This document shows, in pieces, positions 1-47,255 of a stretch of DNA of 47,255 nt. A model generated the notes under the pieces. That model worked only from the letters and a program-made list of their open reading frames with translations, did no database searches and was not told where the DNA came from. The stretch covers positions 1-47,255 of the forward strand of contig CAMWKM010000004.1 in assembly GCA_947174835.1 (NCBI GenBank), given 5' to 3'. The position numbers and the translations under genes are program-made. This DNA is from an uncultured Prevotella sp. GTDB lineage: Bacteria; Bacteroidota; Bacteroidia; Bacteroidales; Bacteroidaceae. Within the stretch, counting starts at the first letter, position 1. The number at the start of each line of letters is the position of its first letter.

Positions 1-338
1 CTCTCACGGCGGGCACCCACAAACTCCACTTCAATCTCTTCTCCCGCATGGGAAAATCCGGAGGCAGACCTCACTTTCACCTGCGCCGTGCCGAAATTCC
101 TGAACACGGAGAGATGAGCCTTGCGTCCCAGTTTCCGCTTCAGTTCCCCGGCCACCTCAATGCCGCTGCCCACCACGACCACATCAATGTCGTTGGAAGG
201 CCGTTCGAGAAAGATGTCACGCACATATCCTCCCACCACATAGCACTCCACCCCCAGTTGGTCGGCAGTCTCGCCAATAAGATGGAAAATGTCCTGATTC
301 AGTATCTCAGCCAGTTCTTCGTCGGAATATAAAATCAT
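1..338 (-). CDS. CCA tRNA nucleotidyltransferase / poly(A) polymerase family, N-terminal part (truncated by window edge)
   Basis: Minus-strand reading from CAT at 336-338: MILYSDEELAEILNQDIFHLIGETADQLGVECYVVGGYVRDIFLERPSNDIDVVVVGSG; GG(Y)VRD and DIDVVV are nucleotidyltransferase motifs. Not in the ORF track because it is partial. Confidence 0.85.
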   Translation of the reverse strand, partial: MILYSDEELAEILNQDIFHLIGETADQLGVECYVVGGYVRDIFLERPSNDIDVVVVGSGIEVAGELKRKLGRKAHLSVFRNFGTAQVKVRSASGFSHAGEEIEVEFVGARRE

Positions 339-452
339 CTTGTCTTTTCGTTTGGCCTGCAAAGGTACAAAAAAATAAGGTTTGTCGGCTCGCATTTAAT
401 TTTTTTTAGTACCTTTGCAGCAAAATCCAAACCATCAAACGAGAAAGCAAGG

Positions 453-1727
453 ATGAAGAGGCTGCTACTCCTCATGATCATCGTTTCTGCAACTGTCAAT
501 ACCAATGCCTATGGCCTTTGGGGCAACGATGCAACGTCTTCTCTCGGCAGGGAAAGCACGGAGTCTTCGCTATTGTTTGCTGATGTCAAGACGGGGATTG
601 ACGACTACACGCGTTTCTTCGGGCCGCTGATGACCGTCGGGCTGAAACTGGGCGGCTATGAAGGGCGCAGCGACTGGCCCCGACTGGCTGTCAGTGGCGC
701 CATGTCGTATGGCATCACGACCTGCCTGATCTATGGCCTCAAGAATACGGCAACGGTGAAACGACCTGACGGATCGTCCAACGACTCATGGCCTTCGGGT
801 CATGCAGCCATTGCTTTCGTTGGTGCCACCATCCTGCACAAGGAGTATGGACGCACACGCTCACCGTGGTTTTCCGTAGCCGGCTATGGGGTGGCCACGA
901 CTACCGGCATGATGCGCATACTGCACAACCGCCACTGGACAAGCGATGTGCTGTCGGGAGCCGGCATAGGCATCATGTCGACAGAGTTGGCTTACGCCTT
1001 GAGCGATATGATTTTCAAGAAAAAGGGTCTGCTTCGCCATGCTCCGGAGCGCATCCCCGCCACCCCGTCTTTCTTCAGTATCTCCTTGGGGCTCGGTCTC
1101 AGCGGCAAAGATATTGACTTCGGTGGCAACGGCTTGCAAGTCAAGTTCCGTCCTGCCACCGTAGCTGATGCCGAAGGAGCCTATTTCCTCAACCGCTATA
1201 TGGGAGTCGGTGGCCGACTACGTGTCAGGTCTATGGCAGCCAAATCGTTCGGCAACCTCGCCTGTTGGGACACTTTCTACAGAAACGGCAACTCTATTAT
1301 CCGGATAAATGGCATTGCCAACAGCAACCACCTGACGGAGCTTACCCCCAGTGCCGGCCTCTTTTTTAACCTGCCGCTCAACGGTCGTTTCTCTTTAGGC
1401 ACCAAGATGCTGGTGGGACGTTCGTTCATGCAGGAACCGGACATTGACGGACAGGCAGAGAGCAGAACAGGCGACGAGCCTTTCGCAAAAGGCTGGGACT
1501 GCCTGACCATGAATGCCAGCGACGCTACTTCGTTAGGCACAGGCATTGCGATGACCTACCGCTACAAGGCGGGCTTCGCCTGGAAGATGTTCTGCGACTA
1601 CGATGTGAGCAAGAAGGACTATACCATGACCCACTGCCCACTGTACGATGCCGTTCCCATCACATACAAGAAAACAAAGACGATGCACGACTTGACTGTC
1701 GGCGCATCGTTTGCCATCCATTTTTAA
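453..1727 (+). CDS. PAP2 superfamily phosphatase with C-terminal outer-membrane-like extension
   Basis: Signal peptide; PAP2 motifs SWPSGHAA and HNRHWTSDVLSGAGIG. Confidence 0.88.
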   Translation: MKRLLLLMIIVSATVNTNAYGLWGNDATSSLGRESTESSLLFADVKTGIDDYTRFFGPLMTVGLKLGGYEGRSDWPRLAVSGAMSYGITTCLIYGLKNTATVKRPDGSSNDSWPSGHAAIAFVGATILHKEYGRTRSPWFSVAGYGVATTTGMMRILHNRHWTSDVLSGAGIGIMSTELAYALSDMIFKKKGLLRHAPERIPATPSFFSISLGLGLSGKDIDFGGNGLQVKFRPATVADAEGAYFLNRYMGVGGRLRVRSMAAKSFGNLACWDTFYRNGNSIIRINGIANSNHLTELTPSAGLFFNLPLNGRFSLGTKMLVGRSFMQEPDIDGQAESRTGDEPFAKGWDCLTMNASDATSLGTGIAMTYRYKAGFAWKMFCDYDVSKKDYTMTHCPLYDAVPITYKKTKTMHDLTVGASFAIHF

Positions 1728-1740
1728 AACAAGCAGAAAG

Positions 1741-2109
1741 ATGAACAAAAGACACTTTTTCTATACCCTGGCCGTTGTCGCCATATTGCTGACCGCAGCC
1801 TGCGACAACCATTCGCGTCGCAATGAGATTGAACAGCGCAAGGAAGCACTGAAACAGCATCAGGACTCGTCGCTGATGGCCGCTCAGCAGGAATTGGCCA
1901 TTGTCGACTCGACACTGGAAGCCGTCAAGGTGGAGTATGAACAGAAGAAGGCCGAGGTGGAACGCCACAGGGCTGCCCTGACAGCCACTGCAGAGGAACT
2001 GACGGAACTGACGATGTTAGGACTGAGGCGCGACTCGCTGCAAGCCCAATGGAGCCTGCTGGGGGCTAAAATCAAGTACATCCGTCAGAAACAAGCGGAG
2101 ACGAACTAA
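1741..2109 (+). CDS. small coiled-coil lipoprotein, hypothetical
   Basis: MNKRHFFYTLAVVAILLTAACDN lipobox-like N-terminus; start at 1741 preferred over the 1711 ORF start. Confidence 0.65.
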   Translation: MNKRHFFYTLAVVAILLTAACDNHSRRNEIEQRKEALKQHQDSSLMAAQQELAIVDSTLEAVKVEYEQKKAEVERHRAALTATAEELTELTMLGLRRDSLQAQWSLLGAKIKYIRQKQAETN

Positions 2110-2179
2110 TGTCTTTAACTCCTTTTAACTCCTTTTAGTTCCTTTAACTCCTTAAAAAGTAGTAACTTTGCACCCGATT

Positions 2180-2725
2180 ATGGACAGATTCGAAAAAACC
2201 AATGCTCAGTTTGAGGCTGCCATAGCCGAATGTCGCGACATCTTCGGCAAGAAGTTGCACGACTACGGGGCATCGTGGCGCATACTGAGACCGGCCTCGC
2301 TCACCGACCAACTCTTCATCAAGGCCAAGCGCATACGCTCGCTTGAAATCAAGAAGAAGGCAATGGTGGGTGAAGGCATCAGACCCGAATTTGTGGCTCT
2401 CATCAACTATGGTATCGTGGGACTGATACAGTTGGAGAAAGGATTTGCCGATTCTATCGACATCAGCAGCAATGAGGCAATAAACCTCTACGACCGCTAT
2501 GCCCACGAAGCGCTGGAACTGATGAAGCGCAAGAATCACGACTACGACGAAGCGTGGCGAGATATGCGCGTCAGCAGCTATACAGACTTCATCCTCACCA
2601 AGATTGAACGTATCAAGGAAATAGAAAATCTCAGCGGAGAGACCCTCGTCAGCGAGGGCATCGATGCCAACTATATGGACATCATCAACTATGCAGTCTT
2701 CGGATTGATCAAGTTGAAGGATTGA
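2180..2725 (+). CDS. DUF1599 domain-containing protein
   Basis: Internal duplication (KLHDYGASWRILR... / KNHDYDEAWRDMR...), typical of DUF1599; located before DoxX-tpiA-folE as in other Bacteroidales. Confidence 0.78.
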   Translation: MDRFEKTNAQFEAAIAECRDIFGKKLHDYGASWRILRPASLTDQLFIKAKRIRSLEIKKKAMVGEGIRPEFVALINYGIVGLIQLEKGFADSIDISSNEAINLYDRYAHEALELMKRKNHDYDEAWRDMRVSSYTDFILTKIERIKEIENLSGETLVSEGIDANYMDIINYAVFGLIKLKD

Positions 2726-2734
2726 AATACTGAA

Positions 2735-3889
2735 GTGAAAAAAATCATCGTCAATCTGTGTCGCCTGCTGTTGGCCGTGGTGTTTATCCTGTCGGGATTC
2801 GTCAAGGCCGTCGACCCAAAGGGCACGCAGTACAAGATTGAGGACTACCTGCAGGTCTGGCATCTGGACGGATTGTTGCCCGAATTCGTGACGCTGGCAC
2901 TGTCTGTCGGCCTGTCGGCTTTGGAGTTTTGCATTGGCATCTTCCTGCTGTTCGCCATACGCAGACGACTGACATCGAAGGTGGCAGTGATTATGATGGG
3001 CGTGCTGACACCTCTGACGTTGTGGCTGGCATTGGCCGATCCCATCAGCGACTGCGGTTGTTTCGGCGATGCGCTGGTGCTCACCAACTGGCAAACATTC
3101 TGGAAGAACGCGGTGCTGCTCGTGGCAGCCATCATGGTGGCAGCCAATCCATTGCAGATGTTCCGTTTCGTGAGCAGGGCCCGACAATGGATCGTGATGA
3201 ACTACACGGTACTGTTCATCCTCATCATTGCAGGTTGGAGCCTCTACGACCTCCCGCAGTTCGACTTTCGACCGTATCGAATCGGCACAGACCTGCGCAC
3301 CAACTGGCAGCGCACTATGGAGGGCGAAGATTTGCCATACGCCGAATTTTTCCTCTCAAGAGCGGACGATGGCGAGGATATCACAGAACAGGTGCTTGAC
3401 GATGAGGGCTACACCTTCCTGCTCGTATCACCACATCTGGAGCAGGCCGACGACTCGCAACTGGACTTGATCAATCAGGTGTATGAGTATGCGCAGGACT
3501 ACGGCTATCCGTTCTATGGCATGACGGCGAGCGGACAGCAGGCCATCGCCCACTGGCGGGATGTGACCGGAGCCGAATATCCTTTCTGTCAGACGGACGA
3601 CATCACGCTGAAGACCATCTGTCGCAGCAATCCGGGGCTGTTGTTGCTGAAAGACGGCACCATCATGCGCAAATGGAGCCACAACCTGTTGCCCGATGAG
3701 TATGAGTTGAGTGAGCCTTTAGAGACCTCGGAACTGGGCCGACTGCCCGAAGACTCTGTCGTGCGACGCATTGTGGCACTGCTGCTTTGGTTTGTGTTGC
3801 CACTGGCACTGCTGACAATTGCCGACCGGCTTTGGGCATGGACAAGATGGGTGCGCAGAAAAGACACTTCGAAAAAAAGGAAACAATAA
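2735..3889 (+). CDS. DoxX/MauE-like membrane protein (BT_3928-type family)
   Basis: Multiple TM helices, MKKIIVNLCRLLLAVVFILSGFVKAVDP and DCGCFGD motif; GTG start. Confidence 0.8.
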   Translation: MKKIIVNLCRLLLAVVFILSGFVKAVDPKGTQYKIEDYLQVWHLDGLLPEFVTLALSVGLSALEFCIGIFLLFAIRRRLTSKVAVIMMGVLTPLTLWLALADPISDCGCFGDALVLTNWQTFWKNAVLLVAAIMVAANPLQMFRFVSRARQWIVMNYTVLFILIIAGWSLYDLPQFDFRPYRIGTDLRTNWQRTMEGEDLPYAEFFLSRADDGEDITEQVLDDEGYTFLLVSPHLEQADDSQLDLINQVYEYAQDYGYPFYGMTASGQQAIAHWRDVTGAEYPFCQTDDITLKTICRSNPGLLLLKDGTIMRKWSHNLLPDEYELSEPLETSELGRLPEDSVVRRIVALLLWFVLPLALLTIADRLWAWTRWVRRKDTSKKRKQ

Positions 3890-3915
3890 CACTAATTTAA
3901 ACATAGAATAAAGAA

Positions 3916-4674
3916 ATGAGAAAGAAAATTGTTGCAGGAAACTGGAAGATGAACATGAATCTCCAGGATGGTATCGCCCTTGCAAAAGAGCTGAATGAGA
4001 CGCTGAAGGCCGAGAAGCCTAACTGTGGTGTGGTCATTTGCACACCGTTTATCCATCTGGCAAGCATCGCACAGTTCCTCGATCAAGACATCATCGGTCT
4101 GGGTGCCGAGAACTGCGCTGACAAGGAGAAGGGTGCTTTCACCGGTGAGGTAAGCGCCGAGATGGTAAAATCTACGGGTGCACAGTATGTCATTCTGGGT
4201 CACTCCGAGCGTCGTGAGTACTACAAGGAGACGCCCGAGATCCTGAAAGAGAAGGTGCTGCTGGCTCAGAAAAACGACCTAAAGGTGATCTTCTGCATTG
4301 GTGAGAGCCTGGCAGAGCGTGAGGCCGGCAAGCAGAACGAGGTGGTGAAGGCCGAACTGGAAGGCAGTGTGTTCAACCTCGCTGAGGAGGACTTCCGCAA
4401 GATCGTCATTGCCTACGAGCCCATCTGGGCCATCGGTACCGGCAAGACCGCTACCGCTGAACAGGCAGAGGAGATCCACGCCTACATCCGCAGCATTATC
4501 GCTGAGAAATATGGTCAGGCTGTAGCCGACGACACCACGATCCTCTATGGCGGTTCATGCAAGGCCAGCAATGCGCCTGAACTGTTCGCCAAGCCCGACA
4601 TCGACGGTGGACTCATCGGAGGTGCATCGCTCAAGGCTGCCGATTTCAAGGGCATCATCGACGCCTTTAAGTAA
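3916..4674 (+). CDS. tpiA: triosephosphate isomerase
   Basis: [42 protein letters not shown]. Confidence 0.98.
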
Positions 4675-4723
4675 AATTCAGATAAACAGACAGAAAGGTA
4701 AAAGAGTAAAAAAAGTAAAGCGT

Positions 4724-5281
4724 ATGGAGACAAGACAATATCGGCATATTGTAAAAAAGGTGTGCATGGTTTTACCTTTCTACTTTTTTACCTTTCTTCC
4801 ACTCTCGGCGCAGACCACCTACACACAGCGCATTCAGGAAAGCAAACAAGGTGAGGGCACGGTCACCATCCATCAGGATGCTGCCATCGACGCACTGGTC
4901 AACGGGCCACTGCCCACAAAGCCGGCTCCGCGTCCTACGCCTGCTCCACCTCAACCGGTAAAACCGACCGTCAAGCCTGTGCAGAACGTCGATACAACGA
5001 CCACGACCGGCCGTCCTTACAAGACCACAGGATTCAGGGTGCAGGTGTTTGCCGGCGGAAACACACGCAGTGACCGGGTGAAGGCCGAACAGACCGGCCA
5101 TTCGCTGGAACAGCTGTTTCCCAACGATGCCGTCTACGTGCACTTCTATTCACCACGGTGGATATGCCGCATCGGTAACTATCGCACCTACGAGGAGGCT
5201 CGTGCCAAGATGATGGAGATACGTCAGTTGGGGTACACCTCGGCCACCATTGTCAAAGGAAAAATCATTGTCACACAATAA
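4724..5281 (+). CDS. SPOR domain-containing protein
   Basis: Signal peptide then [20 protein letters not shown]...[25 protein letters not shown], a SPOR-like fold; start METRQY at 4724 rather than the 4547 frame-open start, which overlaps tpiA. Confidence 0.82.
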
Positions 5282-5859
5282 TGATCCAAGAAACGGAATA
5301 CAGAGAAGGCCTGAACGAACTGGCCGTATGCTATAAAGATATCATCAAACTGCTCGGTGAAGATCCGGAGCGCGAAGGACTACAGAAGACACCTCTCCGT
5401 GTGGCCAAGGCTATGCAGGTGCTCACTCGCGGCTATGAAATGGATGCCCACAAGGTGCTGACCGATGCCCTCTTCAAGGAAGACTACTCGCAGATGGTCA
5501 TCGTCAAAGACATTGACTTCTTCTCGCTTTGCGAACACCACATGCTTCCATTCTATGGCAAGGTACACGTGGCCTATATTCCCAACGGCTATATCACGGG
5601 ACTGTCGAAGATAGCCCGCGTGGTCGACATCTTCAGCCATCGCCTGCAAGTGCAGGAGCGCATGACACTACAGATTCGCCAGTGCATCGAAGAGACCTTG
5701 CACCCTTTAGGCGTGATGGTCGTCGTTGAGGCTAAACACATGTGTATGCAGATGCGAGGCGTGGAGAAACAAAACAGCATTACCACTACCAGCGAGTTCA
5801 GCGGTGCTTTCAATCAGGCCAAGACCCGTCAGGAATTTATGAATCTCATCAATCGCTAA
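5281..5859 (+). CDS. folE: GTP cyclohydrolase I
   Basis: [22 protein letters not shown]...[23 protein letters not shown]; overlaps the SPOR gene stop by 1 nt. Confidence 0.97.
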
Positions 5860-5878
5860 TCTATAATATCGATACCTA

Positions 5879-6439
5879 ATGAATCAGAACTACCGCAAGC
5901 AAGAATCATTGTTCAAAGAGTTCAGGCAGAGTTGTCTGGGACGTCTCATCATCGCTGCCTGCATTCTGGGCGTCCTCTCGGTCATCGCTTGGTTGACCAA
6001 TCCCTCTGAACAGACAATGAACAAGGAGATGAATGACAACATCCGACAGTGGATACAGGAGAATGACAGTCTCAACACCGACTGGATTGACGATGCTGTC
6101 AATAACACGGGTTTTATTTTTACGTCGGCCGACTCTATCGATACACCGGAGCAAAAGCATCTGCTTGAACAGTTTGACACGCACAACCGACTGGAATACT
6201 TTGACCATACCCTGTTCTCGACAATGTATATCTACAACAGTTTCCACATTGAGGGCAAACGCTGTGGCATCGGTCTCTTCGGTATCGTTATTCCTACGGT
6301 CAACTTCAACGACTTCCTGCTCCGCGAAGGTCCCATGCGCAAGGACTACAACCAACCTGCCATCCACAACTATGGCAACGAGGAGTATTTCGGGGAGAAT
6401 CCCGATCTGGGCGGTGTCTTCCGCTATAACGGAGAATAA
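5879..6439 (+). CDS. conserved hypothetical membrane protein
   Basis: Single N-terminal TM (LIIAACILGVLSVIAWL); co-directional with folE. Confidence 0.6.
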   Translation: MNQNYRKQESLFKEFRQSCLGRLIIAACILGVLSVIAWLTNPSEQTMNKEMNDNIRQWIQENDSLNTDWIDDAVNNTGFIFTSADSIDTPEQKHLLEQFDTHNRLEYFDHTLFSTMYIYNSFHIEGKRCGIGLFGIVIPTVNFNDFLLREGPMRKDYNQPAIHNYGNEEYFGENPDLGGVFRYNGE

Positions 6440-6457
6440 CAAAAACTGAAGTGTCTC

Positions 6458-7249
6458 GTGAACAACGAAGAACTGAAAATTCTGACCCTGACGGTTTGCG
6501 ACATTGCAAAACGTGCAGGGTCTTTTATACGGCAGGAGCGACAGCACTTCCTCAATGAGCGTGTCGAAAAGAAACATGCCCACGACTATGTGTCGTATGT
6601 AGACAAACAGTCTGAGCAACTCATTGTCACAGCCTTGCGCGACCTGCTGCCGGAAGCCGGATTCATCACGGAAGAGGGTTCTGCCACTTATTCCGACGAA
6701 CAATATTGCTGGGTGGTCGACCCGCTTGACGGCACCACCAACTTCATCCATCGTTTTCCACCCTATGCTGTCAGCATCGCACTTGTCTGCGGTCGGCAGA
6801 TCATGCTGGGAGTGGTCTATGAGATCTGTGCTGACGAATGTTTCTGTGCTTGGCTCGGTGGAGGCAGCTATCTGAACGGACAGCCTCTGAAGGTCAACAC
6901 TTCCGCCTTGTCCGATGCCCTCGTCTGCTTTCAGTTGCCTTACAACAGCAATGCCTACAGCCCTGTGGCTCAGCATCTCGTCCGGCAGTTCTATGGCCGC
7001 GTGGCCAGCATCCGGATGCTGGGGTCTGCCGCCATCGCCCTCTGCTACGTTGCCGCAGGCCGTCTCGATGCCTATGCCGAAAAGTTTATTGGCCAGTGGG
7101 ACTGTATGGCCGGTGCCCTGATCGTCAGCGAAGCCGGCGGCCATTGTACCGACTACAACGGCTCGACCGATTTCACCCAAGGCAATAGCATCGTTGCCAC
7201 CAACGGCATCATCCATCAGGAACTGCTTGACGGCATCCTTTCTGCATAG
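6458..7249 (+). CDS. inositol monophosphatase family protein
   Basis: FITEEGS, VVDPLDGTTNFIHRFP, WDCMAGALIVSEAGG; GTG start. Confidence 0.93.
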   Translation: MNNEELKILTLTVCDIAKRAGSFIRQERQHFLNERVEKKHAHDYVSYVDKQSEQLIVTALRDLLPEAGFITEEGSATYSDEQYCWVVDPLDGTTNFIHRFPPYAVSIALVCGRQIMLGVVYEICADECFCAWLGGGSYLNGQPLKVNTSALSDALVCFQLPYNSNAYSPVAQHLVRQFYGRVASIRMLGSAAIALCYVAAGRLDAYAEKFIGQWDCMAGALIVSEAGGHCTDYNGSTDFTQGNSIVATNGIIHQELLDGILSA

Positions 7250-7361
7250 GTCTTTCAGCGTTGCATACAGCGGTATGCCGTTGACCTTTGCGGGCAGAAA
7301 CCTTATTATGCTTTACGTTGTTATAATGATATAGTATTCATCAATAAAGTAATAACAAAGT

Positions 7362-8369
7362 ATGGCAACAATTCATGAAAAAATTTCAAATCTTGGTAAA
7401 AGAATCATTTCTGCTTTCATAAGGAACAGGCGTGACAAAATGTTCATGGTGCTGGCACAGCAGATAGTCAGTGAAGAGGCATCATATAAAAGTAAAAGTA
7501 CCATCGACAACTATCACACTGCATTACGTTCGTTTTCCTGTTTCACCGGCACGGATATCCTTCTGAAGGATATAACTCCGCAATTGATGGAACATTACCA
7601 ACAGCATCTGAAACTCAGTGGAATATGCCTCAACACCATATCATGCTATATGCGTTCGTTACGGACATTGTATAACAAGATCATAACGAAAAAGAAATTC
7701 AAGCCTGCAAAGCATCCTTTCTGCAATGTATATAGGGGCAAGACGAAAACGCAGAAGCGTTCAATCACCGATGCCGAGATCTTGCAGATAAAAAGACTCA
7801 AACTGCCACAACATTCTTATATAAAACTATGTCAGGATACGTTCCTATTCAGTTTCTATGCGTTGGGAATGCCTTTTGTAGATATCGTATATCTGAAACA
7901 CTCACAAATCAAGAACGGCGAGATTTCCTACTATCGCCATAAGAACAAACAGCCGGTGCACGTCCTCATTGAGCCGTGTATTCAGGAAATTATAGACAGA
8001 TATTACAACAGCCAACGCAAGTACATATTCCCCTTTATAACTTCCGACGACAAACAGATTGCCGAGATGCAGTATCTCAAGCATCTTGGGAGATACAACC
8101 GTAACTTGAAACGGATAGCGGCAATGGCAGGAGTGACGGCAAACATCACGTCCTATACCATGCGCCATACGTGGGCAAGTCTTGCGTTCAGAAACAACAT
8201 AGACCTGCCGATCATATCCAAGGCATTAGGACACACAAATACAAACACCACGATAACTTATATCCGCGAGATTGACGACACCCCCATAGCAGAGGCCAAC
8301 CGAAAACTAATAGAAGGGTTGCATTTTCTCATGACAAGTCGGGACGATAGCGAGAATGATAAGGAATAA
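7362..8369 (+). CDS. tyrosine-type site-specific recombinase/integrase (Bacteroidetes invertase-like)
   Basis: N-terminal SAM-like domain (SKSTIDNYHTALRSF), TSYTMRHTWASLAF box, SKALGHTNTNTTITYIRE with nucleophile Tyr. Confidence 0.92.
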   Translation: MATIHEKISNLGKRIISAFIRNRRDKMFMVLAQQIVSEEASYKSKSTIDNYHTALRSFSCFTGTDILLKDITPQLMEHYQQHLKLSGICLNTISCYMRSLRTLYNKIITKKKFKPAKHPFCNVYRGKTKTQKRSITDAEILQIKRLKLPQHSYIKLCQDTFLFSFYALGMPFVDIVYLKHSQIKNGEISYYRHKNKQPVHVLIEPCIQEIIDRYYNSQRKYIFPFITSDDKQIAEMQYLKHLGRYNRNLKRIAAMAGVTANITSYTMRHTWASLAFRNNIDLPIISKALGHTNTNTTITYIREIDDTPIAEANRKLIEGLHFLMTSRDDSENDKE

Positions 8370-8496
8370 GGGCAACATCCTACTATTTAATAAATGAAGA
8401 ATCTGGGTGCACAGGGTACATGGGGTCAGGTTACTTTTATTAAGCAGTAGTATGTTGTATTTTTGCATATTAGATTTCATTTTTTCATCAAAACCC

Positions 8497-8527
8497 TTGG
8501 CTGTTTCAAAAATAGTTCCTAAATTTG
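8497..8527 (+). promoter_or_regulatory. putative Bacteroidales promoter (TTG-N20-TAAATTTG)
   Basis: TTG at 8497-8499 and TAAATTTG at 8520-8527. Confidence 0.55.
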
Positions 8528-8532
8528 CACCA

Positions 8533-8932
8533 TCTTCACGCTGAGCCCGTCTTTCGGACGGTGGGAAATACTCGTCTGCAGCGGCAGACAGGTGCTGTGG
8601 GGATACCATATATGGAAAGGCGTTTATCACGCGCTTTGTTCTTGACATCTTGAAAGCCTGAGAAACTAACAAGGACCGTTGAGGAACATCGCAACGATAG
8701 ATGCTCATGGGTATGTTATATGCTGCCCTCAATGTACACATTTATTAATATAGTCCATTCTTCCTTCCTCCAAGAAGGGTGATGTGGCTATATCATAATG
8801 CTTGTGTTGTATGGGGTGTTCTATATGATATATCGGCGTGAGGTCTAAGGTTGCTCGTTCTAACGGTATGGGCAATTCTCAGGCGCCTCAAGATGTGGGA
8901 CGAGCAACTGGTGCAGGTCTCACGTTTTTTTT
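8533..8932 (+). ncRNA. candidate structured leader / ncRNA of about 400 nt
   Basis: Begins just after the promoter-like element; contains perfect hairpins CCGTC-TTTCG-GACGG (8547-8561) and GTCTGC-AGCG-GCAGAC (8574-8589); ends in a stem followed by T8. No convincing protein-coding potential. Confidence 0.4.
8837..8932 (+). terminator. intrinsic-terminator-like stem-loop upstream of the 9019 gene
   Basis: CGTGAG (8837-8842)/CTCACG (8919-8924) plus GTTGCTCGT (8850-8858)/ACGAGCAAC (8900-8908), followed by TTTTTTTT (8925-8932). Confidence 0.55.
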
Positions 8933-9018
8933 GTATCATGGTCTTTGCGATAATCAGTGCATTTTTCAGCCGAATTTGGAGACTTATAGGCTAAGCTCAA
9001 AAAATAAAAATCCAAACA

Positions 9019-9630
9019 ATGAAAAAGGTATTGACTTTATTGCTTTTGTTTTCTTTCTTGACTCCGGTTTTGGCTAAAAGCACTTTTACGCTAAAGTCAG
9101 GAGACATTTCTGTGTTGACATCTTCTGGCGAAGCATCTGTTACGTTTGACTACAGTAAAGCAGAATTAGAGGGTAAAGACATCTCTCTTGAAGATTATTT
9201 TGACCAAGAAAGTTATAAAAAGGTTGAAAAATGGGAGCGGGGGCAAGATATGGCTCACAAAGATTTTATTAAACGTTTCAACAAGAAAAGCCCAGGCTTG
9301 AAATTAGTCACAGATTCAAAATCTGCACAATATGATGTTGTCATACAAATTCGGATTATCAATTTGGGTAGTTCGGCAAAAAGTTGGGTTCCCTCAGCTT
9401 TTAAAGCTGGTGCGACAGACGGAGGCGTAACTCTTTATGGAAGATTTATTATCAAAGATAAGAAAGGGAAAGAATTGTGTTCACTGAGATTTACGAATGT
9501 ACAGGGGATGGCAGCTCCAAACATTGAAAGCCGGTTGCTGTTCGCTTATCAGCAGTTGAATGCAGATTTTCAGAAATTTATGAAGAAAGCATCGTCGGTC
9601 GATTCTTCCTCTGACGATGATGATGAATAA
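9019..9630 (+). CDS. secreted hypothetical protein with acidic C-terminus
   Basis: Signal peptide MKKVLTLLLLFSFLTPVLA; C-terminus SSVDSSSDDDDE. Confidence 0.75.
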   Translation: MKKVLTLLLLFSFLTPVLAKSTFTLKSGDISVLTSSGEASVTFDYSKAELEGKDISLEDYFDQESYKKVEKWERGQDMAHKDFIKRFNKKSPGLKLVTDSKSAQYDVVIQIRIINLGSSAKSWVPSAFKAGATDGGVTLYGRFIIKDKKGKELCSLRFTNVQGMAAPNIESRLLFAYQQLNADFQKFMKKASSVDSSSDDDDE

Positions 9631-9686
9631 AAGAGATAGGCGAAATGCTTGAAAGAGAGTAGCCACGAATTAAAAACTAATTAGTT

Positions 9687-10055
9687 ATGAAAAAAATGAT
9701 GATGAGCGCTCTTGCCATTTGTGTAGTGCTTATGATGCAGTCGTGTTACACGACATCGACTTATGTTGGTAACGCAAAGCCAAGTAGGCCAATGGTGAAA
9801 GTACAAACCGTTCACAATTCTCATTACATCTATGGCCTTATTGGGAATCCTAAGATGAAAGCCAAAGATTTGGTGGATGGGGAAAACGACTACATGGTAA
9901 AACATCAAATGACGTTCCTTGATTATGTGGTCAGCGGGGTGACTTTTGGTATCTACACACCGTCAACCACAACATTTTATGTTCCATATAAAAAGGGAAC
10001 AAAGGCTTCCTCTAAGAAAAAGGGAAAATGGGATGACGATGATGATGATGATTAA
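9687..10055 (+). CDS. Bor-like lipoprotein with poly-Asp tail
   Basis: Lipobox MMQSC; FLDYVVSGVTFGIYTPSTTTFYVP resembles the Bor-family end FxxGxxxFxTLGIYTPxxxxVYC; C-terminus KWDDDDDDD. Confidence 0.65.
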   Translation: MKKMMMSALAICVVLMMQSCYTTSTYVGNAKPSRPMVKVQTVHNSHYIYGLIGNPKMKAKDLVDGENDYMVKHQMTFLDYVVSGVTFGIYTPSTTTFYVPYKKGTKASSKKKGKWDDDDDDD

Positions 10056-10068
10056 CAAACTGCAAACA

Positions 10069-10101
10069 ATCCTTCCTGCAAATTCATAAAGCAGGAAGGA
10101 T
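10069..10101 (+). promoter_or_regulatory. 11-bp perfect stem-loop immediately upstream of the CXXX precursor gene
   Basis: ATCCTTCCTGC-AAATTCATAAA-GCAGGAAGGAT. Confidence 0.6.
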
Positions 10102-10126
10102 AAAAACTTTGAAAATTAAGAAAAAG

Positions 10127-10453
10127 ATGGAAAAGAACAAAGAACTTCAGACGAGAAGGGAGTTTTTCAAAAGTGCTGCTAAAGGTGCGTTACCAATTCT
10201 TGGTATGGTAGTTTTAGGGCCAACATTGTTGACAAGCTGTGAACGGGACGATGATGAAGAAAGTAGCAGTAATAAATGTGGTGGTAGTTGTAAAGGGAAA
10301 TGTAGTGGTAGTTGTACAGGGAAATGTATGAGTACATGCAAAGGTCTTGCGGTCAGTTCACCGTCATATAGTTTGTGTAAGGGGACTTGCAAAGGAGCCT
10401 GTTATTCCACATGTAAAGGAACCTGTATGGGAAATTCGAAAGGGGGTAAGTAA
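10127..10453 (+). CDS. CXXX-repeat radical SAM target peptide (RiPP precursor) with Tat-type signal
   Basis: TRREFFKSAAKGALPILGMVVLGP twin-Arg leader; core CGGSCKGKCSGSCTGKCMSTCKG...LCKGTCKGACYSTCKGTCMG with Cys every fourth residue; adjacent radical SAM maturase. ATG at 10127 preferred over TTG at 10109. Confidence 0.88.
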   Translation: MEKNKELQTRREFFKSAAKGALPILGMVVLGPTLLTSCERDDDEESSSNKCGGSCKGKCSGSCTGKCMSTCKGLAVSSPSYSLCKGTCKGACYSTCKGTCMGNSKGGK

Positions 10454-10463
10454 CATTTTTATT

Positions 10464-10548
10464 TAAATAATTCGTGGTTTTTCGGCTTTTAAATGATGGT
10501 TTGTATATCTGTCAAAACAGCATTTTATGAATAGCTACGAATTATTTA
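10464..10548 (+). promoter_or_regulatory. 12-bp inverted repeat between precursor and maturase (attenuator-like)
   Basis: TAAATAATTCGT (10464-10475) / ACGAATTATTTA (10537-10548), followed by GTTTTTG. Confidence 0.5.
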
Positions 10549-10579
10549 GTTTTTGTATAATAGTATTGTTCATTTGATT

Positions 10580-11794
10580 ATGTTGGGAATTAAAGGACGG
10601 CAAGGAGAATGGTATGAAGAGACTTCTAAAAACATCACTTTTATTGTGACTAAGGATTGTCAATTAGCTTGCAAGTATTGTTATCTTGTAGGGAAGAACT
10701 CGAAAGAGAAAATGTCTTGGAAAACTGCTAAATTGGCTGTTGATTATATTTTAAGTTGTGAAAAAGAGATGACGGAAACTTCTGTCATATTTGATTTTAT
10801 AGGTGGTGAACCTTTTTTAGAAATCAATCTTGTTGATAGAATTTGTGATTATCTTAAGATACGTATGTATGAATTGAATCACCATTGGTTTAATTCGTAT
10901 CGGTTTAGCTTTACAACGAATGGACTCAATTATGATAGTCCTATGGTACAACAGTTTATAGCAAAGAATTATCATCATCTTAGCATTGTTATCACTATAG
11001 ATGGGAATAAACTCAAACATGATTTGAATCGAATATACAAAATAGTCGGGAAGGGCTCCTATGATGATGTTGTCAAGAATATTCCTCTTTGGTTAGAACA
11101 ATTCCCTGAATCTGGGACAAAAGTAACAATCAGTAGCACAGATATACCATATATCAAGGAAAGTGTATTGCACCTTTATTCTCTTGGCATACATGAAGTG
11201 CACATTAATGTCGTGTTTGAGAATGTATGGAAAGAAGACGATGATCAGTTATTTGAAGACCAGTTGACGCAATTGGCTGATGAAATAATAGACGGTGGGT
11301 ACTATAACGACTATTCTTGTTCATTTTTCTCAGAAAACATAGGAAAACCACTTGATAGGGTTTGGGACAACCAGAATTACTGTGGAGCAGGTATGATGCT
11401 GTCGGTTGATGCTGCAGGCAATTTTTATCCCTGTACTCGTTTCGCTGCCTACTCTCTTCGGTCAAAGAAGCCCATCATCATTGGCAATGTACGGGAGGGA
11501 ATTGATAAGAACAAGTTGCGTCCATTCTTGACGCTTGACCGAACCACGCAGTCGCGACAGGAATGCATTGATTGTGAGGTGGCCAGCGGTTGTGCCTGGT
11601 GCCAAGGTGAGAACTACGATGCAGCCGACACGAACACCATTTACCAGAGGGCAACAGCCATCTGCAAGATGCACAAGGCTCGTGTTCGTGCCAACAATTA
11701 CTACTGGAACAAGCTGTACAGGAAGCTGGAACTGGAGGGTATGCGTGAGGAGTTTGAGAATAGCAAACCGAAGTCAAACGATGTAATCTGCTGA
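10580..11794 (+). CDS. radical SAM/SPASM peptide maturase, CXXX-repeat target family
   Basis: CQLACKYC (CxxxCxxC), GGEPFLE, C-terminal SPASM-like YCGAGMMLSVDAAGNFYPC...CIDCEVASGCAWC. ATG at 10580 (MLGIKGRQGEW) in frame with the TTG at 10553. Confidence 0.9.
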   Translation: MLGIKGRQGEWYEETSKNITFIVTKDCQLACKYCYLVGKNSKEKMSWKTAKLAVDYILSCEKEMTETSVIFDFIGGEPFLEINLVDRICDYLKIRMYELNHHWFNSYRFSFTTNGLNYDSPMVQQFIAKNYHHLSIVITIDGNKLKHDLNRIYKIVGKGSYDDVVKNIPLWLEQFPESGTKVTISSTDIPYIKESVLHLYSLGIHEVHINVVFENVWKEDDDQLFEDQLTQLADEIIDGGYYNDYSCSFFSENIGKPLDRVWDNQNYCGAGMMLSVDAAGNFYPCTRFAAYSLRSKKPIIIGNVREGIDKNKLRPFLTLDRTTQSRQECIDCEVASGCAWCQGENYDAADTNTIYQRATAICKMHKARVRANNYYWNKLYRKLELEGMREEFENSKPKSNDVIC

Positions 11795-11799
11795 AAGCC

Positions 11800-12729
11800 A
11801 TGTTGCAATACCTTATTATATTATTAGACGAGACGAGTACGTCGTTTTGCCATTATGAGAATGCGAACAAGGAGCGCAAGTTGATTCCTCTTGATGTCTT
11901 GAAGAAAGGCATCCGTTTCGGCATGATGGAGAACCTGATGATTCAGTTTGTCTATCCCGATTATGAACTGCCGAAAGCGTATCAAGAAGTGGTGGAGAGC
12001 ATTGACCACTCGAAGATAAAACCATACGGACAGGCGGGTGCGGACGTACTGATTGTGAATGGCTTTCAGAAGGTGAAGGCAGAGGTGCCTGTTGTGCTAC
12101 GCATTGCCAAGCAGGAACTCTTTGCCCATCAAGAGGAGATAGCCGTAATGTCGGGCGATGTGCCAAGGCTGAATATTGTCTTGACCGATGTGGAAACCTT
12201 TACGGAAGCGGACTTTGAGGCATACAAGAAGGTGCTTGCCGTACTTTCATCGAAGGTGGAAAAACTTTACTTGGATGGCAAATCACCGCAATTGAATATT
12301 CTGACTGACCGCATGATGCTCTCGCAGATGAACAACTGCGGAGCCGGTGACACCAACATTACGTTGGCACCGAACGGGAAATTCTATGTCTGTCCGGCTT
12401 TCTACTATGAAGATGAGGCTGACTGCGTGGGTGACCTGGAGCATGGGCTGGACATCAAGAACAAGCAGTTGTATAAGTTGGAGTACGCACCTATCTGTCG
12501 CCATTGCGATGCTTGGCAGTGCAAGCGTTGCGTGTGGCTGAACCGCAAGACTACGCTTGAGGTGAACACACCGAGCCGTGAGCAGTGTGTCGTAGCACAC
12601 TTGGAGCGTAATGCCTCCAAAGAACTCCTGCAGAACATCCGTAAGCATGGCACGTTCCTCCCCGAACAGGAAGAGATAAAAGAAATAGATTATTTAGACC
12701 CCTTTGATAAAAGAGACACATGGCAGTAA
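11800..12729 (+). CDS. CXXX repeat peptide maturase (SPASM-like, lacks the radical SAM CxxxCxxC motif)
   Basis: MNNCGAGDTNITLAPNGKFYVCPAFYY...CRHCDAWQCKRCVW; 5-nt gap from the radical SAM gene. Confidence 0.8.
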   Translation: MLQYLIILLDETSTSFCHYENANKERKLIPLDVLKKGIRFGMMENLMIQFVYPDYELPKAYQEVVESIDHSKIKPYGQAGADVLIVNGFQKVKAEVPVVLRIAKQELFAHQEEIAVMSGDVPRLNIVLTDVETFTEADFEAYKKVLAVLSSKVEKLYLDGKSPQLNILTDRMMLSQMNNCGAGDTNITLAPNGKFYVCPAFYYEDEADCVGDLEHGLDIKNKQLYKLEYAPICRHCDAWQCKRCVWLNRKTTLEVNTPSREQCVVAHLERNASKELLQNIRKHGTFLPEQEEIKEIDYLDPFDKRDTWQ

Positions 12730-12998
12730 AGAAACTGGTAGGGCAAGTGACCCCTGAAGAGAAGAATGAGATTCAGACACTCTTCGAACGTCGCAACGGA
12801 CTGAACGAGTTGGCAAAGATCCTCACGGCAGACAATGCCGAATTGTATGAGAAATTAGTGAAAGACATAGGCGAGACCGGCACGAAGTTCCAATCGTGGT
12901 GGGATCGTATGGCCGGGAAATACCGGTGGGAGTCGGCTGAGGGCAGCAACTGGGAAATCAACTTCGATACGTGTGAGATTTATTTGGTAACGGTATGA
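12720..12998 (+). CDS. CXXX repeat peptide modification system small protein
   Basis: 92 aa; overlaps the upstream maturase stop and the downstream tatA start; context-based assignment. Confidence 0.7.
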   Translation: MAVKKLVGQVTPEEKNEIQTLFERRNGLNELAKILTADNAELYEKLVKDIGETGTKFQSWWDRMAGKYRWESAEGSNWEINFDTCEIYLVTV

Positions 12999-13186
12999 TG
13001 TCACAACTGTTGTTTATCGGCACCACCGAACTGCTGTTGATTGGTGGGCTGGCCCTGTTGCTTTTTGGCGGCAAGAAACTGCCTGAGATGATGAAAGGTC
13101 TGGGTCAGGGCGTGAAGAGTTTCAAGGAGGGCCTGAACACAATGGAGGAAACTCCGAAAGAGGATGAGCCGTCAGAAGGAGCATAG
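12995..13186 (+). CDS. tatA: Sec-independent translocase TatA/E-like
   Basis: GTTELLLIGGLALLLFGGKKLPEMMKGLGQGVKSFKEGL. Confidence 0.95.
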   Translation: MMSQLLFIGTTELLLIGGLALLLFGGKKLPEMMKGLGQGVKSFKEGLNTMEETPKEDEPSEGA

Positions 13187-13961
13187 TCTCTTGACCTTTG
13201 GCGGACATCTGGAGGTGCTCCGCCGAATGCTTTTCCGTATCATTGCGGTAGCAGGTGCTATCGCAATGGTCGTATTCTGCTTCAAGGATGTTACGTGGCG
13301 GCTGTTGCTGGCTCCGAGCGAGTGGGACTTCTGCACTTATCGCTGGCTGGAGCAAGCTATGCAGTGGATTGGCATGGACTTTCACTTCGAAGAGTTCAAT
13401 GTGGACTTGATTGCTACAGACCTATCGAGCCAGTTCATGAAGCACGTCACCACGGCCTGTTATCTGGGACTACTGGGAGCATCGCCTTATATCTTGTATG
13501 AGCTGTTCCGATTCATATCGCCCGCTCTCTACGAAAACGAGCGGAAATATTCAGTGCAGGTGACAAGTATTATTTACGCGCTATTCCTTCTGGGCGTGAT
13601 GATGTCCTATTTCGTGCTGTTCCCCATCTCGTTCCGGTTCCTTGGCACCTACAGCGTGTCGGAACGGGTGCACAGCAATATTACGCTCGACTCGTATGTG
13701 TCGACCTTCGTCACGCTGACGCTCGTCATGGGTGTGGTGTTTCAGTTGCCTGTCATTGTGTTCTTCCTGGGTAAGTTGGGCTTCGTCAGTGCGTCTTTGT
13801 TGTCGCAGTATCGCAAGCATTCCTTCATCGTCATTATGGTGGTGGCGGCCATCATCACGCCCCCTGACCTGATGACACTTATTTTGGTGACCATCCCGCT
13901 CTGTCTACTCTATGAAGTAAGCATCTGGGGCTTGAAATGGGGGAGCCCAAATAAACTATAA
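13164..13961 (+). CDS. tatC: Sec-independent translocase TatC
   Basis: FGGHLEVLRRMLFR, six TM segments, ASPYILYELFRFISPALYENER; overlaps tatA by 23 nt. Confidence 0.96.
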   Translation: MSRQKEHSLLTFGGHLEVLRRMLFRIIAVAGAIAMVVFCFKDVTWRLLLAPSEWDFCTYRWLEQAMQWIGMDFHFEEFNVDLIATDLSSQFMKHVTTACYLGLLGASPYILYELFRFISPALYENERKYSVQVTSIIYALFLLGVMMSYFVLFPISFRFLGTYSVSERVHSNITLDSYVSTFVTLTLVMGVVFQLPVIVFFLGKLGFVSASLLSQYRKHSFIVIMVVAAIITPPDLMTLILVTIPLCLLYEVSIWGLKWGSPNKL

Positions 13962-14031
13962 ACATATTGAAAATACATACTATGGAATGCAGCTATAGGA
14001 AAATCCAATGCCATCGTAAACTATACAGATA

Positions 14032-14061
14032 GTAATTTGTTCGTTGAAACGAACGAATTAC
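14032..14061. repeat. 13-bp inverted repeat (hairpin) downstream of tatC
   Basis: GTAATTTGTTCGT-TGAA-ACGAACGAATTAC (one G-T pair); a second AATTTGTTCGTT copy begins at 14076 with its own stem ATTTGTT/AACAAAT. Confidence 0.7.
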
Positions 14062-14262
14062 TTTCGCCCTTGGTCAATTTGTTCGTTTGAGAAACAAATC
14101 CTACTAATTTTATACTTTTTTGAGAAAGCAATGCGTCTTCTATCGGCAAGATGGGCGTGGTAAGTGAGATCGTTATACAAAAGCAATAATATCTGATACA
14201 TCAAATGGGAATGAATTTGCGGAATATTTTGTATCTTTGCAGCGAACTAAAATGTGGGATAT

Positions 14263-16005
14263 ATGAAAAGGAATTATGTTTTTGTACTGCTGCTACTGTT
14301 GCTGGTTTCATCTGCAATAATGGCGAGGCGGGCCGTGTCGCCTGACGGACGGCTGACGGTGGAGTTGAAGAATGGGCACTATGTCGTGAGTTTCCAACGC
14401 CAGAGGGTGCTTGAGTTCTCGGCTGCCGATGGTGAGGCCATCAAGGGTAAGCCGCACCGCATCACTGCCGACTATACGATGCTGGCAGGTAAACGTCGCC
14501 ATTGCCTCAACGAAGGTAATGAATATCGTTGCGGCAGTCTGGTTCTGCGGGTCTATAACGATGGCATTGCCTTTCGCACAGAGTCGTTGCCATCGCAGAA
14601 AGATGAGCAGACCGCCTATCGTATTCCCGATGGCACTCGTCGCTGGATGATGCCGTGGACAGAGGCATACGAAGGCTTTTACCCCTTAACCACATCATCG
14701 AAGGACGGTCGTTGGAGCTACCCTGCCCTGTTAGAACCAACTGATGGTGTATTCGCCTTGATTACCGAGGCGAATATAGAATACGGCCAAAGTGCTTCAT
14801 GTCTCTATAATGAAGGTGAGTTATTTCGTGTCGTGTCAGAGAGTAACACTTTGCAACATAGCCCTTGGCGTGTAGTTATTATCGGCACTTTGGCCGATGT
14901 CGTGCAGTCGACATTAGTGACAGATGTCTCCGAACCATGCAAACTGGAAGATACAGACTGGATTCAACCCGGTGTGGTTTCATGGATTTACTGGGCCTAT
15001 AATCATGGCTCTAACGACTATCAGATTATCTGCCGTTATGTCGATATGGCTGTCAGTCTGCATCTGCCCTATGTGCTGATTGATGCAGAGTGGGACGAGA
15101 TGAAGGATGGCAAGACGATTGAGGACGCAGTGGCCTATGCCAAGCAAAAGGGCATCCGTCCGCTTATCTGGTACAATTCATCGGTAGGCTGGGTGCATGG
15201 TGCTCCCGGACCAAAGTTCAGATTGAATAAACCGGAAGATCGTGAACGTGAGTTTGCATGGTGCGAACAATTAGGCGTGGCCGGTGTAAAGATTGATTTC
15301 TTCTCAGGCGACAACCAGATGAACACGGAATACTGCATTGATCTGCTCGAATGTGCGGCTCGCCACCATCTGCTTGTTAACTTTCACGGAGCCACGGTGC
15401 CGCGAGGTTGGCAGCGCACCTATCCGAACCTGCTGACCACAGAGGGGGTCTATGGTGCAGAGTGGTACAATAATGTGCCGACGTTTACTGATCGGGCTGC
15501 CCGTCATAATGCTACATTGCCTTTTACGCGCAATGTGATAGGACCGATGGACTACACGCCCTGTACTTTCAGTGACTCACAACATCCGCACATTACCACC
15601 AATGCCCATGAATTGGCACTGACGGTACTCTATGAAAGCGGATTGCAGCATCTGGCAGACCGCCCGGAGAGTTATCTGTCGCAGCCTGTAGAGGTACGCC
15701 GGTTCCTGTCCAATCTTCCATGCGTCTGGGACGAGACCCGCTTAGTGTCAGGCTATCCCGGTGAGAGTGCCGTGATAGCACGTCGCAATGGAACCACGTG
15801 GTATGTGGCCGGTATCAATGGCACAGACAGCCTTCAGACATTGCAGACTCCACTTGATTTCATTCCAGCGGGAGAGACACTCTTGTTTGCTGATGGCACT
15901 CCGTGGGCTATCACCCATCCTCAAGCCTTGCCCAAGACAATAACCTGCAAGCCCAGAGGCGGTTTCGTGCTGGTGGTCAATCAATCGTCACCTTCACGAC
16001 CTTAG
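14263..16005 (+). CDS. glycoside hydrolase family 97 protein (alpha-glucosidase/alpha-galactosidase type)
   Basis: SPDGRLTVELKNG N-terminus, WIYWAYNHGSNDYQ, GVKIDFFSGDNQ, LVNFHGATVPRGWQRTYPNLLTTEGVYGAEW. Confidence 0.93.
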   Translation: MKRNYVFVLLLLLLVSSAIMARRAVSPDGRLTVELKNGHYVVSFQRQRVLEFSAADGEAIKGKPHRITADYTMLAGKRRHCLNEGNEYRCGSLVLRVYNDGIAFRTESLPSQKDEQTAYRIPDGTRRWMMPWTEAYEGFYPLTTSSKDGRWSYPALLEPTDGVFALITEANIEYGQSASCLYNEGELFRVVSESNTLQHSPWRVVIIGTLADVVQSTLVTDVSEPCKLEDTDWIQPGVVSWIYWAYNHGSNDYQIICRYVDMAVSLHLPYVLIDAEWDEMKDGKTIEDAVAYAKQKGIRPLIWYNSSVGWVHGAPGPKFRLNKPEDREREFAWCEQLGVAGVKIDFFSGDNQMNTEYCIDLLECAARHHLLVNFHGATVPRGWQRTYPNLLTTEGVYGAEWYNNVPTFTDRAARHNATLPFTRNVIGPMDYTPCTFSDSQHPHITTNAHELALTVLYESGLQHLADRPESYLSQPVEVRRFLSNLPCVWDETRLVSGYPGESAVIARRNGTTWYVAGINGTDSLQTLQTPLDFIPAGETLLFADGTPWAITHPQALPKTITCKPRGGFVLVVNQSSPSRP

Positions 16006-18475
16006 TGGAAAGTTTCACTTTCTTACTGTAACAACGACCTTTACGGTTACGGATAACCTTAACCGTATTTCTACCTTTGGTCAAATTGCGGATATAGATG
16101 CCGGTATTGTCATCTTCGGCCTGTATGGCCTCCACATTCTGACCTTCAATGAAATAGTTCAGACATGACACAACAGAGTGGTTCTTCTCAGCGGTGAACG
16201 TGGCAGAAGAACCACTTTTACTGATGATTGTCGGCACATTGAAGACAGGTTTTCCAGTCTCGGTCCTCACGTCTTTCAACGTGCAAGTCTGATTGCCGGC
16301 AAAGTTGGACAGCAACAGATAGTAGGTACAGCCCTCCATTCCATTACCGTCAGCATCAGGTACAATTACTCCGTTCCATCCTGACGGCATATCCGGCCTC
16401 ACAATGTTTCCGGCTAAATTCTCCGTTGTTATAGCATCACAATTGGAATAATAGACTATTTGGCGACGGCCTACAATGTCACCAGTCTTAACTACACGGC
16501 AGTCATCTGAATAAGAGGCATAAAGGCGAGCCGTCATGATTGAGTTATTGTTAGCCTTCTCGCCAAAAGCCATCTGCTTTCCGCCGACAGAAACGATGCC
16601 CAGAGCATTATCTATGTTGATCCAATCACTATTCATTTTTGTAAAGGTGCCTCCGTCCATTTGCTGTTGACCACCCTGAAAGTAGAAAGTACGTTCAGTT
16701 TTCGTCAATTCGTCCACGCTGATAGCCATGAGTCCTCCTTTCTCTTTGTTGATAGTGACACTGTCATTGGCACGTACATAATCCATGTAGATGACAGCAT
16801 TGCCCGGTGTAGAATAGAGCGTGAAACGATTGTTCAGCGTAGCATCATTGGTGTTCAGTTCACCATTCATGGTGTAACTGTCTCCCATCAAGTTGTAGAT
16901 GCCAGATACCACAGGTGTAGCATTGGTCTTTTTGCCCTCTATTTCATACCAACCAAGGAAATTTCCTGTATTGTTGGCACGGAAAGGTACCACGATCTTA
17001 TTCTTATCCACAGAATTGGCAGCGATATAACCCGTGTAGCTCTTCAGTCCTTTACTCCAAGAAAAGGTTGTGAAGCGCGAATCAGTTGCAGCCCTGACAA
17101 TGTTCTGCGATGCAAAAAACTTCGCATCGCTATATTGTCGGTTGAAGTCGCTCCAGCGTGTGGCCTGCATATCGGCAGTGCTGAGCACCTCATGCATCAG
17201 CCAAGTCATCATCACGCGATGCGCTTCTACACCCATACGACGAGCACCCACATCGGCACGTAGCAGCCACGAGCCGTCAGTCGTTGTGGTCTGACGAGCC
17301 TTGATCATCTTGTAGGCCAAATTCTCCAGCATCAGTGCATGTGGGTCACGCAGGAAGCAGGCATTAGTAGAATAGGAAGTGATTTGGTCGTAAAGAAACA
17401 GGCTCCAGTCGTTACCGTTGGGCATAGCCAGTTCACCGTCAGCCAATGCCAGCCAGTAGAGAACCTCCTTCATCACCTTCTCATTGTTGTGCATGAGCGC
17501 ATCGGTTTTCCATTTCTCTGCACCATAAAGCTCCCGCTGAAAGAGTTTTAGTGCCAAAGCAGCCTCCCCCAGTTCCTGAATAACCACATTCTGATAACTG
17601 GTATGGAAGTAGTTGTGGTTCTGCAACGTGTAATCATCATACAGGTTCCGGCCTTTATATAGATCCTTAACGGTCTGTTCATCGTAGCCGGGATCGACGA
17701 CGGTAGTGTCTTGAGCATCGTCTTTCTGTGAATAACTGTTGATGGCAAATTCGCGCAGACGGTCGAACCATTGTGATGCCAGTGGGTCGTTGGGAAATAG
17801 CCCCAGCGTGGCAGCCAGTACATCAGCCTCCCAACCGTTCTCTTCGGCTTTGGTATCACCGGCATAACCTGTAGGGATTTTACGGTGCAGTTCATAGTTA
17901 CATTCTGCTTTCAACAGTTGATAGATGTACCCCTTCTGTTTGTCACTCAGTTTATCCCACTGAAAAAAAGCCGAGTAGGCTACCGACATGGCCCAAAGTG
18001 AACTCTCCCATACATGGTCGCTATTGGAAATGCTGCCCCAATAGTTGTTGCTTACACACATCTTCAGTTTATTGGCCTTGTGAGTAGAGTAAGCAAAGAC
18101 GAGACTTTTCATGGCCATCGTCTCCAAATCATCCCATGTTACGCAGTCTGGTAGCGTAACCTTATCCTTTCCATACTTTACGAGAAAGGCACAAACCATG
18201 CTGAGATCGGCATTGGGACGCACACCCTGTTCGTTATTACCCATCGTGTTCTCACCCCTAAAACAGCCGCAGGCTTCATTCTGGCTATTGGGTTCAACAC
18301 ACTCCAAGAAGTCGTTCTTCATATAGGTAGCAAAATTTGCCAACATCTGCAACAGGTCGGTTTTCATCTCTTTCTCTGCCACAAACTCATCCGTCACCAC
18401 ATCTTCAATGGGAGAATTTTGTGCCAAAGCCAGACTTGTCAACAGGCAAGCACATATAGTCAGAATGATCTTCAT
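15977..18475 (-). CDS. large secreted hypothetical protein, possibly polysaccharide-lyase-like
   Basis: Signal peptide MKIILTICACLLTSLALAQ; 832 aa; helical-toroid-like N-terminal half with aromatic/His-rich HNYFHTSYQN; 29-nt convergent overlap with GH97. Confidence 0.55.
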   Translation of the reverse strand: MKIILTICACLLTSLALAQNSPIEDVVTDEFVAEKEMKTDLLQMLANFATYMKNDFLECVEPNSQNEACGCFRGENTMGNNEQGVRPNADLSMVCAFLVKYGKDKVTLPDCVTWDDLETMAMKSLVFAYSTHKANKLKMCVSNNYWGSISNSDHVWESSLWAMSVAYSAFFQWDKLSDKQKGYIYQLLKAECNYELHRKIPTGYAGDTKAEENGWEADVLAATLGLFPNDPLASQWFDRLREFAINSYSQKDDAQDTTVVDPGYDEQTVKDLYKGRNLYDDYTLQNHNYFHTSYQNVVIQELGEAALALKLFQRELYGAEKWKTDALMHNNEKVMKEVLYWLALADGELAMPNGNDWSLFLYDQITSYSTNACFLRDPHALMLENLAYKMIKARQTTTTDGSWLLRADVGARRMGVEAHRVMMTWLMHEVLSTADMQATRWSDFNRQYSDAKFFASQNIVRAATDSRFTTFSWSKGLKSYTGYIAANSVDKNKIVVPFRANNTGNFLGWYEIEGKKTNATPVVSGIYNLMGDSYTMNGELNTNDATLNNRFTLYSTPGNAVIYMDYVRANDSVTINKEKGGLMAISVDELTKTERTFYFQGGQQQMDGGTFTKMNSDWINIDNALGIVSVGGKQMAFGEKANNNSIMTARLYASYSDDCRVVKTGDIVGRRQIVYYSNCDAITTENLAGNIVRPDMPSGWNGVIVPDADGNGMEGCTYYLLLSNFAGNQTCTLKDVRTETGKPVFNVPTIISKSGSSATFTAEKNHSVVSCLNYFIEGQNVEAIQAEDDNTGIYIRNLTKGRNTVKVIRNRKGRCYSKKVKLSTKVVKVTID

Positions 18476-18486
18476 GCTACATTGGA

Positions 18487-18897
18487 TCAGAACCTGACTA
18501 CTCGTTCATTGTCATCGCATACGTCAATCGTCACTCTGACGGCATCCTCCGGAAGCAGATCTTCAATCAGTTCGGGCCACTCAATAAAACAGAGGGCACC
18601 ACTATAGAAGTAATCCTCGTACCCCATATCATAAACCTCCTCCAGTTTCTTGATGCGATAGAAGTCGAAATGATAGATGAGAGCACTTTCTTCCGTCCGA
18701 TACTCGTTGACGATAGCAAAGGTAGGCGAGGTTATGACATCCTCAACTCCCAGTTCCTCGCAGACAGCTTTTATGAACGTAGTCTTGCCAGCCCCCATAC
18801 CGCCGTAGAATGCAAACACGTGATGCGCTCCGATGTGACTGACAAATTCGCGGGCAGCTTCGCGGATATGATTGACGTCCTGAATTTTAATCTCCAT
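18487..18897 (-). CDS. tsaE: tRNA threonylcarbamoyladenosine biosynthesis ATPase TsaE
   Basis: FYGGMGAGKTTFIKAVCEELG, ITSPTFAIVNEY, IYHFDFYRI, CFIEWPELIEDLLP. Confidence 0.95.
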   Translation of the reverse strand: MEIKIQDVNHIREAAREFVSHIGAHHVFAFYGGMGAGKTTFIKAVCEELGVEDVITSPTFAIVNEYRTEESALIYHFDFYRIKKLEEVYDMGYEDYFYSGALCFIEWPELIEDLLPEDAVRVTIDVCDDNERVVRF

Positions 18898-18909
18898 AAT
18901 CATTATTTT

Positions 18910-20478
18910 TTATCTTTTCTTTCCTGTCATTGTGATGAGTGGAATAAGCATCTCTTCCATTGAAATACCACCATGCTGGAAAGTATTTTTATAGTAACTC
19001 ACATAGTAATTGTAGTTGTTGGGATAGGCAAAGAACGAATCACCCGTTGCGAATACATAACTTGTCGACAGGTTAGGCGATGGTAATTGAGCCTGCAACG
19101 GATCCTTAATCACAAAGAGATCTTTCGAGTCGTAGTTCAAATTCTTGCCAAGTTTATAGCGCAGGTTGGTATTAGTATTGCGATCGCCAACGATCTTCAC
19201 TGGCTGTGTACAGCGTATGCTGCCATGATCGGTGGTCACGATGATATGGCAATCTGTCTGAGCCAGCAGACGGAAAAAGTCGGCAATCACGGAGTGGCGA
19301 AACCACGAGAGCGTAATCGAACGGTAGGCCGATTCACTGTTGGCCAGTTCGCGCACCATCCGGCTTTCCGTCCTGGCGTGACTGAGCATATCAATAAAGT
19401 TGAACACCACGACGTTGAGATCGTTCTTCGACAATGTCTTCAGTTGCTGCATTAACCTTTCGGCCTCGACCGAGTTGTTGATCTTTGTGTATGAGAAAGT
19501 ATCGTGGCGACGATAACGGTCAATTTGTGTCTGGATGAGCGGTGCCTCGTTCAGGTTCTTGCCCTCTTCCTCGTCTTCATCGACCCATAAGTCGGGGAAC
19601 ATCGCTGCAATCTTATTAGGCATCAGTCCTGAGAAGATAGCATTGCGAGCATACTGCGTGGCCGTGGGCAGAATAGAACAATAGAGATCTTCGTCAATAT
19701 TAAACTGATCACCGATTTCCTGTTCCAACATTCGCCATTGGTCATAGCGGAAGTTATCCATCACGACCAGAAACACTTTCTTTCCTTCGTTGAGCAAAGG
19801 GAATACTTTTTTCTTGAAAATCTCCGGTGACATGACAGGGCGATCCATTTCCTTTGCTGTTGGCGATAGCGAGGCTACCCACTCCAGATAATTCTTCTTG
19901 ATGAACTTGGCGAAGCCCAGATTGGCCTCCTCCTTTTGCATGGCTAACATTTCCGTCATCTGCGAGTCGGTACTGCTCAGTTGCAGTTCCCAGTGTACCA
20001 GTTGCTTGTAGACGGCAGTCCAGTCCTTCCACGAGCGACAGTCCATGATCTGCAAAGCTATCTGCTGGAACTGTTGCTGATATCGACTTTGGGTCACCTC
20101 TGTCTCAATCTCGCGACGATGGATATTCTTCTTCAGCGTCAGCAATATCTGATTGGGATTGACAGGCTTAATCAGATAGTCGGCAATCTTCTGACCAATG
20201 GCCTGCTCCATGATGTTCTCCTCCTCGCTCTTCGTAACCATCACTACGGGCATGGCCGGGGCTATCTGTTTGATGCGTTGCAGCGTCTCCAAGCCGCTCA
20301 GACCGGGCATCTGCTCATCAAGCAGCACCAAGTCGAACGATTGTTCACGACACAGGTCGATAGCATCGGTACCGTTGCTGGCACAGGTCACCTCATAGCC
20401 TTTCTTCTGCAAGAAAATGATGTGTCCTTTCAGCAGTTCAACCTCATCATCCACCCAAAGTAGTTGTCCGTTTGTCAT
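18910..20478 (-). CDS. porX: bifunctional response regulator / PglZ alkaline phosphatase-like protein PorX (T9SS regulator)
   Basis: Receiver domain LLWVDDEVELLKGH...LLDEQMPGLSGLE plus PglZ domain VVMDNFRYDQWRMLE, TTDHGS. Confidence 0.93.
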   Translation of the reverse strand: MTNGQLLWVDDEVELLKGHIIFLQKKGYEVTCASNGTDAIDLCREQSFDLVLLDEQMPGLSGLETLQRIKQIAPAMPVVMVTKSEEENIMEQAIGQKIADYLIKPVNPNQILLTLKKNIHRREIETEVTQSRYQQQFQQIALQIMDCRSWKDWTAVYKQLVHWELQLSSTDSQMTEMLAMQKEEANLGFAKFIKKNYLEWVASLSPTAKEMDRPVMSPEIFKKKVFPLLNEGKKVFLVVMDNFRYDQWRMLEQEIGDQFNIDEDLYCSILPTATQYARNAIFSGLMPNKIAAMFPDLWVDEDEEEGKNLNEAPLIQTQIDRYRRHDTFSYTKINNSVEAERLMQQLKTLSKNDLNVVVFNFIDMLSHARTESRMVRELANSESAYRSITLSWFRHSVIADFFRLLAQTDCHIIVTTDHGSIRCTQPVKIVGDRNTNTNLRYKLGKNLNYDSKDLFVIKDPLQAQLPSPNLSTSYVFATGDSFFAYPNNYNYYVSYYKNTFQHGGISMEEMLIPLITMTGKKR

Positions 20479-20495
20479 ATCTCTTCTTATCTGTT

Positions 20496-23402
20496 TTACC
20501 AGAAATCCGGGTCAAAGTCAAAAACATTGTTGTTCGCAGGAGGTTCAGGGTTTTCTTGATTATCCGGTAGCTCCGGGCCATCCGGATCCTCCGGCTCCTG
20601 CTCAATGACCGGCGGAATGTTCAGCAGTTCCTCATTGCTGATTTTCAGCGGCAAGAAAGTCTGCTCATAAAAAGCATCATAGTCCTGATAACTGAAGCGC
20701 GTACCGATGAGTGTCAGATTGTGTTCACTGATGACTACACTGCGACACTTCCGTAAAACCTTCGTCATTTCGTCGGAGGCGTACAACTGACGTGCATATT
20801 GCAAAGCCTCATCGAAATTAAGGAAACCGCGAATACGCATACGATTAAAGCCCTGTTCACGTTCAATCTCCAGATCAAAGTTGCGCACTAAGAAGTTGGA
20901 GAAGTTAAAGCGGGCCATTTCGTAGAGCAACTGGTTTTCATTGATGGAGTCCGGCTGGTATATCAGAATGAACAGGAAAGGCGTGTCGCGGTCAGCCGAC
21001 AACGTATCAGTACCTACTGAATCCCGGTCGAGTGTCAGATCACGACGTGCCCAAACGGCATCCAAATCAAAGGTACCACCATAGAGCGTGCGCCCATCCT
21101 GCACCCCTTTGAGAATCATACCTGCCATTTCCGTCACCTCGCTCTGCGGATATTTCTCCACGACAGTCTTCAGTTCACCGACACATCCTTTGGTGTCGCC
21201 TTGGTTCAGCAGGCTGAGGCCATTGATGAACAGGAACTTCGGACGATTCTCGCCCAATGGGAATCGCTCCTTCGAGAGACGTGCATTGGCTTGTATCACA
21301 TCGTGTCTTCCCTCTTTGAAGGCATTATAAGTGACGGCATAGATAGAATCCTCGATATGCTCACCGAATCGGGCATTCTCTTCAAAATAGGGATCACTGA
21401 GCAGAATCGTCAGTTCACTTTCAGGATAACCGTCTTTCAACTGCGTCAGACAGTTTTCGGCCATCTGCGTCTCGCCCATACGGGAATAAAGCAGGAAGAG
21501 GTGATACCATGCTTGATCCATCTGCTCATAGGTAGGATAATGGCTGGTCAGTCTGATCAGTTGTTTCTCTGCCAAGCCAAAGTTCTCCAGTTTGTCTTTG
21601 AAGATGACACCTGAATGGAACAGACCATCCATGATGATAAGGTCGCTTTCGGCCTTCTGCTCATCGGTAAAGGGAATCTGGGCAAGGTAGTATTCGCGAT
21701 TGTGCGGGTCATTGGCCAAAGTGTCTTCCGGTGAGACCTCAACGGCAATGCTATCATTATCAATAGCGGAAGTGGTTTCCTGAACATCCGGATTATCCGA
21801 ATCTTCCGAGACTCCCAACCCCAGATTGACCACCGTCTTGTTGGCACGCTGCCAGTTATCGGCATTCTCACGCTTACCCCATTGCTTCTGGAAAGTCTGT
21901 TTGCCTTGGTTGACAGCCATCTGGTTGTAAAAATACCACTGGCCGTTAGTCGTGGACGATTGGTTTGGAGCAGACGAGGTGTTTGTCTGAGTACGATTAC
22001 CTACGGCTCCCTGACGTTGCAAGGTGGCCTCGACTTCCGCCTCACGGGCTTTGTCGCGCTCTTCTTTCTCTTTTTTCTTGAGTTCCTCTATGACACGGTC
22101 AATGGCAGCAAGCCTGTCTTTCTCCGACATATTGGCCAGTTCCTGCAACGAGTCCTGCAAGTGGACGGCATCAGTGTAGGGCACCAGTTCGTCAAGCACC
22201 TTCGAGCGTTTCGATAGTTCCTCATAGTCGTCACGCTCCTTGTCTAACAGTCCGATGGCTTCGCCGTAGCAGCGTTGGGCGTCGCTGTATTTCTCTTTCT
22301 CCCAATAGAGGCTGCCCAGTCTGAGCAACAGCACGCCCTTTTCAATACCGCTGCGGGTTGCCTTCTCGTTGCCTTTCTCATAGGCAGCGATAGCCTGTAT
22401 GGTGTCACGCTGCATCAAGTAGATATTGCCAATGGCATAGTAGACCTGATCCAGATAGTCCTTGTTGTTGTCGGAGGAAGCCATGCGTTTCAGCTTGGCA
22501 ATCATTTTCTTTCCATTGCCTTGCGCCATCACCTCGGTCTGGGCGATACGCGCATTGAATTCCAGTTCGTAAAGCGGATTCTGACGGATGGTTTTCTGGT
22601 AAGCCTTGTAAGCCTCCTGCCTATGTCCCAGTGCACTTTGCAATTGTCCCATCAAGAACCATTCGCGCGCTTTCTGCGTCTTGCGGTGTTCATGCTTGAT
22701 GGTTTTTCTCAAATAGGGAATAGCCTTTTCGTATTCGTTGTTCCTGATGTAATAGTCGGCGAACGTAGCGTCCCATTCGTTTTGGGCACGATAGTGGATG
22801 GAATCGCGTTGTTGGTTGCGAATGACATCTTCGGCATCGTAGAGCCAGTCCAATTCTATGTAGCAACGAGCCAGCCATGCACGAGCCATCGCATTCTGCA
22901 TAGGCTGTGTCTGATAGAGGCGCGACATATAGCTGAACGTAGCTGCCGCCTCGTCAAAGTCGCCTTTTTGGAATTGTGACTTGCCCATGAGCAGCCAGGC
23001 CTTCCAAAGAAAGGGATTATATTCCTTGCGTCCCAGCCACTCCTTGTCCTTAGCCGTCTTGCGTCTCGACTTATTCCATTCGGGCCGTGCCTTGATGGAG
23101 TGCATTTTGATCGTCTTCTCCATCTTCTCCACTGCGACGTCAAAATTGCCTTTGCCTAACGAGCGACTCGCTTTGTTGCCTACGGTATAGAGTGGTAGCG
23201 GCTCGGTGTAGTTATCCTTGTTGCCCTTCTCCTTGGTCAGCAATCCTTCGATATAGGCTTGCGAACCATTGTAGTAGGTGTTATACTTGGCCGTAAACGA
23301 CTGCCAAGCGCGGCTCTTTGCCGTGTTTTTGTGCGTAGAACAAGCAGCCACCAGCGTACCGATGACCACTATGTAAGTGATATATAGAGTTCTGCGCATC
23401 AA
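20496..23402 (-). CDS. porW: TPR lipoprotein PorW/SprE-like (T9SS component)
   Basis: Lipobox VAACS; FTAKYNTYYNGSQAY, TPR array, adjacent to porX. Confidence 0.82.
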   Translation of the reverse strand: MMRRTLYITYIVVIGTLVAACSTHKNTAKSRAWQSFTAKYNTYYNGSQAYIEGLLTKEKGNKDNYTEPLPLYTVGNKASRSLGKGNFDVAVEKMEKTIKMHSIKARPEWNKSRRKTAKDKEWLGRKEYNPFLWKAWLLMGKSQFQKGDFDEAAATFSYMSRLYQTQPMQNAMARAWLARCYIELDWLYDAEDVIRNQQRDSIHYRAQNEWDATFADYYIRNNEYEKAIPYLRKTIKHEHRKTQKAREWFLMGQLQSALGHRQEAYKAYQKTIRQNPLYELEFNARIAQTEVMAQGNGKKMIAKLKRMASSDNNKDYLDQVYYAIGNIYLMQRDTIQAIAAYEKGNEKATRSGIEKGVLLLRLGSLYWEKEKYSDAQRCYGEAIGLLDKERDDYEELSKRSKVLDELVPYTDAVHLQDSLQELANMSEKDRLAAIDRVIEELKKKEKEERDKAREAEVEATLQRQGAVGNRTQTNTSSAPNQSSTTNGQWYFYNQMAVNQGKQTFQKQWGKRENADNWQRANKTVVNLGLGVSEDSDNPDVQETTSAIDNDSIAVEVSPEDTLANDPHNREYYLAQIPFTDEQKAESDLIIMDGLFHSGVIFKDKLENFGLAEKQLIRLTSHYPTYEQMDQAWYHLFLLYSRMGETQMAENCLTQLKDGYPESELTILLSDPYFEENARFGEHIEDSIYAVTYNAFKEGRHDVIQANARLSKERFPLGENRPKFLFINGLSLLNQGDTKGCVGELKTVVEKYPQSEVTEMAGMILKGVQDGRTLYGGTFDLDAVWARRDLTLDRDSVGTDTLSADRDTPFLFILIYQPDSINENQLLYEMARFNFSNFLVRNFDLEIEREQGFNRMRIRGFLNFDEALQYARQLYASDEMTKVLRKCRSVVISEHNLTLIGTRFSYQDYDAFYEQTFLPLKISNEELLNIPPVIEQEPEDPDGPELPDNQENPEPPANNNVFDFDPDFW

Positions 23403-23436
23403 TTTTTTAGTCCTCTGCTCCTAAATCTAAAAACTC

Positions 23437-23646
23437 CTAACTCTTCGTTTTATTGTCTTCGCGTCGTTTTTTCTCCTCCATCAAACAGGCTATCTTGCAG
23501 TCACCGGAGGCTTTACTGCTGCACGACGCGCAGTCGTGCCCTTCCACCACAGGCACATCAGTACCTCCCTTGGTCAGCATTGATGCCACTGCCGCCACAA
23601 CGCCCAATGCAATCAATGCTCCTATACAGATGAGTGCGAACTGCAT
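23437..23646 (-). CDS. small membrane protein with Cys-rich cytosolic part
   Basis: MQFALICIGALIALGVVAAVASML TM then HDCASCSSKASGDCKIACLMEEKKRRED. Confidence 0.55.
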   Translation of the reverse strand: MQFALICIGALIALGVVAAVASMLTKGGTDVPVVEGHDCASCSSKASGDCKIACLMEEKKRREDNKTKS

Positions 23647-24908
23647 GGCAATGAATCGTGAATCGTAAATCCGGAACTTGTCAGGTCATTCCAGAAGTGC
23701 GGATACGACTTTGTAACCACCTGTGGGTTGTTGATGCTGATGGGCATCTTCAGCGACATCGGAGCAAAGGCCAAAGCCATACGATGGTCTTCATAGGTAT
23801 CGATAGCGGGAAGGGGAGCAGACGGGTGAACATCGGAAGTCTGAGGGTTCCATGTCAGTTCGCTGTCATTTCTGTCTTCCAGCACAAAGCCCAACTTGAG
23901 CAGTTCTGTTTTTAGTGCCTCAATGCGGTCGGTCTCCTTAATCTTCAGGGTCTGCAAGCCCGTAAAGTGGAAAGGAATACCCAAAGCGCAACAGGTACAC
24001 ACAAAGGTTTGTGCCAGATCTGGCATATTAGTGAAGTCGTATTCCAGACGTGATATGCGGCTGTCGCCCTTCCGCAGCGTCACAGTGCAGGGCTTTCCGG
24101 GTTCTTTGGAGGCAAATATGGTCTTCACACCCAGCAGGCTGAACAGATAACGCACTCCCGAATCGCCCTGTTTCGAGCCGTCCATCAGTCCCTCCAATCT
24201 GATTTCCGCTTCGGGATCATCGCTCAGTGCCACCATCTCATACCAATAACTGGCCGCACTCCAGTCGTTTTCTATATAATAGGTACGCGATTTATAGGGT
24301 TGGGGCTTCACCGTAATAGTGTCCATTGAAGTCCATTCAGCGTTGGCACCGAACTCACGCATCATCCAAAGTGTCAAATCAATATAAGGTCTTGATATAA
24401 TATCGCCCGTCAATCGAAGCGTCAGTCCCTTGCGGAGCACGGGGCCTATCAGCAACAGAGCCGATATGTATTGCGAACTGACGTTGCCAGCAATCTCCAA
24501 TTCGCCCCCTTCCAGCCGCTGTCCATTGATACGCAATGGTGGAAATCCCGCCTCTTTCTCATATTGGATGTCGGCTCCCAACTGGCGTAGTGCATCCACC
24601 AGCAACTTGATAGGCCGGCGCTTCATGCGCTCTGTGCCCGTCAGCACGTGGGTGCCATTATCGGTAGCCGCGAGAAAAGCCGTCATAAATCGCATGGCTG
24701 TACCGGCTGCCTTGATGTCGATAGTCTCCGGCATCTCTTTCAGCGCACGGACGATGACCTCCGTATCGTCGCAGTCGCTCAGGTTCTCAGGCAATACGCC
24801 ACCGGACAAGGCATAGATAATAAGTGCCCTGTTCGATATACTCTTCGAGGCAGGCAACTTAATATCGTTCCCAAGTCTCTCAGGTTTCTGAATGTAATAT
24901 GTCGTCAT
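23622..24908 (-). CDS. aroA: 3-phosphoshikimate 1-carboxyvinyltransferase
   Basis: LPASKSISNRALIIYALSGG, GTAMRFMTAFLA, GTERMKRRPI, DHRMALAFAPMSL; start MTTYYIQK at 24908. Confidence 0.95.
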   Translation of the reverse strand: MTTYYIQKPERLGNDIKLPASKSISNRALIIYALSGGVLPENLSDCDDTEVIVRALKEMPETIDIKAAGTAMRFMTAFLAATDNGTHVLTGTERMKRRPIKLLVDALRQLGADIQYEKEAGFPPLRINGQRLEGGELEIAGNVSSQYISALLLIGPVLRKGLTLRLTGDIISRPYIDLTLWMMREFGANAEWTSMDTITVKPQPYKSRTYYIENDWSAASYWYEMVALSDDPEAEIRLEGLMDGSKQGDSGVRYLFSLLGVKTIFASKEPGKPCTVTLRKGDSRISRLEYDFTNMPDLAQTFVCTCCALGIPFHFTGLQTLKIKETDRIEALKTELLKLGFVLEDRNDSELTWNPQTSDVHPSAPLPAIDTYEDHRMALAFAPMSLKMPISINNPQVVTKSYPHFWNDLTSSGFTIHDSLPCSSHSSV

Positions 24909-24919
24909 AATCTGGTGTG

Positions 24920-24950
24920 CAAAGTTACGAAAAAACGGAAAAAACGCAAA
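24920..24950 (-). promoter_or_regulatory. aroA promoter (minus strand TTTG-N19-TAACTTTG)
   Basis: Plus-strand CAAAGTTA at 24920-24927 and CAAA at 24947-24950. Confidence 0.7.
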
Positions 24951-25014
24951 GGAAAATATATTTTTCTTTACATCTTTTTCTTCTGTCAACAGGTCTGTTG
25001 TACCCTTGTATTTT

Positions 25015-25190
25015 TTTCGATTATCTTTTGGTCGCGATTTGATTATCTTTTGACTTCGGTTTGATAATCTTTTCACTCCCGTTTGATTATCTTTTGCTCG
25101 CCATTTGATTATCTTTTTCAAGTCATTTGATTATCAATTGCCGACCATTTGATAATCAATTTTATTACACCCCCCATTTGATTATCTTTT
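25015..25190. repeat. tandem array of eight degenerate units TTTGATWATCTTTT-N8, 22-bp pitch
   Basis: GATWATC cores start at 25019, 25041, 25063, 25085, 25107, 25129, 25151 (all 22 bp apart) and 25180 (29 bp). Confidence 0.9.
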
Positions 25191-25323
25191 GGTCAATAAG
25201 ATGGCATTTTATTTATTATATAATAATGTATGCGTACATTTTATATAATATATAGCAGTCTCATCTAAAGGGAAATAATTCCAGAAGCTACTATTCTTTG
25301 AAATTGCTTTGCCTAAGATTAGT

Positions 25324-25551
25324 TCTCTTCAGGAGGTAGTTACGTTATTTTGCATTTTCATGCTTTTGGGGGCTTCCAAATTATTTTTTCATGGTTTTAA
25401 TACATGAAAAATTACTTTTTGATAGGAAAATTTGGATTACTTTTAAAATATTATGTATATTTCTTTAATTATTAAGAAATATTATGTACCTTTGCACCCT
25501 GTTACGAATTGGCTTTCTTCGATGTGTGTTTCTGCACACCTCCTGAAGAGA
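25324..25551. repeat. inverted repeat pair flanking the SusC1 promoter (putative invertible promoter 1)
   Basis: TCTCTTCAGGAGGT (25324-25337) is the exact reverse complement of ACCTCCTGAAGAGA (25538-25551). Confidence 0.6.
25464..25494 (+). promoter_or_regulatory. SusC1 promoter (TTTA-N19-TACCTTTG), currently facing SusC1
   Basis: TACCTTTG at 25487-25494 and TTTA at 25464-25467. Confidence 0.6.
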
Positions 25552-25609
25552 GGTATGCAGGAAAAGATAAAAGGATAATGAAATATCACAAATTAAAATA
25601 AATATTTAA

Positions 25610-28600
25610 ATGAAAAGAAAACTGGCAATGATGTTGATGTGCCTTTTGGTCAGTGTGACTACTGCCTTGGCACAGACAAAGGTTACAGGTACTGTCTTGG
25701 AAGATGGCACCGATGAACCTATCATTGGAGCCTCGGTAATGATTGCCGGCAGCAAGAAAGGTGTTACAACAGACATTAACGGACACTTCACGATAGAAGT
25801 TCCTGCCGGCAAGAAACTTACTTTCAGCTACGTTGGTATGCAACCTATCACCCTTGCTGCTAAGCAGCAGATGAAGGTTGTCATGAAGGCATCCAACACC
25901 ACTATCGACGAAGTGGTTGTCACAGGTATGCAGAAAACTGACAAGCGTCTCTTTACCGGAGCTTCATCAAAAATTGACGCAGACAAGACTCACCTCTCCG
26001 GTACAGTAGATGTCAGCCGCTCTCTCGAAGGTCGTGTGGCAGGTGTGCAGGTAACAAACGTCAGTGGCACGTTCGGTGCTTCTCCGAAGATCCGTGTTCG
26101 TGGTGCCACATCTATCTATGGTAACTCAAAGCCTCTCTGGGTGATTGATGGTGTTATCTATGAGGATAATGTTGATGTATCAGCAGACGAATTGTCCTCC
26201 GGCGATGCCAAGACCCTTATATCAAGTGCCGTGGCAGGCTTGAACTCTGATGACATTGAGTCGTTTACCATCCTGAAGGACGGTTCCGCTACATCTATCT
26301 ATGGTGCCCGTGCTATGGCAGGTGTGATTGTCATCACCACTAAACGCGGACAGAAAGGCCGTGCCAATGTAAGCTATACGGGTGAGTTCTCCACACGTCT
26401 GAAGCCGTCATACAATGACTACAACATCATGAACTCACAAGAGATGATGGGCGTGTACAAGGAAATGGCAAACAAGGGATGGCTCCAGTTGGAGAATCTT
26501 GTAAACGCCAAGAACACCGGTGTGTACGGATATATGTATAGGCAACTCCGCGCATTCGATGAGACGACAGGCAAGTTTGGACTGCCCAACACACAGGCAG
26601 CAATCAATGCCTACCTGCAGGAAGCAGAGTTCCGCAATACCGACTGGTTTGACCAGTTGTTCTCAAACAGCGTAACCCAGAACCATTCTGTAAGTCTTTC
26701 TATGGGTGGAGAGAAGTCACAGACCTACTTGTCGCTGTCTCTGATGGACGACCCCGGCCAGTATGTCAACCGCTCAAAGGTTCGCCGTTACACATTCAAC
26801 GGCAAGACCTCATACGATGTGCTGAGCAACCTTACCGTGAGACTTGCCGCACAAGGTAGCCACCGTGAGCAGGAAGCTCCCGGCTCCCTCAATCAGACTA
26901 CGGATGTCGTTACGGGTGAAGTGAAGCGCGACTTTGACATCAACCCGTTCTCGTATTCTCTGAATACCAGCCGCTGTCTTGATCCCAACATTGACTATAC
27001 CCGTTTCTATACAGGTTTCAATATCTTCAACGAACTGGAGAACAACTACAACGACATCAATGTAGACGAACTCATGTTCCGTGCGGAATTGGAGTATAAG
27101 CCGGTGAAGGGTCTTACGCTCAACGGACTTATCTCTACCCGTATGTCACGCACCAAGCGCCAGCACAATGTCATGGACGATTCAAACCAGGCCAATGCAT
27201 ACCGTGCCGGTGTCGATGCAACAGACGACAACTCCACAATCCGCAACTCTAACCCTCTGCTCTATACTGACCCGGACAATGAGCTTGCACTCCCGGAGAC
27301 CGTACTTCCTGAAGGTGGTATCAAGTATCAGTACGACAGTGAAATGCGTTCATACAACTATCGCTTCACAGCCGACTACCGCAATGTATGGAACGACCTC
27401 CACACGCTCAATGTCATGGCTGGTTCCGAGCTTTCTACCCTCAAGCGCGTAGAAACACACTGGACGGGTTGGGGCTACCAATTCAACAATGGCGGTATTG
27501 TCTATACACCGTATCTGTGGCTCAAGATGATGAACGAGGAGAACACTGACTACTTCTCTGAGGCATTCACACAGACTAATACGCTCGCATATTTCGGTAC
27601 TGCAACCTATAACTTTGATCAGCGCTACACCATCAACGGCACGTTCCGCTACGAAGGAACCAACCGCCTCGGTAAGGCAACCTCATCGCGCTGGCTTCCT
27701 ACATGGAACGTATCAGGTTCTTATGACGTCATCAATGAGAAGTTTATGAAGAACGCGCAGTCATGGCTTTCGCAGCTTAAGCTCCGCGCCTCATATTCGC
27801 TCACCGCTGATGCAGGTCCTTCGTTCGTAACGAATGCACAGACCGTTTATCACACAAAGAACACATGGCGTCCCACCACATCTGCTGCAGAGTCGCAGAT
27901 CTACATCGAGGATCTTGCCAATACCGAACTGACATACGAGAAGAAGCACGAGTTCAACATCGGTGTCGACTTCGGATTCCTCAACGATCGCATTGCAGTC
28001 AACTTCGATGCCTACTGGCGTAACAACTTCGACCTTATCGGTCGCACATACACGCAGGGTGCCGGTGGACAGATTGCCAAGTATGCCAACGTGGCCGACA
28101 TGAAGTCAAACGGTATGGAGTTTGGTATCTCTACTGTGAATATCAACAACAAGAACTTCAAGTGGACCTCTGATTTCATCTACTCTCACGCAAAGAACAA
28201 GATCACCAACCTTGAAACAGCATCACGCGCCATCGACCTTGTCAGTGGTCAGGGTTATGCCATCCAGGGCTATCCCGTACGTTCAATCTTCAGCTATCAG
28301 TTTGCAGGCTTGAACGACGAGGGTCTTCCTATGGTCTACAACGAAGAGGGTAAGGCCACAGTGGGTGACATTAACTTCCAGGAAACAGAAAACCTGACCG
28401 ACTTCCTCGTGTACGAAGGAGCATCAGACCCCACATGGTACGGTTCGTTCAACAACACGTTCACCTATAACTTCACTAACGGTGGAAAGCTCAACCTCGA
28501 TGTGTTCATCACATATTCAGGCGGCAACGTGGTGCGTCTCGACCCTGTCTTCAACTATTCTTATTCCGATTTGTCGGCACTTCCCAAAGAGTTCAAGAAC

Positions 28601-28969
28601 CGTTGGATGACCTCAGGCGACCAATTCATAACCAATATTCCTGCAATAGCTTCCCTCAACCAGCTTGACCGCTACGGCTCTACATCGCTGAAGACTGCAT
28701 ACAACGCCTACAACTACTCTACCGAGCGTATCGCAAAAGGCAACTTCATACGTCTCAAGGAGGTAGCTCTCTCGTATGCCTTCCCGCAGTCATGGCTCAA
28801 AAAGACCGTCATCCTGAACAGTGCTTCCCTGAAGCTCGCAACGACAAACCTCTGTCTGCTCTATGCTGACAAGAAGTTGAACGGACAGGATCCTGAGTTT
28901 ATCAACTCCGGCGGTGTGGCATCACCTATCACAAAGCAGTTCACTCTGACACTGCGTTGCGGATTCTAA
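25610..28969 (+). CDS. SusC/RagA family TonB-linked outer membrane protein
   Basis: CarboxypepD_reg-like TGTVLEDGTDEPIIGASVMI, plug IRVRGATSIYGNSKPLWVIDGV, SIYGARAMAGVIVITTKRG. Confidence 0.97.
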   Translation: MKRKLAMMLMCLLVSVTTALAQTKVTGTVLEDGTDEPIIGASVMIAGSKKGVTTDINGHFTIEVPAGKKLTFSYVGMQPITLAAKQQMKVVMKASNTTIDEVVVTGMQKTDKRLFTGASSKIDADKTHLSGTVDVSRSLEGRVAGVQVTNVSGTFGASPKIRVRGATSIYGNSKPLWVIDGVIYEDNVDVSADELSSGDAKTLISSAVAGLNSDDIESFTILKDGSATSIYGARAMAGVIVITTKRGQKGRANVSYTGEFSTRLKPSYNDYNIMNSQEMMGVYKEMANKGWLQLENLVNAKNTGVYGYMYRQLRAFDETTGKFGLPNTQAAINAYLQEAEFRNTDWFDQLFSNSVTQNHSVSLSMGGEKSQTYLSLSLMDDPGQYVNRSKVRRYTFNGKTSYDVLSNLTVRLAAQGSHREQEAPGSLNQTTDVVTGEVKRDFDINPFSYSLNTSRCLDPNIDYTRFYTGFNIFNELENNYNDINVDELMFRAELEYKPVKGLTLNGLISTRMSRTKRQHNVMDDSNQANAYRAGVDATDDNSTIRNSNPLLYTDPDNELALPETVLPEGGIKYQYDSEMRSYNYRFTADYRNVWNDLHTLNVMAGSELSTLKRVETHWTGWGYQFNNGGIVYTPYLWLKMMNEENTDYFSEAFTQTNTLAYFGTATYNFDQRYTINGTFRYEGTNRLGKATSSRWLPTWNVSGSYDVINEKFMKNAQSWLSQLKLRASYSLTADAGPSFVTNAQTVYHTKNTWRPTTSAAESQIYIEDLANTELTYEKKHEFNIGVDFGFLNDRIAVNFDAYWRNNFDLIGRTYTQGAGGQIAKYANVADMKSNGMEFGISTVNINNKNFKWTSDFIYSHAKNKITNLETASRAIDLVSGQGYAIQGYPVRSIFSYQFAGLNDEGLPMVYNEEGKATVGDINFQETENLTDFLVYEGASDPTWYGSFNNTFTYNFTNGGKLNLDVFITYSGGNVVRLDPVFNYSYSDLSALPKEFKNRWMTSGDQFITNIPAIASLNQLDRYGSTSLKTAYNAYNYSTERIAKGNFIRLKEVALSYAFPQSWLKKTVILNSASLKLATTNLCLLYADKKLNGQDPEFINSGGVASPITKQFTLTLRCGF

Positions 28970-29001
28970 TGTAAGTCGTAAATAAAAACAGAAAGCAAGA
29001 T

Positions 29002-30675
29002 ATGAAGAAACTATATATAAATAAGGTATTAGGAGCGTTCTTCTTTTCCGCTGCAATGCTTGGAATGACAGCCTGCAACGACAAGTTGGATGAACTTCCC
29101 GACAACCGAACAGACGTAAACAGTCCGGAGAAAATAGCACAGTTGCTCACATCCGGCTATCCGGAGTCCAGCCCTGCGGAGATTTGCGAGCTTTACGGAG
29201 ACAACTTCGTCGACAACAACGTATGTGTTCCCGGTGCTCACAAGGATGCCGATGCCAAGTTTCAGGAGGAGGCTTACAAGTGGGAGGATATCCGCAACTA
29301 CTCCACCGGTGACGACGATACGCCCTATCAGGTATGGGAAGCCTACTACAAAGGCATCGCTGTCTGCAACCATGCCATAGATGCCATGAAGAAGATGAGC
29401 GACGATCCCGCTCGCGACATTCGTCTCTCCGCTTACTGGGGTGAGGCTCATGTGCTCCGCGCATACCTCCACTTCGTCCTTGTCAACGTGTTTGCAGAGT
29501 CATATCAGGACGATGCAGCCAACGAGGAGCACAAGGGCATACCATACGTCACAAAGTCGGAGACCGTTGTCAATGTGGATTACTCCTCAAATGAGTTCCT
29601 GCATAACATCAAGGATACATACGCCCTTATCGAGAAAGACATCGTTGAAGGCATTGACCTCATCAAGGATGCAGCCTACTCCGTGCCGGCATATCATTTC
29701 AACAAGCGTGCCGCAAACGCCTTTGCCGCCCGTTTCTACCTCTTCACCCGCCAATATGAGAAGGCTCTCTTTTATGCCGATGAAGCATTGAAGGTGTCGA
29801 CACTTCGCAACTGGGCCATCCTGAATACCAATACCATTGAGACCTGTCTCCGTGGCTACAACGATGAGACCCTCACCTGCAACTACCTCATTCAGTCGAC
29901 ATACTCCACGCAGGACCGTATGCTCTCGGCATGTCGCTATGCCATCAACGACGGAAATGCCTCATGGGGCGTAGAGTCTACAAAGGACGTTATCTATGAG
30001 AGCGGCCCTTGCTGGTCGAACCGTCTCCCTGCGTTCAACGGTAAACTCTACAAATGGAGATCAGGTTCAGAGTATGGCACATGGCTTTTCCGCGTCTACG
30101 AGTATTTTGAATATTCAGACAAGATTGCCGGCATCGGCTGGGTACACATGCTCTATCAGCCGTTGACCGCCGACGAGACCATACTTGTCCGTGCAGAAGC
30201 CAAGCTCTATCTTGACGACAATGCAGGTGCCATCAGCGATCTCTCGCAGTGGGCAGCATCTCATCAGGCTCCCAATCCTCTGACGCTGACACGCATCAAG
30301 AATTTCTATGCAGGCAAGAATGCAACCAAATATGCCGGCGACATCAACCCCGACAAGATGGGCTTCGAGAAGATTCTCGCAGACGACGATCTCTCCGTGC
30401 TCTATTGCATCCTGCACTTCCGTCGCGTTGAGACCCATTATGAGGGCCTCCGCTGGTTCGACATCAAGCGCTACGGCATCAACATCAGACACGTCTACCG
30501 CAATGCACTTGACCTCAATGCTACTGCCGACGAACTGAGATACGACGATCCTCGCCGTGTGTTCCAGATTCCTACCAACGTCATCAATGCCGGTTATCCT
30601 GCCACAGACAGAACACCGTTGATAAAGGATGCCAACGATGAGTCCATACAGAATCCAACTCTCGTTACAGATTAA
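29002..30675 (+). CDS. RagB/SusD family nutrient uptake outer membrane lipoprotein
   Basis: Lipobox GMTACND; SusD-like HVLRAYLHFVLVNVFAESY, FDIKRYGI, FQIPTNVINAG. Confidence 0.95.
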   Translation: MKKLYINKVLGAFFFSAAMLGMTACNDKLDELPDNRTDVNSPEKIAQLLTSGYPESSPAEICELYGDNFVDNNVCVPGAHKDADAKFQEEAYKWEDIRNYSTGDDDTPYQVWEAYYKGIAVCNHAIDAMKKMSDDPARDIRLSAYWGEAHVLRAYLHFVLVNVFAESYQDDAANEEHKGIPYVTKSETVVNVDYSSNEFLHNIKDTYALIEKDIVEGIDLIKDAAYSVPAYHFNKRAANAFAARFYLFTRQYEKALFYADEALKVSTLRNWAILNTNTIETCLRGYNDETLTCNYLIQSTYSTQDRMLSACRYAINDGNASWGVESTKDVIYESGPCWSNRLPAFNGKLYKWRSGSEYGTWLFRVYEYFEYSDKIAGIGWVHMLYQPLTADETILVRAEAKLYLDDNAGAISDLSQWAASHQAPNPLTLTRIKNFYAGKNATKYAGDINPDKMGFEKILADDDLSVLYCILHFRRVETHYEGLRWFDIKRYGINIRHVYRNALDLNATADELRYDDPRRVFQIPTNVINAGYPATDRTPLIKDANDESIQNPTLVTD

Positions 30676-30696
30676 ACAATAAAGAGGAAAGACAAA

Positions 30697-31965
30697 ATGA
30701 AGAATTATTCCAGATATATCATTCTCGGTCTCTTTGCAGGAGCTATGGCAGCCTGCTCCAGCGACGATGATTTCACAGAATCTATCTACGACACCAACAT
30801 ACCGGTGTACGACGAGACCGCAGCAACATATCCTTTCGACAAATGGATATACGACAACTTCACTGAGCCGTACAACGTGCAGATTCAGTACAAGTTCAAC
30901 TTCAACGCCTCTGACATGGACTTCCAGTTGTCACCGGCCGAGTACAATCGCTCACAGCTTCTCAGCCATTTCGTGCGCCATCTGTTCTACGATGTATATA
31001 CAGAGTGCCGTCCGGCTGACGAAGAGAACAAGGAGAACTTCATGAAGAAATACGGTCCGCGCCTGTTCCACTACATCGGTTCTTCCGGTTATTCTCCCTC
31101 TACGGGCACCGAAGTCCTCGGTACAGCCTCCGGCGGCGTGAAGATTACCCTTTACAACGTCAATGAGATGAAGCCCTACTCAGAGTCAGTGGAATATACT
31201 TCCGAAGACATTGACCAACTCAATGACCGCTATTTCCACACCATGCACCACGAGTTCTCGCACATCCTTCACCAGACAAAGTCATATCCCGTGACTTTCG
31301 GACAGGTGACTTCAGGCACATACGACGCCAGCAACTGGCAGGATCGCGACTCTACCACCACGCATCGCCTCGGCTATGTCACCCACTATGCGTCGTCTGC
31401 CAACACCGAAGACTTCGTAGAGGTGCTCTCTTGCATCATCACCGACACGGAATGGCGCTGGATGCACCGCCTCATCTCGGCCACGGTCAACGGTATGTGC
31501 AACGGTGACAAGGAGCAAATCCTTGACTTTGTCAACTCCCTTGGCATCAAGGATGTAGACGATCCCAATGCCCACTGGAACAATTTTGCCGTTTACACCG
31601 AGAGTGAGTACAACAGTGAAACAGGAAAGTACGAAGAGACAGGCAACAAAGTCCTTGACATCTACCGCAGCAACGAGACCGTTATCAATAAGGAATACAC
31701 GGCATACGTGGCACAATACAAGTACACCCTGTACAAGCAGTACAACAGTTTCAAGAGGTTCCTGAACGATGTCACCGTCAGCAGCCAAATGTCAAACGTC
31801 GGCATCAACGCCATGTTGAAGAAAATAAGCATTGCAACATCATGGTACAAGGAGAACTGGCAGTTTGACATCTATCAGATTCGCCGCGAACTGGCTAAGC
31901 GTCAGGCAGGAATCAATGACTATATCCATGACAAGAGTCAGGTCGTAATTTATGACTATCAGTAA
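30697..31965 (+). CDS. zinc metallopeptidase-like lipoprotein associated with SusCD (substrate import-associated type)
   Basis: Lipobox MAACSSDDD; HExxH motif HHEFSHILHQ. Confidence 0.85.
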   Translation: MKNYSRYIILGLFAGAMAACSSDDDFTESIYDTNIPVYDETAATYPFDKWIYDNFTEPYNVQIQYKFNFNASDMDFQLSPAEYNRSQLLSHFVRHLFYDVYTECRPADEENKENFMKKYGPRLFHYIGSSGYSPSTGTEVLGTASGGVKITLYNVNEMKPYSESVEYTSEDIDQLNDRYFHTMHHEFSHILHQTKSYPVTFGQVTSGTYDASNWQDRDSTTTHRLGYVTHYASSANTEDFVEVLSCIITDTEWRWMHRLISATVNGMCNGDKEQILDFVNSLGIKDVDDPNAHWNNFAVYTESEYNSETGKYEETGNKVLDIYRSNETVINKEYTAYVAQYKYTLYKQYNSFKRFLNDVTVSSQMSNVGINAMLKKISIATSWYKENWQFDIYQIRRELAKRQAGINDYIHDKSQVVIYDYQ

Positions 31966-31994
31966 CCGATACGCGAACGAAAACAAAAAGAATG

Positions 31995-33320
31995 ACAATG
32001 AAAAAATATATGATTTTCCGCGCGGCTGTCGCAATTCTGCTTCCGAGCGTCATGATGACCTCCTGCAAATTTGAGGAAGACGACTATTTCCCCGAAAGCG
32101 CAGCACTGCGTATTGAGAAGACAGCAAAAGAGATAAAGGCTAAACTCTGCGCTCCGTCTGCCGACGGAGAATATGGCTGGGTCATGCAGACATTCGTGGC
32201 CGGCAACGACTCCTCCAAGTTTGAGGGCTTCAATCTCTTTGCCAAGTTCTACGAAAACGGTAAGGTGCTCCTTGCCAGCGACCACCGTTATCTCCGTGAC
32301 GGAAACGCCAACCAGTACACCGAATCAACTTCTCTCTATGAGATGCTTCAGGAAGAGGGTCCGGTTCTCGCCTTCAACTCGTGGAACGACGTGCTCACTC
32401 CGCTGTCTGATCCCGTCAGCCCGGCCAATGCTCCCGAAGCTTTGGTCAAGGACGGTGTGGGACTTGGCGGTGATAACAACTTTGTAGTCATGAGCTACAG
32501 CGACGATGTCATCCGCCTTCGCGGTGAACGCCACCGTGCCATGAGCCGTCTCATCCGCTGCGATCGCCCGTGGGAGCAGTACATTGCCGACGTAAAGGAA
32601 CTGAAAGCAAAGATTACCAGCACCCTGATGCCCGGCCATTACTACATCGTCAACGAGACAGACACGCTGTATATGAAGAATCTCCGTGGCGGTGCAACCG
32701 TCGTGGGTGACCGTCTCAACTATCCTGCAAACTATACAGAGAAAGCCCTTGTCTTCACTCCTACAGGTATTTCTATGGAGGGCGGCATTGATTTCGTCGT
32801 TACGGAAGACGAGACGAAGCTCGTTTCCGGTGACAGTCTCCAGATTGTAGCCATGTGGGATCAGTACATTGTCGACCGCACCACGATATGGAACATTGAC
32901 AAAGAGACCTATTCCGACGGCATGAAAACCGTAGTTGATCAGATCAACACGGAAATTAAAAAGCACAATACGGCCTGGAGTGTAGCAGAGATCGGTCTCG
33001 GAAAATCATCCGGTGCCAATACCGTCAAAGGTATTGTCATTACATTCTATACCAACGCAGCGAAGACAAAGACAAATACCGTAGGTATAGAAGTGACATC
33101 CGAGCGCGTCGGATTCGGTAAGATTGCGCTTTCCGTAGCAGACGCTCCGGTTGTCGACAAGAATATGCAGACCGTAGCAAAGAAAGCCGCCAATATGCCG
33201 GAACTTGCAAAAGCGTTCGCTACAGAGATAGCAGGAACATACGATATCACTCCCGATAACTATTTCATGCCTTCCGGAGCGACGTTTACTGACGGAAACA
33301 AAACCCTTGTGTTGAAATAA
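31995..33320 (+). CDS. DUF4302-like lipoprotein
   Basis: Lipobox MMTSCKFEEDDYF; EKTAKEIKAKLCAPSADGEYGWVMQTF; operonic with SusCD. Confidence 0.7.
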   Translation, partial: TMKKYMIFRAAVAILLPSVMMTSCKFEEDDYFPESAALRIEKTAKEIKAKLCAPSADGEYGWVMQTFVAGNDSSKFEGFNLFAKFYENGKVLLASDHRYLRDGNANQYTESTSLYEMLQEEGPVLAFNSWNDVLTPLSDPVSPANAPEALVKDGVGLGGDNNFVVMSYSDDVIRLRGERHRAMSRLIRCDRPWEQYIADVKELKAKITSTLMPGHYYIVNETDTLYMKNLRGGATVVGDRLNYPANYTEKALVFTPTGISMEGGIDFVVTEDETKLVSGDSLQIVAMWDQYIVDRTTIWNIDKETYSDGMKTVVDQINTEIKKHNTAWSVAEIGLGKSSGANTVKGIVITFYTNAAKTKTNTVGIEVTSERVGFGKIALSVADAPVVDKNMQTVAKKAANMPELAKAFATEIAGTYDITPDNYFMPSGATFTDGNKTLVLK

Positions 33321-33359
33321 ATTATAATTTCTATTTTCTATTAATTAATTTTTTAAACG

Positions 33360-36056
33360 ATGAAGAAAGTTTTACTTCTCGCTGCTGCCGTACTTACCAT
33401 CGGCACAGCAACAGCCCAACTTGGGCTGAACGGTACTTTCGGAAAGCCCGTAAGCAACGCTCTCCACAAAGTGCTTGATGCAGTCAAAATCGATTCTCAG
33501 GACATCCGTGAGGCTAAGACTGCCAAAGTTGCCCGTGTCGGTTCTACCGAAGAAATGAAGGCCGTGGCAAAAGACATTAAGCCTGCCTTCGAGGGTGTTG
33601 CCGCTCCCGTTAAGCAGATTTCTTTATCAGGAGAATTTGTCCTTGCTCCTGAAAAGGCAGAGTTTATGAAGAAAATTGCTGCAAAGGCTCCTGCCATGAT
33701 AGGCGAGAAATATAACGCCAAGTGTGCTGTCTACCAACAGGGGGGATGGTATTGGTCAAACCCTTACATCATGGAGACGTTCGCTTATGAATCGGAAGGT
33801 GTGGAATACGCTTATATGATAGACGTCATTCCTGACAATTTCTCTGGTTGGGGAGTTCCTGCGTCGTACACATACAAAGAAAATGGTGATGGTACAACTG
33901 CAATCACCATCGCTCCACAGTGGATGGGAACGGAGCAAAATCTTGACATTTTTTTCCTTGACTACTCTGACCTCAGAAATGGCGGTGACGGTACTGTCAA
34001 GATGACTCTTGCTGCCGATGGCAATATCACATTTGATAATCCAGGTCATGTCGTAGGATATTACGCTACTCCTGCAGAGGAAGGTTATGACATTCTTACA
34101 CAAGGAGAGCCTCCATTCGTTCCCGAAAACATTGCAGGTGCTGTTGAACAGTGCCAGCAGGTAACATATACACTTCCTGAGCCTGATACTTTTGTGTCAG
34201 AGGTTGTATATACAGGCAAGGGATATGATGCAGGCGAAAAGACCAATGCCACTTGGGAGATGCAAATGGGTAAGGCAAAGGATAATGTAAATGTTATCCG
34301 TGATCTTGTGCCAAGTGTTACTGAAGATACAGGCATTCCTACAGACGTAGAGTACACCGTAGAGGGCGACAAGATTATCATACAGCCACAGAAGGTCGGT
34401 ATGTATAAGAGTTACTACCTTTACATCTTCGACTGGGATAGTGAGGATGGCACAATCACCCTTACAAAGGACGCTCAGGGTCATATCACAACACCTGAGG
34501 ATCTTACTATCGTAATCGGTGCATTCGCCACAGATGCATATACATCAGACTACTCAAGCGATGACTATCTTGGTTATTGGACACGTACAGAGGGTGTTGT
34601 TTACTATGCTGAGGATCAGGAAATCCCCAACCCTGCACCCGAAGTAATGTACGAGCCTGGCTACACAGCACTCCACGTTGGTATCTCAGAGAATGGCTAT
34701 ACATTGTATAATACATTGACTATCCTTCCTGGATATGCTGAGATTCCATACCTTAACACAACTGTTGACGAGGCAACATCTTGGTCTTGGGAAGTTTGTG
34801 ATAGTATCTATGATGCCGAGACCAAAACCTATTCTGCAGGCACTCCTGTTACAGGCACTGGTAAAAACTTCTCTTTCCTAACAGAAGGATCTGCAGAGTT
34901 CGGTGCTCCTGTACTTACAGGCGCAAATGGTGAACTCGTTTCTGCTCCATACACATGGGGTATATCTGAAAATGGATTCCCCTATCAGACTGTCGGTGAC
35001 TATATCGGAAGCTACTCAAGCGCATCTGCCGGTCAGTACACTGCAAGCGTATGCAACCCTGCAAACAAATTAGCATATTACTCTGCTCTTGGAACTCCCG
35101 ATGTCAATGCAAATGGTCTGGACGTCTCTACTATCTACACATATCAAGGCAAGCCTGCCGCTCCTCTCTTCTTCACTGGTTTGAGCCTTCTTGTAAAAGA
35201 CTTCACTGCACAGGCCGATTTCAATCTTACTGCCCGTATTGTCAAGGCTACGCGTTCTGCTTCTGGCCGTACCACATTCGGTGAGACAATCGCTTATGCT
35301 GACGCTACAGCCGAGAACGTAAATACAATAAGCGGCAGCGCTCTTTCTTTCATCAACTTCAACGACATGTATGTGCTTGATGAGGATGAGATGAGCCAGA
35401 CAATCGACCACCTCTTCATTGACGAGAGCTTCGCAATTGTCTTTGATAACTGGAACAATGGCACATTCTCATGTATGCCTTATGGTGAGTACAACTACAA
35501 TGCTAACGGTTTCTCAAACATCTTGTTTGAGCAGGCTGCCGCACCTGGTTCTCTGTACTCTTTCACAAACAACTACGCACACCTTTGCGTCGGCTTCAAT
35601 GATGCAGCTTATGGTTACCTGCATACAACCTCTGCAACCAATTTCACTGCCCTTGCTGCCGGTGAGGAGTTCACTATCTCTGTTGATGATGCTATGCTCC
35701 ACAGCGTCAATGAGGCTGGTGAGTCATCAGCACGCGTATTCGCGAGCGATGATTGCCCCGAGTGGATCACCCTTAGCGTAGCCAATGTCAACGAGAAGGC
35801 TACGGCTTTCGACATCAAGGTTACTGTTGAGAAGAACGAAGGTGCAGCACGTGAGGCTAAGTTCTACATCTATCAGGAGGGTGCCAAGATTGATGTTACC
35901 GTCAGCCAGACTGGCGATAGCGATGTCAATACCGGCATCAATGGTGTAAACGCAGACAAGGCTTCTGCTCCCCGCTACAATGCAGCAGGCCAGCGCGTCA
36001 ACACCAATGCAAAGGGAATTGTCATCTCTAATGGCAAGAAGCAGATTGCAAAATAA
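33360..36056 (+). CDS. secreted protein with BACON-like domain and Prevotella-type C-terminal sorting sequence
   Basis: Signal peptide; CPEWITLSVANVNEKATAFDIKVTVEKNEGAAREAKFYI..; C-terminus YNAAGQRVNTNAKGIVISNGKKQIAK. Confidence 0.65.
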   Translation: MKKVLLLAAAVLTIGTATAQLGLNGTFGKPVSNALHKVLDAVKIDSQDIREAKTAKVARVGSTEEMKAVAKDIKPAFEGVAAPVKQISLSGEFVLAPEKAEFMKKIAAKAPAMIGEKYNAKCAVYQQGGWYWSNPYIMETFAYESEGVEYAYMIDVIPDNFSGWGVPASYTYKENGDGTTAITIAPQWMGTEQNLDIFFLDYSDLRNGGDGTVKMTLAADGNITFDNPGHVVGYYATPAEEGYDILTQGEPPFVPENIAGAVEQCQQVTYTLPEPDTFVSEVVYTGKGYDAGEKTNATWEMQMGKAKDNVNVIRDLVPSVTEDTGIPTDVEYTVEGDKIIIQPQKVGMYKSYYLYIFDWDSEDGTITLTKDAQGHITTPEDLTIVIGAFATDAYTSDYSSDDYLGYWTRTEGVVYYAEDQEIPNPAPEVMYEPGYTALHVGISENGYTLYNTLTILPGYAEIPYLNTTVDEATSWSWEVCDSIYDAETKTYSAGTPVTGTGKNFSFLTEGSAEFGAPVLTGANGELVSAPYTWGISENGFPYQTVGDYIGSYSSASAGQYTASVCNPANKLAYYSALGTPDVNANGLDVSTIYTYQGKPAAPLFFTGLSLLVKDFTAQADFNLTARIVKATRSASGRTTFGETIAYADATAENVNTISGSALSFINFNDMYVLDEDEMSQTIDHLFIDESFAIVFDNWNNGTFSCMPYGEYNYNANGFSNILFEQAAAPGSLYSFTNNYAHLCVGFNDAAYGYLHTTSATNFTALAAGEEFTISVDDAMLHSVNEAGESSARVFASDDCPEWITLSVANVNEKATAFDIKVTVEKNEGAAREAKFYIYQEGAKIDVTVSQTGDSDVNTGINGVNADKASAPRYNAAGQRVNTNAKGIVISNGKKQIAK

Positions 36057-36095
36057 CAACCGACGGTATAGGTTTCCTATACTTGAACGATAACA

Positions 36096-36134
36096 AAAAG
36101 GTGGCAGGCTCCCGAAAAAAGCCTGTCACCTTTT
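36096..36134 (+). terminator. intrinsic terminator
   Basis: AAAAGGTGGCAGGCT / AGCCTGTCACCTTTT, 15-bp stem with one G-T pair. Confidence 0.85.
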
Positions 36135-36149
36135 ACCGCTTTTAATACT

Positions 36150-38402
36150 ATGATGGTAAAGAAAATCGTATCAATCCTATTCTTTCTTTCCGCCATGATG
36201 ACGGCAGATGCCGTTCCCATGTACCCCCATCCCGTGAAACTCACCCAACCTGACGGCACGGAGATAACGGTAGTAGGTCATGGCGACGAGTATTGCAACT
36301 ACCTTACTACTCAGGATGGCTACACCATCGTGAAGGACGAGGCCGGCTATTTCCGTTATGCGGAGTTGAAAGAGGAAAAACTTGTGGCCACAGACATCGT
36401 TGCCCACGAGCCGGGAATGCGCTCGGCCACGGAGACAACCTATCTGCTCAAAGCCGAAAAGCACCTCGCTCCGGCCAGAAACACCGACCTGAGACCTCTG
36501 CGCACCTTTGAGGGAACGGCATCGAGAAGTGTCGGACACACTGCCGACGACGGCCCTCTGCCGCTCATGCGTCCGAACTTCAACCTCGAAAACTTCCGCG
36601 GCCTGCTCATCCTTGCCAACTATAATGACTGCAAGTTCCGCATGGGCGACGACGGCATCAGGTATGTCTACGAAGGAATGATGAATGAAGAGAACTACAG
36701 GGGCTACAATGACGGTGCGTCGGGCTTCCAGTCTTGCACCGGTTCGCTGTATGATTACTTCAGCGATAACTCCTACGGAGTGTTCGCTCCGAAGTTCGAT
36801 ATTGTGGTTGTCAACGTCAACTACTCCATGTTCGACATGAAGGGCACCGAAAATACATACGCCATTGCCACTGCCGCAGCGCGGGCTGCCGATGCTGCCG
36901 GTGTCGATTTCTCGAAATATGATGCCGACAACGACGGCATGGTCGATATGTTCTACATTGTCTATCCCGGCTATGCCGCCAACTATTCCGGCAATGACTC
37001 CCGCCTGTTGCACGCTCATGCCACGTCGTTAGACTGGCGTAACGTGGTCATCGACGGCAAGCGCCTCGGTCGCTACGCCTGCTCCACGGAGTTGTACGGC
37101 TGGGAATCGCTCGGCCATACCATGCTCAACGGCATCGGCACGATATGCCATGAGTTCTCTCATGTGCTTGGCTACAGCGACCATTACGACACTCACTACA
37201 ACGGTTACGAGCAGCCCGGCGACTGGGACGTGATGGCCGGCGGCAGCTACAACGGCCTGTATGGCAGGACTCCCGCAGGCTACAATGCCTACGAGCGCCT
37301 CACCGGAGGCTTCCTCAATCCCATTGAAATCAGCGGCATGGCAGGCGAAGTGCTCTCGCTGAACGCTCTTGAGATGGAGGCAAGGGCCTATCGCATCAAC
37401 TCTATGCAGGAAAAAGTGTTCTTCCTGATAGAGAATCGTCAGCGCACGAAATGGGATGCCGCCCTTCCGGGCACGGGAATGTTGGTGTGGCGCGTGGACA
37501 GTACATCTACTGCTCCGTGGGACAACAACACCGTAAACGCAACCCAACGCTCGTATTTCAGGCTCGTGCGTGCCAACGGATGGAAGACCGACATGGCCGA
37601 TTCGCAGTCTGATCCCTTCCCGGGAAACACTAATGTGACGCTCATCACCAACACTTCCACGCCTGCCAACCTGAAGACACACGACGGATATAAGTCGCCC
37701 GTGGAGTTGCGCAACATCGTGCAGCAGTATGAGGTCGTCAGTTTCAAGGTCGTCGACCCCGATGCCGACAAGCAGATCCCGGAGGGCGCACTGTTCTATG
37801 AGAGCTTCAACGACTGCGCCGGCACAGGCGGCAATGATGGAATCTTCGATGCTACCATGTCGGCTTCGCGTCTCTTTACCGACAACGACGGCTGGACTAC
37901 GACCAAACCCTTCGGTGCTTTGGAGTGCGCCTTCTTCGGTTCGGCCACCCAAAACGGTGCCGCCACGACTCCGGCCCTTGAGCTTGAAGACGGAAAATCA
38001 TACACTTTATCCTTCAAGGTGGCTCCCTACGAGGGCGACGGAACGCGACTTGCCATAGCAGTCACCACCGGTGATGCCCTGATTGTCGACGATGCCGCAG
38101 CAGACAGTGAGCCGTCACAGACCGTGACGATGGACATGGAGGGTGGAAAATGGAACGAATGTAGCCTGACGCTGACAGGAACAGGCAAGTGCAACCTCCG
38201 TTTCCGCGGTGCCACAGGTCCGGTGAAGCGTTTCTTCCTCGACGAGGTTCTGCTCGTAGAGAAGATACCGACAGGCATCACGGAGCTTCCCGTCATGTCT
38301 CCTGCACAGCGCAACAACACCATCTACAACCTTTCCGGCCAGCGCGTAGGCAACGATTGGAAGGGCATCAGAATCGTAAACGGCAAGAAGACAATCAAGT
38401 AG
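36150..38402 (+). CDS. M6 family metalloprotease domain protein with C-terminal sorting sequence
   Basis: GTICHEFSHVLGYSDHYDTHYNGYEQPGDWDVMAGGSY; C-terminus YNLSGQRVGNDWKGIRIVNGKKTIK. Confidence 0.92.
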   Translation: MMVKKIVSILFFLSAMMTADAVPMYPHPVKLTQPDGTEITVVGHGDEYCNYLTTQDGYTIVKDEAGYFRYAELKEEKLVATDIVAHEPGMRSATETTYLLKAEKHLAPARNTDLRPLRTFEGTASRSVGHTADDGPLPLMRPNFNLENFRGLLILANYNDCKFRMGDDGIRYVYEGMMNEENYRGYNDGASGFQSCTGSLYDYFSDNSYGVFAPKFDIVVVNVNYSMFDMKGTENTYAIATAAARAADAAGVDFSKYDADNDGMVDMFYIVYPGYAANYSGNDSRLLHAHATSLDWRNVVIDGKRLGRYACSTELYGWESLGHTMLNGIGTICHEFSHVLGYSDHYDTHYNGYEQPGDWDVMAGGSYNGLYGRTPAGYNAYERLTGGFLNPIEISGMAGEVLSLNALEMEARAYRINSMQEKVFFLIENRQRTKWDAALPGTGMLVWRVDSTSTAPWDNNTVNATQRSYFRLVRANGWKTDMADSQSDPFPGNTNVTLITNTSTPANLKTHDGYKSPVELRNIVQQYEVVSFKVVDPDADKQIPEGALFYESFNDCAGTGGNDGIFDATMSASRLFTDNDGWTTTKPFGALECAFFGSATQNGAATTPALELEDGKSYTLSFKVAPYEGDGTRLAIAVTTGDALIVDDAAADSEPSQTVTMDMEGGKWNECSLTLTGTGKCNLRFRGATGPVKRFFLDEVLLVEKIPTGITELPVMSPAQRNNTIYNLSGQRVGNDWKGIRIVNGKKTIK

Positions 38403-38508
38403 CAAGACATCATCTGCCGACAAAAAGACTTCAAAAGAGGGTATGCCGAAATACAGAAATACCGAATCATCCATTTTCAACCTGTAGAACTCGGCCTCTC
38501 GGAATACT

Positions 38509-38560
38509 AAGAAAAAGCCTTTCCTGCACTCTAAACAGAGTTAAGGAAAGGCTTTTTCTT
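38509..38560. terminator. bidirectional intrinsic terminator between convergent units
   Basis: AAGAAAAAGCCTTTCCT / AGGAAAGGCTTTTTCTT, 17-bp perfect stem, with an inner ACTCT/AGAGT stem. Confidence 0.9.
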
Positions 38561-38583
38561 GTTGTGTAATCCGAGGTTGATCC

Positions 38584-38769
38584 TTAATTCTGAAACATCG
38601 GATTCTCTGCTATCACTTGTTTGGCCGGTATCTTGCGTATTGTGTCGTTGGCATCACACACGACGACAGTCTGCCCTCTCAATGCTTTTTCTTGAAGCAT
38701 TCTTTTTTCTGCTATCTCCAAACCGTAACGCAGCTTCTCGTTAAACTCCTGTATCTCCTTATTTGACAT
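38584..38769 (-). CDS. small zeta-toxin partner protein
   Basis: MSNKEIQEFNEKLRYGLEIAEKRMLQEKALRGQTVVVCDANDTIRKIPAKQVIAENP; start overlaps the zeta gene 3' end by 11 nt. Confidence 0.65.
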   Translation of the reverse strand: MSNKEIQEFNEKLRYGLEIAEKRMLQEKALRGQTVVVCDANDTIRKIPAKQVIAENPMFQN

Positions 38770-39334
38770 AACTTTGAATGATTGAATACAACATTTTTTC
38801 ATCTATTATCGTATCGGCATTTCTGCCACCGGAAGCAATTTGCTTACGCGGATTCTCGCTATTGTCGAAAATCACCCATGAGTCAACCTCATTCATAAAC
38901 AGACGAAAAAGATTGCTAATCCCTGCAATATATCTCCGTCTGATTATACTTTCGGGGATATTGTGACCACCATTCTCTACACGTTCTGCTACACGCTGAA
39001 TAGCCAACTCTGGGTTGCGCAGCCAGAAAAAAAGCAGTTTCACACTATATCCCTGCTTCTGTGCATTACGCACAAGATTTATATAGGATTTCGTTGCGAG
39101 TGTGGTTTCAATAGAAAAGGTTACATCTTTGCCTAACAATTCTTCTATACGCTGAAGCATCAGTCGGCCTGCTTCTATTGCAACGCTCTCTGGATTGAAC
39201 GGAGAAAGACCTCTTGCTATCTCATCAGCATTGACAAATTCCCTGCAATCAAGGATTTCAGGTAGTACGGTATAGGAGGCGGTCGTTTTTCCTGCACCAT
39301 TACAACCACTGATAATATATAGGTTCTTACTCAT
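38759..39334 (-). CDS. zeta toxin family / AAA P-loop kinase-like protein
   Basis: YIISGCNGAGKTTAS Walker A, FVNADEIARGLSPF, FSIETTLATKSY, RVENGGHNIPESIIRRRY. Confidence 0.88.
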   Translation of the reverse strand: MSKNLYIISGCNGAGKTTASYTVLPEILDCREFVNADEIARGLSPFNPESVAIEAGRLMLQRIEELLGKDVTFSIETTLATKSYINLVRNAQKQGYSVKLLFFWLRNPELAIQRVAERVENGGHNIPESIIRRRYIAGISNLFRLFMNEVDSWVIFDNSENPRKQIASGGRNADTIIDEKMLYSIIQSYVK

Positions 39335-39497
39335 ATCGGCAGCGAAGTTACAAATAGTTTTTCAGACTTCAGGTATTCTTCCATTAAAAATGTGACTTTT
39401 TAACAAAACAGTCTTTATCAACTGCCTATTAACTATGATTGCCGATCAAGAAAGTATCTATGTCGACTGTTTCCAAGTGTGAATAGTCTTCTGTCGA

Positions 39498-39558
39498 GTT
39501 TGAAGCCTCCAAACGCATCGTTTGAAGCCTTCAAACCAACCGTTTGGAGGCTTCATTC
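39498..39558. repeat. three tandem dyad-symmetric 17-mers (GTTTGAAGCCTYCAAAC) at 22-bp pitch
   Basis: Units start at 39498, 39520, 39542; the middle unit GTTTGAAG-C-CTTCAAAC is a perfect palindrome. Confidence 0.85.
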
Positions 39559-39654
39559 ACCCCGTAATCAGCATCAATACATCGTTGCCTGTCTGACTAC
39601 CCCTGCGCATCTATGGCATCACGCATAAGTCTTTGGCCCTGACACAAAGAAAAA

Positions 39655-39685
39655 GAGGATGTGCCGACAACGACGGCACATCCTC
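39655..39685 (-). terminator. intrinsic terminator of the minus-strand SusC2/SusD2 operon
   Basis: GAGGATGTGCCG-ACAACGA-CGGCACATCCTC, with an A-rich plus-strand left flank (U-tract on the minus strand). Confidence 0.85.
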
Positions 39686-39720
39686 AAAATGCTGTAACTA
39701 AGCGTTATTGTAGCTTGGCT

Positions 39721-41355
39721 TTACTCGTTGGAATCACCAGAATCCTTGAATGCATCGTTGTAGTCAGTCTCGTTCTGAGGAATGACCCAAGTCCAGTTAG
39801 GATCGGATGCAGGAATCTTGATGGCGATAGGAGCGGCAGCAGTGCCACCGTTGGTCAGACCCTTACGGTCGATGTCCATGTTCCAACGCTTGTAGTCGCT
39901 GAATCCGAAACCTTCACCCCAAAGCTCCAGGGCACGGTAGTTGCGAATCTCCTTCCACAGGCTCTCACCGGTGAGCGAGCAGGTGTAGTCCGGATTACGA
40001 CCGGTGCCGGCGTTCAGTTCAACGAGAGCAGCCTGTGCAGCCGTGGGATTACTGAGGAAATAGTTAGCCTCTGCCTCGATAAGCACCATCTCGGAAGAGC
40101 GGATGAAAGGCAGGTATCCTACGCCCGGAGTGTCGAACACGCGGAACTTAAGTTGACCGCCAAGGTAAGAATAACCGGCATCGTATGCAGGATCACCTTC
40201 ACCGTAAGCGTCCATCTTTGCTATATAAGCATATACCTGTTCCCAAAGGTCATCGTTGCCCAGTCCGAGAATACCGTATGCAGTGTTCACATCTGCAGCG
40301 CTTGCAATGTTAATGCCGGGGAACTTGTCCTCAGTGAGGAACAGAGCCTTACGGGCATCGTTGTCGGGAATCTGTGTGTAGAGCTCTCTGTCCATAGAGC
40401 CTGCACCGTTAGGTGTATTGTTTGCATAGTAGCCGTTGCAGGCATACTGTGTGCCGTAGCTCCAGTACCACATGTTCTCAGAAGCATCACCATAGCTACC
40501 GAAGATCCACTCTGACGTGGGACGGCAGAAGCCTGCCCAGTAGTCGGTGTTGCTCATCAGAGGATAGCCGGCACGTGCGAGCTTAGCCTGCGTCAGGGCT
40601 GTATCGTAGTCTTCCTTGGCGAGTGCTGCACGGGCATAGACGGCATGAGCCACATTCTTGTTGGCAATCCACACCTCGCTCTTGTCTCTGTCGTCGTCGC
40701 TGCTTTCAAACAGTGCAATGGCCTCTTTGCAGTCCTCATAGATCTGCTCGTAAGCTTTGGCCATTGTGGAGAGTGCCAGTCCGCCAGTCGACTCGTCGAC
40801 ACGGAGCACAAGACCGTCGGCTGCACCGTTGTTGGAATCCTTCCAGCGCACGCAATAGTAGTGGAGAAGCTTCTCGAAAGCGTATGCACGATAGGTCAGT
40901 GCCGATGCCTTGTCGAAATTCTTCAGGCTCTCAGTACCCTCTGCACCGTCAATGTTGCATATAATACTGTTGGCCTGGCTTATTATATTATAGTAGTAGT
41001 TCCAAGGGTAGGCATCATACGTAGTATTGTTACGCAATGAATACTGCAAATTCATGATGGGTCCCCAACCGCTTGCGTAGTAATTATAGAAATAATCCTG
41101 ACTTGCATAGTTCTCGTAGAGGGCAATGATGCGGTTTTCACCTGCACATCCCTGAGAGTATGCATACTGTTGGGTTGACATCGTCTTGGCAATACCGTTG
41201 AGAGCCATGTATGCATTTTCAGCACTTCCCACAGCCGTTCCGGTAGATACGGATTCCGTCGGAACTGTGTCGAGATAGTCACTTGCACACGATGTCATCG
41301 TAAGAGCTGCAATAGCAAGACTTCCTACAAATATTTTATTCATATACTTTTTCAT
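39721..41355 (-). CDS. RagB/SusD family nutrient uptake outer membrane lipoprotein
   Basis: Lipobox TMTSCASDYLDTVPT; ALTYRAYAFEKLLHYY, VGYLPFIRSSEMVLIEAEANYF, ELWGEGFGFSDYKRW. Confidence 0.95.
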   Translation of the reverse strand: MKKYMNKIFVGSLAIAALTMTSCASDYLDTVPTESVSTGTAVGSAENAYMALNGIAKTMSTQQYAYSQGCAGENRIIALYENYASQDYFYNYYASGWGPIMNLQYSLRNNTTYDAYPWNYYYNIISQANSIICNIDGAEGTESLKNFDKASALTYRAYAFEKLLHYYCVRWKDSNNGAADGLVLRVDESTGGLALSTMAKAYEQIYEDCKEAIALFESSDDDRDKSEVWIANKNVAHAVYARAALAKEDYDTALTQAKLARAGYPLMSNTDYWAGFCRPTSEWIFGSYGDASENMWYWSYGTQYACNGYYANNTPNGAGSMDRELYTQIPDNDARKALFLTEDKFPGINIASAADVNTAYGILGLGNDDLWEQVYAYIAKMDAYGEGDPAYDAGYSYLGGQLKFRVFDTPGVGYLPFIRSSEMVLIEAEANYFLSNPTAAQAALVELNAGTGRNPDYTCSLTGESLWKEIRNYRALELWGEGFGFSDYKRWNMDIDRKGLTNGGTAAAPIAIKIPASDPNWTWVIPQNETDYNDAFKDSGDSNE

Positions 41356-41382
41356 GTCGTTTCTATATTTTTAGATGATATC

Positions 41383-44300
41383 TTAGAAGTTTACGGTGAG
41401 ACCCAGGTTATATACACGGGCTGACACATAAGTATCGTCGTAGCCACCCATGAAGTTATACTGCGGGTTCATACCCTTGCGGCCAGTGATGGTGAAGAGA
41501 TTCTCAACTCCGAATACGACATTCAAACCGGTAACACCGACGTTTGCCTTGTGTATCAGTGCCTTGGGCAGGCTGTATGACAAGTTGAGGTTCTTGAACA
41601 CGAGATAAGATGCACTGGTGAGCCAACGATCGCTCGTGGCATTGTTGAATGTGCTCAGGTTGTAGTCGAGCACGGGAATGCCGTTAGGATCGATGCGGTT
41701 TGCCGAAGTCTCGGTCATACCGGCAGGCACTCCGTTCCATGACTTGACGATGTCCTTGTGCATAGCCGAGCCGCTTGACATGGCATTTGTAGACATGAGG
41801 CGCTGATAAGAACCGTCGAAGACCTTGCCGCCTAAGCTGTAGGTGAACAACATGCTGAGGTTGAAGTCCTTCCATGAAAGGTTAGAACTGACAGAACCAT
41901 ATACGGTAGGAGCAGCCGTGCCGTGGAAGTCGCGCAGACCGTATGCCGTATCGGTAGTATAGTCCACACCGTTGATGTTTACAAGTTTGCCCTGTCCCTC
42001 TGCGGTTGCCTTCTTCTCAGGATCAAGCGTGTAGAGTGAGTTACCGGTCATCTGGTCTACACCCTCGAAATGATAGGTATAGAAGTCATAGAGCGAACGG
42101 CCTTCGGTATAGTTGTGCATACCTGAAAGGATACTGTTACCATTGGGCAACTTGACAATCTTGTTCTTCAGGAACGTAGCGTCGACACCGATGTTCCACT
42201 TCCAATCAGAAGTAGCTATCACGTCACCGTCAAGTGCAATCTCGAAGCCACGGTTTGAAATGGTACCGATATTCTTGCTGATAGTGAGGTTGGTGGTCTC
42301 GTCGTTGTATGAGAATGCACCGGCAGAGTACGGCAGACGCACGGCGAACAGCAGGTCCTTGTTGCGCTTGTCGAAATAGCCGATAGAGAAGTTGAGACGG
42401 TTGAACAGACGGCCTTCAACGGCGATGTCAACAGTCTGTGTGGTCTCCCACTTGATGTCGTTTGCAGCAAGGCTCTGCTTCATCAGGGCGCTGTTGCCAC
42501 CGTTCTTGTCGATGTAGTAAAGAGCCTGATAGCCATAGTAGTCAACACCGGCATCGTTACCCACCTCACCGTATGAGGCACGCAGGCGCAGCTGGTCGAC
42601 CCAGTTGACGTCTTTCAGGAAGTCTTCCTTCTTGATGTTCCAGCTTGCACCGACAGAGAAGAAGTTACCCCAACGGTTGTCCGGATGGAAACGTGAAGAA
42701 CCGTCGCGACGGAACGAAGCATCGAAGAAGTACTTTTCGTCATAGTTGTAACGCACGCGGGCAAGATATGACTCTGTCTTGTAGTCGGTATCAGAACCAT
42801 AGACATAAGAGTTTGTCAGGAAGTTGCTCGGCACATAGATGCCGGGAATAGCCATGTTGGTATTCATGCCATAGAAACTCTTGACGTTGTACTCATAGTT
42901 CTCGTGGCCTACCATAGCGTCAACATGGTGAACACCGTACTGCTTGTCCCAGTTGATAAGCTGCTGGAGAGTAGCAGTAGAATATTCGTAGGCATAGCTG
43001 CTGAGACGACCGTTGTTGGTTGCACCGTCACCGATTTCTGCATTGTTGTAGTGAGTACGGTTGTTGGTGCGGTGAGCCATATTGCCTCTTACAGTGGCAG
43101 AGAATCCGTAAGGCAGATTCAGTGTGAGGAATGCAGTTCCGTCCAACACGTTGCGACGCTGCTCATCATAGTCGCGGCGAAGCTCGTAGGCAATGTTGCG
43201 GTTGTCAAGGTAAGGTGATGTCGTGTCATAAATAGCCTCACCGTTGGCATCATACTGGATGCTGCCGTCAGCATTGTGCATGTACACAGGATATACCGGA
43301 GCCATGTAGCGTGCTGTGTAGAAAGGATTTGAATAGTAACTTTCCTTAGCACTGTCGTTGAAATGACGCTTTGAAATGGTGGCATTGAGGTTCAAACCGG
43401 TTGTCACCCATTTGTTGGGAGTGTAGGTAGTATTGACACGACCAGTGTAACGCTCGTAGTCGCTGCCGATAACATAACCCTTCTCCTTAAGATAACCGAT
43501 AGAAGAATAGGTTCTTACCTTCTCTGAAGCAAAGCTTCCGGTGAGGTTATACTCCTGACGGCTACCGGTGCGCTCGATGTTGTCTTCCCAGTCAAGGTCG
43601 GTGTATCCGGGTAGAACATTGGCGGTAAAGCGACCGTCGGCATCGAACAGGGCGTTTGAAGCAGCATCGAAGATATTGCTCTTGATGACATCGGTAAGAA
43701 CATTCTCTGTTGCATAAGCCTTGGCTGCTGTCTCGTCGAGACCGAGAGAACCGGTCATAGCCCAGTTTCTCATGGCCTTCCATGAACTCTCCATGAAGTC
43801 TTTCACACCTACACGATCGTACTCCTTGATACCACGAGTGTACCAACCGGTGTTGACTTTCAGGGTGATGTCTGCCTTGTTGGCCGAAGCACCGCTCTTG
43901 GTGGTGATCAGAATGACACCGGCTGCAGCACGGTTACCGTAAAGAGCAGCACTGGCAGCATCCTTCAATACCGACATGCTCTGAATGTCGTTGGGGTTCA
44001 GGTCAGCGATATTGCCGCTATAGACAACACCGTCTACAACATAGAGCGGGCTGTTTGAACCGTTGATAGTGCCAATACCACGAATGCGGATGGAAGGCTC
44101 GGCACCGGGCTCACCGTAGGTATTGTTTACCTGTACACCGGGAGCGGCACCCTCAAGGGCTGCAGTAACGCTTGTGCCGATGCGCTTGTCGATCTCTTTT
44201 GAGTCAATGGCAGAAACGGCACCAGTCACCGACTGTCTCTTTGCAGTACCGTATGCCACAACCATCACCTCGTCAAGCATCTTGTCGTCTGAAGTAAGAA

Positions 44301-44571
44301 CCACGCGCATATTGGCCGAAGCCTTGGCGGTCTTTGTCTCCATACCGATGTACGAAATCTCCAGCAATGTGCCGTTGTTGACTTTGATCTCAAACAGGCC
44401 ATTTGCGTCAGTCACTGTACCGTTGTTAGTTCCCACTACTTTCACGGTTGCACCTATTACAGGCTGGCCGTCTTCAGAGGAAACAACAGTACCTTTGATC
44501 GCGTTTTGAGCAAACACTGCGCTGATTGAAAGCAGCAGGCACGTCAAAACCATCATGAGTCTTTTTTCCAT
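41383..44571 (-). CDS. SusC/RagA family TonB-linked outer membrane protein
   Basis: IKGTVVSSEDGQPVIGATVKV, VVAYGTAKRQSVTGAVSAI, IRIRGIGTINGSNSPLYVVDGV, ALYGNRAAAGVILITTKSG. Confidence 0.97.
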   Translation of the reverse strand: MEKRLMMVLTCLLLSISAVFAQNAIKGTVVSSEDGQPVIGATVKVVGTNNGTVTDANGLFEIKVNNGTLLEISYIGMETKTAKASANMRVVLTSDDKMLDEVMVVAYGTAKRQSVTGAVSAIDSKEIDKRIGTSVTAALEGAAPGVQVNNTYGEPGAEPSIRIRGIGTINGSNSPLYVVDGVVYSGNIADLNPNDIQSMSVLKDAASAALYGNRAAAGVILITTKSGASANKADITLKVNTGWYTRGIKEYDRVGVKDFMESSWKAMRNWAMTGSLGLDETAAKAYATENVLTDVIKSNIFDAASNALFDADGRFTANVLPGYTDLDWEDNIERTGSRQEYNLTGSFASEKVRTYSSIGYLKEKGYVIGSDYERYTGRVNTTYTPNKWVTTGLNLNATISKRHFNDSAKESYYSNPFYTARYMAPVYPVYMHNADGSIQYDANGEAIYDTTSPYLDNRNIAYELRRDYDEQRRNVLDGTAFLTLNLPYGFSATVRGNMAHRTNNRTHYNNAEIGDGATNNGRLSSYAYEYSTATLQQLINWDKQYGVHHVDAMVGHENYEYNVKSFYGMNTNMAIPGIYVPSNFLTNSYVYGSDTDYKTESYLARVRYNYDEKYFFDASFRRDGSSRFHPDNRWGNFFSVGASWNIKKEDFLKDVNWVDQLRLRASYGEVGNDAGVDYYGYQALYYIDKNGGNSALMKQSLAANDIKWETTQTVDIAVEGRLFNRLNFSIGYFDKRNKDLLFAVRLPYSAGAFSYNDETTNLTISKNIGTISNRGFEIALDGDVIATSDWKWNIGVDATFLKNKIVKLPNGNSILSGMHNYTEGRSLYDFYTYHFEGVDQMTGNSLYTLDPEKKATAEGQGKLVNINGVDYTTDTAYGLRDFHGTAAPTVYGSVSSNLSWKDFNLSMLFTYSLGGKVFDGSYQRLMSTNAMSSGSAMHKDIVKSWNGVPAGMTETSANRIDPNGIPVLDYNLSTFNNATSDRWLTSASYLVFKNLNLSYSLPKALIHKANVGVTGLNVVFGVENLFTITGRKGMNPQYNFMGGYDDTYVSARVYNLGLTVNF

Positions 44572-44727
44572 AAATCTCTCTCTTTTTTTTGTTTGTAAAT
44601 GTTATTTGTTGTATTTATTATTGTCCTTTACTAAAAAAGGCATCCTATTTTATGTCTTGTCTCATAACCTTAAATGTACACGTACATTATTATAATATTT
44701 TTGCGTCATTTTATGCTGCCGCATACC

Positions 44728-45116
44728 TCTGCGCCCGAGGTGTGCAGAGACATACCGAACAAAGGTAGTCTAATGCAGGGTGCAAAGTTACGCAATAGTT
44801 TTAAATAATCCAAACATATTTTTAAAAAAATAAAATATTAGGGGGTAAATGTATCAAAAATCAACTAAAAATGGCCAAAAGAGTAAAAAAATTAAGTTTA
44901 TTGTGTAATTCTGTTTCACTTTATTCAAATTCGTCTTCGCAGGAAACTGATGGTATTCCTGTTGGATTCAGCAGGTCGTCAGTCTTCCATTTTGCACATA
45001 TAAGTCAGCCGATTCGGTAGACCATTGTGTCATAATATTTTGTACATTAAAGGAGAAAACCATTTTTTTTGCTATAGTCCGTGCTATTCTGTGCCTCTGC
45101 ACACCTCGGGCGCAGA
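44728..45116. repeat. 22-bp perfect inverted repeat pair flanking the SusC2 promoter (putative invertible promoter 2)
   Basis: TCTGCGCCCGAGGTGTGCAGAG (44728-44749) and its exact reverse complement CTCTGCACACCTCGGGCGCAGA (45095-45116); enclosed segment 44750-45094. Confidence 0.75.
44783..44814 (-). promoter_or_regulatory. SusC2 promoter (TTTG-N20-TAACTTTG), currently facing SusC2
   Basis: Plus-strand CAAAGTTA at 44783-44790 and CAAA at 44811-44814. Confidence 0.75.
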
Positions 45117-45201
45117 ATTATGCTATATATATTAAAATGTACGCATACATTATATATATAAAGACAGGATGCCTTTTAATTAAGGATAATAAACATACTA
45201 A

Positions 45202-45344
45202 ATGAGCAAAACCATGAAATACTGACAATCGTCTATGATTTTTGTTTCTTTCTTGGTACCAGGGTGAAGGAAGCCCCATTGAACACGCTGGTCAAGAAAA
45301 AGTCAGCCTCCGCTGACAATGGCAGTGGCGAACAAAATTCCTAA
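45202..45344 (+). pseudogene. possible remnant of a HU-family DNA-binding protein gene (internal deletion)
   Basis: MSKTMKY* at 45202 followed by an open frame GTRVKEAPLNTLVKKKSASADNGSGEQNS* ending at 45344, just before the smalltalk-like ORF, where HU-like genes are usual. Confidence 0.35.
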
Positions 45345-45387
45345 GCCCCGCCTCTATTCTTATTAACCATTAAACATTCAAACAACA

Positions 45388-45486
45388 ATGAAAATCGACT
45401 GGAAATTCATTATCAAAGTGATTGCCGCCCTGGCTACTGCCCTGGCCACCGCGGTAGGTGCCACCGCCGTAGCCACAAACGTGTAA
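45388..45486 (+). CDS. smalltalk-like protein, 32 aa
   Basis: MKIDWKFIIKVIAALATALATAVGATAVATNV, below the ORF-track length cutoff; followed by a strong terminator. Confidence 0.75.
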   Translation: MKIDWKFIIKVIAALATALATAVGATAVATNV

Positions 45487-45503
45487 GTATTATCTGTCTC
45501 AAT

Positions 45504-45540
45504 GAGGGTGTATCAAATTTTCGAAATTTGATACACCCTC
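45504..45540. terminator. intrinsic terminator-like perfect hairpin
   Basis: GAGGGTGTATCAAATTT-TCG-AAATTTGATACACCCTC, 17-bp perfect stem. Confidence 0.8.
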
Positions 45541-45578
45541 GCTGTTGGATGCTTCTGAATATTATGTGAGCGGTATTC

Positions 45579-46430
45579 TTATTTTACCTGCACCACCAGA
45601 TACCTGCTGGTGCTCCAGAACTGCTGTGAGTTCTTGATGTAGAGCACATACTGGCGATTGGCATCGCGCTCCAATGTATAGCTGCCGGCGGGATGATTGG
45701 TCAGCAGTTTGGCATCGCGTGACATCAGTTTGATTTCCTTGTCAACCCGAATGTCTATCTTCGTGAAATAATTTTTGTTGAAATTGGCCTGCAACACCTC
45801 ATTGCTCTTCAGGATGTTCTGCTCTTTCAGTTCCTTCTTCGTGCCGAAAACAAACCAGGCTGTGTTCAGTTCCTTGTCCTGAATACCGATGGTTTCCTCT
45901 TTGCGGGTGTTCTCGTCCTTCAGTTGCACTACATCTTCGCTCAGTTGAGACACCTGCTCGTCCAATTCTGCAATATGGATGTCCTTGGCGGCCAATTCCT
46001 GACGCAACACCGTCAGTTCGCTCTCCTTCTGCTCCATCTGGGCTGTCAGGTTCTCCAAAGTCTTTCGCAACTGATCACTGGAGATAGTGGTTTCACGCAG
46101 ACGAAGGCGCAACTTATTGATAAGTTCCTTGTTCTGCCCCATTGTCTGCTGGATAAACTGCATATTCTCCTGAATGCGGGCAGTCGCATTGGCTCCCTCT
46201 CCCCGTCGCTCAACAGTGACACGTCCCTGTGCCTCGTTGATGGCACGGAACCCTTCCTCTATGCTATTGAAGGTCTCCAGCATATCGTTAATCTCAATGT
46301 CCTTCTGGACACTCACCCGTTCCAGCGAATCTACTTTCTGCTTCAGGGCATTTGTCTCTTGCGTATGCACGCTGTCCTTACACGATGCAAGCATCAACAG
46401 ACACGCAACAAATATAAAACACTTTTTCAT
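45579..46430 (-). CDS. coiled-coil lipoprotein, hypothetical
   Basis: Lipobox LMLASCKD; long heptad-like region. Confidence 0.75.
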   Translation of the reverse strand: MKKCFIFVACLLMLASCKDSVHTQETNALKQKVDSLERVSVQKDIEINDMLETFNSIEEGFRAINEAQGRVTVERRGEGANATARIQENMQFIQQTMGQNKELINKLRLRLRETTISSDQLRKTLENLTAQMEQKESELTVLRQELAAKDIHIAELDEQVSQLSEDVVQLKDENTRKEETIGIQDKELNTAWFVFGTKKELKEQNILKSNEVLQANFNKNYFTKIDIRVDKEIKLMSRDAKLLTNHPAGSYTLERDANRQYVLYIKNSQQFWSTSRYLVVQVK

Positions 46431-46433
46431 ATC

Positions 46434-47126
46434 CTATTTCTCTTCTTTCGTTTTTTCATCTTTCCCCGCCAGCACAATCACGATCTCGCCTTTGGGCGTA
46501 TGCTCCGTAAAGTGAGCAATGACTTCCGTCAGCGCCCCCCGGACGCTCTCTTCGTGTACCTTTGAGATTTCACGGCAGACGCTCACCGCACGCTCCGGAC
46601 CGAAGACTTCGGCAAACTGCTGAAGCGTTTTCAACAGCCGATAGGGCGACTCATAGAAAATCATGGTGCGCTGTTCCTCACGCAACGATTCAAGTTTCGA
46701 CTGCCTGCCTTTTTTCTGGGGCAGGAACCCCTCGAAGGCAAAGCGGTCGCAGGGCAATCCGCTGCTGACCAAAGCCGGCACAAAAGCCGTAGCACCAGGA
46801 AGAGTCTGCACATTGACGCCAGCCCTGACAGCCTCGCGCACCAAGAAAAAGCCCGGATCACTGATGCCGGGTGTTCCTGCATCGCTGATCAAGGCGATAT
46901 CCTGCCCTGCCAGCAATCGCTGCACGATGCCAGCACTCGTACCGTGTTCATTGAACTTATGATGTGACATCAGCTGGTTCTTGATCTCGAAATGCTTCAA
47001 CAAGATACCCGAAGTACGAGTATCTTCTGCCAGCACCAGATCCACCTCTTTCAGAATACGAATGGCACGTAGCGTCATGTCCTCCATATTGCCCACGGGT
47101 GTGGGTACGATGTATAGTGTTCCCAT
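46434..47126 (-). CDS. rsmI: 16S rRNA (cytidine(1402)-2'-O)-methyltransferase
   Basis: GTLYIVPTPVGNMEDMTLRAIRIL, VLAEDTRTSGILLKHF, ALISDAGTPGISDPGFFLV, PGATAFVPALVSSGLP. Confidence 0.96.
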   Translation of the reverse strand: MGTLYIVPTPVGNMEDMTLRAIRILKEVDLVLAEDTRTSGILLKHFEIKNQLMSHHKFNEHGTSAGIVQRLLAGQDIALISDAGTPGISDPGFFLVREAVRAGVNVQTLPGATAFVPALVSSGLPCDRFAFEGFLPQKKGRQSKLESLREEQRTMIFYESPYRLLKTLQQFAEVFGPERAVSVCREISKVHEESVRGALTEVIAHFTEHTPKGEIVIVLAGKDEKTKEEK

Positions 47127-47150
47127 TCTGCCGGCAAAGGTACGAAATAA

Positions 47151-47230
47151 TTGAGAATTAGAAATTAAGAATTAAGAATTATGAGGGATTTTAAAAATAA
47201 TTATGAATTGTGGATTGTGAATTATGAATT
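47151..47230. repeat. AT-rich degenerate GAATTA(A/T)G repeats
   Basis: gagaattagaaattaagaattaagaattatgag...aattatgaattgtggattgtgaattatgaattaaag. Confidence 0.7.
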
Positions 47231-47255
47231 AAAGTATGTATCTTTGCACCATTAT

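Follow-up and report, generated by a model that had tools for sequence, protein, structure and literature searches.

A putative invertible promoter of a Prevotella SusC/SusD operon and a proposed family of transporter switches separated by their core sequences

The SusC1 operon of an uncultured Prevotella species is very probably controlled by an invertible promoter, a phase switch at positions 25321–25560 of the 47,255-nucleotide stretch of DNA analysed here (hereafter the window). An initial annotation, made from the DNA letters alone, had proposed such a promoter upstream of SusC1. The reading is supported by comparison with relatives, in which recombinase genes are linked to sites of the same type, a cassette is found inverted between species and one genome (G318) holds several site pairs; inversion at SusC1 itself is what we infer from these comparisons.

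Inverted sites flank the SusC1 promoter

The features of the SusC1 locus are as follows.

25321–25337, minus strand: distal recombination site (outer arm AGTTC, degenerate; core TCTTCAG; inner arm GAGGT), from sequence, the 14-nt exact inverted repeat and shuffles
25338–25537, no strand: putatively invertible 200-bp segment with the SusC1 promoter, in the ON orientation as assembled, between the two 17-bp site cores
25487–25494, plus strand: –7 box TACCTTTG of the SusC1 promoter, from a scan of both segment strands
25532–25560, plus strand: proximal recombination site CTGCACACCTC-CTGAAGA-GAGGTATGCAG in the SusC1 mRNA leader, from sequence and a genome-wide perfect motif match
25610–28969, plus strand: SusC1, a SusC/RagA-family TonB-linked outer membrane protein (TIGR04056, 645 bits; Pfam Plug and CarbopepD_reg_2)
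29002–30675, plus strand: SusD1 (PF14322)
30697–38402, plus strand: rest of the putative operon, encoding Peptidase_Mx1, DUF4302, BACON and Peptidase_M6 proteins (Pfam)

Read directly, the SusC1 leader carries a perfect 11-7-11 site. A repeat search identified TCTCTTCAGGAGGT at 25324–25337 as the exact reverse complement of 25538–25551 (14 nt, 100% identity, 200 nt between the arms), and both elements lie precisely where the initial annotation had placed them. The full distal site, AGTTC-TCTTCAG-GAGGT, reads ACCTC-CTGAAGA-GAACT when inverted. It is perfect over the inner arm and core but degenerate in the outer arm, as had also been claimed, where three of five inner positions match (GAACT versus GAGGT). 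The –7 box, likewise present as described, points to SusC1 (ATG at 25610) and is 51 bp from the proximal site. When both strands of the segment were scanned, no second TAnnTTTG was found near either segment end and none faced away from SusC1. Because this Bacteroidota –7 box faces SusC1, the assembled state would be ON. The operon content (SusD, Peptidase_Mx1, DUF4302, BACON and an M6 peptidase) suggests a protein- or peptide-degrading SusCD locus that would take up protein-derived nutrients.

Bacteroidales tyrosine-recombinase invertible promoters are characterized by a promoter set between inverted sites ahead of a surface-protein gene, by inverted arms around a 6–8-bp core common to both sites, and by the presence in the genome of a tyrosine recombinase from the matching family. 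SusC1 has the first of these and, with a degenerate distal outer arm, the second; the protein encoded at 7362–8369 provides the third. A shufflon would need at least three same-core sites in one cluster, and among the matches found the core CTGAAGA occurs at two sites only.

Chance similarity of the distal copy, a possibility raised in the initial annotation, is extremely improbable. The region is AT-rich and contains many short repeats, but when the 532 bp upstream of SusC1 were dinucleotide-shuffled 5,000 times and scored for their match to the inverted site, the longest match was 11 and none reached the 14 observed; moreover, the same design is repeated at the SusC2 locus. Allowing up to three mismatches, the 25-bp motif occurs three times in the window versus 0.07 expected. 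The genome-wide search that the initial annotation had proposed found perfect copies at only three places in the 2.68-Mb genome, every one a susC leader: SusC1, SusC2 and a third susC (SusC3) on contig C100, 380 bp from the contig end. Matches on contigs C26 and C49 were set aside, having no inverted partner in the stretches examined or a coding-like context.

A palindrome within a leader might instead be an RNA hairpin acting in mRNA stability or attenuation, and the 29-nt site does fold to –12.8 kcal/mol (z –3.9). However, any perfect recombination site must fold as a hairpin, and this explanation, which we consider very unlikely, accounts neither for the inverted partner with the same asymmetric 7-nt loop nor for the recombinase-enclosing pairs and between-species inversion described below.

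Sites of the same type enclose recombinases in relatives

One further feature of the window is central to the comparison.

7362–8369, plus strand: candidate trans-acting tyrosine recombinase for both loci, 335 aa (PF13102 and PF00589; homologues enclosed by the same site type)

Homologues of this protein at E ≤ 1e-60 occur in 52 of 399 sampled genomes of the genus, and their neighbourhoods repeat one layout: a leftward susC, a site, the recombinase, a site and a rightward susC. We scanned 46 recombinase loci without specifying the arms, asking for palindromic 5-bp arms, a core of 4–10 and an inverted partner. In 24 of the 46 the scan recovered ACCTC arms around a 7-bp core, together with their inverted partner; the other frequent arm, CACCT with a spacing of 9, is the ACCTC motif shifted by one base, and each remaining arm appeared in at most two loci. 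An ACCTC-N7-GAGGT pair encloses the recombinase in about two dozen distinct cassettes. Of these, 20 are flanked by susC at both ends, and the cores are nearly all different. The count derives from 27 rows, three of which (L067, L122 and L236) are false matches within susC homology; other scans gave true pairs for L067 and L236. Cultivable relatives such as Prevotella sp. P6B1 and Xylanibacter rodentium are among the cassette carriers. Cassettes between two divergent susC genes number about 20 distinct examples of 1.1–4.1 kb in Prevotella-type genomes, and most site pairs in relatives are perfect. In all 24 recombinase-containing cassettes, one end and one end only has a TAnnTTTG within 60 bp (the right end in 14, the left in 10), as predicted for a promoter aimed at one of two genes, which argues that the cassette is an either/or selector.

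A segment need not contain the enzyme gene: in a SusC1 relative (L181), two such sites bound a 230-bp segment that holds just a promoter, and the recombinase is encoded on a different contig. A genus-wide search with the long-arm motif at two mismatches returned mostly unrelated matches, since arm sequences diverge from one species to the next; its few true pairs led to cassettes.

Inversion itself is visible between species. The orthologous cassettes L130 and L131 share a 1.2-kb segment whose 95% identity shows only after one of the copies has been inverted; it is bounded by ACCTC-TGCCTCA-GAGGT sites, and the right flank is 89% identical and collinear over 4.8 kb. The named contigs L221 and L222 gave the same outcome: with their recombinases aligned, the flanks were crossed over. 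Homologous recombination could have flipped the L131 cassette, because its susC leaders form a long inverted repeat, but the position of the breakpoints at the sites favours site-specific exchange.

Several cassettes differ in other respects. In L204, L205 and L206, and likewise in L208 and L217, the right flank is 98–99% identical between species and the left susC is strongly different, being either unrelated beyond the leader or about 76–84% identical; one partner transporter appears to have been swapped out, perhaps through the homologous leaders. Prevotella denticola NCTC13067 (L251, 6890–9286) has a small inverted pair just 3′ of its recombinase, before a gene for a BspA-type leucine-rich-repeat protein, and similar small pairs follow recombinases in other Bacteroidota. 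A goat-rumen contig labelled Spirochaetaceae (L192) carries a Prevotella-type recombinase and site pair, its segment 94.5% identical to that of L108, and was probably misbinned or transferred.

A candidate for a recombinase acting in trans

The 7362–8369 protein is the sole match in this genome at E ≤ 1e-60. It is 43–49% identical to the site-linked recombinases in the alignment. In the tree it groups with two 70% homologues, L188 and L189, inside a wider group that includes most site-linked rows, with moderate support for the deeper forks. No complete site pair was found in the neighbouring DNA of either close homologue; in L188, a same-arm site with 8-bp spacing lies at a susC just upstream of the recombinase, and the contig ends soon after. 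A proline occupies the position of residue 171 in 13 of 13 aligned recombinases, where XerA has the first catalytic arginine (GMPFVD versus GLRVSE). A similar loss is known from IntDOT.

A real switch might be driven by another enzyme, such as the contig C34 protein (31–35% identical), given that the genome has five PF00589 matches and that trans action is not assignable from sequence alone. We regard this as improbable: the C34 protein sits in the tree with Rikenellaceae and Muribaculaceae rows, none of which yielded an ACCTC-N7-GAGGT pair, in contrast to the window protein, which belongs to that wider group holding most site-linked rows.

The core as a putative locus address

Arms and cores are also separated within G318, where closely similar arms (of the TCCACCTC/GAGGTGGA type) recur in five inverted pairs, each with a core of its own. 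Two pairs lie between divergent susC genes, bounding segments of 230 and 284 bp without a recombinase, and one encloses a recombinase. The pattern matches that of the window, where SusC1 and SusC2 have common arms and different cores. At SusC2, for which the initial annotation had claimed the same arms and another core, the pair is likewise real, with the core TGCGCCC.

44721–44745, minus strand: SusC2 proximal site, core TGCGCCC, from motif searches in the window and genome
44742–45102, no strand: SusC2 promoter segment, 361 bp, putatively invertible, with –7 boxes facing SusC2, from sequence and a promoter scan
45099–45123, plus strand: SusC2 distal site, outer arm GAATT degenerate, from the motif search

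Tyrosine recombinases generally require an identical overlap for strand exchange, so a distinct core plausibly prevents recombination between loci. The 7-bp core thus looks like a locus address. The SusC2 core recurs on contig C100, at SusC3, and as far as the site's outer edge the leaders of SusC2 and SusC3 are nearly the same; because core and leader are both common to them, the two loci could in principle trade promoters over long distances. The SusC3 site (L013, 10665–10876) has no partner before the contig end, and the –7 box beyond it points away, toward a tRNA-Pro gene.

Taken together, these comparisons lead us to propose a locus-addressed switch family in Prevotella-type bacteria, in which self-contained either/or cassettes coexist with promoter-only derivatives that a single enzyme flips in trans; the 7-bp core would separate the loci, and same-core loci such as SusC2 and SusC3 could exchange promoters. 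We consider the case for this broader picture evenly balanced.

Origin and state of the proposed SusC1 switch

Two elements lie beyond the distal sites of the window loci.

25225–25240, minus strand: AATGTACGCATACATT beyond the distal SusC1 site, probable leader remnant of a lost second susC, from genome copies and flank resemblance
45136–45151, plus strand: leader-type element AATGTACGCATACATT beyond the SusC2 distal site, from genome copies and flank resemblance

AATGTACGYRTACATT is present at four places in the genome, namely the two distal flanks, the SusC2 leader and one position on contig C43. The SusC1 and SusC2 distal flanks resemble each other (z 8.3), as do the SusC2 leader and the SusC2 distal flank (z 6.7). 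Beyond the distal SusC1 site there is no susC; the DNA there holds the leader-like remnant, a 22-bp repeat array and an EPSP-synthase gene. The 200-bp SusC1 segment is too short to hold a recombinase gene, so the Hin-like arrangement seen in relatives is absent here. We consider it likely that the SusC1 and SusC2 loci are shrunken either/or cassettes that have lost the recombinase and second susC, a moderate inference in that the flank resemblance is modest and the DNA AT-rich. The ancestor of the SusC1 locus would then probably have been a self-contained cassette with recombinase and promoter between two divergent susC genes.

The tandem array upstream of the SusC1 locus (25016–25195) has a unit of TTTGATTATCTTTTG plus seven variable bases, and similar units occur at the end of contig C100 (L013, about 10995–11045) and on C43 (L304, 421–470).

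Four points weigh against a SusC1 switch: the single orientation seen for this locus, the weak outer arm, the 43–49% recombinase identity and the absence of sites upstream of the nearest SusC1 orthologues. In those orthologues, G060 and G144 (84% DNA identity), the upstream DNA is unrelated and, when checked for an inverted copy, had no sites; nor was an ACCTC-type pair found at divergent SusC1-type pairs in L163, L164, L168 and L178. At the L164 pair (1326–1637), a 15-bp inverted repeat, GCAAAGGTAATACTT, overlaps the likely promoters.

SusC1 may alternatively be a fossil switch that once inverted and is now fixed ON, its distal site having decayed. The degenerate outer arm fits such a history, as do its recurrence at both window loci and the absence of a second susC, which would keep that arm under selection. 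Yet decay would not be expected to spare the core and inner arm, both of which remain exact. The L111/L198 cassette, moreover, has AATTC-type external arms at both sites while being otherwise intact, which means that weakness of an outer arm does not by itself prove decay. We therefore regard a fossil as rather unlikely and prefer the invertible promoter, although the degenerate arm means that it may be slow or locked ON.

Discussion

In the mechanism that we propose, a tyrosine recombinase, most likely the 7362–8369 protein acting in trans, would bind the ACCTC/GAGGT arms and exchange strands across the 7-bp core. Because the two SusC1 sites have an identical core in inverted orientation, exchange would flip the 200-bp segment, converting the assembled ON state into an OFF state in which the operon has no promoter. 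With the core as address, one enzyme could serve several loci without joining them.

Several known systems resemble parts of this scheme. In Escherichia coli, fimS is a short promoter-only segment between inverted sites that is flipped by the tyrosine recombinases FimB and FimE. SusC1 has the same short promoter-only design, but fimS has adjacent dedicated recombinases, whereas the candidate enzyme of SusC1 would act from a distance of about 17 kb and on two or more loci whose cores differ. The Salmonella Hin/H2 invertible segment also contains a promoter, one orientation expressing one antigen, and Hin is a serine recombinase. The cassettes of the relatives are similar in layout, with the invertase gene inside the invertible segment as in Hin/H2 (PMC5903667), but have a tyrosine recombinase and two divergent susC genes, and the window locus has no recombinase inside. 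Mpi of Bacteroides fragilis acts in trans on many invertible capsule promoters (PMC4747536), as one enzyme would here; it is a serine recombinase, and our candidate is a tyrosine recombinase with different sites.

Closest are the B. fragilis tyrosine recombinases Tsr0667 and Tsr19/BF2766, which, like the proposed SusC1 system, control surface proteins by inversion, Tsr19/BF2766 acting on local and distant promoters, one enzyme serving several distant regions (PMC4747536). Tsr0667 is described as carrying out shufflon-type multiple inversion at SusC/SusD clusters (PMC4747536), and by that description it differs from the two-site promoter segments or two-gene selectors reported here, with common arms and a different 7-bp core per locus. 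In B. fragilis, tyrosine-recombinase inversion at SusC/SusD clusters and distant promoters is established (PMC4747536), and there are known cases of a recombinase lying within an invertible segment (PMC5903667). A literature search whose scope excluded subscription papers and preprints returned no description of such cassettes in Prevotella.

SusC/SusD pairs determine which nutrients enter these gut and rumen bacteria and are exposed to phages and host immunity. A transporter-choice switch in which the core separates loci would provide testable rules, with the arms specifying the enzyme and the core the partner, and such rules would make many Prevotella-type switch loci readable from sequence. 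Such a switch would also explain possible differences in diet use between isogenic cells.

Follow-up and report, generated by a model that had tools for sequence, protein, structure and literature searches.

SusC/SusD pairs are surface-exposed and determine which nutrients a Bacteroidota cell imports. In B. fragilis these pairs are known to undergo phase variation through inversion of DNA (PMC4747536; review PMC12632263), and when inflammatory bowel disease is compared with controls, invertible regions near SusC/SusD show different orientations (PMC10939037). Three SusC/SusD clusters, along with nine other regions, are targets of the B. fragilis recombinase Tsr0667 (PMC4747536), whose SusC/SusD inversions are described there as shufflon-type multiple inversions (Nakayama-Imaohji 2009, summarised in PMC4747536). 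Another B. fragilis tyrosine recombinase, Tsr19 (BF2766), inverts both a local and a distant promoter (PMC4747536).

Here we describe a locus of this kind in an uncultured Prevotella sp., within a 47,255-nucleotide stretch of DNA (the window). Our reading, to which we assign a probability of about 0.8, is that 44721-45123 is an invertible promoter (inverton 2) that switches SusC2/SusD2 and is reduced from a toggle between two SusC operons. A sequence-only reading had proposed a perfect 22-bp inverted repeat at this place, and the repeat is indeed there: CTCTGCACACCTCGGGCGCAGA lies at 45095-45116 on the plus strand and its reverse complement at 44728-44749, enclosing a 345-bp spacer (44750-45094). 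This pair, which flanks a short intergenic segment, is the longest perfect inverted repeat of the window at spacings of 50-1000 bp, while the maximum reached in 20 Markov-2 random windows was 11-14 bp. Inverted repeats bounding a short AT-rich non-coding segment could also belong to a MITE, a small non-autonomous transposon with terminal inverted repeats. We give that explanation next to no credence: the interior occurs once in the whole genome, on which ground a MITE was rejected, each repeat is a dyad whose core is private, and in a relative (genome G209) the homologous segment lies between divergent SusC genes and holds both a promoter and a tyrosine recombinase.

Each repeat has the build of a recombinase site, with an arm CACACCTC, a 7-bp core and an arm GAGGTRTG; read from inside to outside, both copies run CTCTGCAC-ACCTC-GGGCGCA-GA..TATGC. 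That each repeat is itself a dyad holds fully for the left copy only, in which GCACACCTC-N7-GAGGTATGC is intact, while the right copy carries two mismatches, both in the outer arm. The left site is thus GCACACCTC-GGGCGCA-GAGGTATGC (44721..44745, minus strand; core 44730-44736), with its outer arm on the SusC2 side, and the right site is GCACACCTC-GGGCGCA-GAATTATGC (45099..45123, plus strand; core 45108-45114), with a degenerate outer arm. The core, earlier put at 6-8 bp, was refined to 7 bp. Between these two 25-bp sites lies the putative invertible segment (44746..45098, no strand). The alternative junction was absent from all contigs of the one assembly, which shows a single orientation.

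The promoter that had been proposed for the segment, TTTG-N20-TAACTTTG, was found on the minus strand (44784..44815, read from 44815 to 44784), aimed at SusC2 and predicted to be ON as assembled. As a consensus match it is the one full Bacteroidales promoter in the segment and one of only two in 47 kb; from the left site to the SusC2 start there is no TAnnTTTG (-7) box. The gene predicted to be switched, SusC2 (41383..44571, minus strand), encodes a SusC/RagA TonB-linked outer membrane protein and is followed in the same operon by SusD2 (39721..41355, minus strand) of the SusD/RagB family; both are clear members of their families. In the proposed mechanism, a tyrosine recombinase would bind the 8-9 bp arms of the two inverted sites, and strand exchange across the core GGGCGCA would flip the intervening segment. 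In the assembled orientation the promoter would face SusC2/SusD2 (ON); after inversion it would face a short right-hand relic and leave SusC2/SusD2 without its only recognisable promoter (OFF). We infer from sequence both the inversion of 44721-45123 in the source species and its effect on expression.

The same type of site recurs in the genome. Intact dyads of the form GCAYACCTC-N-GAGGTATGC number exactly three genome-wide, in the leaders of SusC1, SusC2 and SusC3. When the window was scanned for pairs of ACCTC-N7-GAGGT within 600 bp of each other, with identical inverted cores and mismatches allowed in the arms, exactly two pairs were obtained, and none in 20 random windows. The second pair, overlooked in the sequence-only reading, spans 25321-25554 and flanks the SusC1 promoter (inverton 1). 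Its left site (25321..25337, minus strand) has degenerate arms and shares the core CTGAAGA with its partner, GCACACCTC-CTGAAGA-GAGGTATGC (25534..25558, plus strand), which lies within the leader of SusC1. Between them a -7 box, TACCTTTG (25487..25494, plus strand), faces SusC1 (25610..28969, plus strand), the gene downstream. Because its left site is degenerate, inverton 1 may be weak or dead, and because its core differs from that of inverton 2, cross-recombination between the two should be prevented.

One further near-identical 22-mer exists in the genome, on contig C100 upstream of the unlinked SusC3. This orphan site (L006, G000:C100 10665-10693) has the core GGGCGCA, as in inverton 2, and the inner arm TCTGCACACCTC is common to four of the five sites. 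The SusC3 leader is 84% identical to that of SusC2, and a tRNA gene lies about 120 bp upstream of the orphan site on the other strand; by inspection, no promoter was recognisable between the tRNA gene/site region and SusC3. Since the SusC3 site matches inverton 2 in its core and almost entirely in its arms, exchange between SusC2 and SusC3 is conceivable, provided that the enzyme is active. We tentatively suggest, with more doubt than confidence, that a single recombinase acting in trans serves several SusC loci, with private 7-bp cores as their addresses, and that recombination between inverton 2 and C100 could hand the promoter to SusC3. If so, the transfer would proceed via a large chromosomal inversion, and the system would be a dispersed shufflon, the core sequence deciding which receptor genes share a promoter. 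As a separate observation, a near-palindrome, AATGTACGCATACATT, occurs in or near SusC leaders (window 25225-25240, 44673-44688 and 45136-45151; G000:C43:15493-15508).

A candidate enzyme is encoded in the window itself. The tyrosine recombinase at 7362..8369 (plus strand, 335 aa), a probable trans-acting invertase, is the sole member of its family in the source genome (E <= 1e-60) and combines a Phage_integrase domain (PF00589) with a SAM-like domain (PF13102). Alignment with XerD places the catalytic RH, H and Tyr, while the first catalytic Arg (Arg I) is missing, GMPFVD standing in place of XerD GLRVSE. Of 30 family members, at least 90% share GMPFVD, and the whole family (the window enzyme and its homologues in L091-L120) is without the canonical Arg I. 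The Arg I residue is also absent in IntDOT.

The family and the dyad go together in relatives. CACCTC-N7-GAGGTG, two inverted arms around a 7-bp core, was present with at most one mismatch at 18 of the 30 recombinase-family loci, against 0.2 expected from shuffling, and at one of 20 control loci, namely the window's own inverton. At the recombinase loci the spacing was 7 in 30 sites, 8 in three, and any other value in 0-1; in genome G052 the same dyad lies directly 3' of a tyrosine recombinase gene. All of the two-dyad loci (12/12) have identical inverted 7-bp cores, though the search at these loci did not require identity, and 11 different cores are represented among them. Partner cores are also identical in both pairs of the window. 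Two sister loci (G405 and G138; L208, L209), which share 96% identity across 9.6 kb, have cores one base apart, and within each genome both site copies bear the same core base; as the alignment reads, the partner cores have changed in concert. Matched partner cores are expected because strand exchange across the core demands identity. Since cores are private, the exact inverton 2 site was present in the source genome alone when 200 genomes of the genus were searched; unlike that search, the relaxed dyad search did recover relatives. A scan of genome contigs gave mostly unrelated chance dyads, a matching inverted partner within 1.5 kb being present only at L060 and L062; L069 in that scan is the G457 recombinase contig.

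These patterns also bear on whether the dyad is instead an RNA element, a hairpin near the 5' end of the SusC mRNA that regulates translation or stability, with the second copy incidental. The dyad does lie within the 5' leaders of SusC1, SusC2 and SusC3, and on inspection it could fold into a stem of 11 bp closed by a loop of 7 nt. However, the would-be loop is shared by the two members of every inverted pair and varies from locus to locus, a rule that a hairpin does not need; moreover, the stem is broken in the right copy and the dyads cluster around recombinase genes. We therefore rejected an RNA-hairpin leader on the behaviour of the loop and regard it as very improbable, although the hairpin may have a role besides recombination.

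The window enzyme is about 45% identical to most of the enzymes encoded within cassettes of relatives, and it lies about 17 kb from inverton 1 and about 36-37 kb from inverton 2. Of its two 70% relatives, the one in G338 adjoins a site of the same class that has a spacer of 8 bp and precedes a SusC gene, whereas no site was found within reach of the one in G340; G338 is thus the only relative found beside a site, and a family-level search (E <= 1e-75) added only one further, more distant match. Because it is the only family member in the genome and its G338 relative stands beside a site, the 7362-8369 enzyme probably acts on inverton 2 in trans, and in the proposed mechanism it would act likewise on the SusC1 inverton.

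A fuller version of the switch is found in Prevotella-type relatives, where the arrangement is typically SusC <-[site / recombinase + promoter / site]-> SusC. In eight genomes (G209, G415, G095, G020, G339, G037, G457 and G067) the sites enclose 1.2-2.5 kb of DNA within which lie the recombinase and, near one end, an outward-facing promoter box; divergent SusC genes stand on both sides. In six of the eight (not G457 or G067) the cassette shares a contig with a homologue of the gene that neighbours inverton 2 in the window (45579-46430; Cbp1-family lipoprotein model). The nearest copy of that gene, 86% identical, is in G209, about 12 kb from the cassette. In the literature, as far as our partial coverage of it extends, we found no report of the Prevotella-type site class or of a recombinase-containing SusC/SusC toggle. 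Shorter promoter invertons of about 150-200 bp with the same class of site also occur in relatives (L150, L152, L159, L161, L162, L163, L052 and L053); these precede non-SusC genes, and some adjoin the recombinase.

Comparison of sister species suggests that such cassettes flip. Between G153 and G131 the flank carrying the right-hand SusC operon aligns unflipped at 90.0% identity over 4.7 kb, whereas the 1.2-kb cassette interior is 95.0% identical only if flipped and 41% otherwise. The same promoter sequence points toward the SusC on the right in G153 and toward the one on the left in G131; judged by these alignments, the orthologous cassette is in opposite orientations in the two species. Across other genomes the recombinase runs toward the neighbour gene in four cases (G020, G339, G037 and G415) and in the other direction in three (G209, G095 and G035). 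G382 and G256 have the cassette in opposite contig orientation and, being without an anchoring flank, were left out of the evidence. Some contigs of relatives break off at a site or no more than roughly a hundred bases from one (G319:C50, 13082-13098 of 13103; G203:C31, 47864-47886 of 47970; G457:C62, 15741-15763 of 15798); such breaks could stem from mixed orientations in the sample, which is only suggestive. The earlier interpretation of the repeats as tyrosine-recombinase sites thus gains support on three counts: the arm-7-arm dyad clusters around one recombinase family, the core is the same within a pair and different between loci, and a homologous cassette lies in opposite orientations in two sister species.

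The window switch is best read as a reduced form of this cassette, lacking the recombinase and the right-hand SusC operon, because its segment aligns with the G209 cassette and the stretch to the right of it with the leader beside that cassette. The promoter end of the segment is 70% identical to one end of that cassette over 228 bp. To the right of the segment lies a putative relic of the right-hand SusC operon (45119..45243, plus strand), in which 45122-45161 aligns with the leader of the G209 right-hand SusC and a 44-bp stretch (45200-45243) matches the 3' end of the SusC3 operon. No recombinase remnant was found inside the segment. The ancestral cassette, of the kind that occupies the same chromosomal neighbourhood in relatives, would have carried the recombinase in its segment and toggled between two divergent SusC operons. 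With the recombinase and the right-hand operon gone, an ON/OFF switch would remain; we infer that the direction of change was loss, not gain. Further right (45246-45486) lie a truncated frame, putatively HU-like, and then a 32-aa peptide with a match to DUF6486; this arrangement would fit a deletion in which the right-hand operon was lost.

The same losses could mean that the toggle is now a locked relic, with SusC2 permanently ON beside two unused sites. This would account for the missing in-segment recombinase, the missing right-hand operon with its remains, and the degenerate right outer arm, but it sits poorly with two sites that retain 22 identical bases while the adjoining sequence has diverged. 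Nor would it lead one to expect that the genome keeps one family recombinase whose reading frame is intact and whose RH..., LGH and Tyr motifs are conserved, or a second site pair with the same arms at SusC1. We consider a locked relic unlikely and favour a working invertible promoter at SusC2.

If our reading is correct, a flippable SusC/SusC toggle conserved among Prevotella-type bacteria would generate sub-populations that differ in uptake and surface without mutation. The site rule (CACCTC, private 7-bp core, GAGGTG) is also a simple search pattern for switches in genomes or reads, and it suggests how one enzyme could serve several switches without cross-recombination.

How does this arrangement compare with known switches? 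The fljBA flagellar switch of Salmonella uses Hin, a serine recombinase, and a segment that drives a single operon. The cassettes of relatives resemble it in holding recombinase and promoter inside the invertible segment, but they encode a tyrosine recombinase, and the operons that would alternate are two divergent SusC operons. PhaseFinder-type invertible promoters of gut Bacteroidales likewise combine inverted repeats, an internal promoter and an invertase, and they control surface-related genes, including regions near SusC/SusD; they were called from reads in both orientations, whereas inverton 2 is predicted from the sequence of one assembly (PMC8748976, PMC10939037). With Tsr0667, the system proposed here shares a tyrosine-type invertase, inverted repeats, phase-variable SusC/SusD and one enzyme for several regions, while the shufflon at three clusters contrasts with the simple promoter flip that we predict. 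Tsr19 offers a parallel in that one enzyme serves several promoters, as we propose for the SusC1 and SusC2 invertons. It controls an extracellular polysaccharide and outer membrane protein cluster and adjoins one of its promoters, whereas the enzyme encoded at 7362-8369 is distant from both invertons.
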